Source: Flavobacteriales bacterium UBA1494
Lineage (GTDB): Bacteria > Bacteroidota > Bacteroidia > Flavobacteriales_E > Vicingaceae
DNA length: 64,000 bases
Assembly: GCA_905182175.1 (NCBI GenBank)
Contig: CAJJAT010000008.1
Span: 124,001-188,000 of the forward strand
Direction of reading: 5' to 3'
Shown here: positions 1 to 64,000 of the stretch, in pieces
Position numbering within the stretch: position 1 is the first letter of the stretch
Layout of the letters: each line of letters opens with the position of its first letter
The notes under the pieces: generated by a model
Databases searched by the model: none
Told to the model about the DNA's origin: nothing
The model's input: only the letters and a program-made list of their open reading frames with translations
Program-made: the position numbers and the translations under genes

Positions 1-74
1 TGATCAATTCCAAATTGCTTGTCACCCATCAGGGCTTCTCCACTTAATTTTAAGAGTATTCTCTTGTAAGCCAT
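1..74 (-). CDS. pyrH: UMP kinase, N-terminal fragment cut by the window edge
   Basis: The reverse strand from 74 downward encodes 24 residues beginning MAYKRILLKLSGEALMG, which is the characteristic start of bacterial UMP kinase (UMP + ATP to UDP + ADP, cytoplasmic pyrimidine synthesis). The rest lies outside the window. It follows tsf on the same strand after a 123-base gap that contains the tsf terminator, so it probably has its own promoter. The order rpsB-tsf-pyrH is common in bacteria and supports the call. Confidence 0.88.
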   Translation of the reverse strand, partial: MAYKRILLKLSGEALMGDKQFGID

Positions 75-154
75 AAAAATTTATTTTGTGCTAATTTAAA
101 AATAAGTTTGCCATATTTTAAGTTTGCCCTTTCCTCATTTCACAATCAGGCATA

Positions 155-185
155 AAAAAGCCCCGAAGTAAATTTCGAGGCTTTT
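155..185 (-). terminator. Intrinsic terminator after tsf
   Basis: AAAAGCCCCGAA, a five-base loop and TTCGAGGCTTTT form a 12-base stem with one mismatch, flanked by A and T runs on both sides. It lies 13 bases beyond the tsf stop codon, which fits termination of the rplM-tsf operon. Confidence 0.75.
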
Positions 186-197
186 AAATTTATTCGA

Positions 198-1031
198 TTA
201 TACTAACGAACTTCTCTTAAAGTCTGTTACTGTTAGATCTTTATTTACTGACTGTAAATAAGCTTTAACACTTATTTTATTGTCAACAAAGTACTGCTGA
301 TTTAACAATGTGTTATCCTTGTAGTATTTTTGAAGTTTTCCTTGAGCAATTTTGTCTAAAATAGCTTCTGGCTTACCTTCTTTCAATGCTAGCTCTCTTC
401 CGATTTCTAACTCTCTAGCCTTAATTTCATCGCTAACATTCGCTTCATCTAAAGCTATTGGGTTCATTGCAGCAATTTGCATGGCAACATTCCTTCCCGC
501 AGCAGCAGCATCATCATTGTTTTGGTTTAAAGCTACAATAGTTGCAGTTTGATAACCAGGATGATTGTAAGCAACAGTTTTGGCAGAAGATACTACATCA
601 AAATAAGATAATTGAATTTTTTCACCAATCTTACCGACTTCTTCAATTAACTTTTCAGTAACTGTCATAGAATCATCGAACTTAGCAGCTCTTAGATCTT
701 CTATAGAATCTGGCTTTTCGTTCAAAGCAATAGTTAAGATACTCTTTGCAACAGCAACGAAATCGTCATTTTTTGCAACAAAATCAGTTTCACAATTTAA
801 TGTAATGATGGCAGCGTAGGAAGAGTCCTCTGTTGCTCCTGCAACAACTACTCCTTCGTTGGTGTCTCTATCACTTCTTTTTTCTGCAACTTTCTGTCCT
901 TTTTTTCTAAGGATCGCAATCGCTTTATCGAAATCACCTTCAGCCTCTACAAGAGCCTTCTTACAGTCCATCATTCCTGTACCAGTGTGCTTTCGCAATT
1001 TATTTACCTCAGCAGCAGTTATCTTAGCCAT
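198..1031 (-). CDS. tsf: Elongation factor Ts
   Basis: 277 residues, the normal length for the family. EF-Ts exchanges GDP for GTP on EF-Tu in the cytoplasm. Visible family marks are the N-terminal UBA-like segment with LRKHTGTGMMDCKKAL (residues about 12-27) and the TDFVAKN motif (82-88) that contacts EF-Tu. It lies 31 bases downstream of rpsB on the same strand and is followed by a hairpin terminator, so it is the last gene of the rplM-rpsI-rpsB-tsf transcript. Nothing is unusual. Confidence 0.97.
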   Translation of the reverse strand: MAKITAAEVNKLRKHTGTGMMDCKKALVEAEGDFDKAIAILRKKGQKVAEKRSDRDTNEGVVVAGATEDSSYAAIITLNCETDFVAKNDDFVAVAKSILTIALNEKPDSIEDLRAAKFDDSMTVTEKLIEEVGKIGEKIQLSYFDVVSSAKTVAYNHPGYQTATIVALNQNNDDAAAAGRNVAMQIAAMNPIALDEANVSDEIKARELEIGRELALKEGKPEAILDKIAQGKLQKYYKDNTLLNQQYFVDNKISVKAYLQSVNKDLTVTDFKRSSLV

Positions 1032-1062
1032 TTTAGTATGTATTTATTTAATTAGTATAAAA

Positions 1063-1887
1063 TTACTTAGCTTCTTGCGACTTCGCTTCAGAAGGCTTCG
1101 CTTCCTTCACCTCTGTTGGCTTCACGTCCTTCTTTTCAGCGTCACTTTTGGCAGTTGCAGCTTTTTTATCAGCAACAGCTTTATTCTTATCCTTTTCCCC
1201 TTGTCTTTCGCTCAATCCTTCAGCAACAGCTCCGGTCATAATCTCCAAAATCTTATCAATAGATTTTGCAGCATCATCATTTGCAGGAATTGGAAAATCA
1301 ACTAAACTTGGATTAGAGTTGGTATCAACAATTGCAAATGTTGGAATATTTAATTTTTTCGCTTCAGCAACCGCAATGTGCTCCTTCTTAATGTCAACAA
1401 TAAAAAGTGCAGATGGTAATCTATTTAGGTCAGCAATAGAACCTAAATCTCGTTCTAGCTTCGCTCTTTGACGCGTAATCTGTAGTCTTTCTCTTTTCGA
1501 TAACACTTTGAAAGTACCATCTTTCAACATATTATCTATGGTTGACATTTTACGAACTGCTTTTCGAATCGTAGCAAAATTTGTTAACATTCCACCAGGC
1601 CATCTTTCGGTTACATAAGGCATGTTTACGGCAGAAACTCTACTTTCAATAGAATCTTTTGCCTGCTTCTTCGTAGCAACAAAAAGTATTTTCTTTCCTG
1701 ATTTTGCAATTTGCTTGATCGCTTCAGCAGCGTCGTCAAGCTTTACGGCTGTTTTATGAAGATCTAAAATATGGATTCCATTTTTCTCCATAAAAATATA
1801 CGGTCCCATTTTTGGGTGCCATTTTCTTTTCAAGTGTCCAAAATGAACTCCCGCTTCTAATAATTCTTTGTAATCTGTTTTTGACAT
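1063..1887 (-). CDS. rpsB: 30S ribosomal protein S2 with a Lys/Ala/Glu-rich C-terminal tail
   Basis: 274 residues. The S2 core (about 1-228) starts with the typical KELLEAGVHFGH stretch and contains RWPGGMLTNF (95-104). From about residue 230 to the end the protein is a low-complexity tail built of K, A, E, S and P, likely disordered and absent from most S2 proteins of other phyla. The gene lies between rpsI and tsf. The 144-base gap to rpsI contains a strong hairpin followed by a T-rich run (1912-1953), so it may be transcribed or attenuated separately. Confidence 0.97.
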   Translation of the reverse strand: MSKTDYKELLEAGVHFGHLKRKWHPKMGPYIFMEKNGIHILDLHKTAVKLDDAAEAIKQIAKSGKKILFVATKKQAKDSIESRVSAVNMPYVTERWPGGMLTNFATIRKAVRKMSTIDNMLKDGTFKVLSKRERLQITRQRAKLERDLGSIADLNRLPSALFIVDIKKEHIAVAEAKKLNIPTFAIVDTNSNPSLVDFPIPANDDAAKSIDKILEIMTGAVAEGLSERQGEKDKNKAVADKKAATAKSDAEKKDVKPTEVKEAKPSEAKSQEAK

Positions 1888-1911
1888 TTTTCTTTGTGTT
1901 TACATTCGATT

Positions 1912-1953
1912 AAAAAACAATTGCAGAGTAGTGAAATAAATCAGTCTCTGCAA
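1912..1953 (-). promoter_or_regulatory. Hairpin followed by T-run in the rpsB leader, possible attenuator
   Basis: On the minus strand TTGCAGAG and CTCTGCAA form a perfect 8-base stem around a 17-base loop, followed directly by TTGTTTTTT. It lies 25 bases before the rpsB start and 79 bases after the rpsI stop. It could terminate the rplM-rpsI transcript or act as an attenuator of rpsB-tsf. The structure is visible; the function is inference. Confidence 0.5.
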
Positions 1954-2031
1954 TTTTGATACTAAACACTCCTTTCGGCGATGCTTAAATTCTTGAATAT
2001 TTTGATGAATTTCTTCACCCAATGAACGATA

Positions 2032-2418
2032 TTAACGCTTACTGAATTGGAACTTCTTTCTTGCTTTCTTTTGACCTGGCTTCTTTCTTTCAACCATTCT
2101 TGGATCTCTTGTCATTAACCCTTCAGCTTTTAAGGCAGGTTTGTTGTCTGCATCAATTTGAACAAAAGCTCTTGATAGTGCTAATCTTATAGCTTCTGCC
2201 TGACCAGTAATTCCGCCTCCGGTAACATTTGCCTTAAAATCATACCCATCAACATTATCTGTTAATGTGAAAGGCTGGTTTATTCTGTATTGAAGTGCAA
2301 CAGTGGTAAAGTACTCTCTGTAATCTTTACCGTTGATTGTATACGTTCCTTTACCTTTTGTTAAGTAAACTCTCGCTACCGACTTCTTTCTTCTTCCTAA
2401 AGTATTGATAACCTCCAT
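2032..2418 (-). CDS. rpsI: 30S ribosomal protein S9
   Basis: 128 residues, normal length. The start MEVINTLGRRKKSVARVYL and the basic end RKKPGQKKARKKFQFSKR are diagnostic of S9, whose C-terminal tail reaches the P-site tRNA. The gene begins four bases after rplM on the same strand, the near-universal rplM-rpsI pair. Confidence 0.98.
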   Translation of the reverse strand: MEVINTLGRRKKSVARVYLTKGKGTYTINGKDYREYFTTVALQYRINQPFTLTDNVDGYDFKANVTGGGITGQAEAIRLALSRAFVQIDADNKPALKAEGLMTRDPRMVERKKPGQKKARKKFQFSKR

Positions 2419-2422
2419 AACC

Positions 2423-2878
2423 TTATTTAATTGAATCTAATTTAATTTGTTTTGGCTTTTGAGGACCAAATTTATGATCAGCACCTTCAACTGCATGCAA
2501 GTTTCTGAATAAAGCTCTACCCAATCTGTTTTTTGGAAGCATCCCTCTTACTGCTTTTTCTACCAAAGCAAGTGGCTTTTTTGCTAACAAATTTTCAGCA
2601 GTAATAAACTTTTGACCACCAGGATACTCACTGTAAGAAACGTATTTCTTTTCAGCCATCTTGTTTCCAGTCAATTTAATCTTTTCAGCATTAATCACCA
2701 CTACATTATCTCCACAATCTACGTGAGGAGTGTAGTTAGGCTTGTGCTTCCCTCTAATCATTTTAGCAACTTTTGATGCTAAACGTCCTAGTGTTTCGTT
2801 TTCAGCATCTACCAAAACCCACTGCTTGTCTACAGTTGCTTTGTTGGCTGAAATGGTTTTATAACTTAAGGTATCCAC
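2423..2878 (-). CDS. rplM: 50S ribosomal protein L13
   Basis: 151 residues. It begins MDTLSYKTISANKATVDKQW and has the family segments ETLGRLASKVA (27-37) and RGMLPKNRLGRALF (110-123). It is the first gene of the minus-strand translation operon and has a promoter-like sequence 54-84 bases upstream. Confidence 0.98.
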   Translation of the reverse strand: MDTLSYKTISANKATVDKQWVLVDAENETLGRLASKVAKMIRGKHKPNYTPHVDCGDNVVVINAEKIKLTGNKMAEKKYVSYSEYPGGQKFITAENLLAKKPLALVEKAVRGMLPKNRLGRALFRNLHAVEGADHKFGPQKPKQIKLDSIK

Positions 2879-2931
2879 GGTATTCCTTTATTTACTTATT
2901 GATATAACTTTTCATCCCTAAAATGGGGCTG

Positions 2932-2962
2932 CGAAGTTAGAATTAATTTTTATTTTAGACAA
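2932..2962 (-). promoter_or_regulatory. Promoter of the rplM operon
   Basis: On the minus strand TTG (2960-2962) is followed after exactly 20 bases by TAACTTCG (2932-2939), one mismatch from the Bacteroidota -7 box TAnnTTTG, and then GCAGCCCC. Position and spacing match the sigma-ABfr type promoter, and the same spacing is seen before rplU. Confidence 0.6.
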
Positions 2963-3061
2963 CATCAATTAACAGAAAAATATCATCTACTCCATTTTAC
3001 CTATAAGAAAGGAGGAAAAGCAAGCCTTTCCTCCTTAAAATAAATCTTATTTAATGGCTTA

Positions 3062-3475
3062 TTAACAGTGCTGATCGAACGCTGCAGTCAAATTCTCTGC
3101 AATCATTTCGGCAGGTCTACCTTCAATGTGGTGTCTTTCGATGAAATGAACCAACTTTCCACCTTTGAATAAAGCAATGGATGGAGACGATGGAGGGTAA
3201 GGCAACATATGCTTTCTAGCTTGCGCTACTGCGTCTTGATCGACACCTGCAAAAACAGTTGTTAATTTAGATGGGACTTTCGTGTGCTTTGATGCCATAG
3301 TAACTGCTGGACGAGCATTTGCTGCTGCACAACCACAAACTGAATTCACCATTAAAAGTACAGTATCATCTGCATTTGAAAGGGCAGCATCAACATCTGA
3401 TGCAGTTGTTAAATCTTCGAAACCCACAGAAGTCAATTCTGATTTCATTGGGGCTACTAGTTCTGCTGGATACAT
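3062..3475 (-). CDS. Bacilliredoxin, BrxA/BrxB (YphP/YqiW) family
   Basis: 137 residues, normal length. The motif SVCGCAAANARPAV (residues about 45-58) contains the CGC active site of bacilliredoxins, thioredoxin-fold proteins that remove low-molecular-weight thiols from proteins. LFKGGKLVHFIERHHIEG (103-120) is also typical of the family. Many Bacteroidota carry one although bacillithiol use is not proven in all. The gene stands alone. A CGAAGTTA box at 3517-3524 on the other strand may be its -7 element, with no convincing -33 box. Confidence 0.93.
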   Translation of the reverse strand: MYPAELVAPMKSELTSVGFEDLTTASDVDAALSNADDTVLLMVNSVCGCAAANARPAVTMASKHTKVPSKLTTVFAGVDQDAVAQARKHMLPYPPSSPSIALFKGGKLVHFIERHHIEGRPAEMIAENLTAAFDQHC

Positions 3476-3895
3476 AATTATATAGGTTTAATGTTTATCG
3501 TAAAAATTTTGAATTGCGAAGTTAATTAAACTTCGTTAAAATGACGAACGTATTCATACTAGAATGGTTTACATTTTATAGATTATTATGAATTCGTTAC
3601 TAACTTCTACATTTTATTATAAACTGGAGTTCAATTTTTCTCGAGAACTTAGAATGTTGAATAACAAATAGTTATTTATTGCTAGAAACAAAACAATCAA
3701 TTACTTGGCCTTTTCAACACCTAAAATATGAAAATCTAATAATTATAACCCATTAGCCTTTCCAAAAATGACGCTCTACCGCATGAGGTTTATAATACAG
3801 AGCTCGCTTCATATTATAAATCTTTCTTGTACATAGCCATTTTAAAAAATCTGAAACTCTCAAAAATAAATTTAGCTTATGTTTATTTTAGTGCT
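3476..3895. other. Intergenic stretch without a recognisable gene
   Basis: 420 bases between divergently transcribed genes. I see no ORF with family features, no tRNA and no strong hairpin. It probably only holds the two promoters. TATGTTTA at 3879-3886 is a weak -7 candidate for the downstream hydrolase. Confidence 0.5.
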
Positions 3896-4894
3896 ATGAA
3901 AAAATGGCTTTCTTCTATTCTAGTTTCACTTTCAGTAGCAGCATCGTTGTTGGCTCAAACTGAAAAAATTAACGGAGTTAGTTTTGTTGCGCCCTCTTCA
4001 GAGATCTCATCTGATCAAATTATAACGCCCAAAACAGTTGTAAATGCAAATTACATAACGCTTATGCCGTATGCTTACGTTCCTGGAAATGTTAGCACCA
4101 TAAAATTCAACACCACATGGCAATGGTGGGGCGAAAAAGCAGAGGGTACTCGAAAAACAATTCAATTAGCAAAGGCTCAAGGATTAAAAGTGATGGTAAA
4201 ACCCCATATTTGGATTAAACATGGCACTTACACCGGGCACTTAACGTTTACTAAATCTTCAGATTGGCTCGCTTTTGAAAAATCATATTCCGAATACATT
4301 TTACATTTTGCAAAAATTGCTGAAGAGGAGAAAGCCGAAGTATTTTGCGTTGGCACTGAATGGGAACAATTTGCCCTTACTAGACCCAACTTCTGGTTTA
4401 ACTTAATAAAAGAGGTACGTAACATCTATAATGGTCAACTAACCTATGCCGCAAATTGGGATGAATACAAACGAATTTCTTTCTGGAAAGAATTAGATTT
4501 TATTGGAGTGGACGCTTACTTTCCTTTAACAGATTCCGAAACACCCAGTGTAGCAGAATTAAGAGAAGCTCTACTTCCTTATAAAATAGAACTAGAAAGT
4601 ATCTCTAAAAAACACAATAAGCCGATTTTATTTACTGAGTTTGGATATAGAAGCAGAAGTAAGAGTTCTGAAAGACCTTGGGAATCTGATCGTGGAGGAG
4701 AAGTAAATTTTGAAGCCCAAAGCAACGCTTATATGGCATTTTTTGAAAGCTTTTGGAATGAAAAGTATATTAAAGGAGGTTTCATTTGGAAGTGGTTCTC
4801 CAATCATGAAAGTGCAGGTGGCAATAAACACAGAGGTTTTACACCGCAAAACAAACCTGTAGAGAAAGTGATTAAAGATTGGTATTCCTATTGA
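3896..4894 (+). CDS. Secreted glycoside hydrolase, GH113-like TIM barrel
   Basis: 332 residues from ATG 3896. This start gives a clean signal peptide (MKKWLSSILV then a hydrophobic run ending ASLLAQ); the longer reading from 3827 would bury it. The rest fits the GH113/endo-mannanase-like barrel: GLKVMVKPHIWI (about 96-107), FCVGTEWEQF with the likely acid/base Glu155, FIGVDAYFPL (202-211), and PILFTEFGYRS with the likely nucleophile Glu248. It would cleave a mannan-type or other beta-linked polysaccharide outside the inner membrane; the substrate cannot be told. No sus-like partners flank it and it appears monocistronic. Confidence 0.8.
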   Translation: MKKWLSSILVSLSVAASLLAQTEKINGVSFVAPSSEISSDQIITPKTVVNANYITLMPYAYVPGNVSTIKFNTTWQWWGEKAEGTRKTIQLAKAQGLKVMVKPHIWIKHGTYTGHLTFTKSSDWLAFEKSYSEYILHFAKIAEEEKAEVFCVGTEWEQFALTRPNFWFNLIKEVRNIYNGQLTYAANWDEYKRISFWKELDFIGVDAYFPLTDSETPSVAELREALLPYKIELESISKKHNKPILFTEFGYRSRSKSSERPWESDRGGEVNFEAQSNAYMAFFESFWNEKYIKGGFIWKWFSNHESAGGNKHRGFTPQNKPVEKVIKDWYSY

Positions 4895-5165
4895 TATAAA
4901 TTACGGATTTGAGAAGTACGAAATACAAATTTAAGACGCACAACAGATGCAATTAGCACTTAATTAGGCTGGGTATTATGACTAAAAAAGAATTCCAAAA
5001 AGAGAAATTAGCGATTGTTATTATGTGAATCTTGTGCTGCTTAATCAACTAGCTTCACCCTCTACTTAATTGAATTGGAACTAAGAACATAAAGAAAACT
5101 CTCCCCCTTTTTCACGGAGATATTCCTCTATTTAATTTCCCTTTTTCTCTTTTTTTAAGAAAATA

Positions 5166-5870
5166 TCAATCTGACGTTTTTTGCATTTGACCTTTCGGGG
5201 TAAACAGCGCTTTTTTTGAATTAGCTATTTCATATACAAACAACAGTACAATGTAATACAAAATTAGCTCCTCAAATTCTTGGTGATTCCCCCTTAATGA
5301 CTCATTTATTGGCATACCTAACTTTGGCAACCAGCGCGACAGCTGGCCAATAAATAGATAAACAATAAAGGAATAGATGATATATTGTTTAGCTGCGAAG
5401 TGGTGGAACAAATTGATTCTAATCTTTTTCTTAAACAATGGCATTACTATAAAGAGTAGTACCATCACTACGTACGAAGTTTGTCTTAAGTAAAAGTTAT
5501 TATCCCCCTGGTTATGAAAATTTCTAACCATACCCTTATCTTCCTCTACTCCTTTTACAAAGAACTCGTAATAATGAATGCCGTAATCAATCTCTTCCAG
5601 AAATAAGAGCAAAAAAAAGATCCCAAGAACAACGTAGGCCAATTTCTCAAACCAAAAGTCTTTCAATCGAATTGCTTTCAAGGCATACACTAGACTAGAA
5701 GCGATTAAAAGCAATTGAAGATTCTCAAGCAAACCAAATTCTCGATTAACATCAGGAGAGACCAACTCGGTTAAAAATGAAATACCTGAGTAATTCATAA
5801 AAACTAACAGCAATACTAAAAGTAGAGGGAATTGCCAATAAGTAAAATGAATTGAATTATTTATTTTCAT
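5166..5870 (-). CDS. Hypothetical multi-pass membrane protein
   Basis: 234 residues, not recognised. Six or so hydrophobic segments are visible: about 13-34, 50-68, 75-95, 131-148, 161-178 and 200-216. Between segments 3 and 4 lies a charged loop with HYYEFFVKGVEEDKGMVRNFHN, and there are several aromatic residues at the segment ends. There is no signal peptide and no obvious catalytic motif. It is followed by a 271-base gap and preceded by the LRR gene on the same strand at 46 bases, so it may end the ribF-LRR transcript. Confidence 0.7.
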   Translation of the reverse strand: MKINNSIHFTYWQFPLLLVLLLVFMNYSGISFLTELVSPDVNREFGLLENLQLLLIASSLVYALKAIRLKDFWFEKLAYVVLGIFFLLLFLEEIDYGIHYYEFFVKGVEEDKGMVRNFHNQGDNNFYLRQTSYVVMVLLFIVMPLFKKKIRINLFHHFAAKQYIIYSFIVYLFIGQLSRWLPKLGMPINESLRGNHQEFEELILYYIVLLFVYEIANSKKALFTPKGQMQKTSD

Positions 5871-5916
5871 ACCAAAAAAAATTAATTGTCAATTTAAAAT
5901 TAACATGATTCTATTT

Positions 5917-6492
5917 TCAAAAACCGCAATCGCAGCCACCTGAAAATTCGATTTGAGTAGTTGGCAACCAACCTGCGATTTGCTTTTTCATCTCATCAGA
6001 AATCAACATACCCTGCAAATCCAATAATTTCAAATTACTGAGAGCCGCAATATTTTCATTCACCTCTTGCACATTATTAGACCACAAGTCCAACCTCTCA
6101 AGCGCGGTCAATCCTCCTATTTCTTCAGGAATAGTTTTTACATCATTCCTAGACAATTCAAGTACTTTTAGGTTCTTTAATTTGGCAATTTGTGGAGGCA
6201 GAATAACAATCTTATTTTTTGCTAAAATCAATTTTTCTAAACTAACTAATAAACCTACTTCTGCGGGCAGCATAGATATTTTATTCTTGGTTAAGTCTAA
6301 TGTCTTTAGATTTTGAAACACTTCTAATCCTGCGGGAAAAAATTCCAGCTTTTGCTTGGACAGGTCTAAATGATAAACAATTTCAGGACGCTCCGTCGCT
6401 TTTTCAAGAGATGTAAAAACATAAGTAACATCTCCCTGATCCTGCGCTGAGATATTAAAAGAAAGAAAGAAAAGAAAAATTAGTGCCCTCAT
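5917..6492 (-). CDS. Secreted leucine-rich-repeat protein
   Basis: 191 residues with an N-terminal signal peptide (LIFLFFLSFNISAQ). About five 23-residue repeats of the form LxxLxxLxLxxNxIxxLPxxI run from residue 50 to 165, as in the ribonuclease-inhibitor-like bacterial LRR class. The extreme C-terminus is GGCDCGF, with two cysteines close to the end, which is odd for an exported LRR protein. The start codon overlaps the ribF stop by four bases (ATGA), so both are cotranscribed. It is probably a periplasmic or surface binding protein; the partner is unknown. Confidence 0.82.
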   Translation of the reverse strand: MRALIFLFFLSFNISAQDQGDVTYVFTSLEKATERPEIVYHLDLSKQKLEFFPAGLEVFQNLKTLDLTKNKISMLPAEVGLLVSLEKLILAKNKIVILPPQIAKLKNLKVLELSRNDVKTIPEEIGGLTALERLDLWSNNVQEVNENIAALSNLKLLDLQGMLISDEMKKQIAGWLPTTQIEFSGGCDCGF

Positions 6493-7415
6493 TTCAATAG
6501 TTGTTGTGCCTTAGCCTTATCTTTTTGCATTGCAGTAATTAGCTCGTCCTTACTGTCAAATTTCTTTTCACATCGGATTCTTTTTATAAAATGAACCGTT
6601 AAGCGCTCGCCGTAAATTTCTTCGTTAAAATCAAAAAGATTGACTTCAATACTTATTGTTTGAGAAGCATCTATGGTTGGCCGTATTCCAATATTGAGCA
6701 TTCCTCCGTACAAATCATCTCCTCGCCTTACTCGAACAGCATATATTCCATTGCCGGGTATCAATTTATACGGATTTTCTATTTTTAAATTGGCCGTAGG
6801 GTACCCAAGTTCTCTGCCCATCTTTTTCCCATGAACAACTTCCCCTTCTATAAAAAAGGAGTGGCCCAAGTAATTCGCCGCAACATCTACCTCTCCCTCT
6901 TCTAAGGCTTTTCTTACTTTGGTAGAGCTCACATTCACATTGTCTACATCTTGAACAGAAATCTCTTCCACCTCGAACCCATAAATGGGTCCAAATTCTT
7001 TTAAATGATCAAAAGACCCTTCTCTGTTTCTTCCAAAGTGATGATCGTATCCTATCACAAGCTTTTTAGTGCCGATTTGATTTACCAATAAATCTCGAAC
7101 AAACTCCAGAGAAGTAGTTCTAGAAAACTCTTTTGTAAAAGGCTGAATTATTAAATGATCAATCCCCTCCTTTCGGAGTAATTTAATCTTTTCATCTATA
7201 GTATTAATTAGTTTCAGATCAGATTCTGGCTGCAAAACCATTCTAGGATGAGGAAAAAATGTGAGTAATACACTTTCCCCGTTGCTCTTTTTGGCAACCT
7301 CCATTAATCGATCCAAAATTTTCCTATGCCCTTGGTGCACGCCATCAAAGGTTCCTGTAGTAACCACTGCGTTATCTAACTTTTCGAATTCTTCTAATCC
7401 TCTATAAACCTTCAC
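6489..7415 (-). CDS. ribF: Bifunctional riboflavin kinase / FAD synthetase
   Basis: 308 residues from GTG 7415, giving MKVYRGLEEF, the usual start in this phylum; a TTG six codons earlier (7433) is the alternative. The N-terminal nucleotidyltransferase domain has TGTFDGVHQGHRKIL and the YDHHFGRNREG segment. The C-terminal kinase domain has the GRELGYPTANL motif and ends in the conserved RIRCEKKFDSKDEL region. The enzyme makes FMN and then FAD from riboflavin in the cytoplasm. It overlaps the LRR gene start by four bases. Confidence 0.95.
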   Translation of the reverse strand: MKVYRGLEEFEKLDNAVVTTGTFDGVHQGHRKILDRLMEVAKKSNGESVLLTFFPHPRMVLQPESDLKLINTIDEKIKLLRKEGIDHLIIQPFTKEFSRTTSLEFVRDLLVNQIGTKKLVIGYDHHFGRNREGSFDHLKEFGPIYGFEVEEISVQDVDNVNVSSTKVRKALEEGEVDVAANYLGHSFFIEGEVVHGKKMGRELGYPTANLKIENPYKLIPGNGIYAVRVRRGDDLYGGMLNIGIRPTIDASQTISIEVNLFDFNEEIYGERLTVHFIKRIRCEKKFDSKDELITAMQKDKAKAQQLLK

Positions 7416-7503
7416 ACTAAAAATTATTTCCAACCATTATTCTGCCGTGATTTTACATCTTTCACGGTGTCAAAATTAGCCAAATAAAAAGATTTAAAAA
7501 TCT

Positions 7504-9099
<1,596 letters not shown>

Positions 9100-9226
9100 G
9101 CTTCGACTGTACTCAGCCTGATAAGATTTGTCCTTTGATACAGTTTTAAGTGCGTTTAATGCTCAGACAAAATGAGGACATCCTTTGGTGCGCTTACCAC
9201 TAATCAGAGATCTAATACGAAAAATT

Positions 9227-9460
9227 ATGTTTTTAGAAATTGTAACACCAGACAAGAATATTTTTAGTGGAGATATTGTATCCGTTAGTTTTCCGGGATC
9301 AAATGGTGAATTTGGAATTCAAGAAAATCACGCTCCCATTGTGGCAACCTTGAAAGAAGGAAAAATTAAAGTGGACGCAAACGGAACCGAACACTTGTTT
9401 GAAGTAAGCGGCGGTGTAGTAGAAGTAAATCAGAATAAAATAATCGTATTGGCAGACTAA
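9227..9460 (+). CDS. atpC: F1F0 ATP synthase subunit epsilon, short form
   Basis: 77 residues from ATG 9227, giving MFLEIVTPDKNIFSGD; a longer reading from 9185 adds residues unlike the family. The protein holds only the beta-sandwich domain, with the FPGSNGEFGIQENHAPIV motif, and ends where the C-terminal helical hairpin normally begins. Short epsilon subunits lacking that inhibitory domain are usual in Bacteroidota. The 127-base gap to atpD is longer than expected. A strong terminator follows. Confidence 0.95.
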   Translation: MFLEIVTPDKNIFSGDIVSVSFPGSNGEFGIQENHAPIVATLKEGKIKVDANGTEHLFEVSGGVVEVNQNKIIVLAD

Positions 9461-9485
9461 TAAGCCTCTCCGATATCATATAATG

Positions 9486-9517
9486 AAGCCCTTTCTAGAA
9501 ATTGAAAGGGCTTTTTT
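9486..9517 (+). terminator. Intrinsic terminator after atpC
   Basis: AAGCCCTTTC, an 8-base loop-plus-closing run and GAAAGGGCTT form a perfect 10-base stem followed by TTTTT, 26 bases past the atpC stop. Confidence 0.88.
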
Positions 9518-9612
9518 GTTTTAATATTCGCTATAAGTTGCTAAAATAGATTAAGATACTTTATGGTTTACCTTTTCGTTTAATCCATATATTTACTTCC
9601 ATAATACAACTT

Positions 9613-10845
9613 ATGAAACTATCAAAATTAACATGGGGCATTGTTGTATCTGCAATAGCGTTACTACTCTTTTTTATTCTATGGCCTAAAGATCAGCAAA
9701 GCAACCTAAAGGCTTCAGTTTTGAAAGGCAATTTTAAAATTGAAGTAAATACCTCCGGGGAGTTAAAAGCAAAAGAAAGCGAAGACATTAAAGGCCCTAC
9801 AAGTTTACGTTCTCACGGAATTTGGCAAATAAAAATAACTGATCTAATTACTGAGGGTTCCTATATCGATTCAGGAGACTATGTTGCTCAGCTAGATAAG
9901 TCGGAAGTGGGGACTAAGATAATTTCAGCAAGTACAGAAGTTGAAAAAATCACTTCTGAATACGAGCAGGCCAGATTAGATACTGTTATCGAAATGATGA
10001 AACTAAAAAACGAATTGCTCAATTTAACGTATTCAATAGAAGAAAAGCAACTAGTTTTCGACCAAAGTACCTACGAAGCGCCAGCTGTCCAAAGACAAGC
10101 GGAAATTGATCTGGAAAAAACAAAACGGAGTCATAGCCAAAATGCGAATAACATCCTTTTAAAAAGAGAACAGAATACTGCTAAACTTCGCCAAATTGAG
10201 CTCTCTTTAAATCAAGAGCATTCTAAGTTGACTCGCCTTGAAGAATTACTAAATAAGCTAAAAATTCTTGCTCCAAAAGATGGAATGATAGTATATAAGC
10301 GGACGTGGGATGGCTCCAAGATTACTTCAGGAAGTCAAATAAGCGTCTGGGATCCAACCGTTGCAACATTACCAGACTTATCAAAAATGGTAACACAAAC
10401 CTATGTGAACGAAATTGACATAAGCAACCTAAAAAAAGGGTTAAAAGTAAAGTTGAGCATTGATGCATTTCCCGATAAAACGTTCACAGGAGTGGTTAAT
10501 GATGTTGCAAATGTTGGGGAACAATTACCCAATGGCGATTCAAAAGTATTTGAGGTTACCATAGAATTAAATGAACAAGACACTCTGCTGAGGCCTTCAA
10601 TGACGACCAACAATAATATCTTAATTGAGGAAATTGAAGATGTCCTATACATCCCACAGGAAGGTGTATTTGTTAATGACTCGATTAGTTATGCAATCAC
10701 AGAATCTAGCATTGGACTGAAAAAGCAAAAAATTGAATTGGGAAAAACCAACGCAAATTTTGTTGTAGTAAAAAAGGGTTTGTCCGAAGGAGAAGCCATA
10801 CTTTTAGCTAAGCCAGAAAATGTAGAATCAATTTCTTGGAGATAA
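9613..10845 (+). CDS. HlyD/MacA-family periplasmic adaptor of an efflux system
   Basis: 410 residues. One N-terminal membrane anchor (about 7-24) precedes a lipoyl-like half-domain, a long alpha-helical hairpin (about 95-215, rich in E, K, Q and L), the second lipoyl half with LKILAPKDGMIVYKR (about 216-230) and a beta-barrel region. Such adaptors bridge an inner-membrane ABC permease and a TolC channel. It is followed after three bases by a MacB-like permease and then a TolC-like gene, so the three form one export operon. The substrate is unknown. Confidence 0.88.
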   Translation: MKLSKLTWGIVVSAIALLLFFILWPKDQQSNLKASVLKGNFKIEVNTSGELKAKESEDIKGPTSLRSHGIWQIKITDLITEGSYIDSGDYVAQLDKSEVGTKIISASTEVEKITSEYEQARLDTVIEMMKLKNELLNLTYSIEEKQLVFDQSTYEAPAVQRQAEIDLEKTKRSHSQNANNILLKREQNTAKLRQIELSLNQEHSKLTRLEELLNKLKILAPKDGMIVYKRTWDGSKITSGSQISVWDPTVATLPDLSKMVTQTYVNEIDISNLKKGLKVKLSIDAFPDKTFTGVVNDVANVGEQLPNGDSKVFEVTIELNEQDTLLRPSMTTNNNILIEEIEDVLYIPQEGVFVNDSISYAITESSIGLKKQKIELGKTNANFVVVKKGLSEGEAILLAKPENVESISWR

Positions 10846-10848
10846 GTT

Positions 10849-12171
10849 TTGATTAACAGGTCAAATATATCGATTGCTTTTGAAGCGCTTGTTGAAAATA
10901 AATTCCGCTCAGGATTAACAGCTCTCGGAATAATTTTTGGTGTTGCAGCTGTTATAACTATGCTTGCCATTGGAAACGGAGCACAGCAACAAATAATTAA
11001 GCAAATAGAACAGGTTGGAGCAAAAAACATCATCATCAGACCAAAATTAATAGGGAACATTGAAAGCGAAGATGACGTATCAAAAAAATACAGCCCAAAG
11101 CTCACAATACTCGATGTTGAAGCAATACAAGCAATTCTACCCGGAATTGAAAAGATTACTCCATTCCTTAGTTACGAAACCTCTGCTATCGCCAACGGGA
11201 AAAAGAAAAACTGTAATTTAGTAGGCGTTAGTTCCGACTACTTTTCAATCTATAATTTAAAACTTGACCTAGGTTCAGCATTTTCAACGTTGCATCAAAA
11301 AAAGTCGGATGCAGTTTGCGTTATTGGAGCAAACCTCGCAACAAAGCTTTTTTCAGGTAAAAACCCTGTTGGTAAAACCTTAAAAACAAATCGATTACAA
11401 TTAAAAATTATTGGTATTATTTCTCCCGGAAATTCTATTGGGGAATCTCTTCAAAGCATTGGAATGAATAATTACAACGACGAAGTGTTTGCGCCAATAA
11501 ACACGGTGTTAAGACGATACAAAGATCGTGGTCGAATTACGGAAAAACTACTCAAAACGAAGCGAGGCAATGACGATGATGACGATAACAAGAACGAACA
11601 GAAACCAGAAACCGAAATAACCGATCAAATAGAAAAAATAGTTATTGCAATTGAAGAGACCGATAACATGAAACAAAGTGTTGATGTTCTGTATCGCCTA
11701 TTACTTAGAAGACATCATGAGGTTGAAGATTTTGAAATTATTGTTCCAGAACAAATTTTACAGCAGAAGAAACAAACCAATGATATTTTTAATATTTTAT
11801 TAGGTGTAATTGCAGCAATCTCCTTACTGGTTGGCGGCATTGGAATAATGAACATCATGCTCGCCTCTGTTTTGGAAAGAATAAGGGAAATTGGACTTCG
11901 AATGGCCATTGGCGCAACTAAAAAGGACATTAAACAGCAATTCGTTTATGAATCTGGATTGATTTCTTTGATTGGAGGCTTAATCGGAATATTCTTGGGG
12001 GTTTTACTCTCTTATATTGCAGAATTGACTACGGGAACACCAACCATAATTTCAATTTGGAGCGTTGTCATTTCCTTTTTTGTAAGCGCTATAATTGGTA
12101 TTACATTTGGCTATATGCCTGCAAAAAAAGCGGCAGAACAAGATCCTGTTTATTCTTTAAGACAAAACTAA
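10849..12171 (+). CDS. MacB-like ABC transporter permease (no ATPase domain)
   Basis: 440 residues from a TTG start three bases after the adaptor gene. The N-terminal segment NKFRSGLTALGIIFGVAAVITM is the first membrane helix, followed by a large MacB-type periplasmic domain (about 50-310) and the FtsX-like three-helix block with GGIGIMNIMLASVLERIREIGLRMA (split here over the motif, about 336-360). Residues about 240-265 form an acidic stretch containing six Asp in a row, unusual in this domain. E. coli MacB carries an ATPase domain at its N-terminus; here there is none, and no ATPase gene lies nearby. Confidence 0.88.
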   Translation: MINRSNISIAFEALVENKFRSGLTALGIIFGVAAVITMLAIGNGAQQQIIKQIEQVGAKNIIIRPKLIGNIESEDDVSKKYSPKLTILDVEAIQAILPGIEKITPFLSYETSAIANGKKKNCNLVGVSSDYFSIYNLKLDLGSAFSTLHQKKSDAVCVIGANLATKLFSGKNPVGKTLKTNRLQLKIIGIISPGNSIGESLQSIGMNNYNDEVFAPINTVLRRYKDRGRITEKLLKTKRGNDDDDDNKNEQKPETEITDQIEKIVIAIEETDNMKQSVDVLYRLLLRRHHEVEDFEIIVPEQILQQKKQTNDIFNILLGVIAAISLLVGGIGIMNIMLASVLERIREIGLRMAIGATKKDIKQQFVYESGLISLIGGLIGIFLGVLLSYIAELTTGTPTIISIWSVVISFFVSAIIGITFGYMPAKKAAEQDPVYSLRQN

Positions 12172-12172
12172 C

Positions 12173-13624
12173 ATGAAGAAATTACTACTACTCTTTCCTT
12201 GCCTTTTTTACTTATTCAACAGTACCGCACAGGAAAAATTAAGTTTAAAAGAAGTAATTAGTCAAGCTCAAGTTAACAGTATTGTAAGTAAACAAATTGA
12301 AAACAGATTTCAAAATGCTTATTGGAGAAACTTCGCTTTTAAAAGACAATTTTTACCTTCCCTAAGTTTCAATGGAACAATTCCGGAGATTCAGCGATCC
12401 ATCTCTAGCGTTACTCAAAATGACGGAACAGAAATTTTTGTAGATAGAAACGTAATTTCCAATAGAGCCAATTTGAGCGTAAACCAAATCGTGCCCTTTA
12501 CCGGAGGTAGCTTTTTTGCAAGAACAGGCATGGAAAACATTCAATTGTCTGGTCAAACCAACTCCACAACCTACTTAAGCAGACCCATTGAAATTGGCTA
12601 CTCTCAAAACGTATTCGGATTCAATCGATTTAAATGGGATAGAAAGATAGAACCGATGGTTTTTAGTGAAGCGAGTCTTTTAAAAATAGAACAAATAGAA
12701 GCGCTATCCATTGAAGCTGTTAACCGATATTTTGATTTACTCAGAGATCAATTAAGCATGGAAAATGCCAAAAAAAACCTACTCAATAACGATACCATTT
12801 ATAAAGTTGGGAAAGGCAGGTATTCCTATGGAAAAATTTCAGAAAATGAACTTTTACAATTGGAGCTTTCCCTCTTAAATTCTGACATTTCCTTTGAACA
12901 GCAACAGCTGAATTTTGAACTAAGCAGGCAAAAATTAGCCACTTTCTTAGGATACTCCTCGTTAGAAAGAATTGATTTGGAGATGGACACCATTATTCCA
13001 AACATCAATGTTAACCTGATTGAAGCGTTAAATTATGCAACACAATATAACTCAGCCCTAATTAATCAAAAGAGACAAGTGACCCAGGCAGAAATGGACG
13101 TAGCACAAGTCAAAAGTGACAACAGAATTAGCTTTAACGTTTCCGCCTCTTTTGGGCTTAGCCAAACAGCCCCTACTCTGAACGAATCTTACCAAAATCC
13201 AAGAAATCAAGAATTTGTTTCTATGGGAGTGAATATACCCATTGTTCAATGGGGACTTGGTAAAGGAAGAGTAAAACAAGCGGAGGCCAATGCTGATTTA
13301 GTGAGATCAACGGTTGAACAAGGGCAAATTGATTTTGAGCAAGATATTTATGAAAAGGTAGCTCGATTTAATTTAAACAAGAAACAATTGCAAGTGAGTA
13401 AACGAGCAAATGAAGTAGCTGAGAAAAGATTTGAAGTAACCAAACAGCGGTACTTATTAGGGAAAATTCTAATTACCGATTTACAAATCGCTCAGCAAGA
13501 AAAAGATAGAGCATTAATTAGTTACATTGGCTCTTACCGCTCCTATTGGCAATCATATTATAACATTAGAGCAACCACGCATTACGACTTTGAAAAAAAT
13601 ACGGTAATTAAATTAGAGCAATAG
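12173..13624 (+). CDS. TolC-family outer membrane efflux channel
   Basis: 483 residues with a signal peptide (MKKLLLLFPCLFYLF to about residue 19). The long helical repeats of the outer-membrane efflux protein family are visible, with the two homologous halves ending near RQKLATFLGY (about 250) and RYLLGKILITDLQIAQQEKD (about 422-441). It starts one base after the permease stop, completing the adaptor-permease-channel operon. It forms the outer-membrane and periplasmic tunnel of the exporter. Confidence 0.9.
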   Translation: MKKLLLLFPCLFYLFNSTAQEKLSLKEVISQAQVNSIVSKQIENRFQNAYWRNFAFKRQFLPSLSFNGTIPEIQRSISSVTQNDGTEIFVDRNVISNRANLSVNQIVPFTGGSFFARTGMENIQLSGQTNSTTYLSRPIEIGYSQNVFGFNRFKWDRKIEPMVFSEASLLKIEQIEALSIEAVNRYFDLLRDQLSMENAKKNLLNNDTIYKVGKGRYSYGKISENELLQLELSLLNSDISFEQQQLNFELSRQKLATFLGYSSLERIDLEMDTIIPNINVNLIEALNYATQYNSALINQKRQVTQAEMDVAQVKSDNRISFNVSASFGLSQTAPTLNESYQNPRNQEFVSMGVNIPIVQWGLGKGRVKQAEANADLVRSTVEQGQIDFEQDIYEKVARFNLNKKQLQVSKRANEVAEKRFEVTKQRYLLGKILITDLQIAQQEKDRALISYIGSYRSYWQSYYNIRATTHYDFEKNTVIKLEQ

Positions 13625-13788
13625 GTTTCATGTAACCAACTATTGCAAGACTATTAATAGAACAGCTTGTTCACGTGAAAAGAGTAGCCTTTTCATTGGT
13701 CATTATGCACTACAAAAATTCAAATTCCAGTTATTGGCCCTTAGCTTTTAAATACTCCTTACCGACATAATAGACTTTTAAAAGCACA

Positions 13789-13824
13789 AAAAAAACCCCA
13801 TACTCTTTCGAATTTGGGGCTTTT
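13789..13824 (-). terminator. Terminator between tolC-like gene and rpmE2
   Basis: AAAAGCCCCAAA and TATGGGGTTTTTTTT on the minus strand pair through CCCCA/TGGGG, followed by an eight-T run. It lies 17 bases beyond the rpmE2 stop and may also stop the converging efflux operon. Confidence 0.75.
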
Positions 13825-13840
13825 ACTATATTGTTTGAAC

Positions 13841-14143
13841 TTACTCTCCTGCTTCAGGATCCTCAGTGTCAGTTTCTGGAGTTTTAGATTTCTTGCTAAA
13901 CTTCTCGTATCTGTTTTTAAACTTATCAATTCTACCAGCTGTGTCGACTAATTTCATCTTACCTGTATAAAATGGATGAGATTTGTAAGAAATTTCTAAC
14001 TTAATCAATGGATATTCATTTCCATCTTCCCACTTGATGGTCTCTTTTGCAGCTGCAGTAGACTTTGTCATGAATGCATAGTCAATTGACATGTCTTTGA
14101 AAATAACTGTTCTGTAATCTTCTGGGTGGATATCTTTTTTCAT
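13841..14143 (-). CDS. rpmE2: 50S ribosomal protein L31, type B
   Basis: 100 residues. The start [19 protein letters not shown] and the [21 protein letters not shown] segment are diagnostic of L31 type B, the form lacking the zinc-binding cysteines. The C-terminus is extended by about 15 acidic and Lys/Thr residues. The gene stands alone, with TATATTTG (14164-14171, minus strand) 20 bases upstream as a likely -7 box. Confidence 0.97.
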
Positions 14144-14325
14144 CTATTATAAAAATTGGAAGGCAAATATACCATTTTACGAATTGATTAAGCCCTAATT
14201 GTGTTTAAATTTTACTCCTCACATAATTAACTAATTTTTTACACTAAATTGTTGGCTAATCCGCACATATAGGAGGTTTTTTGATATAAATTTCGGAATT
14301 TCGTTGACTTAACAAAATAAAAGCC

Positions 14326-15399
14326 ATGACTAAAGTCCATAATTATAGTGCGGGTCCTTGTATTTTACCGCAAGAAGTGCTCAAAAAAGCATCTGAAGCC
14401 GTTGTAAATTTCAATGATCTAAACCTTTCTTTACTGGAAATTTCGCACAGAAGCAAAGACTTTGTTGAAGTAATGGAAAATGCGAGATCTTTAGTGAAAG
14501 AGTTGTTAGGAGTACCTGAAGGTTACCAAGTTCTTTTCTTACAAGGAGGAGCTAGTCTGGGTTTTTTAATTGCTGCATATAATTTCTTACCAACGGGTGG
14601 GAAAGCTGCATACATCAATACAGGAACTTGGTCAGACAACGCAATTAAAGAAGCACAAAGAATTGGGGAAGTAGCTGAAATTGCATCAAGCAAAGACAAA
14701 AACTACTCGTACATTCCTTCTGGGTTTGGAATTCCAAACGATGCAAAATTTTTGCACTACACTTCTAACAATACCATTTTCGGTACACAGTTTAAGAAAA
14801 CGCCGATTAGTCGAATACCTGTAATTTGTGATATGTCTTCTGACATCTTCAGTAAAAAAATTAATGTCGCTGACTTCGATTTAATCTATGCAGGAGCACA
14901 AAAAAATATGGGTCCAGCAGGAACAACCGTTTATATAGTAAAAGAGAGTGCTCTTGGTAAAACGGGAAATAATATCCCTGCCATGTTAGATTTACAATCA
15001 CACATTAAAAAAGACTCCATGTTTAACACTCCTCCGGTATATCCGATTTACGTGAGTATGTTGAACTTACAGTGGCTAAAGAAAAACGGGGGTGTAGATT
15101 GGATTGAAAAAGTCAACAACCAAAAAGCAGCTTTACTGTACAGTGAAATTGACAGAAACCCTCTTTTTAAAGGAATTACTGCAAAGTCTGATCGGTCAAA
15201 TATGAATGCAACATTTATTTTAACTGATGAAAGTTTGACTGAGGAGTTTAATAAAGACTGGGCTGCTGCAAACATTAACGGAATTAAAGGCCACCGATCT
15301 GTTGGAGGGTACAGAGCTTCTATGTACAATGCATTGCCATTGGAGAGTGTGCAAGTTTTAGTAGACGTAATGAAAGAATTTGAAAAAAAGAACGGATAA
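14326..15399 (+). CDS. serC: Phosphoserine aminotransferase
   Basis: 357 residues, normal length. It begins MTKVHNYSAGPCILP and has LQGGASLGF (72-80) and YAGAQKNMGPAG with the PLP-binding Lys193. It converts 3-phosphohydroxypyruvate and glutamate to phosphoserine and 2-oxoglutarate. The neighbouring serA supplies its substrate, so the two form a serine biosynthesis unit. The gap to serA is 115 bases. Confidence 0.97.
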   Translation: MTKVHNYSAGPCILPQEVLKKASEAVVNFNDLNLSLLEISHRSKDFVEVMENARSLVKELLGVPEGYQVLFLQGGASLGFLIAAYNFLPTGGKAAYINTGTWSDNAIKEAQRIGEVAEIASSKDKNYSYIPSGFGIPNDAKFLHYTSNNTIFGTQFKKTPISRIPVICDMSSDIFSKKINVADFDLIYAGAQKNMGPAGTTVYIVKESALGKTGNNIPAMLDLQSHIKKDSMFNTPPVYPIYVSMLNLQWLKKNGGVDWIEKVNNQKAALLYSEIDRNPLFKGITAKSDRSNMNATFILTDESLTEEFNKDWAAANINGIKGHRSVGGYRASMYNALPLESVQVLVDVMKEFEKKNG

Positions 15400-15514
15400 A
15401 TTCGAGAATAAGCAGAAAGAATAAAGAAGTTAAAAAATAGACGCGTTAGAGAAATGGATGCTAAACGCCCTTTTCAAGCTAACCTCACTAAATAACATCT
15501 TAAAAAATAGAAAA

Positions 15515-16471
15515 ATGAAAGTATTAGCAAACGACGGAATTGCAGCATCAGGAAAGGAAACGTTGGAAAAAGCTGGATTTACCGTAGTGACAGAGACGGT
15601 AGCACAAGAGGACTTAATTAAAGTGATTAACGAAGTAGGCTACGAAGTAATATTAGTTCGTTCAGCCACCAAGATTAGAAAAGACGTAATTGACGCTTGC
15701 CCAGGAATAAAAATGATTGGACGTGGCGGTGTTGGAATGGATAACATTGATGTAGACTATGGCAGATCAAAAGGAATAAATGTCTTTAATACTCCGGCTT
15801 CTTCTTCGCAATCGGTTGCAGAATTAGTGATGGCGCATTTATTTGGGGCTGTCCGTTTCATGTACGATTCAAACAAAGAAATGGCAGTAAATGGCACAAG
15901 CGACTTCAAAGTACTGAAAAAGAAATACGCCAAAGGAATAGAACTAAGAGGTAAAACTTTAGGTATTTTAGGATTTGGTAGAATTGGACAAGCACTCGCT
16001 AGTTATGCGTTAGGTTGCGGAATGAATGTATTGGCCTCTGACATAAATTCAGGCCCTTTTAACATTGATGTAACAGTCGGTGGTCAAAAGGTTACAGTTA
16101 AAGTTGAAGGTTGCTCTAAACAAGATCTTTTACAGAAATCTGATTTCTTAAGCATACACATTCCAAGTACAGACAAGCCTATTATTGGTGCTGAAGAGCT
16201 GCATTCAATGAAAGATGGAGCTGTTATTTTGAATGCTGCAAGAGGCGGGTCTATTGATGAAGACGCTTTAATTGCCGCTTTAGATTCAGGTAAAATTGCA
16301 CATGCCGCCCTGGATGTATTTGTAAACGAGCCCAACCCAAGAGCTGATGTGCTGAGACACTCAAAAATTTCATTGACTCCTCATATTGGCGCCGCTACTT
16401 TAGAGGCGCAAGATAGGATTGGTGGAGAATTAGCATCAATAATTATAGAGCACTACAATAAACAATCTTAA
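15515..16471 (+). CDS. serA: D-3-phosphoglycerate dehydrogenase, short form
   Basis: 318 residues from ATG 15515 (MKVLANDGIAASG); the reading from 15458 adds 19 residues with no family match. NAD-binding GFGRIGQALA and the catalytic Arg, Glu and His are visible in LNAARGGSIDE, FVNEPNPR and TPHIGAAT. No ACT domain follows, so serine feedback through ACT is not expected. It catalyses the first step of serine synthesis. Adjacent to serC. Confidence 0.92.
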   Translation: MKVLANDGIAASGKETLEKAGFTVVTETVAQEDLIKVINEVGYEVILVRSATKIRKDVIDACPGIKMIGRGGVGMDNIDVDYGRSKGINVFNTPASSSQSVAELVMAHLFGAVRFMYDSNKEMAVNGTSDFKVLKKKYAKGIELRGKTLGILGFGRIGQALASYALGCGMNVLASDINSGPFNIDVTVGGQKVTVKVEGCSKQDLLQKSDFLSIHIPSTDKPIIGAEELHSMKDGAVILNAARGGSIDEDALIAALDSGKIAHAALDVFVNEPNPRADVLRHSKISLTPHIGAATLEAQDRIGGELASIIIEHYNKQS

Positions 16472-16512
16472 TCTCGATTTTATATCGTAAAATTTCGATT
16501 AAAAAATACGAG

Positions 16513-16542
16513 ACAGCTGCCTTTTCAAAGGCGGCTGTTTTT
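16513..16542 (+). terminator. Intrinsic terminator after serA
   Basis: ACAGCTGCCT and AGGCGGCTGT form a 10-base stem with one G-T pair around TTTCAA, followed by TTTTT. It lies 42 bases past the serA stop and 36 bases before the next start codon. Confidence 0.8.
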
Positions 16543-16577
16543 GGTTTTGTACTTATCTTCGTAAAAAATAGATCCCA

Positions 16578-17822
16578 TTGGCAAACATTAAACCTTTCAA
16601 GGCATATCGCCCAGCGAGAGACAAAGTTCACTTAGTAGCTTCTCGTTCGTATATCTCTTACACAAAAGCTGATTTAATTCGAAAATTAGACGAAAACCCG
16701 TTTACCTTTCTGCATATTTTAAATCCAAACTATAAAACAGAGAAGCAATCTTTTTCAAATTCAAAAGAGAAGTTCGAGAGAGTAAAAACAAAGTTTATAG
16801 ACTTTGCGAATCAGCAAATATTAATTCAAGATAAAAAGGAGAGCTTTTACGTTTACCGTCAAATTAAAGATGGCCATCCTTACTTAGGAATCATTGCCTG
16901 TGCATCTGTAAAAGATTATTACTCTAATGTGATTAAAAAGCACGAAGCAACACTGACAAAACGAGAAGATATCTTTAAAAAATATTTGGAGACAGTTCAA
17001 ATCAATGCTGAGCCTGTTTGTTTTACGTATCCAAATCACGCTAAAATTGACCGTTTAACAAATGAGAAGATTTTAGAACGACCAGAATATGATTTTACAT
17101 CAACCAATAGAGACCGACATACCTTTTGGAAAATTGAGGACGAAAGTAGGGTTGCTAAATTAACAGCGTATTTTGGACAAATCGATTCCATCTACATTGC
17201 AGATGGACATCATCGATCAGCCTCTTCTGCCCTGCTAGGAAAAAGTTTAAGAGAAGAACAGGGAAACCCTCCAGAAGAAAAACCATATGACTACTTTATG
17301 GGTTATTTTATTCCTGAAAATTGCTTAAAAATTTATGAATTCAACAGATTAGTTACAACTTTAGGAGACCATAATGTGAGCTCATTTTTGGATGCCATAA
17401 AAGAAAATTTTGAAATTACTTTCGTCGATGATGATTTTTTTAGACCTGAAAAAATTCATGAGATTGGAATGTACATTGACAATAAATGGTACTGCTTAAT
17501 TCCTAAAAACGGCCAATTCTTGCAAGACGACCCTGTAAAAAGTTTAGATGTTTCTATATTAACCAACCATCTACTTGCCCCTATTTTAGGGATTAGTGAT
17601 TTAAAAACAGACAATCGAGTTTATTTCAAAGGAGGTTTAGAAGGTATTGATGCGTTAAAAAAAGAGGTTGACAGCGGAAAAGCAAAAGTCGCATTCGCTC
17701 ATTTTCCTGTTAGTATGGCACAATTAAAAACCATTTCAGACGCGAACAAAACCATGCCTCCAAAAAGCACATGGATTGAGCCAAAACTAAGAAGCGGACT
17801 AACTGTTTACTCTACAAAATAG
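16578..17822 (+). CDS. DUF1015 family protein
   Basis: 414 residues from a TTG start; the opening ANIKPFKAYRPARDKVHLVASRSY is the family pattern. Conserved stretches include QIKDGHPYLGIIACASV (about 93-109), YIADGHHRSASS (about 212-223) and a C-terminal PPKSTWIEPKLRSGL. The family occurs next to serA in many Bacteroidota and archaea and its biochemical role is not established; the ADGHHR motif suggests a nucleotide or phosphate-binding fold. The YggS-type gene follows after four bases. Confidence 0.9.
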   Translation: MANIKPFKAYRPARDKVHLVASRSYISYTKADLIRKLDENPFTFLHILNPNYKTEKQSFSNSKEKFERVKTKFIDFANQQILIQDKKESFYVYRQIKDGHPYLGIIACASVKDYYSNVIKKHEATLTKREDIFKKYLETVQINAEPVCFTYPNHAKIDRLTNEKILERPEYDFTSTNRDRHTFWKIEDESRVAKLTAYFGQIDSIYIADGHHRSASSALLGKSLREEQGNPPEEKPYDYFMGYFIPENCLKIYEFNRLVTTLGDHNVSSFLDAIKENFEITFVDDDFFRPEKIHEIGMYIDNKWYCLIPKNGQFLQDDPVKSLDVSILTNHLLAPILGISDLKTDNRVYFKGGLEGIDALKKEVDSGKAKVAFAHFPVSMAQLKTISDANKTMPPKSTWIEPKLRSGLTVYSTK

Positions 17823-17826
17823 AATT

Positions 17827-18501
17827 ATGAGCATTGCAGAAAATTTAAACCAAATCAAAAACACCTTACTCCCAACTGTGGATTTGGTTGCCGTTTCCAA
17901 AACAAAACCCTCTTCATTTATTGAGGAAGCTTATGCTGCAGGGCAACGAATTTTTGGTGAAAACCGACCGCAGGAAATGAAGTCGAAAGCGGAGGAGTTG
18001 CCAAAAGATATAGAGTGGCATATGATTGGTCACCTCCAAAGTAAAAAAACAAAATACATCGCTCCTTTTGTTTCATTAATTCACTCGGTTGACAAACTAA
18101 GTTTACTGCAGGAAATTAATAAAAGGGCCGCTCAAAACGAAAGAGTTATAAACGTTTTACTGCAAGTCTTCATTGCGAAAGAAGAAAGTAAATTTGGCAT
18201 GGATGAACAGGAAGTTGAAGAACTGTTAAGCTCTGAAGACTTTAAAGCGTTAGAAAATATTTGTGTCGTTGGCTTAATGGGAATGGCGACTAATACTAAT
18301 GATGAGAACGTTGTTCGAGGTGAATTTAAAGATTTGAAAATCCTTTTTGATTCAATTAAAAATTCCACTATTCCAGCCCATATCAATATGGAAAAGTTTA
18401 CTGTTCTAAGCATGGGAATGAGCGGAGATTACAAAATTGCCATGGAAGAAGGTTCCAACATGATAAGAATAGGTAGTTCTATATTTGGAAGTAGAGACTG
18501 A
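17827..18501 (+). CDS. YggS-family PLP-binding homeostasis protein
   Basis: 224 residues. DLVAVSKTKP holds the PLP Lys25; FGENRPQEMKSKAEEL, EWHMIGHLQSKK and LSMGMSGDYKIAMEEGSNMIRIGSSIFG are all family marks. These single-domain alanine-racemase-fold proteins lack decarboxylase or racemase partners and buffer pyridoxal phosphate. Co-transcription with DUF1015 is likely from the four-base gap. Confidence 0.96.
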   Translation: MSIAENLNQIKNTLLPTVDLVAVSKTKPSSFIEEAYAAGQRIFGENRPQEMKSKAEELPKDIEWHMIGHLQSKKTKYIAPFVSLIHSVDKLSLLQEINKRAAQNERVINVLLQVFIAKEESKFGMDEQEVEELLSSEDFKALENICVVGLMGMATNTNDENVVRGEFKDLKILFDSIKNSTIPAHINMEKFTVLSMGMSGDYKIAMEEGSNMIRIGSSIFGSRD

Positions 18502-18524
18502 AACTATTTCCTCAAATTTATAAA

Positions 18525-18758
18525 GTGAAAAATTTATTATCTCGAATTACAATAAATTCTACTATTTGCCTCGGAAAGCCGACAATTAGAGCCAAGAGAT
18601 ATCCGGTTGAGAACATGCTGGAATTACTTGCTTCGAGAATGACTATTGATGGGTTACTAGCAGATTACGAAGATTTGGAAAAGGAAGATTTTTTAGCTTG
18701 TATTGACTACGCAGCCAAACTTTATCAAAACAATCGTATTTACAAGGCTGCTTCATGA
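18525..18758 (+). CDS. DUF433 protein, antitoxin-like
   Basis: 77 residues from a GTG start. The pattern RITINSTICLGKPTIRAKRYPVENMLELLA, with an MTIDGLLADYEDL tail, is that of DUF433, a winged-helix domain usually found as the antitoxin of PIN-like toxins. Its stop overlaps the following DUF5615 start by four bases, the tight arrangement of a toxin-antitoxin operon. The family normally has ICxGKPxIxGxR; here the last Gly is Ala. Confidence 0.85.
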   Translation: MKNLLSRITINSTICLGKPTIRAKRYPVENMLELLASRMTIDGLLADYEDLEKEDFLACIDYAAKLYQNNRIYKAAS

Positions 18759-19108
18759 GGTTTCTTGTTGACGCTCAACTGCCAAAACGACTATCATTAT
18801 TCTCTGAAAAACAAGAATTTGACAGCAAACACACATTGGACCTACCTGAGCAAAGTAATTCCACAGATCAGTTTATTATCAATTTTACACAAGAGCAAAA
18901 TAGGGTAGTAATTTCAAAAGATGACGATTTTTTGCAATCGCAATTAATTAAGAAAAAACCCAACAAGCTAATTTTGATCAAAACAAGTAGTATAAGGAAT
19001 ACCACATCAATCGAACTAATTCGGAAGAACCTGAGTACTGTTCTCATGGCAATTGAGAGTAACAATTTAGTTAAAATCACCAATACTGATGTAATTGCAA
19101 AAAACTAA
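18755..19108 (+). CDS. DUF5615 PIN-like protein, putative toxin
   Basis: 117 residues. It begins MRFLVDAQLPKRL and has STDQFIINFTQEQNRVVISKDDDF (about 36-59 in pieces), matching the DUF5615/Mut7-C-like PIN fold with acidic residues at Asp6, Asp38 and Asp56-58. Partnered with the DUF433 gene it is likely the toxin of a VapBC-like pair, an RNase by analogy; toxicity is not shown. The last 14 bases overlap the methyltransferase start. Confidence 0.82.
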   Translation: MRFLVDAQLPKRLSLFSEKQEFDSKHTLDLPEQSNSTDQFIINFTQEQNRVVISKDDDFLQSQLIKKKPNKLILIKTSSIRNTTSIELIRKNLSTVLMAIESNNLVKITNTDVIAKN

Positions 19109-19811
19109 CCAACTCCCAAATCCAGCTTGGCTTCCCCATGGACTTGCCCTCAAAGCATATTCAGAAGGAAACAAAAAAGCTGCAATTGCAATCCATATGG
19201 ATGATGACACCGTCACCTATATGCCTGTTGAAATTTATTTCAGAACAGAGAGTGGTTTTCCTGAGATTGAAAAGATTGCATTGAAACTTTGTAAAGGTTC
19301 AGTTTTAGATGTTGGTGCAGGAGCGGGAGCACATAGCTTGGTTCTTCAAAAAAAGCACCAAGTAGTTGCCCTTGATATTTCGAACGATGGTGTTGAAATA
19401 ATGAAAGAACTGGGAGTAAAGCAGCCAGTTTGCGATGACTTTTTAAAATATTTATCAGATCAAAAATTTGATACACTGCTATTTTTAATGAATGGAATTG
19501 GTGTTGCAGGAGATTTGAAAGGACTCGAGAATTATTTACATCAGGCACATTTACTTACCAACAAAAGCGGTCAAATCATATTAGACTCCTCAGATTTAAG
19601 AAACGGCGAAACAGAACTCAACTTTAGTACTGAATACTTTGGAATATTTGATTACCAATTAAGTTTTGAAGACACTTTAGGTTCTAGCTATAAGTGGCTA
19701 TATGTTGACCAAGAGTTACTAGCAGAAATTGCTTTATCCTGTGGTTGGAATACCGAGATTATTTACGAGCAAGAGGATGGTAGCTATTTAGCGAGATTAG
19801 TAAAATCATGA
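19095..19811 (+). CDS. Class I SAM-dependent methyltransferase
   Basis: 238 residues from a TTG start that overlaps the DUF5615 gene by 14 bases. Motif I is SVLDVGAGAGAHSLVL (about 69-84), followed by VVALDIS with the acidic motif II residue and DTLLFLMNGIGVAG as the motif IV region. The substrate cannot be predicted; LDSSDLRNGE and YLARLVKS resemble small-molecule methyltransferases. The overlap suggests read-through from the toxin-antitoxin pair, although functional linkage is only inference. Confidence 0.82.
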   Translation: MQKTNQLPNPAWLPHGLALKAYSEGNKKAAIAIHMDDDTVTYMPVEIYFRTESGFPEIEKIALKLCKGSVLDVGAGAGAHSLVLQKKHQVVALDISNDGVEIMKELGVKQPVCDDFLKYLSDQKFDTLLFLMNGIGVAGDLKGLENYLHQAHLLTNKSGQIILDSSDLRNGETELNFSTEYFGIFDYQLSFEDTLGSSYKWLYVDQELLAEIALSCGWNTEIIYEQEDGSYLARLVKS

Positions 19812-19897
19812 ATTGACTACGGACTAATTGGCAACAAACCAATCACATGATAAGTGAAAATCGCTTTTTATACAGTTGGTCTCATCAAAACCAAACT

Positions 19898-20339
19898 ATG
19901 AAAAATATATTCACTCTTAAAGTTACTACGAGAATAGAAAAACTAAATTCTAACTCTCAAGCGCAGTGAAAAAATGAAAGTTGGTCAAGTGTCTGCGCCA
20001 TTTAAGGTATAAGGTACCTTATAAAATAGTATACGATCCTGAAAAGCTTCCTAAACCAAATGCCATAACAAAGTTAATGATCAAGCTTTTTGAAAAATAT
20101 AGTCGTTTCTGAAAGCCTTATCCAAAAAATAGCATAACTCCTCTCCCGCTTACTATCACTAACACTACAGCGTTTGTTAGCGAAAAAACTAGGTTAATAG
20201 GTTACATAGACAAAGCACAAAACTAGGCGAAGCTAATTTTGACGGTAAATCTCATGCAACGGAAAACCTCAACAACACGGAATAAAACAACATATTTTAC
20301 AAACAGTTGCAATACCATTTAAATCAGTTAGGAGTATGA
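19898..20339 (+). pseudogene. Broken DUF1569 (DinB-like) gene
   Basis: The three forward frames together spell a DUF1569 protein. It starts MKNIFTLKVTTRIEKLNSN and continues as MKVGQVSAPF, VYDPEKLPKPNAITKLMIKLF, KPYPKNSITPL, TAFVSEKTRLIGYIDKAQ, LGEANFDGKSHA and NNIFYKQLQYHLNQLGV before TGA at 20337. At least four single-base shifts and several in-frame stops separate these pieces. The C-terminal half is especially recognisable by FDGKSH and the final LxQLGV. The gene cannot make a full product. It lies downstream of the methyltransferase and converges on the TonB receptor gene. Confidence 0.85.
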
Positions 20340-20344
20340 CGATA

Positions 20345-22327
20345 CTATTTCGAAGCCTTTACGTTGTATTTTAACCCAACACTAAACCACCTTCCTGGAT
20401 TTTGAACGTTTCCTAGGTCAACAAATTCCTGATTAAAAACATTAGAAGCTTGAACGAAAACGTTCAAGCTTTTTTGTTCGGTTGATAGCTTTATATCTGA
20501 CAATAAAACCGGATCAAACTGCTGCTCTATTCCATCTGCATCTGCGTACTCCCCTCTTCTTTCCTGATAACTTGTATTCCAGTTTAAATAAAATTGTTTC
20601 GCTAATTTAATTTTTAACCCCATGTCCGCTTTGTGTCGCAAAAAATCCAAGACATAGTTTGATTCAAATCCACTACTCTTATTTCTAGAGGTCATGTAAG
20701 AGTAGCTAAATTTTACTTGTTTCAAAAAGTTTAGGCTAGAACCAATCAAAGCAGGAAAGAAATAGTAATCTACTTCAGCCCCGTCAATAGTAATGTTTGT
20801 TAAGTTGGTTGCTTGCGTTATTGCACTACCGCTTAACCTCACCCAATCAATCAGGTCCGTTCCTTCTCTCCTAAATAAAGCGACGTGACCAAAACCTGCA
20901 GTAATATTGCATTTTAAACCTAACTCATAATTCATCGACTCTTCTGTTTCTAATTGATCACTTCCGAGAGCACCTCCAAGATTGTAATATAAATCAGTAA
21001 ACGAAGGGAAACGAAAAGACTTGTTGACAGAACCATAAAGACGCCACGCCGAATCAAGTTGATACGCCATATCAATTCCCGGATAATAACCATCTCCGAA
21101 TTGCGAGTTACTGTTAAACAACACCCCCGCTGACACCGACGATTTCTCAGTCGTAACATTATGCTCCAAGTAAATACTGTGGTTGTCTCTAAAAGCACCT
21201 AAGTAATACATTGCAGTTGGTACTTCATTTACGACTTGCTTAGCAGAAGACAATGAATCACCTAGATTGTTACTAATCACTTCCTCACTTCTATAGTCGT
21301 ATCCAAGACTTGTTTTACCCCACTTACTGGTGTAATTAGCTGCAAATTCAGCCCCACAAACATTGGTTTGGTGGTAATTATGATTACTATACCAAACTAC
21401 TGTATCCCCTTTGTTATTCGCAAACCCTCCTTGTGGTAATCGTCTATAAAAACTTTCACCTTCCCTAAAAAGCTCAAAACGGTCGTTGTGCTTTCTAGCG
21501 TATGCCTGAATTTTCACTTCTAGTCGCTTGTTTTTATATTCTCCCACAACTGAAGCAAATTGAGTTCTAGTTTCCTCAAATTGATCAGGAAAACGGGCAG
21601 TGTAGAAATTTTGTGCTCCAAATGCTTTACTGTTCTGTCCCAAGTTAAATCCTAGACTAAGGTTCTCTACCTTAATTTTAGATTCCCAAAAAATAGAAGA
21701 ACTCCTGTAATCTGTATTTCTAACGAAACCTTCAGATTCTTGCTGCTGAAAGCTTACTCTATGATTCATCTTTTCTTGAACAATCGCAGCACTCACTCCT
21801 ATTTGTCTCAGCCCATATTCCCCGGCTAAAATTTCAATTGTTGCCTCTGTTGTCTTTGGGGTTTTTGTAATAATATTTATAGCCCCAGCGAATGCTCCTG
21901 GACCGTAAATCCTAGCCGCTCCGCCATTCAATATCTCAACCCTCTCAATATCTAGTAAGCTTATTGGCAAATTCATTGCGTGATGTCCAGTCTGTGGATC
22001 TGTCATTTTTATGCCGTTTATCAACACTAAAACTTGCTCAAAACTAGAACCACGTATACTCAAATCAGCCTGAACTCCTTGCTGACCTCTTTGTCTAACA
22101 TCAACCCCTGCAACAAACTCTAGAACCTCGTTAAGATTTGTAGCAGAAGAGTTTTTAATGTCTTCTTCCGTAAGTAAAATAACATTTCTTGCTGCTTTAG
22201 AAAATTCAACGGGAGCTCTTCGACTAGAAACTTCTACCTCCTCAATTTCTACAGTTGTTTGGGCAACAACGTTCAAATTCGTTGCAATAAATAAAAGAGA
22301 AAAAACGCTTGAAAAAAATCTATTCAT
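20345..22327 (-). CDS. TonB-dependent outer-membrane receptor, BtuB/FepA type
   Basis: 660 residues from ATG 22327, which gives a clear signal peptide (MNRFFSSVFSLLFIA to about 22); the upstream in-frame ATG at 22357 adds ten residues. A plug domain (about 35-160) holds IRGSSFEQVLVLINGIKM and the GAARIYGPGAFAGAINIITK stretch, and the remainder is a 22-strand-type barrel. There is no SusC-type carboxypeptidase-like N-domain and no SusD partner, pointing to uptake of a siderophore or cobalamin-like ligand; the ligand is not identifiable. A perfect hairpin sits inside the 3' part of the gene. Confidence 0.92.
   Translation of the reverse strand: MNRFFSSVFSLLFIATNLNVVAQTTVEIEEVEVSSRRAPVEFSKAARNVILLTEEDIKNSSATNLNEVLEFVAGVDVRQRGQQGVQADLSIRGSSFEQVLVLINGIKMTDPQTGHHAMNLPISLLDIERVEILNGGAARIYGPGAFAGAINIITKTPKTTEATIEILAGEYGLRQIGVSAAIVQEKMNHRVSFQQQESEGFVRNTDYRSSSIFWESKIKVENLSLGFNLGQNSKAFGAQNFYTARFPDQFEETRTQFASVVGEYKNKRLEVKIQAYARKHNDRFELFREGESFYRRLPQGGFANNKGDTVVWYSNHNYHQTNVCGAEFAANYTSKWGKTSLGYDYRSEEVISNNLGDSLSSAKQVVNEVPTAMYYLGAFRDNHSIYLEHNVTTEKSSVSAGVLFNSNSQFGDGYYPGIDMAYQLDSAWRLYGSVNKSFRFPSFTDLYYNLGGALGSDQLETEESMNYELGLKCNITAGFGHVALFRREGTDLIDWVRLSGSAITQATNLTNITIDGAEVDYYFFPALIGSSLNFLKQVKFSYSYMTSRNKSSGFESNYVLDFLRHKADMGLKIKLAKQFYLNWNTSYQERRGEYADADGIEQQFDPVLLSDIKLSTEQKSLNVFVQASNVFNQEFVDLGNVQNPGRWFSVGLKYNVKASK
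20446..20476 (+). terminator. Perfect hairpin with T-run inside the TonB receptor gene
   Basis: AAGCTTGAACG, loop AAAA, CGTTCAAGCTT: an 11-base perfect stem followed on the plus strand by TTTT and then G. It lies within the coding sequence of the converging receptor gene, 107 bases past the DUF1569 pseudogene. On the plus strand it looks like an intrinsic terminator. Confidence 0.55.
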
Positions 22328-22464
22328 AATACAATTTAAGGCGGCAATGTTAGACAAATTAATCTAGCACATTTACCTCAATTGACCAGTTACGCCAACA
22401 AACAAGCTATTGTACCGTAAAGACTGTGAAACTTAATTACTTTTGCATTTTTATTTTATCGCAC

Positions 22465-22998
22465 ATGACTAGTAATTCGAAAGCAGTTCAATCAATCATA
22501 CAAGACTTTCAGTCTCCTGAACCAGAAATGGTTTTAAAAGCAATTAAAACCAATAGAAAAGAGGGCAATCAGGACAGCTTTAAAGCTCTACTGAGTTTAC
22601 TAAAAGACACTGACGAACCTTTGGTCGAAGCTTCAATTATTGAATTCTTGTATGACCTAAAGGATGAAGGAAGCGTTCCTGTCTTAATTGAAGCAATTCA
22701 AGATGACGAATTTGCATTTTACCATAATTTTTTAGTGGCGGGCTTCTGGCAATCGGCAATTGATGGGTCAGATTATTTGGAAGACTTTGTAACCGTTGCG
22801 ATTAACGGCGAATACATGACAAGTTTGGAGGCTTTAACCGTGGTAGAAAACTTTGATAGGGCTTACAACCAAGATTTGTTATTGGATTTAGAAGCAGATT
22901 TAAACGAGGCACAGGAAAAAGAAGAAAATGATGACAAGAAAGCATTACTTGTTAGTTTAAGTGATGTAATTAGAAATTTACCGATCGAAGGAGAATAA
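22465..22998 (+). CDS. HEAT-repeat-like protein
   Basis: 177 residues from ATG 22465; the reading from 22426 would start inside the promoter region. Short helical pairs of HEAT type are visible, for example EPEMVLKAIKTNRKEGNQDS, FKALLSLLKDTDEPLVEAS and SVPVLIEAIQDDE. It is acidic and cytoplasmic, with no catalytic motif. A -7 box TACTTTTG lies at 22438-22445, though no good -33 box is spaced to it. The stop codon overlaps the start of the DUF493 gene by one base (TAATG), so they are cotranscribed. Confidence 0.8.
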   Translation: MTSNSKAVQSIIQDFQSPEPEMVLKAIKTNRKEGNQDSFKALLSLLKDTDEPLVEASIIEFLYDLKDEGSVPVLIEAIQDDEFAFYHNFLVAGFWQSAIDGSDYLEDFVTVAINGEYMTSLEALTVVENFDRAYNQDLLLDLEADLNEAQEKEENDDKKALLVSLSDVIRNLPIEGE

Positions 22999-23270
22999 TG
23001 GCGAATCAAGATTATAGCGATCTAAAAGAAAAACTAGAAGCTAATACAGAATGGCCGAGGGTTTACCTTTTTAAATTCATTGTACCCTCTGATAATAAAA
23101 AATTGGCATTAGTTGAGGCTCTTTTTGGTGCAGAGGCAGAGGTCAGTTTGAAGCAAAGCAGCAAAGGCAACTATGTTAGTGTTAGCGCTAAAGAATTGAT
23201 GTTAAATTCTGACGGCATTATTAACCGGTATAAAAGAGCATCGAAAATAGAAGGCTTGATGGCACTTTAA
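22998..23270 (+). CDS. DUF493 family protein
   Basis: 90 residues, normal length for the YbeD-like DUF493 family, a small ferredoxin-like fold of possible allosteric function. The pattern WPRVYLFKFIVP and QSSKGNYVSVSAKELM is typical. Its start overlaps the HEAT gene stop and its 3' end overlaps the converging DUF3108 gene by four bases. Confidence 0.88.
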   Translation: MANQDYSDLKEKLEANTEWPRVYLFKFIVPSDNKKLALVEALFGAEAEVSLKQSSKGNYVSVSAKELMLNSDGIINRYKRASKIEGLMAL

Positions 23271-24082
23271 TCCTCTTCAATTCTAGAAGTCAAAGGAAAT
23301 CGTAACCCACTCATTTTATTAACCCTCGCCTTTATTGAACCTACAAGAATAGGAGTTTCGATAAGCATTGGAACTCGGTTTTGATCATCAGTTACGTAAA
23401 CTGTCATTCCATTACCAGCATTAAAAATGGTTCCCTCAATTAGAAGAGGGGAAAATTTGATGCAACGAAACTCTCCTAGATTTTTTATTTTTAAATTTTC
23501 TATCCCTAAATATTCAATGTAACTATCATGAGATTCATTGTCTAGAAAAATCTGAATAGGTATTTTATCCCCTTCATTTAGATTCGAGTAATCTAAATTT
23601 CTTGCTACGTAAATCATACTCATTACATCATAGCTGCATTCATTTAGCACAACAGTATCTTTAACAAACGGCTCTTCTTCGCCCATTTGTCTTAACGTGT
23701 ACGCTTGCAGTTTACTGTAGTTGAAAATATAATCTTCTCTAATGTGTGTTCCTCCTTCGTTTACCTTACGCTTAAAGCGAATGGGTTTCATATCGTCTAC
23801 ATTCATAAATGTTTCATAGTGATCTCTCACTTTATAAATCCAATCGTATTTTTTAAAAGTACTCCCTTCGCTATTAAAATGATAATAAGGCTTATTTTGA
23901 AAGTTAGCAGAGTCAACTTTAAAAAACACATCCCCTGCGCCAACCCAAACACCAGCCAAATGATAGTAAATGGTGTAATCTACTCTTTCGCCAAAGGCGA
24001 AACTTGTATTTTCTACTTTGCAGCTTTGAGAAAAAAGGACTTGGCTCGTAACCAAGGACAGACATAGAAAGTACAATTTCAT
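23267..24082 (-). CDS. DUF3108 domain-containing exported protein
   Basis: 271 residues from ATG 24082, which gives a signal peptide MKLYFLCLSLVTSQVLFS; the longer reading from 24121 hides it. The family marks are FAFGERVDYTIYYHLAGVWVGAG, YHFNSEGSTF, VRDHYETFMNVDDMKP and KPIRFKRKVNEGG. DUF3108 proteins are beta-rich periplasmic proteins of unknown role. The gene is convergent with DUF493 and divergent from the S4 gene. Confidence 0.9.
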   Translation of the reverse strand: MKLYFLCLSLVTSQVLFSQSCKVENTSFAFGERVDYTIYYHLAGVWVGAGDVFFKVDSANFQNKPYYHFNSEGSTFKKYDWIYKVRDHYETFMNVDDMKPIRFKRKVNEGGTHIREDYIFNYSKLQAYTLRQMGEEEPFVKDTVVLNECSYDVMSMIYVARNLDYSNLNEGDKIPIQIFLDNESHDSYIEYLGIENLKIKNLGEFRCIKFSPLLIEGTIFNAGNGMTVYVTDDQNRVPMLIETPILVGSIKARVNKMSGLRFPLTSRIEED

Positions 24083-24152
24083 AAATTCGAAATTAAGTAA
24101 ACAATGATCAAAATAACACAAATCAAACCAACGCTTTCCCTAATTTTGTGGT

Positions 24153-24356
24153 ATGAATTTTGAACTTACCGAAGAGTACATAGAACTTATTAAACTATTG
24201 AAACTAACAGGCATCGCTGAAACAGGTGGGATGGCGAAGGCTCTTGTCGAAAATGAAGAAGTTTTATGGAACGGACAAATTGATACTAGAAAGCGTCTCA
24301 AGGTAAGAAGAGGAGATGTGATTGAAGTTCTAGACCAAAAAATTACAATATCATGA
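24153..24356 (+). CDS. S4-domain RNA-binding protein, YbcJ type
   Basis: 67 residues, just one S4 fold: LIKLLKLTGIAETGGMAKAL, WNGQIDTRKRLKVRRGDVIEV. Such small S4 proteins bind structured RNA and are linked to ribosome assembly by analogy. The box TAATTTTG at 24141-24148 ends only four bases before the ATG, so the transcript may be nearly leaderless. The stop overlaps the next start (ATGA). Confidence 0.9.
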   Translation: MNFELTEEYIELIKLLKLTGIAETGGMAKALVENEEVLWNGQIDTRKRLKVRRGDVIEVLDQKITIS

Positions 24357-25042
24357 AGAAAATTTACAGCTTATTAATTGCCTCGATATTATTTTTAGGA
24401 GCGAAGGCTCAATTTAATCAACAAATAGATATAGAAGTTCAAGCGGTTATATCCCCAAGCTCCAGTCAAACTTATAATACCGTTGATACTTTTGACATTA
24501 TTATACGAATCAAAAATAACGGTCCAAGCACCTTAATACCAGGTGATGAATTTAAAGTAAGCTATACCATTGGAGACGGCACCGCAAACACTGTAACAGT
24601 CGATACCCTATTGTTAGTTGGAGACAGCAGATCCATGCAGGTTGGCGAAGGCAGAACTTATACCCTAGCAAAAGACTTTATTATTAACGGAAATAATATT
24701 TATTCCGCTTGCGCAGATGTAAGCGGTACAACTCAATTTCCTACAAACACCAATAAGTTTCCCGGAGAATGCGAACGATTTGTAGTCGACTTAAATGAAA
24801 ATTTAATCCAAATAAATAAGGCTTATTTCTCTCAAAATAAAGTTATTGTCAACCTAAATGACCAGAACATTCATGTGCTAAATATTTATGACATTACAGG
24901 TAAATTAATTGTTTCTCGAAGCAATATTAGCGCTAAAGAAGTTTCAATTCCTTTCGAAAAAAAGGCAAAAGGATTTTATTTTGTCACAGTCGCACATCAA
25001 AACGGAAGTCAATCAACAGCTAAGTTTGTAGTTAATCAGTAA
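24353..25042 (+). CDS. T9SS-sorted secreted protein with CARDB-like domain
   Basis: 229 residues. A signal peptide (MKKIYSLLIASILFLGAKAQ) is followed by a beta-sandwich domain with FDIIIRIKNNGPSTLIPGDEF, as in CARDB-type folds, and a type A type IX sorting domain at the end: IYDITGKLIVSRSNIS, VSIPFEKKAKGFYFVTV and the terminal TAKFVVNQ. It should cross the outer membrane through the type IX system and be surface-attached or released. It overlaps the S4 gene by four bases and the converging aminopeptidase gene by 11 bases. Confidence 0.9.
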   Translation: MKKIYSLLIASILFLGAKAQFNQQIDIEVQAVISPSSSQTYNTVDTFDIIIRIKNNGPSTLIPGDEFKVSYTIGDGTANTVTVDTLLLVGDSRSMQVGEGRTYTLAKDFIINGNNIYSACADVSGTTQFPTNTNKFPGECERFVVDLNENLIQINKAYFSQNKVIVNLNDQNIHVLNIYDITGKLIVSRSNISAKEVSIPFEKKAKGFYFVTVAHQNGSQSTAKFVVNQ

Positions 25043-27452
25043 TGTATTTTTCAGTAATTTTTTTTTCCTTTTCCGATAATTCCTTCTTTCCAAAATAGTT
25101 TTTTACAACAGTTTTGTATGATTCTAACTTTGAAAAATAGTCAAATGAACTATGGGCAGCGTTTCTCAATCGGCTGTTGAAATGGAATCGAGCTTCAAAA
25201 AAATTATCTAAAGCAGCCTCATTAACGTACTGTAAATTTTGGAGCGCTTTCATCGCTTTCGCACGGGTTAAAAATTCAAATGAGGGAGAAGTAAAGTCTA
25301 CAATCTTATCAACGTAAGTTTTGTCCTTATAAACTATCGCAGCTATTTTAGCCCTCGTTATTTCAATGTTGAAAGACCTGTTCCCAATCATTCCTTCGGT
25401 CAATTTCAAATATTTATCCGCCTCTTGAATGTTAGTTACGCAAAGGACTTCAAGCGCAGTTTCTACTATTTCATAGGAGTCGTCTGATAAACATTGTATT
25501 GCAGCAGCTTCGATTGTTGGTGTCATTTCTGAAATGTTATATAGTCCAGTCTTCCGGACCTCAACAGACTCATCATTCAATGCCTTCAGCAGAATTTCTT
25601 CCTTTGCCTTAGACTTATCTTCAGTAAGTTCTCGAACAATTAATGATTTTATTCCATGAAATGATTCTACCTCAAATTGCTTCAGAAAAAGCGCTTCTTT
25701 ATCTTTAAATTTAAGTTCCCCGAGAGCTTCCAATGCATCAAATCTATCTATCATATTCTGAGCATTCACCGCTTGAGCTTTCAAATCACTCTTTGATTTT
25801 TCAAAAGTCACTTGTTTCATAACTTCACTGTTGGGATCAAATAGCACGTAACTAACTTTCTTTCCATTCAGTGGCACTGCTACTATTACTGTATCTGTCT
25901 CTATCATTTTTCGAACAGATTGCCTTGTGCCATCTTCAAAATTCACTTCAAAAACAATTGGCATTTTAAAAGTTGAACTTAGTTCGTTTTCCTCCTGTAT
26001 CTGAATTACTTCAAATATCCCTTCTCCTTTTTTAGACTTATATTTTACTTGGTAGTGAGGCTCATCACCCTTATAAACCCATTGTTCCCAAAACCAGCCT
26101 AAGCTTAAACCTAACTTTTCATGAAAAGCAGTTAATAAATCATCAGAATCTACATTTTGATATGAGTGCTGTTCCAAGTAATATTGAATAGCAGCATTAA
26201 ACTCTTCACGTCCAACAACGTATTTTAACATTTGAAGTACATGTGCCCCTTTTGGATAATGTCGAACTGTCCCTCCTTCGCTATGACCAACCGGTATGAA
26301 ATTTTTCTTCGACTCTTCTATCGCTTGGTTGTTATAATCTCGTCGAACCCAATTAAAATGATCCTTACCGAAAGCTTCGCCCTGATACATTAAATCGTAA
26401 TGCGTTGCAAAACTTTCTTGCAACCAATGGTGCGCTGCTGAACGGGCCGTAACCATGTCGCCAAACCATTGGTGAGCCAACTCATGGGCATTTACCCGAA
26501 CATAATCTCTATCTAAATAAGCACTGCTGTCAACCAAATAGAAATCGCCAAAAATGGTTGCAGTTGTATTTTCCATTGCTCCGTACATAAAATCTTGAAC
26601 GGGTATCTGCGAATACGATTTCCAAGGATATGGTACTCCTATTTCGTTTTCAAAAAGCTCAAACATCTCCTTCGAGTAGCGGTACGTAGGTTCAATTTGA
26701 TCGGCCTGACCAGGATAGTAGTAAAAGTTTAAAGGCACTCCGGAAATAGATGTATCTCTCAGAATTCCATAATCGCCAATACCTAACATAATTAAATAAG
26801 GTGCATGAGGGTTTGAAATTTTATAGTGCCACTTAGTCATTCCCCGTGGCAACTTTTGCGATGCATTACTTTTACTGAGTAATTCTCCATTTGAAAGCAC
26901 CTTATATGTTGAGTCGAAATAAACGATCATTTCACTTACTAACTGATCGTTTCGCTCATCGTACATCGGAATCCAATGCCTGTTATCAATTCCTTGCCCT
27001 TGCGTCCAAATTTGCTTTCGACTTCTTTGCGTTTTATCATTCCAACCTATAAAGTACAACCCCTTTTTCGGGTTGGCTTCATACTTAATTTCAATTGTAT
27101 GTTCCTCATTCCAGTTTAAAGTTTTGCCAAATTTTAGAGTAATACCATTGTCGTACTTCGTAAACGCAACGGTATCTCCATCAAGTTTCACTTCAAAAAA
27201 GCGCATATTTATTGCATCTAAGAAAAGCGTATCTATTTGTTTTCTAAGAACTGTAAAACGTTCGGTTGCCGTTCCTCGAACTAACTTTTTCTTCGGCTCA
27301 AACTCTACCTCTAATTTTAACTGCGAAAAATCAACAAATCGCTCTCTCGGCACTAACTCTTTATCAGCATAATATATTCTTGTTTTCTCCTGTGCACTTA
27401 AGAACAGAAAATTTGCACCTAATAAAATTAATACAATACTATACTTCATCAT
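25032..27452 (-). CDS. M1-family zinc aminopeptidase with C-terminal HEAT-like repeats
   Basis: 806 residues. A signal peptide (to about residue 20) places it in the periplasm or outside. The exopeptidase motif GAMEN (291-295) and zinc motif HELAH (323-327) with the third ligand Glu346 are intact. After about residue 540 come helical repeats (FDALEALGELKFKDKEAL, SVEVRKTGLYNISEM). It removes N-terminal residues from peptides. The start overlaps the lysA stop region by four bases, so it lies in the aspartate kinase-lysA transcript. Confidence 0.94.
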   Translation of the reverse strand: MMKYSIVLILLGANFLFLSAQEKTRIYYADKELVPRERFVDFSQLKLEVEFEPKKKLVRGTATERFTVLRKQIDTLFLDAINMRFFEVKLDGDTVAFTKYDNGITLKFGKTLNWNEEHTIEIKYEANPKKGLYFIGWNDKTQRSRKQIWTQGQGIDNRHWIPMYDERNDQLVSEMIVYFDSTYKVLSNGELLSKSNASQKLPRGMTKWHYKISNPHAPYLIMLGIGDYGILRDTSISGVPLNFYYYPGQADQIEPTYRYSKEMFELFENEIGVPYPWKSYSQIPVQDFMYGAMENTTATIFGDFYLVDSSAYLDRDYVRVNAHELAHQWFGDMVTARSAAHHWLQESFATHYDLMYQGEAFGKDHFNWVRRDYNNQAIEESKKNFIPVGHSEGGTVRHYPKGAHVLQMLKYVVGREEFNAAIQYYLEQHSYQNVDSDDLLTAFHEKLGLSLGWFWEQWVYKGDEPHYQVKYKSKKGEGIFEVIQIQEENELSSTFKMPIVFEVNFEDGTRQSVRKMIETDTVIVAVPLNGKKVSYVLFDPNSEVMKQVTFEKSKSDLKAQAVNAQNMIDRFDALEALGELKFKDKEALFLKQFEVESFHGIKSLIVRELTEDKSKAKEEILLKALNDESVEVRKTGLYNISEMTPTIEAAAIQCLSDDSYEIVETALEVLCVTNIQEADKYLKLTEGMIGNRSFNIEITRAKIAAIVYKDKTYVDKIVDFTSPSFEFLTRAKAMKALQNLQYVNEAALDNFFEARFHFNSRLRNAAHSSFDYFSKLESYKTVVKNYFGKKELSEKEKKITEKYITD

Positions 27453-28606
27453 TTATAAATACTTTTTGCTTTGTCTCTTAAATTATAAGAGGAACTCATT
27501 ACTTCACCGTATGCACCTGCTGATCGAATTGCCATTAGATCTCCTCGTTTTGTTTCGGGTAAATCAATTGCTTTTCCAAAACAGTCGGAAGATTCACAAA
27601 TAGGCCCAACGACATCGTATTTCTTATTATTTGGCTGACCAAGTTGACTGATATTTTCAACTTTATGATAGGATTGATACAAAGCTGGTCGAATTAGCTC
27701 CGTCATTCCAGCATCCAAGATAGCAAAGTTGGTCTTAATTCCCTCTTTAATATATAACACTCTTGATATTAAACTCCCACATTGAGCAACCACAGATCGG
27801 CCCAATTCAAAGTGCACTTCTTGATTTGGCTCGAGCTCTAAAAAGTCGTCAAACACCTTAAAAAATGCCCCAAAATCCGGAATAGTCTCTTCATCTGGAG
27901 ATTCATAATTAACACCTAACCCACCTCCAACGTTAATGTGATCCAAAATAATTCCACGCTCTCTAAATTGTTGTTGAAAATCATTTACTCGATTGCATAA
28001 GCTCTTAAAAACGGTTAAATCATTTATTTGAGATCCAATGTGAAAATGAATACCCTTGAGTTTAATGTGCTGTAATGTTTTAAACAATTCAAAAAACTCG
28101 GGCAACTCCCAAGTATTTATTCCAAACTTATTTTCTTCCAATCCTGTGGTAATGTAGTGATGAGTTTTAGCATTTACATTTGGATTCAACCGAATTGCTA
28201 TTCCTACAATCTTGCCTTTTTTTGTGGCTAATTCATCAATAATTTTTAATTCAGCTAATGACTCTACGTTAAATGTAAAAATATCTTGATCCAGTCCGTA
28301 ATTAATTTCTTCATCTGTTTTACCGACTCCCGCAAATGCAATTTTACTTGAACTAAAGCCTAATTCAATTGCTCTTTTAATCTCGTTTCCACTAACACAG
28401 TCTATTCCGAAACCTTGAGCTTTTATTTGCTCTAAAATTGGCTTGTTGGCATTTGCTTTTATAGCATAATGCACAACAAAGGGTTTATTCTTAACAGCAG
28501 CATTAATTGAGAGCAAGGTCTTATTCAAGACCTCCAAGTCATAATAGTAGAATGGAGTTGCGTGAACACTTAATTGTTCGATTTTATCCTTTGTAAAATA
28601 TCCCAT
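27449..28606 (-). CDS. lysA: Diaminopimelate decarboxylase
   Basis: 385 residues from ATG 28606 (MGYFTKDKIEQL), one base after the aspartate kinase stop; an ATG at 28621 would overlap that gene by 14 bases. PLP Lys50 lies in HYAIKANANKP, and HIGSQI, NVGGGLGV, ELGRSVVAQCG, and ICESSDCFGK are the expected motifs. It converts meso-diaminopimelate to lysine. Adjacent placement with aspartate kinase makes a lysine-branch operon. Confidence 0.96.
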   Translation of the reverse strand: MGYFTKDKIEQLSVHATPFYYYDLEVLNKTLLSINAAVKNKPFVVHYAIKANANKPILEQIKAQGFGIDCVSGNEIKRAIELGFSSSKIAFAGVGKTDEEINYGLDQDIFTFNVESLAELKIIDELATKKGKIVGIAIRLNPNVNAKTHHYITTGLEENKFGINTWELPEFFELFKTLQHIKLKGIHFHIGSQINDLTVFKSLCNRVNDFQQQFRERGIILDHINVGGGLGVNYESPDEETIPDFGAFFKVFDDFLELEPNQEVHFELGRSVVAQCGSLISRVLYIKEGIKTNFAILDAGMTELIRPALYQSYHKVENISQLGQPNNKKYDVVGPICESSDCFGKAIDLPETKRGDLMAIRSAGAYGEVMSSSYNLRDKAKSIYK

Positions 28607-28607
28607 T

Positions 28608-29915
28608 TTAAAACAACTCATTTAAACTTCTCAAAGCATTTACCTTATCAGTTGTATTTATTAAAAAAGAAATATTGTGATTACTTCCTCCGTAAGAAAT
28701 CATTCGGATTGGAATATCTCTCATTTTGTTTAAAATATCCGCAGCAATGCCTTTTTCATTTTTAATAAAATCACCGACAACACAAATTATCGTTTGATCT
28801 ATATCAACTTCCACAGTCCCGTATTTTTCCAACTCAGCTTGAATTTTGTGCAAATGCGAACTATCGTCAATAGTCACAGAAACAGCCACCTCTGAAGTTG
28901 TAATCATATCGATTGGCGTTTTATACAACTCAAACAATTCGAATACTTTTCTCAAAAACCCATACGCCAATAACATTCTTCCCGAATTAATTTTAATGGC
29001 GCTAATCCCATCCTTAGCCGCTATCGCTTTTACTCCCTCTCCCACTAAATCCGCCGTTATTAAAGTCCCCTCCGATTCTGGCGATAAGGTGCTTTTTAAG
29101 CGCACAGGAATATTCGCTTGCTTTGCCGGTAAAATACTTGAAGGATGCAAAATTTTTGCCCCAAAATAGGCGAGTTCAGCAGCTTCGTCGAAAGATAATT
29201 TTTTGATCGGCTGTGTCTTCTCAACTGCTCTTGGATCGTTATTGTGCATTCCGTCAATGTCTGTCCAAATTTGAACTTCCTCAGCTTCCAATGCCACTCC
29301 AATTAAAGAAGCAGAGTAATCGGACCCTCCTCTTTTCAAATTATCAATTTCCCCAAATGCATTTCTACAAATAAAGCCTTGAGTTATGAAAATTTGTTGC
29401 ATTGAATTATCATTCAACAAACGATTTAAATTCTCTTTGATGTAATAATGATCCGGCTCCAAATCTTTATCAATTCGCATAAATTGCAAAGCGGGCAATA
29501 AAAAAGAGTTCACACCTCTCTCTTGCAAATAATAATGGAGTAAAGATGTGGAAATTAACTCTCCCTGAGCTAAAACTGCTTTTTCTTCATGAATGGTAAA
29601 TGAATCCTGCGTAAAGCTTTGTAGAAAGTCAAAATGTGTGTCTATTAACTCCTTAACTGTTTCTCGTGTCTCCCTGTTAGAATAGAGCTTACTCACTACT
29701 TCATAATATTGCAGCCTTAGCTCATTTATCTTTTTGGAAGCTTCCTCATTCTCCTTTTTAAAAAGGTTGTTCGCAATATCTACCAAAATATTTGTAGTTC
29801 CGGACATTGCCGAGAGCACAACCAACTTTGGTTGGTCATTGCAAATCAAAGTCGCCACCTTCTTTATCCTTTCTGCAGAACCTACAGAAGTGCCTCCAAA
29901 CTTTAAAACAATCAT
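28608..29915 (-). CDS. Aspartate kinase (monofunctional)
   Basis: 435 residues. KFGGTSVGSAERIK (4-17) and RGGSDYSASLIGVALEAEE are kinase motifs, with IWTDIDGM following. Two ACT domains occupy about 300-435 (SAIKINSGRMLLAYGFL; CVVGDFIKNEKGIAADIL). There is no homoserine dehydrogenase domain. It phosphorylates aspartate, the entry to lysine, threonine and methionine synthesis; placement before lysA suggests a lysine-responsive isozyme. First gene of a minus-strand set with lysA and the M1 peptidase. Confidence 0.95.
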   Translation of the reverse strand: MIVLKFGGTSVGSAERIKKVATLICNDQPKLVVLSAMSGTTNILVDIANNLFKKENEEASKKINELRLQYYEVVSKLYSNRETRETVKELIDTHFDFLQSFTQDSFTIHEEKAVLAQGELISTSLLHYYLQERGVNSFLLPALQFMRIDKDLEPDHYYIKENLNRLLNDNSMQQIFITQGFICRNAFGEIDNLKRGGSDYSASLIGVALEAEEVQIWTDIDGMHNNDPRAVEKTQPIKKLSFDEAAELAYFGAKILHPSSILPAKQANIPVRLKSTLSPESEGTLITADLVGEGVKAIAAKDGISAIKINSGRMLLAYGFLRKVFELFELYKTPIDMITTSEVAVSVTIDDSSHLHKIQAELEKYGTVEVDIDQTIICVVGDFIKNEKGIAADILNKMRDIPIRMISYGGSNHNISFLINTTDKVNALRSLNELF

Positions 29916-29996
29916 AACAAAAAATTAAGCAACCAAAGATAATGGTTTTAGGCTTTTGATTGTTTAGATCTTTTAACTGCTGCTCGTTTTAAAAAC

Positions 29997-30027
29997 TTCC
30001 TTTTCCCTAGGCTTTTTGTTAAGTTTG
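29997..30027 (+). promoter_or_regulatory. Promoter of gldF-gldG
   Basis: TTC at 29997-29999, 20 bases, then TAAGTTTG at 30020-30027, a full match to the Bacteroidota -7 box, 22 bases before the gldF ATG. Same geometry as the atpD promoter. Confidence 0.55.
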
Positions 30028-30049
30028 TTCTTCAAATTTTTGGCGCTAT

Positions 30050-30781
30050 ATGTTAAGCCTTTTAAAGAAAGAAGTTCAATCGTTTTTAGGTTCCTTAATC
30101 GGTTACATTGTTATTATTGTGTTCCTAACCATTATGAGTCTAATCATGTGGGTATTTCCCAGTGATTACAATGTACTTGATGGCGAATATGCCACACTAG
30201 GGCCTTTATTCAGCCTAGCTCCGTGGGTTTTCATGTTCTTAATTCCAGCCATTACCATGAGGCTCTTCGCCGATGAAAACAGGGCGGGAACAATTGAATT
30301 ACTCCTAACTAAACCACTAACCGACCTTCAAATTATTGGGGCAAAATATCTTGCAGGCTTCATTCTTGTTCTCTTTTCTTTGCTCCCAACGTTGGTCTAC
30401 TATCTAGTGGTTTACAAATTGGGTGCACCAGAAGGAAATTTAGACCAAGGAGGAACTTGGGGCTCTTATTTCGGTCTGTTTTTCTTAGCCTCCGGATTTG
30501 TAGCCATCGGCCTATTCGCCTCATCTTTGTCTGATAATCAGGTTATTTCATTCATAATTGCTATATTCTTAAGCTTTATAGCTTACATTGGATTTGAGTT
30601 TATTAGTTCCTTGGCTTTATTTGGAAATTTTGATTTGCTTGTTCAAAAACTTGGCATTAGTGAACACTATGGATCTATGAGCAGAGGAGTAATAGACAGC
30701 AGAGATGCCCTGTACTTTATCTCGGTAATTGCTTTCTTTTTTATGTTAACCAAGTTAAAACTTAGCTCAAGAAATTGGTAA
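30050..30781 (+). CDS. gldF: Gliding motility ABC transporter permease GldF
   Basis: 243 residues with six hydrophobic segments. The opening MLSLLKKEVQSFLGSLIGYIV and the stretch PAITMRLFADENRAGTIELLLTKP (in part) are those of the GldF/ABC-2 permease family. With GldG and the ATPase GldA (not in this window) it forms an ABC transporter linked to gliding motility in Flavobacteriia. The stop codon overlaps the gldG start (TAATG). Confidence 0.93.
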   Translation: MLSLLKKEVQSFLGSLIGYIVIIVFLTIMSLIMWVFPSDYNVLDGEYATLGPLFSLAPWVFMFLIPAITMRLFADENRAGTIELLLTKPLTDLQIIGAKYLAGFILVLFSLLPTLVYYLVVYKLGAPEGNLDQGGTWGSYFGLFFLASGFVAIGLFASSLSDNQVISFIIAIFLSFIAYIGFEFISSLALFGNFDLLVQKLGISEHYGSMSRGVIDSRDALYFISVIAFFFMLTKLKLSSRNW

Positions 30782-32529
30782 TGAAAAAGAATAAAACAAA
30801 AGATATCATCGGATTTTTCATCGGATTGGGAATTCTAATCTTGCTAAACATGATTGGCTCAGTAGTATTTCAAAGATTCGATTTAACTGCTGAAAAACGG
30901 TACTCCATTTCTGATCCTACCAAGCAGTTAATTGAAAGTTTGGAGAATGACGTGTACATTACAGTCTATTTAGAAGGAGATTTTCCAGCATCATTCAAAC
31001 GGCTTAGAAATGAAACCAAAGAAATGCTGGACGAATTTCAAGCCTATTCTAATGGAAAAATAGACTTTGAATTTGTTAACCCTTCAGCTGTAGTAGATAA
31101 AAAAGAGAGGGATCAAGCTTATAAGAATCTCTATGACAAAGGACTTCGGCCAACTGATCTCAATATAAAAGACGAAGATGGAGTTTCTCAAAAAATAGTC
31201 TGGCCAGGCGCTATTATTAGTTACAACAACCTCGAAGTACCTGTTCAATTGCTCAAAAGCCAATTTGGAGGTCAACCTGAATTAATTTTAAATCAATCAA
31301 TAGAAAGTCTAGAATATGAGTTGGCTTTTGGCCTAAAAAAAGCGTCAACCCCTACCGTTCAAAGCATCGCATTTATTGAAGGTCACGGAGAATTAAATAA
31401 ATATGAAACTGCTGATATTATGGGCTCTTTAAGGGAGTACTACAATGTTGAAAGAGTTACTATTGATGGGAACATTAATAGCCTGCAAGAGAGAATTTAT
31501 ACAGACGCTGATAGCATAGAAGCTATAGTTCAAAAACGATTTGATGCCATTGTAGTTGCTAGTCCTGATTCTGCTTTTACTGAAAAAGACAAATTTATTA
31601 TTGACCAATATATTATGTATGGAGGCAAGGTCATTTGGTTAATTGATCAAGTTTTCGCTGATATGGACAGTTTAAACTCAAAATACAATAACAATACCAT
31701 CCTAGCAACTGCTAAAGATTTAAACCTTGACGACCAGTTCTTCAGGTACGGAGTTCGTTTTAATAAAGATTTAGTTCTCGACCTGCGCTCTGCTCCTATT
31801 CCTGTGGTAAACGGAAAATATGGCACTCAAGTAAAAACACAACTTTATCCTTGGCCTTACTTTCCATTTCTCTTCAGCAAAAATGACCACCCAATCAACA
31901 AAAATTTGGACGTGGTGAAAGCTGAATTTGCGGGTAGTATTGATTTAATTGGAAGCGGAGAGGTAAAGAAGACGGTTCTATTGGCTAGCTCAGACGCCAC
32001 CAAGGTCATGAAGGCACCTACAAGAATTAGCTTAAACATGTTAAGTTTTGAACCTCCAGTTCAACAATACAATAAATCAGATATTCCCATCGTCGTGTTA
32101 GTGGAAGGAGAGTTTGAATCAGTTTATAAAAACAGACTAACACCAAATATTCTTGATTCAAAACAAATTCAGTTTAAAGAAAAAAGCGAGATGACTCAAC
32201 AGCTTTTTATCTCTGATGGGGATATAATTCGCAATGAGTTTAGCGAAACTTCAAATCAATTTTTTGCTCTAGGTTTTGACAAATACACAAAGCAGATGTA
32301 TGGCAATAAATCTTTCTTTATAAATTCTATCAATTACATGGTAGACGAAAGCGGTTTAATCTTGTCTAACAATAAGAGCTTTAAAATTCGTTTGCTCGAT
32401 ACTCAGACTATAAAAGAAAGTAGGGTTACAATTCAAGTCATTACTACAATACTGCCCATTGTCCTTACGGTAATAATTGGATTAGTCATTCATGCAATTC
32501 GAAAAAGAGAATACACTGTCGCTAAATGA
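30781..32529 (+). CDS. gldG: Gliding motility auxiliary ABC protein GldG
   Basis: 582 residues from ATG 30781 sharing one base with the gldF stop; a TTG two codons upstream is possible. One membrane segment near the N-terminus (about 10-28), a large periplasmic domain with RFDLTAEKRYSISDPTK, IAFIEGHGELN and GGKVIWLIDQ, and a C-terminal anchor (about 555-572) before a short basic tail. This is the GldG layout. It overlaps the following DUF4340 gene by four bases. Confidence 0.93.
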   Translation: MKKNKTKDIIGFFIGLGILILLNMIGSVVFQRFDLTAEKRYSISDPTKQLIESLENDVYITVYLEGDFPASFKRLRNETKEMLDEFQAYSNGKIDFEFVNPSAVVDKKERDQAYKNLYDKGLRPTDLNIKDEDGVSQKIVWPGAIISYNNLEVPVQLLKSQFGGQPELILNQSIESLEYELAFGLKKASTPTVQSIAFIEGHGELNKYETADIMGSLREYYNVERVTIDGNINSLQERIYTDADSIEAIVQKRFDAIVVASPDSAFTEKDKFIIDQYIMYGGKVIWLIDQVFADMDSLNSKYNNNTILATAKDLNLDDQFFRYGVRFNKDLVLDLRSAPIPVVNGKYGTQVKTQLYPWPYFPFLFSKNDHPINKNLDVVKAEFAGSIDLIGSGEVKKTVLLASSDATKVMKAPTRISLNMLSFEPPVQQYNKSDIPIVVLVEGEFESVYKNRLTPNILDSKQIQFKEKSEMTQQLFISDGDIIRNEFSETSNQFFALGFDKYTKQMYGNKSFFINSINYMVDESGLILSNNKSFKIRLLDTQTIKESRVTIQVITTILPIVLTVIIGLVIHAIRKREYTVAK

Positions 32530-33566
32530 AAAACTTAATCGGATTTATATTGCTAGTTGCTATTGGAATTGCAGCTTACTTTCTAGTAATTAAAGAACAA
32601 AAATTTACCTCCATTAACAATGATGAGCTAAGGGATTTTGCAATAGAAGATACCGCTCAAGTAACTAAAATATTTTTGAGCCAACCGAACGGAAAAAAAT
32701 TATTACTTACTAGGATTGATAGTTCAGCGTGGTTGGTAAACAATAGCTTTGAAGCTAGGACAGACGCTATAGAACTTATTCTCAAAACACTTGCTGATAT
32801 TAAAGTGATGGGTGTTGTACCTGAAGACCAGATGAACCACACCATTAAACGATTGGCCACAGGCTCAACTAAGGTGGAGTTTTATACAGACAATTCTACA
32901 CCAGATAAAACCTGGTACATTGGCGATGCAACTGAAAACCGACTGGGAACATACATGTTACTCGAGGAGGAGGGTATAAAGTCTTCTAAACCCTACGTTA
33001 CCCATTTATTAATGGAAAGAGGCTCTTTGGGTTCTAGGTTCTTTCTAGACGCCCTTTTGTGGAAAGACCGAGTTGTGATGAAATGTGATCCAAAACAAAT
33101 TAGTAGCGTTGAAGTAAAACACACAATAGATTCATCCATTTCGTTTAAAATAGATCAATATCAATTGGGAAAATTCAAGCTTACTAATCTAAACGAAAAC
33201 ATAACTGCTGAGCTTTCTCCGCAGATAGCGGTACCATATTTAAAGGAGTTTGCAAGCGTTTTTTATGAATATATAGATCAAAAAACAAGCAAGGAATCGT
33301 TAGATTCAGTGTATTCCGTTCTACCAAGACACAGCGTTGTAATAAAATTTAATGACAGCGAAGAAATCGTAATGAAAACATATAATATGCCCATCAGAAA
33401 AGGAGCTGAACTTGATGGAAAAGCTATTACATATCATCCAGAAAGAATGTACATATACACCAGTTTTTTAGGCAGAGCAGCTCATCCAATTGTTCAGAAC
33501 CTTACTTTTGACAAATTAGTCCCTAGTTTGAAGCAGTTAACGTCATCAACAACTGTTGAAAAGTAA
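32526..33566 (+). CDS. DUF4340 domain-containing protein
   Basis: 346 residues with one N-terminal membrane segment (about 4-22) and a beta-rich periplasmic part: RIDSSAWLVNNSFEARTDAI, TWYIGDAT and GSLGSRFFLDALLWKDRVV. DUF4340 proteins occur beside GldG-type ABC components in several phyla and may be an accessory subunit; the function is not established. The start overlaps the gldG stop by four bases. Confidence 0.85.
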   Translation: MKNLIGFILLVAIGIAAYFLVIKEQKFTSINNDELRDFAIEDTAQVTKIFLSQPNGKKLLLTRIDSSAWLVNNSFEARTDAIELILKTLADIKVMGVVPEDQMNHTIKRLATGSTKVEFYTDNSTPDKTWYIGDATENRLGTYMLLEEEGIKSSKPYVTHLLMERGSLGSRFFLDALLWKDRVVMKCDPKQISSVEVKHTIDSSISFKIDQYQLGKFKLTNLNENITAELSPQIAVPYLKEFASVFYEYIDQKTSKESLDSVYSVLPRHSVVIKFNDSEEIVMKTYNMPIRKGAELDGKAITYHPERMYIYTSFLGRAAHPIVQNLTFDKLVPSLKQLTSSTTVEK

Positions 33567-33577
33567 ATCTAAAAAAG

Positions 33578-33610
33578 TTGAATTTTACTTTACCAAAAGC
33601 TATAAATTTG
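33578..33610 (+). promoter_or_regulatory. Promoter of dnaN
   Basis: TTG at 33578-33580 and TAAATTTG at 33603-33610 with 22 bases between, 25 bases before the dnaN ATG at 33636. The -7 box is a full consensus match. Confidence 0.55.
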
Positions 33611-33635
33611 TTTGCCATACAAAAAGATAGCGGAT

Positions 33636-34757
33636 ATGAAATTTTTAGTATCGAGTAGTTCATTACTCAAACAATTACAGAACATTAGCGGTGTTTTAAA
33701 TGGAAATAATTCACTGCCCATTTTAGATCATTTTTTATTCGAGATTAGCGAAAACCAAATTCAGGTAACTGCCTCAGATTTGGAAACAACTATGGTGACT
33801 AAAATCACAGTAGATTGCAAGGAAGAAGGCATCATTGCAATTCCTGCCAAGTTATTATTGGATACATTGAAATCTTTACCTGACCAACCTTTAACGTTTA
33901 CAATTGATACAGAAAAAAAGTCAATCGAAATAAAATCTGATTACGGTAAATATAAACTGCCAGGTCAAGAAGGCGCTGAGTTTCCAAAAACGCCAGAAGT
34001 AGAATCCCCGGCAGTTCTAGCTGTTGCAGGAGAATTACTTTACAATGCCATTGACAAGACGATTTTTGCAAGTGGAAACGATGACTTAAGACCTGTAATG
34101 TCCGGAGTGTTCTTCCAACTTTCAAAAGAAGATTTAACTTTTGTAGCTACTGACGCTCACAAGTTAGTTAAATACAGAAGGACAGATGCAAAAGCTTCAA
34201 AAACGGCAAGTTTCATTATGCCGAAGAAGCCATTAAATTTGTTGAAAAACATTCTAAACTCTTCAGATGAAGAAGTAAAGATTGAATTCAATGAAACCAA
34301 TGCTTCGTTTGCTTTTGAAGATACACTTCTAATTTGTCGATTGATTGACGGAAAATATCCCAACTACGAAGCAGTAATACCAAAAGAGAACCCAAACAAA
34401 CTTACGATTGAAAGAATGTCGTTGTTAAGTTCTATTAAAAGAGTTAGTATCTTCTCTAGTAAGACCACCCATCAAGTTAGGTTGAAAATGAGTGGAAGTG
34501 AATTGCAGATTTCTGCCGAAGATGTAGATTTTGATAACGAAGCAAAAGAAAGGTTGAAATGTTCTTTTAACGGAGAAGATATGGAAATCGGCTTCAACTC
34601 TCGTTTTTTAATTGAGATGCTAAGCAACTTAAACACCGAGGAAGTAAACATTGAAATGTCTGCTCCAAACAGAGCAGGTATTTTAACGCCCGCAACAGGA
34701 AATGAAGATAATGAGCAAGTACTAATGCTGGTTATGCCAGTTATGCTAAATTCATAG
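33636..34757 (+). CDS. dnaN: DNA polymerase III beta subunit (sliding clamp)
   Basis: 373 residues from ATG 33636 (MKFLVSSSSLLKQLQ); the reading from 33612 would overlap the promoter. The three clamp domains are visible, with NSLPILDHFLFEI, DDLRPVMSGVFFQL, VATDAHKLVKY, and the C-terminal ending EQVLMLVMPVML, which matches the family's peptide-binding end (MPMRL in E. coli). Tethers the polymerase to DNA. A terminator follows. Confidence 0.97.
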   Translation: MKFLVSSSSLLKQLQNISGVLNGNNSLPILDHFLFEISENQIQVTASDLETTMVTKITVDCKEEGIIAIPAKLLLDTLKSLPDQPLTFTIDTEKKSIEIKSDYGKYKLPGQEGAEFPKTPEVESPAVLAVAGELLYNAIDKTIFASGNDDLRPVMSGVFFQLSKEDLTFVATDAHKLVKYRRTDAKASKTASFIMPKKPLNLLKNILNSSDEEVKIEFNETNASFAFEDTLLICRLIDGKYPNYEAVIPKENPNKLTIERMSLLSSIKRVSIFSSKTTHQVRLKMSGSELQISAEDVDFDNEAKERLKCSFNGEDMEIGFNSRFLIEMLSNLNTEEVNIEMSAPNRAGILTPATGNEDNEQVLMLVMPVMLNS

Positions 34758-34772
34758 TAATACAAACAATCC

Positions 34773-34811
34773 ATAAGCCCATCTTGATTTCTTCGAGATG
34801 GGCTTTTTTGT
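34773..34811 (+). terminator. Intrinsic terminator after dnaN
   Basis: AAGCCCATCT and AGATGGGCTT form a perfect 10-base stem around TGATTTCTTCG, followed by TTTTT. It lies 16 bases past the dnaN stop. Confidence 0.85.
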
Positions 34812-34833
34812 TACAGCACTACCTATATCCTAT

Positions 34834-35784
34834 ATGAATAATAAAGACAAAGAATTACTACAGCAACTAAGTAAAATTCATGCGCCTTCAGGCAGTGAAT
34901 TAGCAGTTCGAGATTTTTTAATTGATTTTACGAATTCAAATAAAGGGAAGTGGGTCACACAACCAACGCTAGTTTACGGAGAGGACTTTCAGGACTGCTT
35001 AATTTTAATTTTTGGCAAACCCACAACTGCAATTTATGCCCACATGGACTCCGTTGGTTACTCGGTAGGTTACGATAATGAATTACTAAAAATTGGTGGC
35101 CCACAAGCCAAAGCAAAAACACTGCTAATAGGAGAGGATAGCATAGGAAAAATTGAAGGCAAGCTGGATTTCGAAATAGAAGAAGAAAGCGATGAACGCA
35201 AAATTGTGAAGACTAAAATTATTTTTGATCGGACTATCGATCGAGGAACAACACTAACCTATAAGCCAAACTGGATTGAAACAGACTCTCATATACAAAA
35301 TTGCTACCTTGATGACCGTTTAGGCATTTGGAATGCGTTAAAAGTAGCTGAGACTTTAGAGCATGGAGCAATAGTATTTTCTGCTTGGGAGGAGATTGGA
35401 GGCGGAAGCGTAGGTTATTTAGCTAAATATTTATACGAAAATTACCAAATCCGCCAGTCATTAATTTCTGACATTACTTGGGTAACAAACGGAGTTAAAG
35501 ATGGTAATGGAGTTGCTATTTCCATGAGAGATTCAGGTATACCAAGAAGGGCTTACATTGACAAAATAATAGAACTTACAAAAGCATCCGGTGTTACTTA
35601 CCAGTTAGAGGTAGAAAGTGCAGGAGGAAGTGATGGGAATGCCCTTCAAAAATCTCCCTACCCAATAGATTGGTGTTTTATTGGTGCGCCTGAAGATAAT
35701 GTTCACGAGCCAACAGAGAGAGTGCACAAGGACGATATCGAAGCAATGCTCCAACTCTATTCCTATTTGATGAAGCATCTATGA
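34834..35784 (+). CDS. M20/M42-like zinc aminopeptidase
   Basis: 316 residues from ATG 34834; the reading from 34798 starts inside the terminator. IYAHMDSVGY provides the first metal ligand His, YLDDRLGIWNAL the bridging Asp, SAWEEIGGGSVGYL the catalytic Glu pair, and SAGGSDGNALQKSP and GAPEDNVHEPTERVH the later ligand region. No signal peptide, so cytoplasmic. The gene is not close to the M42 protein at 62.1 kb in sequence. The stop overlaps the next start (ATGA). Confidence 0.85.
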   Translation: MNNKDKELLQQLSKIHAPSGSELAVRDFLIDFTNSNKGKWVTQPTLVYGEDFQDCLILIFGKPTTAIYAHMDSVGYSVGYDNELLKIGGPQAKAKTLLIGEDSIGKIEGKLDFEIEEESDERKIVKTKIIFDRTIDRGTTLTYKPNWIETDSHIQNCYLDDRLGIWNALKVAETLEHGAIVFSAWEEIGGGSVGYLAKYLYENYQIRQSLISDITWVTNGVKDGNGVAISMRDSGIPRRAYIDKIIELTKASGVTYQLEVESAGGSDGNALQKSPYPIDWCFIGAPEDNVHEPTERVHKDDIEAMLQLYSYLMKHL

Positions 35785-36347
35785 AAAAAAACAGGGAACG
35801 ATATTTAGAGCGAAAGAAAAAAAAGCCTCCCTTTCCGAAAAAAATAATTTCGGAAGAAAAAGACAACATGGGATGGTTCACCTTTTTTATGGTTTTAAGT
35901 TTTATTGCCTCTATTATGTTCTTTGTGGTAAACGTCTATAAAATTGATGTTTCTAATTTTGGGTTATTTCGTTTGTTTGCTATTGCCGGAGCTCTCGGAT
36001 TCTTAATCCCTATTAAATTCTACCGTAAAAAGTGGACCATGAGCTTTTACGAATACGTTATATTCAACATCATCTCGTTCGCACCAAGTAGTATCGTTAT
36101 TTTATTTATTCTCAACTTAACGTTTAAGAATTCTCCCTATATAGAAACATATCCAATTTCAAGCTTTGAACCTTTTAAAAGAAAGTATGAGTTTCATTTG
36201 GAAGGGGGACAATATGAAGACGAAGACTACTTGAGAGTTATCTATGACAAAGATTTTCCTAATATTAAAGGAACCTCTGAGTACTCCATCAAATTTAGTG
36301 ACGGTTATTTTGGTCTGCGAGTAATTGAAGAAAAGTCAAGTAATTAA
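35781..36347 (+). CDS. Hypothetical membrane protein
   Basis: 188 residues, not recognised. A very basic start (KKNRERYLERKKKKPPFPKK, residues 2-21) precedes three hydrophobic segments at about 33-53, 62-80 and 88-113, and a soluble C-terminal part of about 70 residues with YDKDFPNIKGTSEYSIKF. It overlaps the peptidase gene by four bases and the 3' end of the converging recX by 12 bases. Confidence 0.7.
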   Translation: MKKNRERYLERKKKKPPFPKKIISEEKDNMGWFTFFMVLSFIASIMFFVVNVYKIDVSNFGLFRLFAIAGALGFLIPIKFYRKKWTMSFYEYVIFNIISFAPSSIVILFILNLTFKNSPYIETYPISSFEPFKRKYEFHLEGGQYEDEDYLRVIYDKDFPNIKGTSEYSIKFSDGYFGLRVIEEKSSN

Positions 36348-36812
36348 TTTTTTTTCTCTCAACACCCTACTAATTTTATCACTTTCGTAACCTTTAGATT
36401 GCAAATAGCGATACAATTTAGAAACATCGACAGCAAATTCAGGTTGTAGTTCTACTTTTCGATCAACCAAATAATCTAAATTTTCTTGGTATTTAACCTT
36501 GTCCAACGTTTTAATAGCTGTATCAATTTCTGCTGATTTAACACCTTTAGCCATCAAACCTTCTCGAATTTTATATAGTCCCCAGCGCTTTACTGACACT
36601 TTACCTCTGACAAACAAAGCGGCAAATCGCTCTTCGTTTATGAAATTATCATCTATTAAAAGGTCCATTAATTCATCCACCTTATCAGAAGGCAAAGCAT
36701 ATTCTCGTAACTTTTGTTTCACTTCAAAAGGGCTTCGTTCTTGATAAGAGCAATAACGCATCAATTTTGATAAAACTTCTTGGAAAGAAAGTGGTTGTTT
36801 CTTTTTAAACAT
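36336..36812 (-). CDS. recX: Regulatory protein RecX
   Basis: 158 residues. YCSYQERSPFEVKQKLREY (about 16-34) and FINEERFAALFVRGKVSVKRWG are the first and second RecX helical repeats. RecX inhibits or tunes RecA filaments. The last 12 bases overlap the preceding plus-strand gene. The gene is divergent from the MFS transporter. Confidence 0.93.
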   Translation of the reverse strand: MFKKKQPLSFQEVLSKLMRYCSYQERSPFEVKQKLREYALPSDKVDELMDLLIDDNFINEERFAALFVRGKVSVKRWGLYKIREGLMAKGVKSAEIDTAIKTLDKVKYQENLDYLVDRKVELQPEFAVDVSKLYRYLQSKGYESDKISRVLREKKLIT

Positions 36813-36859
36813 AGAACTTTGTCAACTTAACAAAGATACAGCTTAACCCAAATCATTCC

Positions 36860-38116
36860 TTGAAAAATAAAAAAGCACTCATATTATTACTCAGCGCCAA
36901 TGCTGTCTCACATTTTGCTCAAGGCATTAGCATGTTAGCTATTCCTTGGTATTTTGCCAAGAACCTCGATGCGGCATCCACTTTTGCAAGTATTTATGCG
37001 ATTGCTACGTTCATTACTCTATTTTGGGGTTTATATGCAGGCACTTTAATAGATCGTTTTCCTCGTAAAAATATTTTCATCGGTATTTGTGCCGCTAGCG
37101 CTATTGTTCTTTTAAGCATTTCTACCTTTGGATTTATAAATGGAAGTATTCCAATGTTTGGTGTTGCATTTGTTTTTTGCTTTACGCTATTCAATTACAA
37201 CATACACTATCCAACTATGTATGCCTTTGGCCAAGAAATTACAGAGAAAGAAAATTATAGCAAAACGAACTCATTATTAGAAGTCATGGGACAATCTATT
37301 AATGTCTTTTCAGGTGCTGTTGCTGTTCTTTTAATTGAAGGAATTGATTTTGAAATATGGGGTCAAGCAATTTTAATAAATCCATGGCAAATTCATGAAA
37401 TATTTTTAATGGACGGAATTACCTATCTAATTGCAATGAGTTTAATTTACTTCATAAAATATGTACCTACGGTTAAAAACATAATATCAAAAGAGCCGGT
37501 AATTGTCAGGTTGAAAGAAGGTATTCAATACCTAAAAAAGCGACCAGAAATTTTTCACTTTGGCAATGCATCATATACCGTTTTTATATTTGTACTAATC
37601 TCGACTCATTTGCTGTGGCCTATATATATTGAGAAGCACTTGAATGAATTAGGAACCATTTACGCCGTAACTAAAATGAATTACGCTCTAGGAGCCCTTT
37701 TTGCCGGATTTTTCATCAGCATTCTTTTTAGAAAATCTAATATCATCTTTTCCATTATTATTTTAATGCTGATTGCGTTAACGGCTTTTTTCATCCTATC
37801 GATTTCACAATCCGTTGCTGTTCTGTTTGGCTTAGCCATTAGCTTAGGAATTGCTAACGCAGGTGTTAGAATTCAAAGAATCACTTATTTGTTCAATCAC
37901 ATTCCCAATCACATTATTGGCAGAACGAACAGTGTTTTCCAAAGTATAAATATCTTTCTGAGGTCTGTATTTATTGGAATTTTCTCTTTAGCATTTTTCT
38001 CAGAAGGCTCAAATATTACTTGGGCATTTATGTTAGCTGGAGCAATGACATTGCTCTCCATCTTACCTTTAATTTTCAACTACAAAAAATTAAGGGACTT
38101 AAAAATTGAGGAATAA
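36860..38116 (+). CDS. MFS transporter
   Basis: 418 residues from a TTG start. Twelve hydrophobic segments are evident, with the loop 2-3 signature YAGTLIDRFPRKN (about 55-67) and FNHIPNHIIGRTNSVFQS (about 348-365) in the second half, typical of the DHA3-type drug or metabolite exporters. The substrate is unknown. It converges on rng with a 34-base gap. Confidence 0.87.
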   Translation: MKNKKALILLLSANAVSHFAQGISMLAIPWYFAKNLDAASTFASIYAIATFITLFWGLYAGTLIDRFPRKNIFIGICAASAIVLLSISTFGFINGSIPMFGVAFVFCFTLFNYNIHYPTMYAFGQEITEKENYSKTNSLLEVMGQSINVFSGAVAVLLIEGIDFEIWGQAILINPWQIHEIFLMDGITYLIAMSLIYFIKYVPTVKNIISKEPVIVRLKEGIQYLKKRPEIFHFGNASYTVFIFVLISTHLLWPIYIEKHLNELGTIYAVTKMNYALGALFAGFFISILFRKSNIIFSIIILMLIALTAFFILSISQSVAVLFGLAISLGIANAGVRIQRITYLFNHIPNHIIGRTNSVFQSINIFLRSVFIGIFSLAFFSEGSNITWAFMLAGAMTLLSILPLIFNYKKLRDLKIEE

Positions 38117-38150
38117 AAAAACCACGTTAAACATGGCTTTAAAATATTTT

Positions 38151-39704
38151 TCACTTTACTCTAATCTCTTCTTGTTTAGCATCAAAAAAGCGATACTCTA
38201 GGAAAGAATAAGCTGAAGACTTGCGGATGTTAACCCATTTTCTATACTTCATGAACCATTTAAGTTGCACTGAATATAGACCTTTGGTTAAGTATGCCTC
38301 AATAAAGGGATGTATTTTAAGAGTAACCTTATTCATATTCTGCTGCTCTAATAAGTAGCGTAAATTATTCTCAATATCATCAATCAATAAAATGGTAGCA
38401 TGCGTTTCTCCGTTGCCATTACAACAAGGACATTTCTCAGCAGTCTTGATGTCCATTTCAGGCCGAACACGTTGTCGAGTAATTTGGATTAATCCAAACT
38501 TAGTAGGAGGCAGGACGGTATGTTTAGCACGATCATCCTTCATGTACCCTTTCATTTTTTCAAAAAGAAGCTCCCGATTTGCACCATCCTTCATGTCAAT
38601 GAAGTCAATAACGATTATACCACCCATATCTCGCAAACGCAATTGCCTAGCGACCTCTGCAGCAGACTCTAAGTTTACATCGACAGCATTTTGCTCTTGG
38701 TTGTCTTTCGACTTACTGCGCTGACCGCTATTTACATCAATAACGTGCAGTGCCTCTGTGTGCTCAATAACCAGATAAGCTCCAGACTTCATGGTAACAT
38801 TTCTACCAAACAATGATTTAATTTGTTTCTCTATCCCAAAATGCTCAAAAATTGGAGTATCTCTTCTATAGCCTTTTACCATTTTTTCTTTCCCAGGTGC
38901 GATAGAAGATATATAGGTTACCAATTCTTTTTTGGTTTCTGCATTATCAACATAAATATGATTAAAATCTTTGTTCAATAAGTCACGGAGCATTGCTGAG
39001 CTCCTGCTTATTTCGCCTAAAACTCGCTTCGGTGGTTTGGCTGATTTCATTTGTTGAAAGCATTGATCCCATTTTTCCATGAGTTCACTTAAGTCAGCAT
39101 GTAAATCAGCAACTTTTTTATTGACAGCAACAGTTCTTACAATAACTCCGAAACCTTCAGGACGAATGCTTTTAATCAAACGCTTTAGCCGATCTTTTTC
39201 TTCATGATTTCTAATTTTTTGAGATACTGAAATTCTATTAGAAAATGGAACCAACACCATGTATCTCCCAGCAAGAGAAAGTTCACTACTCAATCGAGGA
39301 CCTTTGGTTGAGATAGGTTCTTTCGCAATCTGCACCAAAGCAAATTGACTGCTTGTTAGCTGTTCCGCAATTTTCCCATCCTTATTAATCTCTTCTTCAA
39401 ATTTGAAACCGTTTAAAGAGGAGATTTGTTGCTTATTGGCAATTACATTTTGAACGTAATTATTTAAGGACGCAAAATTTGGACCTAAATCCAAGTAGTG
39501 CAGGAAAGCATCTTTTGTATACCCTACATCTACAAATGCCGCATTTAAACCCGGCATTACTTTTTTAATTCTACCCAGATAGATATCTCCAACAGAAAAG
39601 TTATTGTTGCTTTTCTCTTTATGTAATTCTATCAGTTGTTTATCTTCTAAAAGTGCAATAACATCTTCAGAGGATTTCGAGTTAATTATAACATCAACAC
39701 TCAT
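38151..39704 (-). CDS. rng: Ribonuclease G/E family endoribonuclease
   Basis: 517 residues, RNase G length. An S1 domain (about 36-130) is followed by the catalytic domain with Asp323 in VIDVNSG and Asp367 in VIDFIDM, the metal-binding acids, and the zinc-link motif CPCCNGNG (425-432). It cleaves single-stranded A/U-rich RNA, acting in rRNA maturation and mRNA decay. No long C-terminal scaffold is present. It follows the 30-residue basic protein and a terminator on the same strand. Confidence 0.96.
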   Translation of the reverse strand: MSVDVIINSKSSEDVIALLEDKQLIELHKEKSNNNFSVGDIYLGRIKKVMPGLNAAFVDVGYTKDAFLHYLDLGPNFASLNNYVQNVIANKQQISSLNGFKFEEEINKDGKIAEQLTSSQFALVQIAKEPISTKGPRLSSELSLAGRYMVLVPFSNRISVSQKIRNHEEKDRLKRLIKSIRPEGFGVIVRTVAVNKKVADLHADLSELMEKWDQCFQQMKSAKPPKRVLGEISRSSAMLRDLLNKDFNHIYVDNAETKKELVTYISSIAPGKEKMVKGYRRDTPIFEHFGIEKQIKSLFGRNVTMKSGAYLVIEHTEALHVIDVNSGQRSKSKDNQEQNAVDVNLESAAEVARQLRLRDMGGIIVIDFIDMKDGANRELLFEKMKGYMKDDRAKHTVLPPTKFGLIQITRQRVRPEMDIKTAEKCPCCNGNGETHATILLIDDIENNLRYLLEQQNMNKVTLKIHPFIEAYLTKGLYSVQLKWFMKYRKWVNIRKSSAYSFLEYRFFDAKQEEIRVK

Positions 39705-39810
39705 GATAATATATATTCTATAACACCCAGATTGGGCTAAGAATTATGCAATCATAAGAATCCCATTACATAAACATGCAGGGACTCTCTGATAAAAAAG
39801 TAGTTAGAAA

Positions 39811-39833
39811 ATAAAAGCCCGAATCGGGCTTTT
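39811..39833 (-). terminator. Terminator after the small basic protein gene
   Basis: AAAAGCCCGAATCGGGCTTTT is a near-perfect palindrome with a short AAT loop, flanked by A and T runs. It separates the 30-residue gene from rng, two bases past its stop. Confidence 0.8.
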
Positions 39834-39834
39834 A

Positions 39835-39927
39835 TCATTTCTTCTTTTTGTGACGATTCTTACGAAGTCTTTTCTTTCGCTTGTGTGTCGCCATCTTATG
39901 TCTTTTTCTTTTTTTACCGCTTGGCAT
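39835..39927 (-). CDS. 30-residue basic ribosomal-type protein (AURKAIP1/COX24-like)
   Basis: The reverse strand encodes a 30-residue peptide beginning MPSGKKRKRHKMATHKRKKR and ending in KNRHKKKK. Nearly two thirds of the residues are Lys, Arg or His. Such peptides occur throughout Bacteroidota near rng and HU genes and resemble the C-terminal domain of mitochondrial mS38 (AURKAIP1/COX24) and the small actinobacterial 30S protein bS22. I infer a ribosomal role. Start ATG at 39927 follows the TPR gene by 18 bases, and a terminator follows the stop at once. Confidence 0.8.
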   Translation of the reverse strand: MPSGKKRKRHKMATHKRKKRLRKNRHKKKK

Positions 39928-39945
39928 AACCTTATGTTTTAACTA

Positions 39946-40821
39946 TTAATTTTTATTTCTAATGTCATTTATGTAATCATCTAATTGCTTTAACACGATA
40001 GGATTCTCCACTAATGACTTGTATTTTTCTAATGTTTCAATCCCTTTTTCTACCTTGTCTTGGCTCAGATAAGCGTCTGTTAGATAGATGTATGCTTCTG
40101 CATTCTTGGGATCAATTTTAAGAACTTCTTCAAACCTTTCAACAGCCTTTTCGAACTGCCCTGATTGAATTGCAAAGTAACCCAAATTTGTCATGGCATT
40201 CACATTTTTTGGATCTTTATTTAAAACATCTTTCAAAATGCCAATTCCTTTCATAGGCATGATACCTAATTGACTTGATCCTTCTACATTTACGACTCCT
40301 GTAGCTGTCTGAGCATCCAGGTTATCGGGATTAAGCTCTAACACCTTTTCATAATTTCTTAATGCTCCTACAATTAAATCTTTCGGTTTAACCTTTGAAA
40401 GTCTGAAAGCCTTAAAGAAATTATCACCTGCCAGCATATAGTTTCCCTCTGTTGGAATCGCTCTTGCCTTCTCTTCTGTATACTTTGCCACCATCGGCGG
40501 AATATTTCTTTTAATGCTGAAAGTTATTAGAGAATCATAAATTAGCAATTTAGAATCTAAGTCATCAGTTTTTTTCGCTTTTCTTTCAAGTTTAATAATA
40601 TATCCTTTATCTTCTTCGCTTAGCCTATCTTCATATTCCGTTTGATGCTCATGTTCATGTCCTTCACCTTCTTCATGATCATGGCCCTCGTGGCTTTCTT
40701 CCGCAATTTCACTTTCCTCTTTAACCACATCTGATTTTTGACCAGGAGCTAAGTAGAAAATGGCTATAATAACAACTCCCGCTAAAAGTAGCAGGAGTTG
40801 TTTTTTTAAAGTACCTGACAT
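39946..40821 (-). CDS. Membrane-anchored TPR protein with His/Glu-rich segment
   Basis: 291 residues. A membrane segment (about 7-25) is followed by a His/Glu/Gly-rich stretch at about 41-62 (SHEGHDHEEGEG and HEHEHQ) and then TPR-like repeats to the end, such as NVNAMTNLGYFAIQSGQFEKA and NAEAYIYLTDAYLSQDKVEKG. The His cluster might bind a divalent metal, but that is inference. It lies five bases after the HU-like gene, so co-transcribed. Confidence 0.82.
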   Translation of the reverse strand: MSGTLKKQLLLLLAGVVIIAIFYLAPGQKSDVVKEESEIAEESHEGHDHEEGEGHEHEHQTEYEDRLSEEDKGYIIKLERKAKKTDDLDSKLLIYDSLITFSIKRNIPPMVAKYTEEKARAIPTEGNYMLAGDNFFKAFRLSKVKPKDLIVGALRNYEKVLELNPDNLDAQTATGVVNVEGSSQLGIMPMKGIGILKDVLNKDPKNVNAMTNLGYFAIQSGQFEKAVERFEEVLKIDPKNAEAYIYLTDAYLSQDKVEKGIETLEKYKSLVENPIVLKQLDDYINDIRNKN

Positions 40822-40826
40822 TAACC

Positions 40827-41114
40827 TTATGGCTTAACGTTAGCTTTTACCTTATTTACGAAGCTTTTAGAAGGCTTAAAAGCTGGAATAAAGTGCTCAG
40901 GAATAATCATGGTAGTGTTTTTAGAGATATTTCTACCAGTTTTCTCTGCTCTTTTCTTAGTAATGAATGAACCAAAACCTCTCAGGTATACGTTCTCTCC
41001 GCCTTCCAATGAACCTCTTACGGTTTTCATGAATTCTTCAACAGTGTTTAAAACTGCTGCCTTTTCGATTCCAGTGTTATCTGAAATTTTTGCTACGATG
41101 TCTGCTTTTGTCAT
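40827..41114 (-). CDS. HU/IHF-family DNA-binding protein
   Basis: 95 residues. TKADIVAKISDNTGI, FMKTVRGSLEGGENVYLRGFGSF (in pieces) and the DNA-contacting arm KTGRNISKNTTMIIPEHFIPAFKPSKSF are diagnostic of HU/IHF. Binds and bends DNA. First gene of a set continuing with the TPR gene and the 30-residue protein. TATATTTG (41182-41189, minus strand) is a likely -7 box. Confidence 0.94.
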   Translation of the reverse strand: MTKADIVAKISDNTGIEKAAVLNTVEEFMKTVRGSLEGGENVYLRGFGSFITKKRAEKTGRNISKNTTMIIPEHFIPAFKPSKSFVNKVKANVKP

Positions 41115-41246
41115 CTTTAGTTAATTTTGTGTGTTTAATTAATTAATTGGTTTTATATGAATGATTTACATCATCCAAGGGCAAATATAACATTTTTTTT
41201 ACATTCAACCTACTATAAATCATTTAGTTAAAAATAATTCGACGAT

Positions 41247-42350
41247 TTGACCTATTTAACAGACAAAAGCATCCTTAATACCGCCCAACTCATTGATTGG
41301 TATCACCTAAACAAAAGGGACTTACCTTGGAGGCTTACAAAAGACCCATATAAAATATGGCTTTCAGAGATAATTTTACAACAAACAAGAGTTGCGCAGG
41401 GAACGAGCTACTATTTAAAGTTTACAACCAATTACCCAACTGTTAATGATTTAGCAGAAGCATCAGAAGAAGAAGTTTTGAAAGATTGGCAAGGGCTAGG
41501 CTACTACTCTAGAGCAAGAAACCTGCATACTGCGGCAAAATTCGTAGCAAATGAGATGGGTGGTATTTTTCCTAATTCCTATGCCTCTATTCGAGAATTG
41601 AAAGGAGTTGGAGACTACACGTCTGCCGCGATTGCTTCTTTTGCTTTCGATTTACCACATGCTGTTGTAGATGGGAATGTTTACCGCCTACTTTCTCGTT
41701 TATTCGGAATTGAAACTCCAATTGATTCAACTCAAGGAAAAAAACAGTTTGCATCGCTAGCACAAACATTGCTACCAATAGATCAAGCTGCGAATTATAA
41801 CCAAGCCATAATGGAATTCGGAGCAATTCAATGCACCCCAAAGACACCAAAATGCCATACATGTCCTTTTTCGATCTCGTGCATCGCCTTAAAAAGCGAT
41901 CAAATTGAAAGACTTCCAATAAAAGAAAAAAAATTAAAACAGAAAAAAAGGTATTTGAATTATTTGATTCTTGAGTCAGATGACGAATTGCTTGTTAATA
42001 AAAGAGATGGGAAAGGGATTTGGCAAAACCTATATGACTTCCCTATGGTGGAAAGTGCAACTTCAATTTCTGAACGCAACCTCAGTTTGAGCAAAGATTT
42101 TCAAACCTTGCTAAGTGGTTCTGAATTCAAGATCGTAGTAAGTTCAAAAGAAAGAAAGCACATTTTAAGTCATCAAATTCTGTTTGCTAAATTTTACCAC
42201 ATTTATATAACTGATAAACTTGAGGTAATTAAAGGAAATTTTGAACAGATTAAAAAGACAGAATTAGCTAATAAACCAATTCCTAAATTAATCGAAAATT
42301 ACTTACGAGAAGAAACCAATTTGCTATCTTTGTTAGGCTCATTAAACTAA
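41247..42350 (+). CDS. mutY: A/G-specific adenine DNA glycosylase MutY
   Basis: 367 residues from a TTG start. WLSEIILQQTRVAQ contains the catalytic Glu41 and VVDGNVYRLLSR the catalytic Asp142; the iron-sulfur cysteines are at 196, 203, 206 and 212 (C-x6-C-x2-C-x5-C). A NUDIX-like C-terminal domain follows, with KRDGKGIWQNLYDFPMVE. Removes adenine opposite 8-oxoguanine. Divergent from the HU gene and followed by ssb after 12 bases. Confidence 0.96.
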   Translation: MTYLTDKSILNTAQLIDWYHLNKRDLPWRLTKDPYKIWLSEIILQQTRVAQGTSYYLKFTTNYPTVNDLAEASEEEVLKDWQGLGYYSRARNLHTAAKFVANEMGGIFPNSYASIRELKGVGDYTSAAIASFAFDLPHAVVDGNVYRLLSRLFGIETPIDSTQGKKQFASLAQTLLPIDQAANYNQAIMEFGAIQCTPKTPKCHTCPFSISCIALKSDQIERLPIKEKKLKQKKRYLNYLILESDDELLVNKRDGKGIWQNLYDFPMVESATSISERNLSLSKDFQTLLSGSEFKIVVSSKERKHILSHQILFAKFYHIYITDKLEVIKGNFEQIKKTELANKPIPKLIENYLREETNLLSLLGSLN

Positions 42351-42362
42351 AACCAAAATCGA

Positions 42363-42803
42363 ATGGCAGGAGTAAATAAAGTAATTTTAGTAGGTAGATT
42401 AGGAAAAGACCCTGAAGTTAGGCATTTGGAAAACGGGGCAGCTGTTGCTAATTTTTCTATTGCAACTTCTGAAACATATAAAGACAAAAGTGGAACTCGC
42501 CAAGAACAAACCGAGTGGCACAATATCGTTTTTTGGAGAGGCTTAGCAGAAATTGCCGAAAAGTATTTGAAAAAAGGGAGTCAAATCTATGTTGAAGGTA
42601 AATTAAGAACTAGAAGTTGGCAAGATAAAGATGGACATACTCGTTACACAACAGAAGTTGTAGGGGATCAACTAACGATGCTTGGAGGTAAAACAGAAAA
42701 TAGCACCTATGCACCTGACGCACCCACAGAATCAAAAGAGCCAACTCAAAACAAAGGAAACGTCGACTTAACTTCCGACGAGGCCGATGACTTACCTTTT
42801 TAA
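42363..42803 (+). CDS. ssb: Single-stranded DNA-binding protein
   Basis: 146 residues. An OB fold opens with [21 protein letters not shown] and ends near [12 protein letters not shown]; a disordered linker leads to the acidic tip DEADDLPF that binds partner proteins. Second gene of the mutY-ssb-gldE-gldD run, an order common in Flavobacteriia. Confidence 0.97.
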
Positions 42804-42849
42804 CCAAATGAACAATATCATTTTGAACTTATCACGAATACGGTAGCAA

Positions 42850-44184
42850 TTGGACGACCCCTTTCAACACATTATAATAACAGTACTATCAATACCTTCT
42901 TTCGGAGAATCGCTACCAATCATAGCTGTAAGCATAATTGTCGCTTTTTTATTAGTTTGTTCCGCTCTTATTTCAGGTTCTGAAGTTGCTTATTTTTCAT
43001 TAGGCCCTTCAGAGTTAGGCGAAATCGGCGGGCATGTTGACAGAAAATCGGTCGTGCTAAAAAACCTCCTAGAACGCCCAAAAAGACTGTTAGCAACCAT
43101 TCTTATTGCGAATAACTTTATTAACGTAGCAATTGTTATTTTATCTGCTTATCTGAGTGACCTGTTGATTCCTGAAAGCTTCAGTGATTCGCTAACCTTA
43201 TTCATACAGGTTGGGTTAGTAACATTCCTACTATTGCTTTTAGGAGAAGTAATTCCGAAAGTATATGCGAATAAAAAACCACTAAGCCTAGCAAAGTTTA
43301 TGTCTCAACCGCTATACTATATCCGTGGAATTCTCACCCCACTAAGCAGTATCCTCGTAAATTCAACAAATTTCATTGATAAACGAATAAAAAAAAAGGG
43401 ACATAACATTTCAGTAGATGAGCTTTCCCAAGCGTTAGAACTAACCTCGGACGAAAATAGTAGAGACGAAGACCAGAAAATACTAGAAGGTATTGTTAAA
43501 TTTGGAAATACCGATGTAAAACAAGTCATGACCTCAAGGGTAGATGTTGTTAGCTTGGAACAGAGAATGTCCTTTAAGGAGGTAATTGAAACTATCTTAG
43601 ATTCTGGGTTTTCAAGAATTCCAGTTCACAAAGATTCTTTCGATAGTATTTTAGGAGTGCTATATATTAAAGATGTTTTACCTCACTTAAGTGAGGATGA
43701 CTGTGAATGGATGAAACTAATTCGGAAACCATTTTTTGTTCCAGAAAATAAAAAAATTGATGACTTACTAAAAGAATTTCAAACCAAGAAAACACACCTA
43801 GCTATAGTTGTTGATGAATATGGCGGAAGTTCCGGAATCATCAGTCTAGAGGATATTTTAGAAGAGATTGTTGGAGAGATTTCAGATGAATTTGACGATG
43901 AAGACTTGGTTTATTCTAAACTTGATGATTACAATTATATTTTTGAAGGCAAAACTCCACTAAATGACATGTACCGGGTTCTAGAAATTGATGGAGAAGA
44001 TTTTGAGGCAGAAAAGGGCGAATCAGAAACTATGGCAGGGTTTGTACTCGAGCTATTTGGAAAAATTCCAAAAAAGAACCAGAAATTAAGATTTAACGAG
44101 TATCAAATCACAATCGAAGCAGCAGATAAGCGCCGGGTGAAACGAATTAAATTGACTTTACCGAAAGAAACTTCTGCAGGATAG
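42850..44184 (+). CDS. gldE: Gliding motility-associated protein GldE (DUF21/CBS/CorC)
   Basis: 444 residues from a TTG start. A DUF21 membrane domain with four segments (about 20-160) is followed by two CBS repeats (TSRVDVVSLEQRMSFKEVIE; ILGVLYIKDVLPHLS) and a CorC/HlyC domain with VVDEYGGSSGIISLEDILEEIVGEI. GldE is named for linkage to gliding in Flavobacterium, where it can partly replace other Gld functions. The next gene, gldD, starts directly after the stop. Confidence 0.92.
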   Translation: MDDPFQHIIITVLSIPSFGESLPIIAVSIIVAFLLVCSALISGSEVAYFSLGPSELGEIGGHVDRKSVVLKNLLERPKRLLATILIANNFINVAIVILSAYLSDLLIPESFSDSLTLFIQVGLVTFLLLLLGEVIPKVYANKKPLSLAKFMSQPLYYIRGILTPLSSILVNSTNFIDKRIKKKGHNISVDELSQALELTSDENSRDEDQKILEGIVKFGNTDVKQVMTSRVDVVSLEQRMSFKEVIETILDSGFSRIPVHKDSFDSILGVLYIKDVLPHLSEDDCEWMKLIRKPFFVPENKKIDDLLKEFQTKKTHLAIVVDEYGGSSGIISLEDILEEIVGEISDEFDDEDLVYSKLDDYNYIFEGKTPLNDMYRVLEIDGEDFEAEKGESETMAGFVLELFGKIPKKNQKLRFNEYQITIEAADKRRVKRIKLTLPKETSAG

Positions 44185-44751
44185 ATGAAAAAACTAATCA
44201 CACCCATTTTGCTGCTTAGCCTTTTTGCTTGTCAGGAAACACCAATTCCTAAGCCTATAGGGTACTTTCGAATTGATTTACCTGAAAAGCAATTTGACGT
44301 AGTTGATAGTTTACCTTTTCCGTTTCAGTTTGAATTGCCGCAATATGCTGCTATAAATCTAGAAAAAACGAAGGAAGACAGCAATTTTTTAAACATTGAC
44401 TTTCCTAGATATGGAGCCAGGCTGCACATGAGCTACATTAAAGTAGACACCAACTTACCCAAGCTACTTAACGATGCTAGAACATTAGTATACAAACATC
44501 TGGAAAAAGCACAAGACATTTCAGAAACATCGATTTACAAGGAAAATAAACGAGTTTTTGGCCTATTTTACACACTAGATGGCAACACAGCTTCCGGTTC
44601 TCAATTCTACTTAACAGATAGCACCAATCACTTTTTAAGAGGTGCACTATACTTTAATGTAGTACCTAATTTTGATTCCATTGCTCCTGTTCAAAGGTTC
44701 ATCACTAAAGATCTTCGACATTTAATTGAAACAGTCCGCTGGAAAAAATAG
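44185..44751 (+). CDS. gldD: Gliding motility lipoprotein GldD
   Basis: 188 residues. Lipoprotein signal with LLSLFACQE (Cys16), then PKPIGYFRIDLPEKQFDVVD and LNIDFPRYGARLHMSYI, the GldD family pattern. GldD is needed for type IX secretion and gliding in Flavobacterium. Starts immediately after gldE, so it is translated in the same operon. Confidence 0.93.
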   Translation: MKKLITPILLLSLFACQETPIPKPIGYFRIDLPEKQFDVVDSLPFPFQFELPQYAAINLEKTKEDSNFLNIDFPRYGARLHMSYIKVDTNLPKLLNDARTLVYKHLEKAQDISETSIYKENKRVFGLFYTLDGNTASGSQFYLTDSTNHFLRGALYFNVVPNFDSIAPVQRFITKDLRHLIETVRWKK

Positions 44752-45007
44752 ATTGGAAGTGTTCTGTAACGAAATAATGTCTTCTAATTCATCCAGAACC
44801 TTTAAGATGACTGCTCCCTCAAAGACAATTTTTCAATTCACATGAAACGAATCGTATTATAAACCCTTGGTTGATTTCAATTGAACTTGACCGGGCAATT
44901 AAAAACCCATAAATTTAACTGAAACAAAACCCGCAACAAGCCCTTTTAAAAAAGATAAACCCATTTCCATACCAAAAAGGATTTACCGTTATTTAGATTT
45001 CAAAATA

Positions 45008-46069
45008 CTAGGCCGCTCTAAACCGATGGAGATTAAAAATTACCGTTCCTAAGAGAAGTAATGCCCCCAACTGGTGCAGTAATCCCAAACTCACCGGCAC
45101 AGCATATAATAAAGCAGCAACACCAAGCACAAATTGAAAACTTACAGCAATAAGTAAAGAGTTTACGCCCCATTTTTGAGAAGAAGATAGTTCCATTTTT
45201 CTAGCTCTAAAAAAGATGAATAAGATTAGGCCGACCACTGCATATGCCATATAACGATGAAGAAACTGAACTCCTGCCAACCCTTCGATGAAATTCAGAT
45301 ACATTGGTTGCATCGCTGTAACTCCTTCAGCAATCCAATTCTTACCCATTTTTGGCCAAGAATTATATACTTTCCCTGCATTCAAGCCTGCAACGTAAGC
45401 ACCCCAAATAATTTGGATTACAACCACCGGAAATAAAATTTGAAACCACTTTCTTAACGGATGACGAACTTGCTTTTCCGGTTTTGGATAAATCAACCCA
45501 AGTGCTACCCAAAAAGTGTATGAAAAAGTTAAAAAGGCAGTTGTTAGATGCATTGCCAATCGATAGTGACTAACATCCGGATTTGCTTTTAATCCACTTT
45601 TTACCATATACCATCCTAAGATGCCTTGGAAGCTACCCATTATTAATAGAACAACTAACCGTGGCATTAAGGCTTTAGAAATCTTCTTTCTTATCCAGAA
45701 CCACAAAAATGGAAGAATGAATACAATACCAATCACTCTGCCAAACATTCTGTGGCCATACTCCCAATAAAAAATAGACTTAAATTCGTCTATAGAAAAG
45801 TTAAAGTTTACCAATTGGTATTCTGGAAATTGCTTGTACTTGTTGAACAAAATTTCCCAATCCCCCTGTGAAGTTGGCGGCGAACTACCAAAAAGATTCC
45901 ATTCAACCATCGAAAGACCCGAATGAGTTAAACGAGTTAGTCCTCCAATTGCCACCATAATAAATATGAGTAAACAGCCGGTGAACAGCCAAATAATTAT
46001 TGAATTATTATTTTGTTGAGAGAGGGTTTGGGGTCGGTTGTTCTCAATTGTTTGAGAAGTATTCTCCAT
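45008..46069 (-). CDS. ctaA: Heme A synthase (COX15/CtaA family)
   Basis: 353 residues with eight hydrophobic segments. GGLTRLTHSGLSMVEW (about 43-58), YWEYGHRMFGR (about 104-114), YRLAMHLTTAFL (about 169-180) and HQLGALLLLG (about 332-341) place the conserved histidines. The enzyme oxidises the heme O methyl group to make heme A for cytochrome oxidase. The gene stands alone after a 256-base intergenic stretch with no visible gene. Confidence 0.94.
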   Translation of the reverse strand: MENTSQTIENNRPQTLSQQNNNSIIIWLFTGCLLIFIMVAIGGLTRLTHSGLSMVEWNLFGSSPPTSQGDWEILFNKYKQFPEYQLVNFNFSIDEFKSIFYWEYGHRMFGRVIGIVFILPFLWFWIRKKISKALMPRLVVLLIMGSFQGILGWYMVKSGLKANPDVSHYRLAMHLTTAFLTFSYTFWVALGLIYPKPEKQVRHPLRKWFQILFPVVVIQIIWGAYVAGLNAGKVYNSWPKMGKNWIAEGVTAMQPMYLNFIEGLAGVQFLHRYMAYAVVGLILFIFFRARKMELSSSQKWGVNSLLIAVSFQFVLGVAALLYAVPVSLGLLHQLGALLLLGTVIFNLHRFRAA

Positions 46070-46109
46070 AGTACTTAGGCAAACCTTGTTTATTCCTTTA
46101 TCAGGATAG

Positions 46110-46601
46110 TTATCTTATTCTTTTAATGAAGTAAGTGAATAAATCAGGAAAAGAAATATTAATTCGCTCAGCAACTGATGCTACACTTTCATCTTCTTTA
46201 TCACTTGCCTCTGAATCAATAGTTGCATCGCTTGTTAGTGTCTTTGCTTTGTATTGCCCCTCGTGGATGTTATTAATGAATTTCTGAATAGCCTCAGGTG
46301 TCGTCGTTGACTTATCAAACTCAAAAGTGGCAATTTTGTTTTCGAAATTAACAGTAGAAGTAACAATTCCATCCATACCTCCTACTTTATCTTGTATAAA
46401 CTTAGCACACCCCATAGCACAGGTCATACCTTCCACTTCCATCTTCACCTCTACCTTATTTTCAGCTAGAACTTCTTTTTGAATCTTATTTTGTGGAATA
46501 GGAATTTCAATTAGCTCCGCTTCATTTGTCGAAGTTTTGGTGTCTCCACAAGAAAAAAAGAAAATTGATAATGAGAACGAGAGAAACAGTAACTTTTTCA
46601 T
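46110..46601 (-). CDS. HMA-domain lipoprotein
   Basis: 163 residues from ATG 46601, which gives the lipoprotein signal MKKLLFLSFSLSIFFFSCG; upstream TTG and ATG codons would bury it. A heavy-metal-associated domain lies at about 50-120, with GMTCAMGCAKFI holding Cys-x3-Cys rather than the usual Cys-x2-Cys. A short C-terminal part (SIPDLF-like, FPDLFTYFIKRIR) follows. Probably a periplasmic copper or zinc carrier; the spacing change may alter metal binding. It is 40 bases upstream of ctaA on the same strand, compatible with a copper link. Confidence 0.85.
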   Translation of the reverse strand: MKKLLFLSFSLSIFFFSCGDTKTSTNEAELIEIPIPQNKIQKEVLAENKVEVKMEVEGMTCAMGCAKFIQDKVGGMDGIVTSTVNFENKIATFEFDKSTTTPEAIQKFINNIHEGQYKAKTLTSDATIDSEASDKEDESVASVAERINISFPDLFTYFIKRIR

Positions 46602-46727
46602 AGCATTCAGGTTTTGAACAAATTTAACCTTTAAAACGATCATAAGGTTCGAGACCAATCAAATTATTTTAAAGAATATATAAGGCAATCGATTAAAGCA
46701 TCTACTTTTGCCTGTAAATTTAAATAA

Positions 46728-47657
46728 ATGCCCAATTTAGACCGCCCAGCCGTTCAGTGGACCATGTTATTATTCCTAGCATTTGTGTGGGGCAGTTCTT
46801 TCATTCTAATGAAGAAGGGGTTAGTCTCTTTCTCATGGGACCAAGTCGCCTCTTTAAGAATAGTGATTTCAACCCTATTTATATCTCCCATTCTCTTTAA
46901 AAATTTCAGTCAAATTAAAAAGAACCAGTGGTGGAGAATTTGTATCGCAGGTTTATTAGGTAGCGGAGTGCCGGCTTACCTCTTTCCACTGGCACAGACT
47001 CACATTAGCAGCTCCCTAACCGGCATGTTAAACTCTCTAGTACCACTATTCACAGTGGTAATTGGTCTATTGTTCTTTAAAATGGGATTTAGATGGCTAA
47101 AAATTGGTGGTGTTTTAATAGGCCTAATCGGCGCTTTGGGTCTAGTTTATTCAGCGGGTAGTATAAATTTGGCTGATGGAAATTTAGGTTACGCTAGTTT
47201 TGTAGTGCTAGCAACCGTAATGTACGCCACAAATATCAACTTCATCAAAAACTTCTTGTACGAAGTTGATGCTATTAATATCACTTCTTTTGGTTTTTTA
47301 TTCACAGGGCCCTTTGCCGCTGCCCATTTATTTAGCACTAATTTTATTGAGATTGTAAAAACCGACGAAAACGCTACACTAAACTTATTTTACATTGGGT
47401 TATTGGCCGTTTTTGGAACTGCCATTGCAGTGATTCTTTTCAACATGCTCATTAAAAAAGTGTCTGCAGTTTTTTCTTCATCGGTAACTTACATCATTCC
47501 TGTTTTTGCCATTTTTTGGGGATTAGTAGATGGCGAAGAGATTCAAATGTTACAATTTGTCTGCATCGCCATCATCTTAACTGGAATTTATATTGTAAAC
47601 AAAGACAACCGTTTAGAGCGAAAAGAGCTACACAATGTACTAAATGAAAAAAAGTAA
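46728..47657 (+). CDS. EamA-family DMT transporter
   Basis: 309 residues with ten hydrophobic segments in two EamA halves. FVWGSSFILMKKGL opens the first half and VLATVMYATNINFIKN the second. Likely exports a small metabolite; substrate unknown. TACTTTTG at 46703-46710 is a plausible -7 box without a good -33 box. Confidence 0.9.
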   Translation: MPNLDRPAVQWTMLLFLAFVWGSSFILMKKGLVSFSWDQVASLRIVISTLFISPILFKNFSQIKKNQWWRICIAGLLGSGVPAYLFPLAQTHISSSLTGMLNSLVPLFTVVIGLLFFKMGFRWLKIGGVLIGLIGALGLVYSAGSINLADGNLGYASFVVLATVMYATNINFIKNFLYEVDAINITSFGFLFTGPFAAAHLFSTNFIEIVKTDENATLNLFYIGLLAVFGTAIAVILFNMLIKKVSAVFSSSVTYIIPVFAIFWGLVDGEEIQMLQFVCIAIILTGIYIVNKDNRLERKELHNVLNEKK

Positions 47658-47667
47658 GGAATCACGG

Positions 47668-47698
47668 TTGTCCTTTCAAAAGGCTTTATGTAAATTTG
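47668..47698 (+). promoter_or_regulatory. Promoter of rplU-rpmA
   Basis: TTG at 47668-47670, exactly 20 bases, then TAAATTTG at 47691-47698: a full match to both Bacteroidota promoter boxes. It lies 40 bases before the rplU ATG. Confidence 0.72.
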
Positions 47699-47738
47699 CC
47701 ATCCCATTTTTGGGAAAACTAAATTAAATCCTTAACGC

Positions 47739-48281
47739 ATGTACGCAATTGTAGAGATAGCAGGGCAACAATACAAGGTAGAAAAAGATCAACAAATTTT
47801 TGTTCACCGTTTAGAGGGAGAAGAAGGTTCAAAAGTAACTTTTGACAACGTTCTTTTAACTGCTGATGGAGACAAGATTCAAGTTGGCGCCCCAGCTGTA
47901 GAAGGTATATCGGTTTCAGGAACTATTCTGGAACACCTAAAAGGCGATAAAGTAATCGTCTTTAAAAAGAAGAGAAGAAAAGGCTATAAGAAAAGAAATG
48001 GCCATCGTCAGTATATGACGAAACTTGAAATCACCGGCTTTGGCACTTCGACTGGCTCAGCAGCCGCTCCAAAGGCTAAAGCAGCTCCTAAGAAAGCAGA
48101 AGCTGTAAAAGAGGAAGCTCCAAAAGCTGCAAAAGCTCCTAAGAAAGAAGCTGCAAAAGCACCAGCTCCGAAAAAGGAAGAAGCTCCAAAGACAGAGGTT
48201 AAGAAAGCTCCTGCTAAAGCTAAGCCAGCTGCAAAAAAAGCCGATCCTACGAAAGAGGATGATAAAAAAGAAGATAAATAA
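47739..48281 (+). CDS. rplU: 50S ribosomal protein L21 with a long Ala/Lys/Pro tail
   Basis: 180 residues; the family is usually about 103. The core (1-103) begins MYAIVEIAGQQYKVEKDQQI and has KKKRRKGYKKRNGHRQ. Residues 104-180 are a low-complexity tail of A, K, P and E that looks disordered. It precedes rpmA by 55 bases, the universal L21-L27 pair. Confidence 0.97.
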   Translation: MYAIVEIAGQQYKVEKDQQIFVHRLEGEEGSKVTFDNVLLTADGDKIQVGAPAVEGISVSGTILEHLKGDKVIVFKKKRRKGYKKRNGHRQYMTKLEITGFGTSTGSAAAPKAKAAPKKAEAVKEEAPKAAKAPKKEAAKAPAPKKEEAPKTEVKKAPAKAKPAAKKADPTKEDDKKEDK

Positions 48282-48336
48282 TCATACAGACAAAAGACTG
48301 TATTGATTTAATATAAACAGAAAAAACTTATAGATC

Positions 48337-48600
48337 ATGGCACATAAGAAAGGAGCTGGTAGTTCTAAAAACGGTAGAGATTCGGAAAGTAAACGACTAG
48401 GTGTTAAAATATTTGGTGGTCAAGCTGCCATTGCAGGTAACATTATTATTCGTCAAAGAGGAACAAAGCACCATCCAGGTGAAAATGTTGGAATTGGAAA
48501 AGACCACACTTTGTACGCTTTAACTGATGGTATCGTTACCTTCCAACAAAGAGCTAACAAAAGATCATTTGTTCACGTGAAGCCTATTGCTGCAGCGTAA
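48337..48600 (+). CDS. rpmA: 50S ribosomal protein L27
   Basis: 87 residues. It begins [20 protein letters not shown], with the N-terminal tail that reaches the peptidyl transferase centre, and contains [21 protein letters not shown]. There is no N-terminal extension of the kind that is cleaved in Firmicutes. A terminator follows. Confidence 0.98.
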
Positions 48601-48622
48601 GTAAAGATTTTTTTACACATTT

Positions 48623-48678
48623 AAACCCTAGTCAACATCTAAGTAAATTTAGATTGTTAGCTAGGGTTTTGTTTTTTT
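48623..48678 (+). terminator. Terminator after rpmA
   Basis: AAACCCTAG and CTAGGGTTT pair, with a further inner stem ATCTAA/TTAGAT, followed by TGTTTTTTT. It lies 22 bases past the rpmA stop. Confidence 0.8.
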
Positions 48679-48680
48679 AC

Positions 48681-48957
48681 AACCGACCGTCTCGGTATGC
48701 TTTCATCTCGGTATTTTCTAATTCTTCGAACTACTCGACGACAGCTGCGTTCCGTTTCGAAAGGAGCCTTTAATTACCGACCATCTCGGTGCGCAATCGT
48801 CTTGGTATGTTCTCATTCTTCGAACTACTCGACGACCGCTACGTTCCGTTTCCAAAAGAGCCTTCTTGAAGATACACGAGATCAAATTTTTCGTTAAAAA
48901 GGTCGTTGAGTGCCGAAGACAGGAGGTGTATCCAAACGCCTTTTTGAGTAAATTGCC
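48681..48957. repeat. Structured repeat, left copy of the GIY-YIG flank
   Basis: The copy holds two ~95-base subunits of the form CGACC(A/G)TCTCGGT...TTCGAACTACTCGACGAC...GTTCCGTTTC (48681-48774 and 48776-48875), then a hairpin tail whose arms CGTTAAAAAGG(T)CGTT and AACGCCTTTTT flank GAGTGCCGAAGACAGGAGG. The same order recurs at 49262-49530. Reading the reverse strand gives only spurious peptides. Confidence 0.85.
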
Positions 48958-48960
48958 TTT

Positions 48961-49242
48961 ATGAAATGTCACATGTACATCCTACTCTGCGCAAATGACA
49001 CGTCCTACACTGTCAGAACAAAATACTTAGAACAGCGAATAACACAACACCAAAATGGAGAGAGGGCGAATTACACTAAAAAACATGCTCCGGTTAAATT
49101 AATGTATACGAAAGAATTTGATAGAATTGATTATGCCTTCAATCGTGAAAAGCAAATTCAAAATTGGAGCAAGAAAAAGAAAGCGGCTTTAATTAATGGA
49201 GATATTGAAGAGTTAAAGAAAGCTGCCAAGAAGAAATTCTAA
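48961..49242 (+). CDS. Small GIY-YIG domain protein, altered motif
   Basis: 93 residues. It is the single-domain GIY-YIG type frequent in Bacteroidota: CHMYILLCANDTSYTVRTKYL, LEQRITQHQNGERANYTKKH, and FNREKQIQNWSKKKKAALI. The usual YTGST of the family reads YTVRT here, replacing the glycine of the YIG element by valine, so activity is doubtful, while the conserved Arg (LEQR) and Glu (REKQIQNW) remain. The gene starts three bases after the left repeat and is followed 20 bases after its stop by the right repeat. Function of these small proteins is not established. Confidence 0.85.
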   Translation: MKCHMYILLCANDTSYTVRTKYLEQRITQHQNGERANYTKKHAPVKLMYTKEFDRIDYAFNREKQIQNWSKKKKAALINGDIEELKKAAKKKF

Positions 49243-49261
49243 TCAAGTTTCATCGTGTACT

Positions 49262-49530
49262 TTCGTCTCGGTCATCTCGGTATGTTCTCATTCTTCGAAC
49301 TACTCGACGACCGCTACATTCCGTTTCCAAAATTAGGTCTTTAATTACCGACCATCTCGGTACGCACTCGTCTCGGTATGTTCTCATTCTTCGAACTACT
49401 CGACGACCACTACGTTCCGTTTCCAAAAGAGCCTTCTTGAAGATACTCCAGAGCAATTTTCGTTAAAAAGTTAGTTGAGTGCCGACAACAAGAGGTGTAT
49501 CGAAACGACTTTTTTAACGAAAAATTTGCT
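49262..49530. repeat. Structured repeat, right copy of the GIY-YIG flank
   Basis: It repeats the left copy in the same orientation: two subunits (49262-49346 and 49348-49446) with the TTCGAACTACTCGACGACC core, then a hairpin tail with arms AGCAATTTTCGTTAAAAAG (49452-49470) and CTTTTTTAACGAAAAATTTGCT (49509-49530). The second subunits of the two copies are almost identical, including AGAGCCTTCTTGAAGATAC. Confidence 0.85.
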
Positions 49531-49683
49531 CATTAATACAGTCCTAAACTATTAACTACGAACAAATCAAACCTTAACTATTTCTTAAACCAAAAGCATT
49601 TTATTAAATAAAAAATTAGCCCAAATTTAATCTCTAATGTCATATTAATATGAAATTTAAAAGACCTCTCTTTTTTTATTCTA

Positions 49684-50352
49684 TTGTTAATATTTGCTCT
49701 TTTGGTTACGCAATGTAAAGAAGACGATGATAACAGCAACAGAGGCGGAAATAAAATAATAGATGGAACGCTTCCTCAACCTACAGATACTATTTATGTA
49801 GATAATGAACTAAAAAGATACTATTACTTTGGTGAAGGCAGTTGGTGGGTTTACAAAAGAACAGATACTAATGTGGCAACATATGATACTGCAACTTTAG
49901 TGAAGAGAGAAAGTCGAATTCTATACGAACGAATTGATTATCCAACAGCTTGGGAATATGCATTTACAGGTATATTCCATTCTTATTACAGTTCTCTACC
50001 AAGAACTGTAGAACCTAAATTGCAGGTTGGCACAGCTAATTTAAACAAGCAAATGGATCGAATTAATATATTTTCTCAGAAAACTTTATTTAAAAATGTA
50101 AGTGACTTCTTTTCGCTTCCTATTGACTCCATTTCTATGCTCAAAAAAAGTAATGACAACACTTTTCTAATTGATACAGATAATTTGATCACTTCCAATT
50201 CTGACTTTGCTAATACAATTTATATCAAATCTGGAAGGCTCCCAAGTTTTAGATATGAAATATGGATTTCTAAAAGTGTAGGCCCTACCAAATACTTCAA
50301 CCCTGGAGATAACAGCTCCCGGGAGTTAATCAACTATAAAATTAAGCCTTAA
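49684..50352 (+). CDS. Putative lipoprotein, start region frameshifted
   Basis: The open frame (222 residues from TTG 49684) starts LIFALLVTQCKEDDDN, a lipoprotein cleavage site lacking a basic n-region. An ATG at 49650 in another frame opens MKFKRPLFF; removing one T from the T7 run at 49671-49677 would join both into a complete lipoprotein signal. So either translation uses the TTG or the gene is broken. The body has YYYFGEGSWWVYKRTDT (about 41-57), a pattern shared with the lipoprotein at 51.1 kb (YFDFQPGTYWVYEDSLS), and both end in an xNYxI motif. The paralogs are not recognised as a named family. Confidence 0.7.
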   Translation: MLIFALLVTQCKEDDDNSNRGGNKIIDGTLPQPTDTIYVDNELKRYYYFGEGSWWVYKRTDTNVATYDTATLVKRESRILYERIDYPTAWEYAFTGIFHSYYSSLPRTVEPKLQVGTANLNKQMDRINIFSQKTLFKNVSDFFSLPIDSISMLKKSNDNTFLIDTDNLITSNSDFANTIYIKSGRLPSFRYEIWISKSVGPTKYFNPGDNSSRELINYKIKP

Positions 50353-50383
50353 CTCACTGCCAATTTCAATAAACTCGATTAAC

Positions 50384-50910
50384 ATGAAAAAGTTAGCACT
50401 TCTATTAACTATTATTACTCTATTTTAAGAACCCTATTCCAATACTTGCTGTAATCAACAACTTGATTTAAAATTTACTACTGAGGAGGTAAATACAGCT
50501 TCAAATGATCTTATTGTTCAATATTCTTTCAGTTACCCTGAAGATTCAATTATTACCGTGGACTCTATCTGGTATTCTTTTACCAACAATGAAGGACTTG
50601 CCGTTAGTGAAAACAGATTAGTATTTGGAGAATTAATCGAAGAGTAGCCCACTCAACGACAAATTTATATCTCTTTTGATCATGAGAGTACCCGAACAAC
50701 GAAGACCCTGCAAATGCAGGAGTAAAGATAGATAGCCAATTAGATTCGTTGCTTTTTGAGAAAACAACATTTACAAAAGTAAAAATCATATCAAATTTTA
50801 CTAGAAAAAATGGCTTACCGAAGGATACGTTTAGAACTTGGTGGGCAAAAGGTATAGGAGTCATCAGAAAAGAAATGGAAGATGGTAGGGTTTTCAGATT
50901 AAAGCGTTAA
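50384..50910 (+). pseudogene. Broken paralog of the neighbouring lipoproteins
   Basis: ATG 50384 opens MKKLALLLTIITLF, then TAA; the frame continues with CCNQQLDLKFTTEEVNTAS and SIWYSFTNNEGLAVSENRL to TAG at about 50645. From about 50697 another frame gives DPANAGVKIDSQLDSLLFEK and ends TWWAKGIGVIRKEMEDGRV, FRLKR, TAA at 50908. That ending matches the SILWWAKDVGLIRIEFESGR end of the 51.1 kb lipoprotein. Two stops and one frameshift prevent a full product. Confidence 0.75.
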
Positions 50911-51077
50911 GAAATGATAAAATAGCTCAAACTTCAAAGAATTAAAAAATTTATTTAACCAACCTAAAATCTAATTAGACGGCAGTAAAAACCCTTTAAT
51001 GGAACAGAAATAGCACTACCGCCTAGTTATCATGGCATTAATTTACTGCTTTTGTTATATTACTATATAACAAGACT

Positions 51078-51707
51078 ATGAACAAAACATTTACTTTAAC
51101 TCTGCTTTTAATGGCATTTATTATTGGTTGCATACCAGACGATGAACCCTTATATAACTGCGAAGACCCAATTCCTGAATACAGATTAGACGAAGACTTT
51201 AAGGCCTATTTTGACTTTCAGCCGGGCACGTATTGGGTTTATGAGGACTCTTTAAGTGGTGAATCCGATTCTGTCTATATTATTTCGAATGAACGTGAAA
51301 TAAAGGAAGGAATTTCGGGTAGAGGATGTGATGCCAGATATAACAATGAAACTTTCTTTATAGAACAAATAAAAAGCGACACTATTGAGAAGTTAACCGC
51401 TTCAACGACTTTTACTGGAAGAGGATATATGTTTATAAATTCAAGCCTGACTGGATCTCACTTCTACATGAAAAAAAATGGACAATCTCCCGGAAAAAAC
51501 AACATACACAACCTAGCAGAGATTGAGGAAATAAGTTTTAACAATATAAATTTTAAAGATATAATAATACTTCAAAAAACGACTAGAGTTAATTTGCAAG
51601 ATATTGAGACATCCATTCTCTGGTGGGCAAAAGATGTTGGGCTAATCCGTATAGAATTTGAAAGCGGCAGAGTACAACGAATTAAAAATTACAATATAAT
51701 TAAATAA
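51078..51707 (+). CDS. Putative lipoprotein of a local paralogous family
   Basis: 209 residues, intact. The lipoprotein signal MNKTFTLTLLLMAFIIGC places Cys18 as lipid site. KAYFDFQPGTYWVYEDSLSG (about 44-63) and the C-terminal WWAKDVGLIRIEFESGRV match the genes at 49.7 and 50.4 kb. The protein is mostly beta by its alternating pattern. No named domain recognised. It is followed by a broken T9SS gene after six bases. Confidence 0.8.
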   Translation: MNKTFTLTLLLMAFIIGCIPDDEPLYNCEDPIPEYRLDEDFKAYFDFQPGTYWVYEDSLSGESDSVYIISNEREIKEGISGRGCDARYNNETFFIEQIKSDTIEKLTASTTFTGRGYMFINSSLTGSHFYMKKNGQSPGKNNIHNLAEIEEISFNNINFKDIIILQKTTRVNLQDIETSILWWAKDVGLIRIEFESGRVQRIKNYNIIK

Positions 51708-51713
51708 CTAACT

Positions 51714-53130
51714 ATGAAAAAGCTAATATCAATAACGGGAATACTACTATGCAATTTAATATTGTTCGCGCAAAGTGGTTCTGTGCCGTATGGAATTCAA
51801 TTCGAAAATCTTGAAACTGAAAATGCAGAGGGCTCTTTTAGTGTTTCCTTTACGCTCAATTTCTTTGATAATGTCACAATAAACAATGACAATTTCACCA
51901 TAACTGCACCTGATGGATGGGTGGTAAGTACCAATTCTGCAAAGTTAGTTGGTGTGCATCAAAATCAAGAAACTTACAATGACACCTTAGCTATCACCTA
52001 CCCCTCTAATTCCTTCTACTACCATTCAAGCTAACTAAAACGAATGGCAATTTACCTCTTTTCCTCCTTTCCGAAGTGTGGATTCTAATCTAAGTCAATA
52101 TTATCAAGATGCTTCAAGCAATTGGATTAACGCACCCTTAACCATTCAATATTTTCATATCTAGATATTTAATTCGCTCTCATGTTTTGAAGCTATCTCT
52201 GACCCGTCCACTTACGATCCTTTTTCAGATGGAGGAAGAATAAGTAATTGCCCATCTTGTCCGCTAATAAATACACCAAACTTCGAAAGCATTTCCTTAA
52301 ATGGTGCTTTGATTGATATACAAAACACCTTGCAAGGTGAAGAGGTAAACTTATCTCTAGAGTTTGGAAGATTGGCTGAAATAATTACAATTGAAGTTGA
52401 AGAGCACTCGTCAAATGTTATTTTGATTCAAGCTTCTGCTTATGATAAGCTAAAAGAGGTTTACGGAGAAATGATAGTGAATGATGAAATTAATGTTAGC
52501 TCTACCGCGAATATTCCTCAAATTAACGAGTTTGCACAAAATTTAATTGAGGTAATTAATTTGAGAGCAAGCAGACTTTTCTTCAACGAAATTGAAAGGT
52601 ACGATGAATTTGTATTCCATAACATAGACAAAGCGATGCTATTTCATGGTGTTCGAAGAAATGATTTAGCCCTTGCAACTTTAGCTAATTTAAAATATAC
52701 AGCTCCTGCTAATTAATTAGAACGAGTAAATAGTCTTGAATGTTATATTCTGAAAGAAGAACTACTACTCAACAACGAGATTAGTGATTCAGAATATGAA
52801 AACCTGAAAGAATACTGTAAAATCAATGCTACCCATATTGGAGAAATCCCTTCTGCCGAAGAGAATTCAAATGAAGATGCATTTGACGTTAACATATTTC
52901 CCAATCCAACAGAAGGGACTTTAACTTTACGGCAGAAGGTTTTAATGGTGAAACCCTTGAAATTCGAATATTCAATTCAAGTAGTCAGTTAGTTTATGAA
53001 AATGAATTTAACAGTTCTAATAGCTAGGTCAACTAACAATTAGAATTAAGTGGATTAACGAGTGGCATATATAACATGCATTTAATCTCTAACGATGCAG
53101 TTGTGGTAAAGCAAATCATTCTTCAATTAT
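51714..53130 (+). pseudogene. Broken T9SS-sorted surface protein gene
   Basis: The first frame gives a signal peptide (MKKLISITGILLCNLILFAQ) and a beta domain to a stop at 52032. After a +1 shift the frame continues with SVDSNLSQYYQDASSNWINA, a TAG at 52162, then FEAISDPSTYDPFSDGGRIS, and the segment MIDIQNTLQGEEVNLSLEFG to TAA at 52714. It continues as LECYILKEELLLNNEISDSE and NIFPNPTEGTLTL, then shifts again into AEGFNGETLEIRIFNSSSQ and LSGLTSGIYNMHLIS. The end is a type A sorting domain. At least four stops and two shifts make it a remnant. Confidence 0.8.
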
Positions 53131-53272
53131 ACTTACTGTTTAAACTTCTAATAATTCTTAAAAGAGTCACAATCTTGTATTGTAACTCTTTTTCTTTTAC
53201 CAAAATATCCCATTGTCTCTACCTACTGATTGTGCAAACTATATTACCTTTACGGGACGAATAAAAAAGAAC

Positions 53273-54544
53273 ATGTTACAAATTCCTTACCTTAGAGAAA
53301 ACCGAGATTTAGTAATTGAACGCTACACCAGAAGAAACTTGGATGCAGCCGAAACTATTGATCAAATCATAACGCTAGACAACCAACGAAAAGCTACGCA
53401 GCAATCGATGGACCAAGATTTAGCCGAAGGAAATAGATTGGCAAAAGAAATTGGCGATTTGTACAAAAGCGGAAAAGCTGCGGAAGCAAACGAGCTAAAA
53501 CAAAAAACGAAGGTTTTAAAGGAGAAGAGTAACGAAGAGAAGACAAAACTTCAAGAAATTGAAGAAGCTCAATTAAACCTTTTATATCAGCTACCAAACG
53601 TTCCCAATGCAATTGTACCTAATGGGAAATCCGATGCAGACAATAAAATTATTTCGGAACACGGAACAAAAGCCAAATTTGATTTTGATGCAGTCCCTCA
53701 TTGGGATTTAGCTAAAAAATATGGCTTAATTGATTTTGAAGTAGGTGTTAAAATTGCAGGAGCGGGTTTTCCTGTTTACATGGGCAAAGGAGCAAAACTA
53801 CAAAGAGCATTAATTAACTTCTTTTTAGATGAAGCTGAAAACGCAGGCTATAGCGAAGTAGTTCCTCCACATTTGGTAAACGAAGCATCAGGTTATGGCA
53901 CAGGACAACTTCCTGACAAGGAAGGGCAAATGTATCACGTAGGAGTTGATGACTTATACTTAATACCAACCGCAGAAGTTCCCATAACCAATATTTACAG
54001 AGATGTAATTGTAAAGGAAAGTGACTTTCCTATTAAAAATTCTGGTTACACTCCTTGCTTTAGGAGAGAAGCCGGCTCTTATGGAAAAGATGTTAGAGGT
54101 TTAAATCGATTACATCAGTTTGATAAGGTAGAAATTGTACAAATTCAGCACCCAGATAAATCTTATGAAGCATTGGATGGCATGGTAAAACATGTAGCTT
54201 CTATTTTAGAAAAATTAGGCTTACAATACCGAATCGCATTGCTTTGCGGTGGCGACTTAGGTTTTACTGCCGCCATTACATATGATTTTGAAGTATATTC
54301 TGCAGCACAAAACCGCTGGCTAGAGGTTAGTTCTGTATCCAACTTCGAAACATTTCAGGCCAACCGCTTAAAATTGCGTTTTAAAAATGAGGAAGGAAAA
54401 ACTGAATTGGCACACACTTTAAACGGAAGCGCATTAGCGTTGCCTAGGATTATGGCAGCCTTGCTAGAAAATTATCAAGTAACTGATGGAATTAATATTC
54501 CTGAAGTATTGGTACCTTACACTAAATTTGACAAAATAGATTGA
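53273..54544 (+). CDS. serS: Serine-tRNA ligase
   Basis: 423 residues from ATG 53273; the reading from 53213 adds 20 residues unlike the family. The N-terminal coiled-coil arm (about 25-105) is followed by the class II core, with FRREAGSYGKDVRGLNRLHQ (motif 2) and NGSALALPRIMAALLENYQ (motif 3). Charges tRNA-Ser and tRNA-Sec. First of a five-gene run with short gaps. Confidence 0.97.
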   Translation: MLQIPYLRENRDLVIERYTRRNLDAAETIDQIITLDNQRKATQQSMDQDLAEGNRLAKEIGDLYKSGKAAEANELKQKTKVLKEKSNEEKTKLQEIEEAQLNLLYQLPNVPNAIVPNGKSDADNKIISEHGTKAKFDFDAVPHWDLAKKYGLIDFEVGVKIAGAGFPVYMGKGAKLQRALINFFLDEAENAGYSEVVPPHLVNEASGYGTGQLPDKEGQMYHVGVDDLYLIPTAEVPITNIYRDVIVKESDFPIKNSGYTPCFRREAGSYGKDVRGLNRLHQFDKVEIVQIQHPDKSYEALDGMVKHVASILEKLGLQYRIALLCGGDLGFTAAITYDFEVYSAAQNRWLEVSSVSNFETFQANRLKLRFKNEEGKTELAHTLNGSALALPRIMAALLENYQVTDGINIPEVLVPYTKFDKID

Positions 54545-54545
54545 C

Positions 54546-55094
54546 ATGAGAAAAAGTATTTTATTTTTATCAGTAATTGGATTATTCTTAACAGCTTGCG
54601 GTCCTAAAATAAACTCAGATCAACAAAAAAGTCTTTCCACCTTAACTTCTCAAGTAGATTCGGTTACATCCATAATAAATGCTATGGATAGTGTTGAATT
54701 GATGACGTTAACGGACAACTTTTTTAATCGTAAAAACTTCTTACAAAAGCAAATGATAGATACGCTCGAGCCAGAAATTATTTTTAAGCTAGATGGTTTT
54801 ATTCAGCTTAGAAAAACAATGGGTTTTATAAGAGGAGAATACGGAGTCATTAAAAAGGAAGCAAATATTATGAAAGACCAAATGGTTGACTTGAACCATG
54901 ATGTTTCTGAAAGATTAATTGAAGAAAAACAGTTTGGACGTTATTATAGTTTGGAAAAAGCAAATTACGACGAATTAAAATTAGCCTCTATTCAATTAAA
55001 AAGAGCAGTTGAAGTAAGCACAAAAGAATACAACGAAAGAATAGTAGCTGTTGACTCAGTTATTGATGCATACAAAACGAAAATAGATGAATAA
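54546..55094 (+). CDS. Putative lipoprotein
   Basis: 182 residues including the start; the signal MRKSILFLSVIGLFLTACG places Cys18 as lipid site. The mature part is helical with charged repeats (TSQVDSVTSIINAMDS, FGRYYSLEKANYDELKLAS), likely coiled coil, and has no known domain. It starts one base after serS and its end overlaps the TPR gene by eight bases, so it is translated with both. Confidence 0.78.
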   Translation: MRKSILFLSVIGLFLTACGPKINSDQQKSLSTLTSQVDSVTSIINAMDSVELMTLTDNFFNRKNFLQKQMIDTLEPEIIFKLDGFIQLRKTMGFIRGEYGVIKKEANIMKDQMVDLNHDVSERLIEEKQFGRYYSLEKANYDELKLASIQLKRAVEVSTKEYNERIVAVDSVIDAYKTKIDE

Positions 55095-56931
55095 AGCGTT
55101 ATCGCTAATTCTTTTCTTTTTATTGATGGCTTCAGGAATTAATTCTTGGAGCCAAAATAATGACATACGAACGTTAAAGGCACTTACCCAGCAGGCTAAA
55201 AATAACGGTCAAAATCAGAAAGCAATCACCTACTACGAAGAGTTGATTAAAAAGTCGGATGCGAGTCAATTTTACAGCGCCTTACTTGAGCTATATCTAA
55301 CCGAAGAAGAATTTAGTGCTGCCGAAAAACTCGTAAAAAAGAGGATGAGGCTATTGCCTAGCAATGCAGAGTTATTGGTAGACAAGGGGTATATTTTCAA
55401 TGTTCAAAAACAAGAGAAAGACGCGGAGAAGTATTATAAAAAAGCAGTTAATGCATCCTTATCGGATAACAGACAAGGAAGAGATGTTGCGAATCAATTC
55501 AATAAATACAAGCTCTACACTTACTCGGAAGAGGTTTATTTAAAATCTCGAAAAGCGTACAAAGACCCAAGAAAATATCAATTTGAATTAGCCAACACCT
55601 ACAGTAGATTGGGTAAAACAGATGAAATGGTTCAAGAATATTTAACAATTCTTGGTGCCAATAGAAGTTACTTACAAACGATCCAAACCATACTTTCTCG
55701 ACTATTAAACCCAGACCCCGACGGTACTCAGAACGAGAAATTAAGAAGTATTTTAATCGGTAGAATTCAAAAAGAGCCAAAAAATGAAGTTTTTGCCGAA
55801 ATGCTAATTTGGCTTTACATTCAAGATAAAAACTTTCTCGGTGCATTTATTCAGGCTAAAGCTTTAGACAAAAAAAGCACTGAGCAAGGTAAAAGAGTTT
55901 ATGAATTAGGTTTACTTGCTTTATCTAACAAGGAACTCTCATCGGCAGAAAAGTCATTTAATTACGTAATTGAGCTAAAAGATTCGCCTTACTTTCTGCA
56001 GGCAAAAATGAAGTTAGTAGAGGTTTTAAAGCAGAAAGTGATTTCTTCTAAAACTTACACTCAAGAAGATTTGCAGAACTTAAAGCAAGCTTACGAATCA
56101 ACCATTTCAGATTTAGGCAAAGGTCCTCTTACCATTCCACTTTTACGAGGATTAGCTGAGTTACAAGGATATTACTTAGACAGTATTCCTAATGGCATTC
56201 TAATTTTGAATGAAGTAATTGCAATGGATCGTATTAAAAGTATCGACAGAGCAGAAGCAAAAATTGAACTCGCTGACTTATTTCTATTAAAGGCTGAAAT
56301 TTGGGAAGCATCACTACTCTATTCTCAAGTTGAAAAAGAATATAAATATGACCAACTAGGGGAAATAGCAAAATTTAAAAATGCAAAAGTGGCTTATTAT
56401 ATTGGAGATTTTTATTGGGCTCAAGCGCAATTAGACGTGCTGAAAGGTTCAACTTCAAAACTAATCTCAAACGATGCCATGGATTTGTCGCTTTTAATTA
56501 CCGATAATGTTGGGTTGGATAGTATAGTTGAACCTCTAGAAATGTTTGCGATCGCCGATTTTATGATTGTAAGAAATGACTTTGAAAAAGCTACACTTAT
56601 CCTTGACTCTATTGTAAAGTATTTCCCTGCGACAAGTTTAAAAGATGACATTCTTTTTACCAAACATCAAATGGCAATGAAAGAACGTAACTACGAAAAA
56701 GCCGCAGGGTTTTTAAGAGAACTGATTTCAAGCTACGGAGAAGATTTATTGGGTGATAACGCCCTTATTGCTTTAGCGAAGTTAGAAGAAGAAGAGTTCG
56801 GGAATAAAGAAAAAGCAATGGAACTATACAAGTCCTTGCTTGCCACTTACCCTTCTAGCTTGTTTGTTGTGGAAGCCCGAAAGCGTTTTAGAGCGCTGCG
56901 AGGAGACAAGTTAAAAGAAGAAATAAATTAA
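55087..56931 (+). CDS. Exported tetratricopeptide-repeat protein
   Basis: 614 residues with a signal peptide (LILFFLLMASGINSWS, to about residue 22). TPR-like helical pairs run through the whole protein, such as GQNQKAITYYEELIKKSDAS (39-58), EKDAEKYYKKAVNAS and EKAAGFLRELISSYGEDLLG. Likely a periplasmic scaffold. Its start lies inside the lipoprotein gene, and DUF4286 follows after three bases. TPR proteins of this length are frequent in Bacteroidota and are not assigned a single function. Confidence 0.85.
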   Translation: MNKALSLILFFLLMASGINSWSQNNDIRTLKALTQQAKNNGQNQKAITYYEELIKKSDASQFYSALLELYLTEEEFSAAEKLVKKRMRLLPSNAELLVDKGYIFNVQKQEKDAEKYYKKAVNASLSDNRQGRDVANQFNKYKLYTYSEEVYLKSRKAYKDPRKYQFELANTYSRLGKTDEMVQEYLTILGANRSYLQTIQTILSRLLNPDPDGTQNEKLRSILIGRIQKEPKNEVFAEMLIWLYIQDKNFLGAFIQAKALDKKSTEQGKRVYELGLLALSNKELSSAEKSFNYVIELKDSPYFLQAKMKLVEVLKQKVISSKTYTQEDLQNLKQAYESTISDLGKGPLTIPLLRGLAELQGYYLDSIPNGILILNEVIAMDRIKSIDRAEAKIELADLFLLKAEIWEASLLYSQVEKEYKYDQLGEIAKFKNAKVAYYIGDFYWAQAQLDVLKGSTSKLISNDAMDLSLLITDNVGLDSIVEPLEMFAIADFMIVRNDFEKATLILDSIVKYFPATSLKDDILFTKHQMAMKERNYEKAAGFLRELISSYGEDLLGDNALIALAKLEEEEFGNKEKAMELYKSLLATYPSSLFVVEARKRFRALRGDKLKEEIN

Positions 56932-56934
56932 GCT

Positions 56935-57240
56935 ATGATAGTTTACAGCGTTACAGTAAATATTAACGAATCAATCCATGAGGATTGGTTCGCATGGATG
57001 AAAAACAAGCACATTCCTGACGTAATGGCTACCGGCTATTTCTCAGAATACCGCATGCTTCGAGTAATTTCACGACAAGATGACGAACAAGGAATCAGTT
57101 ATAACATACAATATACTTGCGATAGTATGGCTGATTTACACCAATACCAAGTGCAAAAAGCTCCAGCCTTACAAAAGGAACACAGCGATCTATACGACGG
57201 TAAGTTTGCTGCTTTCAGAACCTTATTAGAACTTGTTTAA
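56935..57240 (+). CDS. DUF4286 family protein
   Basis: 101 residues. MIVYSVTVNINESIHEDWFA, WMKNKHIPDVMATGYFSEYR and DLYDGKFAAFRTLLEL match the DUF4286 family, a small ferredoxin-like alpha/beta fold common in Bacteroidota. The last base is shared with the rsmA start codon (TAATG), so both are translationally linked. Confidence 0.9.
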   Translation: MIVYSVTVNINESIHEDWFAWMKNKHIPDVMATGYFSEYRMLRVISRQDDEQGISYNIQYTCDSMADLHQYQVQKAPALQKEHSDLYDGKFAAFRTLLELV

Positions 57241-58040
57241 TGGCAAAGAGAGTTAGAGCCAAAAAATCGCTTGGTCAGCATTTTTTAACTGATTTAAGCA
57301 TAGCAAAAGCAACGGTTGACGCTTTTAACGAAGACGGAACACTGAAAAATGTTTTAGAAGTTGGCGCAGGAATGGGTGTGCTAACCAAGTTTATTCAGAA
57401 TCGAGAAGACCTTAAACTTACTGTAATTGACATTGACAAAGAGTCGATTGAGTACCTAAAAAAAGAAGAATGGGTAGACGATAGCCAACTGATTAACGGA
57501 GATTTCTTAGCAATTGATTTAAAAGACATTTACGGCGATGAGCCTTTTGGTATTTTAGGAAACTTTCCTTACAACATTTCCACTCAAATACTTTTCAAAG
57601 CATTGGAATACAAAGACCAATGTTTAGAGGTGGTTGGGATGTTTCAAAAAGAGGTTGCTGAAAGAATTGCCTCGAAAGAAGGTTCCAAGGTATATGGTAT
57701 TACTTCTATTTTGCTGCAAGCTTACTTTGACATTGAGTACTTATTCACGGTTCATGAAGATGTTTTTGACCCGCCACCAAAAGTAAAGTCGGCAGTTATA
57801 CGGCTGAAAAGGAACAATGTAAAAAAACTACCTTGTGATGAAAAACTCTTCAAGCAACTGGTAAAAGTGTCTTTTAACCAGCGCAGAAAAACGATGAGAA
57901 ATTCGTTGAAACAATTTTTAACAGACGATATAAAGGCAATGAACTTGTTTACCAGAAGACCTGAGCAATTGAGCGTTCAAGAGTTTATTGATTTGACGAA
58001 TTTAATCGAATCATCCAGGCCTTCTCCCATTGTTAGATAA
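57240..58040 (+). CDS. rsmA: 16S rRNA dimethyladenosine transferase RsmA (KsgA)
   Basis: 266 residues. GQHFL (12-16), SAM motif EVGAGMGVLTK (40-50), and the substrate motif GNFPYNIST (107-115) with Asn108 and Tyr111 are intact. It dimethylates two adjacent adenines in the 3' hairpin of 16S rRNA. Ends KLPCDEKLFKQLVKVSFNQRRK as in the family. Confidence 0.97.
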   Translation: MAKRVRAKKSLGQHFLTDLSIAKATVDAFNEDGTLKNVLEVGAGMGVLTKFIQNREDLKLTVIDIDKESIEYLKKEEWVDDSQLINGDFLAIDLKDIYGDEPFGILGNFPYNISTQILFKALEYKDQCLEVVGMFQKEVAERIASKEGSKVYGITSILLQAYFDIEYLFTVHEDVFDPPPKVKSAVIRLKRNNVKKLPCDEKLFKQLVKVSFNQRRKTMRNSLKQFLTDDIKAMNLFTRRPEQLSVQEFIDLTNLIESSRPSPIVR

Positions 58041-58071
58041 AGGCTAAATTAGCATTTGTAAAATTGAATGC

Positions 58072-59430
58072 ATGCAGTTTGAATTAAGCAAAGAGTACAT
58101 ATCTGAATTACAAGAATGTTTAAACGACAATCTTAAAGCAGATCTATTGAATGAGGTCAATCAGCTTCACCCTGCTGATATTGCAGACATCTGTGATGAA
58201 CTGGAAACCGAGGAGGTTGTTTTACTTTACCAGTGCCTAGACTCTGAAATTGCAACAGATGTTTTAGTCGAACTTGAAGAAGACGTTAGAGAAAAATTAC
58301 TTCGAAACCTCAGCCCAAAAGAAATCGCTGAGAACTTCATAGACAATATGGATTCTGATGATGCTGCCGATATTATGGCAGAGCTATCAGATGAAAAAAA
58401 GGACGAAGTAATTTCTGCCATAACCGACATTCATTTAGCAAGCGACATTGTTGACCTCCTGCTTTACCCTGAAGATTCTGCCGGTGGATTAATGGCCAAA
58501 GAACTAATAAAAGTTCACATTAACTGGACGTTGATTCAATGCTTGCGAGAAATGAGAAAGCAAGCCGAAGACATAGAAGATGTTTACACCATTTATGTGG
58601 TTGATAACTTAGATAAATTAATTGGTACATTGAGCTTAAAAAAGCTCTTATTAGCGCCTGATGGCGCAACGGTTAAAGACCTGTATTTTGAAGAAATTAG
58701 ATCGGTAAAAGCCTACGAAAAGTCGGATGAAATCGCATCTATTATGGAAAAATATGACTTGGTTGTGTTGCCTGTTGTGGATGAGTTAAATCGATTAATA
58801 GGTAGAATTACGATTGATGACATTGTAGATGTAATTAAAGAAGAGGCGGATAAAGATTATCAAATGGCTTCAGGTATTTCTGAAAGTGTAGACTCTACTG
58901 ATAGTGTTAAAGTATTAACTAGAGCCCGCTTGCCTTGGCTATTAGTGGGCTTATTGGGCGGAATTTTAGGTGCCTTAGTGATTGGGCAATATGAAGATAC
59001 ACTTCAAATATATCCTGAGATGGCTCTTTTCATTCCGCTAATTGCAGCTATGGGCGGAAATGTGGGGGTGCAATCTTCAGCCATAATAGTACAAGGATTG
59101 GCCAACAATAGTTTGGGATTTGATAACCTCTTTCAACGATTGCGAAAAGAGTTTTTAGTCGCATTGTTAAATGGAGTGGTTTGTAGTATTCTGATCTTCG
59201 CTTACACCATTCTTTATAAAGACAGCAATGAGCTAGCCGCTACAGTTAGTGTGGCTCTTGTGCTTGTGATCATTTTTGCCGGCTTATTTGGCACCTTCGT
59301 TCCACTTATGCTAGACAAATTCAAGATCGACCCTGCCTTGGCTACAGGTCCATTTATTACAACAATGAACGACATTGTAGGTTTATTCATCTACTTTGGT
59401 ATCGGGCACCTAATGTACATTTGGTTGTAA
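58072..59430 (+). CDS. mgtE: Magnesium transporter MgtE
   Basis: 452 residues. The acidic N-domain (about 1-130, LHPADIADICDEL), two CBS domains (about 130-255), a plug helix and a five-segment membrane domain (about 280-452) with PLIAAMGGNVGVQSSAIIVQ and ATGPFITTMNDIVGL, the pore signature. Imports Mg2+ when internal levels are low. It lies 31 bases after rsmA; there is no room for a magnesium riboswitch leader. Confidence 0.96.
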   Translation: MQFELSKEYISELQECLNDNLKADLLNEVNQLHPADIADICDELETEEVVLLYQCLDSEIATDVLVELEEDVREKLLRNLSPKEIAENFIDNMDSDDAADIMAELSDEKKDEVISAITDIHLASDIVDLLLYPEDSAGGLMAKELIKVHINWTLIQCLREMRKQAEDIEDVYTIYVVDNLDKLIGTLSLKKLLLAPDGATVKDLYFEEIRSVKAYEKSDEIASIMEKYDLVVLPVVDELNRLIGRITIDDIVDVIKEEADKDYQMASGISESVDSTDSVKVLTRARLPWLLVGLLGGILGALVIGQYEDTLQIYPEMALFIPLIAAMGGNVGVQSSAIIVQGLANNSLGFDNLFQRLRKEFLVALLNGVVCSILIFAYTILYKDSNELAATVSVALVLVIIFAGLFGTFVPLMLDKFKIDPALATGPFITTMNDIVGLFIYFGIGHLMYIWL

Positions 59431-59454
59431 AATCGCAATTTAAAATTTGAACAG

Positions 59455-60393
59455 ATGAAACCTAAGGTAATTTTTATCGATTCAGTTCACCCTATTTTAT
59501 TCGAAAGATTAGAGCAAAGCGGATATGAGTGTCATTGGAAGAATGATTTGAACCGTTCTGAAATTCTGAGCATACTCCCAAACTATACAGGTGCAATTAT
59601 TCGCTCAAAATTTAAATTTGATGAAGAAGTTTTTGAAAAGTCAACTCAGCTAAAATGGATTGCACGTTCAGGAGCAGGAATGGAAAACATTAATGCCAAA
59701 ATAGCTCGAAACAAAAACATCCAACTATTTAACTCTCCAGAAGGAAACAGAGACGCTGTTGCAGAGCATTGCATCATGATGATTTTGAGCTTATTTAATC
59801 AATTAAACCAGGCTGATTCTGAAGTTAGATTAGGACAATGGAATAGAGAGAAAAATCGAGGTATTGAACTAAAAGGCAAAACGATAGGACTGTTAGGTTA
59901 CGGTTATATGGGAGAAGCGCTTGCTAAAAGGCTAACAGGTTTTGGAGTAACTACGATTGCTTACGATAAATACAAAACGAACTTTTCAAGCGAAATTGTA
60001 ACTGAAGTTGACTTAGAAACCTTTTTTAAGCAATCCGATATTTTGAGCATTCATCTGCCTTTAACGAAAGAGACTACTTTCTTAGTTGACGAATCATTCC
60101 TAAACCGTTTCGACAAAAACATTTACTTAATTAATACCGCCCGAGGAAAAAATGTTAAAACAGCTGACTTAGCTTCGGCTTTAATAACCGGTAAAGTAGT
60201 TGGTGCGGGTTTAGATGTATTAGAATATGAAAAAACCTCTTTTGAGGATTTAAAGAAGGAGGAACTTCCTACAGACTTTCAATATTTAGCAGGCTCAAAT
60301 AGAGTAGTTTTATCTCCGCATGTAGCGGGCTGGACAAAAGAATCTTATTTTAAATTAAGCAATGTACTTGCAAACAAAATTTTAAGCAGGTAA
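59455..60393 (+). CDS. D-isomer-specific 2-hydroxyacid dehydrogenase
   Basis: 312 residues. NAD motif TIGLLGYGYMGEALAKRL (about 142-159), SILSIHLPLTKET, LINTARGKNVKTADLASAL (Arg), and SPHVAGWTKES with the catalytic His. It is a paralog of the serA protein at 15.5 kb but with a different active-site neighbourhood (VLEYEKTSFED in place of FVNEPNP). Likely acts on phosphoglycerate or another 2-hydroxyacid; the substrate is unclear. It follows mgtE by 24 bases. Confidence 0.88.
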   Translation: MKPKVIFIDSVHPILFERLEQSGYECHWKNDLNRSEILSILPNYTGAIIRSKFKFDEEVFEKSTQLKWIARSGAGMENINAKIARNKNIQLFNSPEGNRDAVAEHCIMMILSLFNQLNQADSEVRLGQWNREKNRGIELKGKTIGLLGYGYMGEALAKRLTGFGVTTIAYDKYKTNFSSEIVTEVDLETFFKQSDILSIHLPLTKETTFLVDESFLNRFDKNIYLINTARGKNVKTADLASALITGKVVGAGLDVLEYEKTSFEDLKKEELPTDFQYLAGSNRVVLSPHVAGWTKESYFKLSNVLANKILSR

Positions 60394-60399
60394 GACTTA

Positions 60400-61449
60400 T
60401 TAATCATAGCCAGCTAAAACTTTTCTGTTGTCGTACATTAAATTATACAAGCGGGTTCTTAAAATATCTCCCATCGACTGGCATTCTAAAAATGTCTGAT
60501 CTTCAAAATGCTCCGCTAATTCGTGTTTTAACTGATTCACTTTTTCGGGTGGACTAATCGTATCATTGTCCAAACAATCCGACAAGTCTTTCAATCTATA
60601 ACGAGAAACTCTAATTCGATTCGCAATCATGGCTCTCTCCTCTTTCTGATATTGCCGTATTGTTTTAGATTCTAGTAAATTGGACACAAAATCAACAATG
60701 GGGTTATTGTCTTTAAAATACTGCGGCAAGTACATCGTTTTGTTGCCTTCATATGTCTGTTGATCGAAATCGATAGCTCTAATCCGGTACTGAACAGCAT
60801 CAAAATCTGGAGTTACATCTACTACATAATTATAGGAACGCATATCGCCTAATAAACGCACAAAGCAGCGCTCATTAAACTTTACAAATTCTTTCGCCAG
60901 TCGTATCTTATTCAACTGGGGATCCTCCAACCAACTCTTAATAAAAACATCCCCGGGAATACCTGCAATATGATCCTCTACAATTGTATTTCCATCCACA
61001 ATGTAGAAAATTCTGTTTGGAGACAGAATATGCTCTAACTCTAATCCGTAAATCCGTGACGAGTCAGCCTTTTTAACATAGAAATAATCGTAGTTATCGT
61101 TGTATCTATTTGTTACCCTTATTCTGAATGGTTTTGAGTTTCCAAAAGGGCAAAAATCTATCCGATTTACATATAAATGCTCCATTACCTCAGTATCTCC
61201 TTCTGTTTTCAATAGTGCATAAACACTACTCAATGCGCTATGAATTTCACTCATGTCATTTTGACTGTAGAAAACGGTCTCCCACATTGTGTCCCTACCA
61301 GCATCATCATATAAGGAAATTGAATTCTCATAATGATTCAAATCTTCGTACTTAATTGGCAACGGATTTTCCCTAGAATATTCTTCTAAATATTTCCTTA
61401 GGTGCTCTTTAATAGGATAGTGAATCTTCTTTTTCGAGATTTCATTCAT
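60400..61449 (-). CDS. Unknown protein with kinase-like active-site pattern
   Basis: 349 residues, not recognised as a named family. The middle part has, in kinase order: FYVKKAD (Lys126/127), YGLELEHIL (Glu137/139), FYIVDGNTIVEDHIAG resembling a hinge, LLGDMRSYNYVVD (Asp202, Asn207) and IRAIDFDQQ (Asp227, Asp229). This is the Lys-Glu-Asp-Asn-Asp layout of divergent protein and small-molecule kinases, with H/RD replaced by GD. The N-terminal ~100 and C-terminal ~100 residues are helical. No signal peptide. It follows the 199-residue gene with a four-base gap, so both form one unit. Confidence 0.7.
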   Translation of the reverse strand: MNEISKKKIHYPIKEHLRKYLEEYSRENPLPIKYEDLNHYENSISLYDDAGRDTMWETVFYSQNDMSEIHSALSSVYALLKTEGDTEVMEHLYVNRIDFCPFGNSKPFRIRVTNRYNDNYDYFYVKKADSSRIYGLELEHILSPNRIFYIVDGNTIVEDHIAGIPGDVFIKSWLEDPQLNKIRLAKEFVKFNERCFVRLLGDMRSYNYVVDVTPDFDAVQYRIRAIDFDQQTYEGNKTMYLPQYFKDNNPIVDFVSNLLESKTIRQYQKEERAMIANRIRVSRYRLKDLSDCLDNDTISPPEKVNQLKHELAEHFEDQTFLECQSMGDILRTRLYNLMYDNRKVLAGYD

Positions 61450-61453
61450 ACCG

Positions 61454-62053
61454 TTAAGATAAACATATTTCAGTTAAAAAATCTTCGAAATCGTAAGGTT
61501 TCTTATAGAGTTGGTCGGTATATGTGTTCACCATTATTTTAATCAACTCCGTCTTCTCACCTTTAATCCGATGCTCAACAAATACATTACCAAATAATTG
61601 CTCGTAGGGAGTTTCTTTCCTAAACTTTAAGGTAGGTTTAAAAAAGTATTCTTCGATCGTTTTCAGCTCTCCATTTTCTTCCACTGCTTCTCTAGTAGCA
61701 TGGTTTTGAACATAGCGAAGCGCCTTTAATTTCTGAATAATTAAGTGAACTAAGAAACGGTAATCTTCCGTCACCCAAGGACTCTCTGCTCGAAAATAGA
61801 AGCCGTTAGAATTCTTAGACTCATGAAGGTACAAGTTAACGCCTGCGGCAGAGTCAGCTTTTCGCTCTGCCATGCATTCTTTCAAATAATCTAACAATCC
61901 ATTTTGCATGCCTTTTTCAATCCATGCCCTGTAATTACTTTCAAATGTTTTTGTTGGCACTATTGCTTCCCGCAGAATAACTTCTGATTCACCTGTCTCA
62001 GCATCTTTCTTTTCAGGCAGTAAATTACCTAACATTTCATTTAAAAAACCCAT
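61454..62053 (-). CDS. Hypothetical protein, partner of the kinase-like gene
   Basis: 199 residues, not recognised. No signal peptide or membrane segment. The sequence is mixed alpha/beta with AGVNLYLHESKNSNGFYFRA and YEQLFGNVFVEHRIKGEKTE as conserved-looking strands. It is the first gene of a two-gene minus-strand unit with the kinase-like protein four bases downstream, and is divergent from the M42 peptidase gene. Confidence 0.75.
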   Translation of the reverse strand: MGFLNEMLGNLLPEKKDAETGESEVILREAIVPTKTFESNYRAWIEKGMQNGLLDYLKECMAERKADSAAGVNLYLHESKNSNGFYFRAESPWVTEDYRFLVHLIIQKLKALRYVQNHATREAVEENGELKTIEEYFFKPTLKFRKETPYEQLFGNVFVEHRIKGEKTELIKIMVNTYTDQLYKKPYDFEDFLTEICLS

Positions 62054-62144
62054 AACTCAAGTATACAACAAAAAAACAAAGAATAAGTTGATTTATCTAC
62101 AATTTGAGAGCTATGCTTATATTTGAGGAACAGAAAAAGACAAT

Positions 62145-63245
62145 ATGGCAAAACGGAAAAAGTTCATCACCAAAACATCAGAAAAATTTCTATTCAAATA
62201 TCTTAACAATACTTCACCAACTGGCTATGAAGCCGAAGGACAAAAAATTTGGTTAGACTACATCAAACCCTATACCGATGAACATTTTGTAGATATTTAT
62301 GGAACAGCTGTTGCGGTAATTAATCCAAAGGCAAAGTACAAAGTAGTTATTGAGGCGCATGCAGATGAAATTTCTTGGTCGGTACACTACATTACCAAAG
62401 ATGGATTTATTTACGTTCGCCGAAACGGTGGTTCTGACCATATGATTGCTCCTTCAAAAAGAGTAAACATTCATACCAAAAAGGGTTTAGTAAAAGCTAT
62501 TTTCGGTTGGCCTGCAATCCACACCCGAGGTGGTGGTTCAAGTAAACCAGAAGATACTCCAAAAATGAGCAACATCTTTTTAGATTGTGGTTGTAGTTCA
62601 AAAGAGGAAGTAGAGAAATTAGGCGTTCACGTAGGTTGCGTAATTACTTACGAAGACGAACTAATGGTACTCAATAAAAAGTATTACGTTGGCCGTGCGT
62701 TAGACAACAGAATTGGTGGTTTTATGATTGCCGAAGTGGCGCGAATGCTAAAAGAAAACAAAAAAGAACTTCCTTTCGGATTATACATTACCAACGCAGT
62801 ACAAGAAGAAGTTGGTTTACGAGGTGCTCAAATGATTGTGGAGCGAATCAAGCCTGATGTTGCCATTATAACGGACGTTTGTCACGATACACAAACCCCT
62901 ATGATTAATAAGATTGAACAAGGCGATTTTATTGCTGGCGATGGACCTGTTATTGCTTACGGACCCGCTGTACAAAACAATTTGCGTGAATTGATTATTG
63001 ATTCTGCTGAAAAAAGCAAGATTAAATTTCAACGGTATTCAGCTAGTCGAATTACCGGAACAGACACAGATGCTTTTGCTTACGCCACCGGAGGTGTTGC
63101 TTCAGCATTAATTTCATTGCCCATTCGCTATATGCATACTACAGTAGAAATGGCACACAAAGACGATGTGGAAGATGTAATTCAGCTGATTTACGATACC
63201 TTGTTAAACATTGAAGATGGCCATGATTTTAGATACTTGAAGTAG
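62145..63245 (+). CDS. M42-family metallopeptidase
   Basis: 366 residues. EAHADEISWSVHYI holds the first metal His, YVGRALDNRIGGFM the bridging Asp, AVQEEVGLRGAQM the catalytic Glu pair, and TDVCHDTQTP, TDTDAFAYATGGVASALISLP (in pieces) and MHTTVEMAHKDD the later ligands, the tet-aminopeptidase M42 pattern. Cytoplasmic, cleaves N-terminal residues from peptides; forms a dodecamer in known members. TATATTTG at 62118-62125 is a likely -7 box. Confidence 0.93.
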   Translation: MAKRKKFITKTSEKFLFKYLNNTSPTGYEAEGQKIWLDYIKPYTDEHFVDIYGTAVAVINPKAKYKVVIEAHADEISWSVHYITKDGFIYVRRNGGSDHMIAPSKRVNIHTKKGLVKAIFGWPAIHTRGGGSSKPEDTPKMSNIFLDCGCSSKEEVEKLGVHVGCVITYEDELMVLNKKYYVGRALDNRIGGFMIAEVARMLKENKKELPFGLYITNAVQEEVGLRGAQMIVERIKPDVAIITDVCHDTQTPMINKIEQGDFIAGDGPVIAYGPAVQNNLRELIIDSAEKSKIKFQRYSASRITGTDTDAFAYATGGVASALISLPIRYMHTTVEMAHKDDVEDVIQLIYDTLLNIEDGHDFRYLK

Positions 63246-63262
63246 AGAAATAACTCACTTTA

Positions 63263-63817
63263 TTGAAAAAGATCTTTCTCCCATTAGCCTCTGCTTTTTT
63301 AGCGTATCAGTTTTACCAAACATTGGTTGCTTTGTGATTGAATGCAGGAGTGAACGTTCATCTGGGACTTGATTTATTAATCGCTTTCATAATTGTGCTT
63401 TTCAGAACAGGAGTTTTTGCATTTGTTGGTTTCGCCTATCCAACTAATAAACTGATTGGAAGCTCTTGCTACCATTTAAAAAATACAAACCAACTTCTAT
63501 TTTGGTATCGCCTGTTAAAAGTAGGGTATTTTAAAAAGCTGCTCCTCCTCTTATTTTGAGGAAGCAAAAAAACAGAACAAAGTATTTTAACGGAGCCAGA
63601 GCGGGAATTAAAATTTTATTTATCAAATACATCAATCTGATGTGCTGGTCATTTAAGCGCATTGGTTTTGGTGGTATTTGCTAATTTTTATACCTCATGT
63701 TTAAATTATTACGCAATTCCTATTTTCTTTTTTGGTATTAATATAGTCGGTAACTTGTACCCAATTACTTTGCAAAGACATCATCGTATTCGGTTACAGA
63801 AGTTCATTATTGATTAA
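63263..63817 (+). pseudogene. Broken CrtO-like acyltransferase gene
   Basis: The frames together give FLPLASAFLAYQFYQTLVAL, an in-frame TGA, then NAGVNVHLGLDLLIAFIIVL, GFAYPTNKLIGSSCYHLKN, FWYRLLKVGYFKKLLLL, and after a shift RKQKNRTKYFNGARAGIKIL, and after a second shift GHLSALVLVVFANFYTSCLN and LYPITLQRHHRIRLQKFIID. The ending QRHHRIRLQ and the FAYPT and FWYRLLKV blocks match membrane proteins annotated as glycosyl-4,4'-diaponeurosporenoate acyltransferase CrtO. One stop and two shifts prevent a full product. Confidence 0.75.
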
Positions 63818-63828
63818 GAAGAACCACA

Positions 63829-64000
63829 ATGAGAAATCTAGAGTCAAAAATTATACTGCTCTTTTTTGTTTTAGTGCAGAGCTCTTGTTACTACAAACCA
63901 TTTATAAAATATACTTTCAATAAAGAAGGGTTTAAGAAGTTTAGTAAAAAAGAGAAACTTGCCGGTAACAATGAAAACCCACACAGAGCTTACCAAGTGA
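63829..64000 (+). CDS. Putative lipoprotein, N-terminal fragment cut by the window edge
   Basis: 57 codons run to the window end from ATG 63829. A lipoprotein signal with FVLVQSSCYYKPF (Cys20) is followed by NKEGFKKFSKKEKLAGNNE. The rest is outside the window, so the function cannot be judged. Confidence 0.7.
   Translation, partial: MRNLESKIILLFFVLVQSSCYYKPFIKYTFNKEGFKKFSKKEKLAGNNENPHRAYQV

Follow-up and report, generated by a model that had tools for sequence, protein, structure and literature searches.

The window, a stretch of 64,000 nucleotides from Flavobacteriales bacterium UBA1494, contains a small GIY-YIG nuclease gene framed by direct repeats. We read this locus, with a probability of about 60%, as the remnant of a two-part selfish element consisting of a small GIY-YIG nuclease and its cognate palindrome, resembling the RAYT/REP systems but built on an unrelated enzyme. 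The association of small GIY-YIG genes with clade-typical repeats is well supported; that the nuclease cuts the palindromes and mobilises them we infer. The two-part reading is supported by the enrichment of framing repeats, the crowding of a palindromic motif (motif I) at the gene, motifs that differ between clades and CGTC-tagged hairpins at a sister clade (clade II). It is also supported by one orthologous junction that shows empty, solo-repeat and repeat-gene-repeat states, and by matches to TTCGRNNNNCTCARCCACC in the window together with the lack of a Y1 transposase match in its genome. It is weakened because the window repeat is private to its locus, many loci are unframed and the clade specificity is partial, and because the motifs were counted on the loci from which they came and Y1 matches occur in all eight other genomes checked.

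In the proposed mechanism a stand-alone GIY-YIG nuclease would recognise and cut a palindrome hairpin typical of its clade. Repair of the break would spread repeats and cassettes to new sites by homing-like copying. Recombination between the flanking direct copies would either multiply the cassette in tandem or delete it to a solo repeat.

The window locus and its genome

Two genes that we take, from their proteins, to be rplU and rpmA (L27) are followed by a terminator-like hairpin and then by repeat, gene and repeat; the conserved gene to the right is presumably serS (Table 1). The two direct repeat copies around the GIY-YIG gene lie where the preliminary description had placed them. The blocks align at 89% identity over 243 bases (BLAST), and both consist of two subunits with the core TTCGAACTACTCGACGACC followed by a tail, in identical order and on the same strand. 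The core is found four times in the window, once with a mismatch, against a chance expectation of 0.00 (up to 3 mismatches, window). About 3.7 kb with extra ORFs (49530-53236) lies between the cassette and the next conserved gene.

Table 1. Features of the window locus (window positions)
Feature	Position	Strand	Basis and remarks
Upstream repeat block, two ~95-base subunits and tail	48681..48957	+	Repeat families, BLAST; part aligned to downstream copy, 48703-48945
GIY-YIG gene, 93 codons	48961..49242	+	ORF, Pfam; YTV instead of YTG, R26 and E63 kept (window-protein numbering)
Downstream repeat block	49262..49530	+	89% identity to upstream block across 49272-49514
Repeat core copy 1	48725..48743	+	1 mismatch
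Repeat core copy 2	48819..48837	+	Exact; 2 mismatches from TTCGRNNNNCTCARCCACC
Repeat core copy 3	49294..49312	+	Exact
Repeat core copy 4	49390..49408	+	Exact
Hairpin tail, downstream copy	49452..49530	+	Fold against shuffles
rpmA (L27), conserved left neighbour (presumed)	48337..48600	+	Terminator-like hairpin 48623-48669 comes next
Start of conserved right neighbour (presumably serS)	53236..54565	+	End is the alignment end, not the gene end

The earlier assignment of the 93-residue product to the GIY-YIG nucleases is confirmed by Pfam (PF01541, E 5.6e-13, 49.4 bits against a cut-off of 22.6). The Arg and Glu of the conserved motifs are kept. In the second GIY-YIG motif the window protein has YTV and the aligned relatives YTG, whose glycine is invariant across the nine relatives of alignment A2; this makes the activity of the window protein doubtful. 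The gene would be a member of the GIY-YIG superfamily by descent, possibly inactive, and looks decayed by its change of the YIG glycine to valine. The repeat had also been called structured, which holds for one part of it. The downstream tail (49446-49530) folds at -16.5 kcal/mol (z -4.55), a value reached by none of 200 shuffles. The folds of the upstream tail (z -1.01, 30/200 as good) and of the two of four subunits that were folded (z -1.00 and -0.95) are at shuffle level, and the downstream tail is thus the only one of the four window stretches folded with a hairpin beyond chance.

In the genome of the window (G000) the repeat is private to its locus. All four occurrences of the core at up to 1 mismatch are at the window locus. 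Two further places have 3 mismatches and both look coding by eye; a hand estimate assuming even base composition gives 0.7 such matches by chance in 3.3 Mb, and the backwards-pattern control gave 0. BLAST of the whole block against G000 returned just the two copies and a 28-base opposite-strand match inside the downstream one, and a dispersed family was rejected on these searches. Among 24 relatives the only matches were two of 32 bases (E ~3e-4) in G002 and G003. The many dispersed genome copies typical of REPs are therefore lacking for the window repeat in G000, and the proposal that the cassette is amplifying in this genome is unsupported because the repeat is confined to this locus. In this genome the element has probably lost its activity. 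A repeat found nowhere else had been named in advance as grounds against pairing of repeat and gene; that is the situation of the window copy, but the general claim survives, since such genes own differing repeats and relatives still support the pairing.

A query with the window protein found three other homologues in G000, two with an internal stop and one matching residues 1-68 of 93 only. These four loci were examined; PF01541 has 7 matches in G000 among those listed. All four have direct repeats on both sides, and the repeat sequence differs at each. At one of the others a 24-base repeat core extends to 11 places at up to 3 mismatches, five of them clustered ~4.4 kb away from the gene, with four more on different contigs. 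At another, six matches of the repeat core are local, and the remaining four, found elsewhere, are weaker. Separately, CTTCGACTATCGCTCAGTGTGACA-type repeats occur several times in an apparent coding region of G000 (L121, contig C12, about 1240-1482).

The orthologous junction was compared across relatives. In G004 and G002, 88 and 107 unaligned bases, respectively, separate rpmA and its terminator from the next conserved gene, and the junction lacks both the repeat and the GIY-YIG gene. The 311-base junction of G001 contains a single degenerate repeat unit (36 bases 89% identical to the window, with a tail that by eye is similarly composed) and lacks the GIY-YIG gene. The repeat-gene-repeat arrangement of the window, and the 3.7 kb beyond it, are absent at this junction in all three; rpmA gave no match in G003 and G005. 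The right flank of the site differs between relatives, and the repeats at the window locus are direct. The solo state of G001 may reflect gene loss by recombination between direct copies, or a solo insertion that came first. The empty junctions and the solo repeat thus indicate the mobility that the preliminary description had proposed, the movement itself being what we infer from them. At the tail of rplU (48047-48065) the window reads TTCGACTGGCTCAGCAGCC, which differs from the clade I repeat core at two positions. A similar stretch is present in the rplU of G001 and, by eye, absent in that of G002. The stretch may be what is left of a repeat within a gene for a ribosomal protein.

Framing and palindromes among relatives

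Framing was scored as the best Smith-Waterman local alignment between the 600 bases before and the 600 bases after the gene. The first set came from 41 genomes (G000 and 40 relatives), all with PF01541 matches, UvrC included. From the matches listed, 30 automatic loci and 60 fetched regions were taken; the UvrC regions (L103-L105), UvrC-type long frames and further stand-alone matches, several near contig ends, were left out. Removal of duplicates gave 86 stand-alone loci, of which 82 had enough flank for scoring and 4 did not. The direct-repeat score is at least 30 in 52/82 and at least 50 in 40/82 GIY-YIG loci, against 4/111 and 3/111 for control ORFs of the same loci, a conservative control because 109 of the 111 lie near the GIY-YIG locus. 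Scores exceed the largest of 60 dinucleotide shuffles per locus in 53/82 loci for direct and 30/82 for inverted repeats. Several of the stand-alone GIY-YIG matches listed begin no more than a few hundred bases into their contig, a placement that assemblies broken at repeats or arrays would produce.

A second set consisted of the best 80 of 577 named relatives and samples the clade of the window, since that clade served as query; 74 had flanks for the repeat test and 6 did not. A common length was used to place the gene end in most of these 80 loci, and the set may share species with the first. It spans Bacteroidota, Cyanobacteria, Proteobacteria, Ignavibacteriales, Cloacimonadota, a planctomycete (Scalindua), Calditrichia and Fibrobacter, with phylum labels that follow the record titles (many records are MAGs). 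The score reaches at least 30 in 39/74 and at least 50 in 29/74 of these loci, against 4/110 and 2/110 for ORFs and 8/237 and 3/237 for random positions. Loci without a repeat (score under 30) number 30/82 in the first set and 35/74 in the named set.

A tree of the 86 proteins separates repeat-framed from tRNA/tmRNA-linked rows with two label changes over 63 rows, with 19 rows without a repeat and 4 with short flanks set aside. Taken by itself, the repeat label changes 11 times on the tree; shuffled labels change 26 times on average, and 0 of 500 shuffles were as low. The tree was made by a quick method on few columns and has many weak forks, and the lists of clades I, II and III were drawn from it by hand. 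One fixed repeat common to the group (CGTCATTGCGAGG..) was considered and rejected, being present in 7/41 genomes and not shared; it has 20 copies in G033 and 3 around the gene in G012.

Each clade has its own tendency. Motif I, TTCGRN{4,5}CTCA on either strand, lies within 600 bp of the gene in 76/80 named loci, with at least 2 copies in 71, and its density drops from 4.18 per kb within 250 bp to 0.03-0.34 at distances above 750 bp. The strict motif TTCGRCTNCGCTCA lies within 600 bp in 55/80 named loci, at 2.89 per kb within 250 bp against 0-0.20 beyond 750 bp and 0.0 per kb under a Markov model. The majority consensus of 249 strict copies is GGTGGCTTCGACTCCGCTCAGCCACC. The arms are complementary at 5 or 6 of 7 positions in 202/249 copies, a count made without shuffles in which the motif itself makes one position always pair and one never. 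Neighbouring strict copies within 150 bp are inverted in 88 cases and in the same orientation in 37.

Densities per kb near and far from the gene, for motifs derived from the very loci on which they were counted, are as follows. Motif I has 3.49/0.14 in named clade I, 2.78/0.22 in first-set clade I (near in 5/9 loci), 0.11/0.02 in clade II, 0.76/0.08 in clade III (5/11) and 0.19/0.04 at tRNA/tmRNA loci (5/31). Motif II has 2.28/0.11 in clade II (12/23), 0.02/0.03 in named clade I and 0.23/0.08 in clade III, and does not occur in tRNA-clade loci. Motif III has 1.59/0.20 in clade III (7/11), 0.36/0.00 in clade II (3/23) and 0.04/0.02 in named clade I, and none near tRNA-clade genes. The clades thus differ in their palindromes, I from II cleanly and I from III in part, and the specificity is partial.

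Over whole genomes the strict motif has 12 to 142 copies in eight named genomes. Copies within 2 kb of a clade I gene are 6/18 in G041, at least 10/37 in G042, 8/26 in G043, 5/21 in G045, 5/39 in G046 and 11/12 in G047. Together at least 45/153 copies fall within 2 kb of the gene, in about 25 kb of 30 Mb; the count was made by hand for these six genomes among the rows listed (34 of the 37 copies in G042), the other two genomes being G044 (142 copies) and G048 (22). The copies are strongly concentrated at the gene, yet most are elsewhere, many as inverted pairs. Among those listed there are also motif clusters without a GIY-YIG match, for example on G046 contig 8 and G042 contig 118.

The window cores suggest kinship with the clade I palindrome. 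Three of them have 2 mismatches to TTCGRNNNNCTCARCCACC and the remaining core has three. At 2 mismatches this pattern has 4 matches in the window (three cores and one inside rplU) against 0.11 by chance, a resemblance that we rate as suggestive, as the pattern was written after the likeness was seen. Exact motif I is not found at the window's own locus, and TTCGRNNNNCTCA with one mismatch has 27 matches in the window against 23 by chance, which is chance level. Free alignment of the upstream block with the clade I consensus is weak, with 4/200 shuffles as good. By eye neither the window core nor the clade I consensus has a GTAG end tag. The preliminary description had likened the repeat and the nuclease gene to REPs with their helper genes, as partners that travel together; the framing and palindromes of relatives support such a partnership, whereas amplification in this genome is unsupported.

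CGTC-tagged hairpins and tRNA genes

Clade II, found in Proteobacteria and Bacteroidota, is often framed by CGTC-tagged hairpins. These were defined, after published CGTC REPs, as any base followed by GTCAT, six more stem bases, a loop of 3-8 bases, a complementary arm with at most 1 mismatch, and AT. They occur near the gene in 6/23 first-set clade II loci (19 copies near and 0 far) and 1/80 named clade I loci. None is near the gene in the 11 clade III loci, the 9 first-set clade I loci (window included) or the 31 tRNA/tmRNA loci. In a plasmid collection 31 records have a clade II relative and 15 were examined. Near hairpins are present in 9/15 (38 copies at 1.52 per kb, with Neisseria contributing 13), and far ones number 12 (0.19 per kb, 10 in Photobacterium). 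The nine loci with near hairpins come from Azospirillum, three Shinella, Neisseria, Aeromonas, Photobacterium, Neorhizobium and Rhizobium CIAT894. In five (two Shinella, Aeromonas, Neorhizobium and Rhizobium CIAT894) the hairpins closest to the gene on its two sides are in inverted orientation, at distances of 11 to 93 bases from the GIY-YIG match, and Azospirillum has an inverted hairpin pair on each side of the gene. The hairpins are absent in 6/15 plasmid loci, both Sinorhizobium loci included. On plasmid AZO_p3 of Azospirillum lipoferum (L229) the clade II gene and its CGTC hairpins lie between sufB and sufC.

According to Di Nocera et al. 2013 (PMC3733652), CGTC REPs occur in five phyla, Proteobacteria and Bacteroidetes among them, with A. 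lipoferum, S. meliloti and Neisseriae as named hosts, and include Neisseria dRS3 and Rickettsia RPE-4/RPE-6. They are described there as apparently without a dedicated transposase, in passages that name no partner gene. The GIY-YIG gene may be this partner; the S. meliloti locus is without such hairpins. By title or the start of the abstract, no literature was found that ties small bacterial GIY-YIG genes to REPs, in a search with most subscription journals and bioRxiv outside its scope. REPs are common bacterial repeats, and a GIY-YIG partner, if true, would make the spread of CGTC REPs testable with one small protein and one hairpin. It would be a second, independently evolved solution to REP spread, and would give a purpose to many small genes annotated merely as 'GIY-YIG nuclease family protein'.

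Another clade is linked to tRNA genes, and 29/82 loci have a tRNA or tmRNA gene no more than 300 bp away. Subclades of the tree tend to share the tRNA type. A second, mostly partial, tRNA copy nearby scores at least 40 in 21/26 tRNA-linked loci, a figure without shuffle control, and lies across the gene in many, not all, of them. Three loci (L046, L047 and L048, in G015 and G018) are tandem arrays of near-identical GIY-YIG genes; TRF gives 10.2 copies with a period of 457 for one array, and 7.8 and 4.6 copies with a period of 379 for the other two. The array units carry part of the neighbouring tRNA gene in which, as we read it, other sequence has taken the place of the anticodon part. At even odds, small stand-alone GIY-YIG nucleases would form a broad, unrecognised selfish class, the GIY-YIG counterpart of the RAYTs, in which the target of each clade is a palindrome (CGTC REPs included) or a tRNA or tmRNA gene and the window copy is dying.

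Rival readings and known systems

The gene could instead encode a host-serving, structure-specific nuclease (UPF0213/YhbQ/Slx1-like) that processes repeat hairpins, the gene needing or tolerating the repeats and nothing being mobile. The solved relatives reached through alignment A2 are indeed UPF0213 proteins (1zg2, E 1.3e-20; 1ywl, E 2.6e-16), and a review (PMC7017083) groups E. coli YhbQ in one family with Slx1, a structure-selective nuclease. Patchy, multi-copy and sometimes broken genes, tandem arrays, empty and solo sites and clade-typical palindromes suit a selfish element better, and we consider a host function unlikely. Slightly less likely still is that another enzyme, a RAYT or other transposase acting in trans, moves the repeats and the GIY-YIG gene is a passenger. 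Y1_Tnp matches are present in 8/9 genomes checked, with one motif I copy about 0.8 kb from such a match in G043 and one about 2.5 kb from it in G041. The exception is the window genome, where none of 9 candidates scored matches PF01797 in an assembly that is 96% complete, so no RAYT is needed there. The palindrome also tends to change with the GIY-YIG clade, which speaks against a passenger, and Di Nocera et al. (PMC3733652) report that none of the tyrosine transposase genes in CGTC-positive species has CGTC repeats at its flanks.

Local duplication of a segment with a pre-existing repeat around a resident gene, with no link between the two, would explain why the window copies are direct, adjacent and private to their locus. 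We regard it as very improbable, since all four G000 loci have direct repeats on both sides with four different sequences, and the enrichment over other ORFs of the same loci and the crowding of motif I contradict it as a general account. The two-part element is thus preferred over all three.

Its closest likeness is to the REP/RAYT systems (REPtrons, BIMEs), with short palindromes, often in inverted pairs, crowded at one gene and also present elsewhere, and with different enzymes paired with different palindromes (for RAYTs, PMC3733652). The enzyme here is GIY-YIG and not a Y1 (HUH) tyrosine transposase, and the copies at the window locus are direct and longer, with no dispersed copies found and no GTAG tag by eye. 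REP-like palindromes are short and able to fold; the arms of the clade I consensus are complementary, and of the window folds the downstream tail alone exceeds shuffles. CGTC REPs carry a CGTC/TGTC tag, an AT stem foot and a loop of 4-5 bases. The clade II-adjacent hairpins share with them the CGTC tag, an AT stem foot, a short loop and often a CCA tail, but they pair with the sister clade and not with the window's own repeat. Insertion sequences and MITEs have terminal inverted repeats and target duplications; the repeats at the window locus are direct, and its right flank differs between relatives. The UPF0213/YhbQ/YazA proteins are alike in size, single domain and sequence (1zg2, alignment A2); their genes are not known to have repeats beside them. 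GIY-YIG homing endonucleases are free-standing, as the seg genes of phage T4, or intron-borne, as I-TevI. The window gene was not seen to lie inside an intron and is a nuclease domain alone, flanked by repeats, but it shares with them the GIY-YIG domain and the habit of small, multi-copy, patchily distributed genes.
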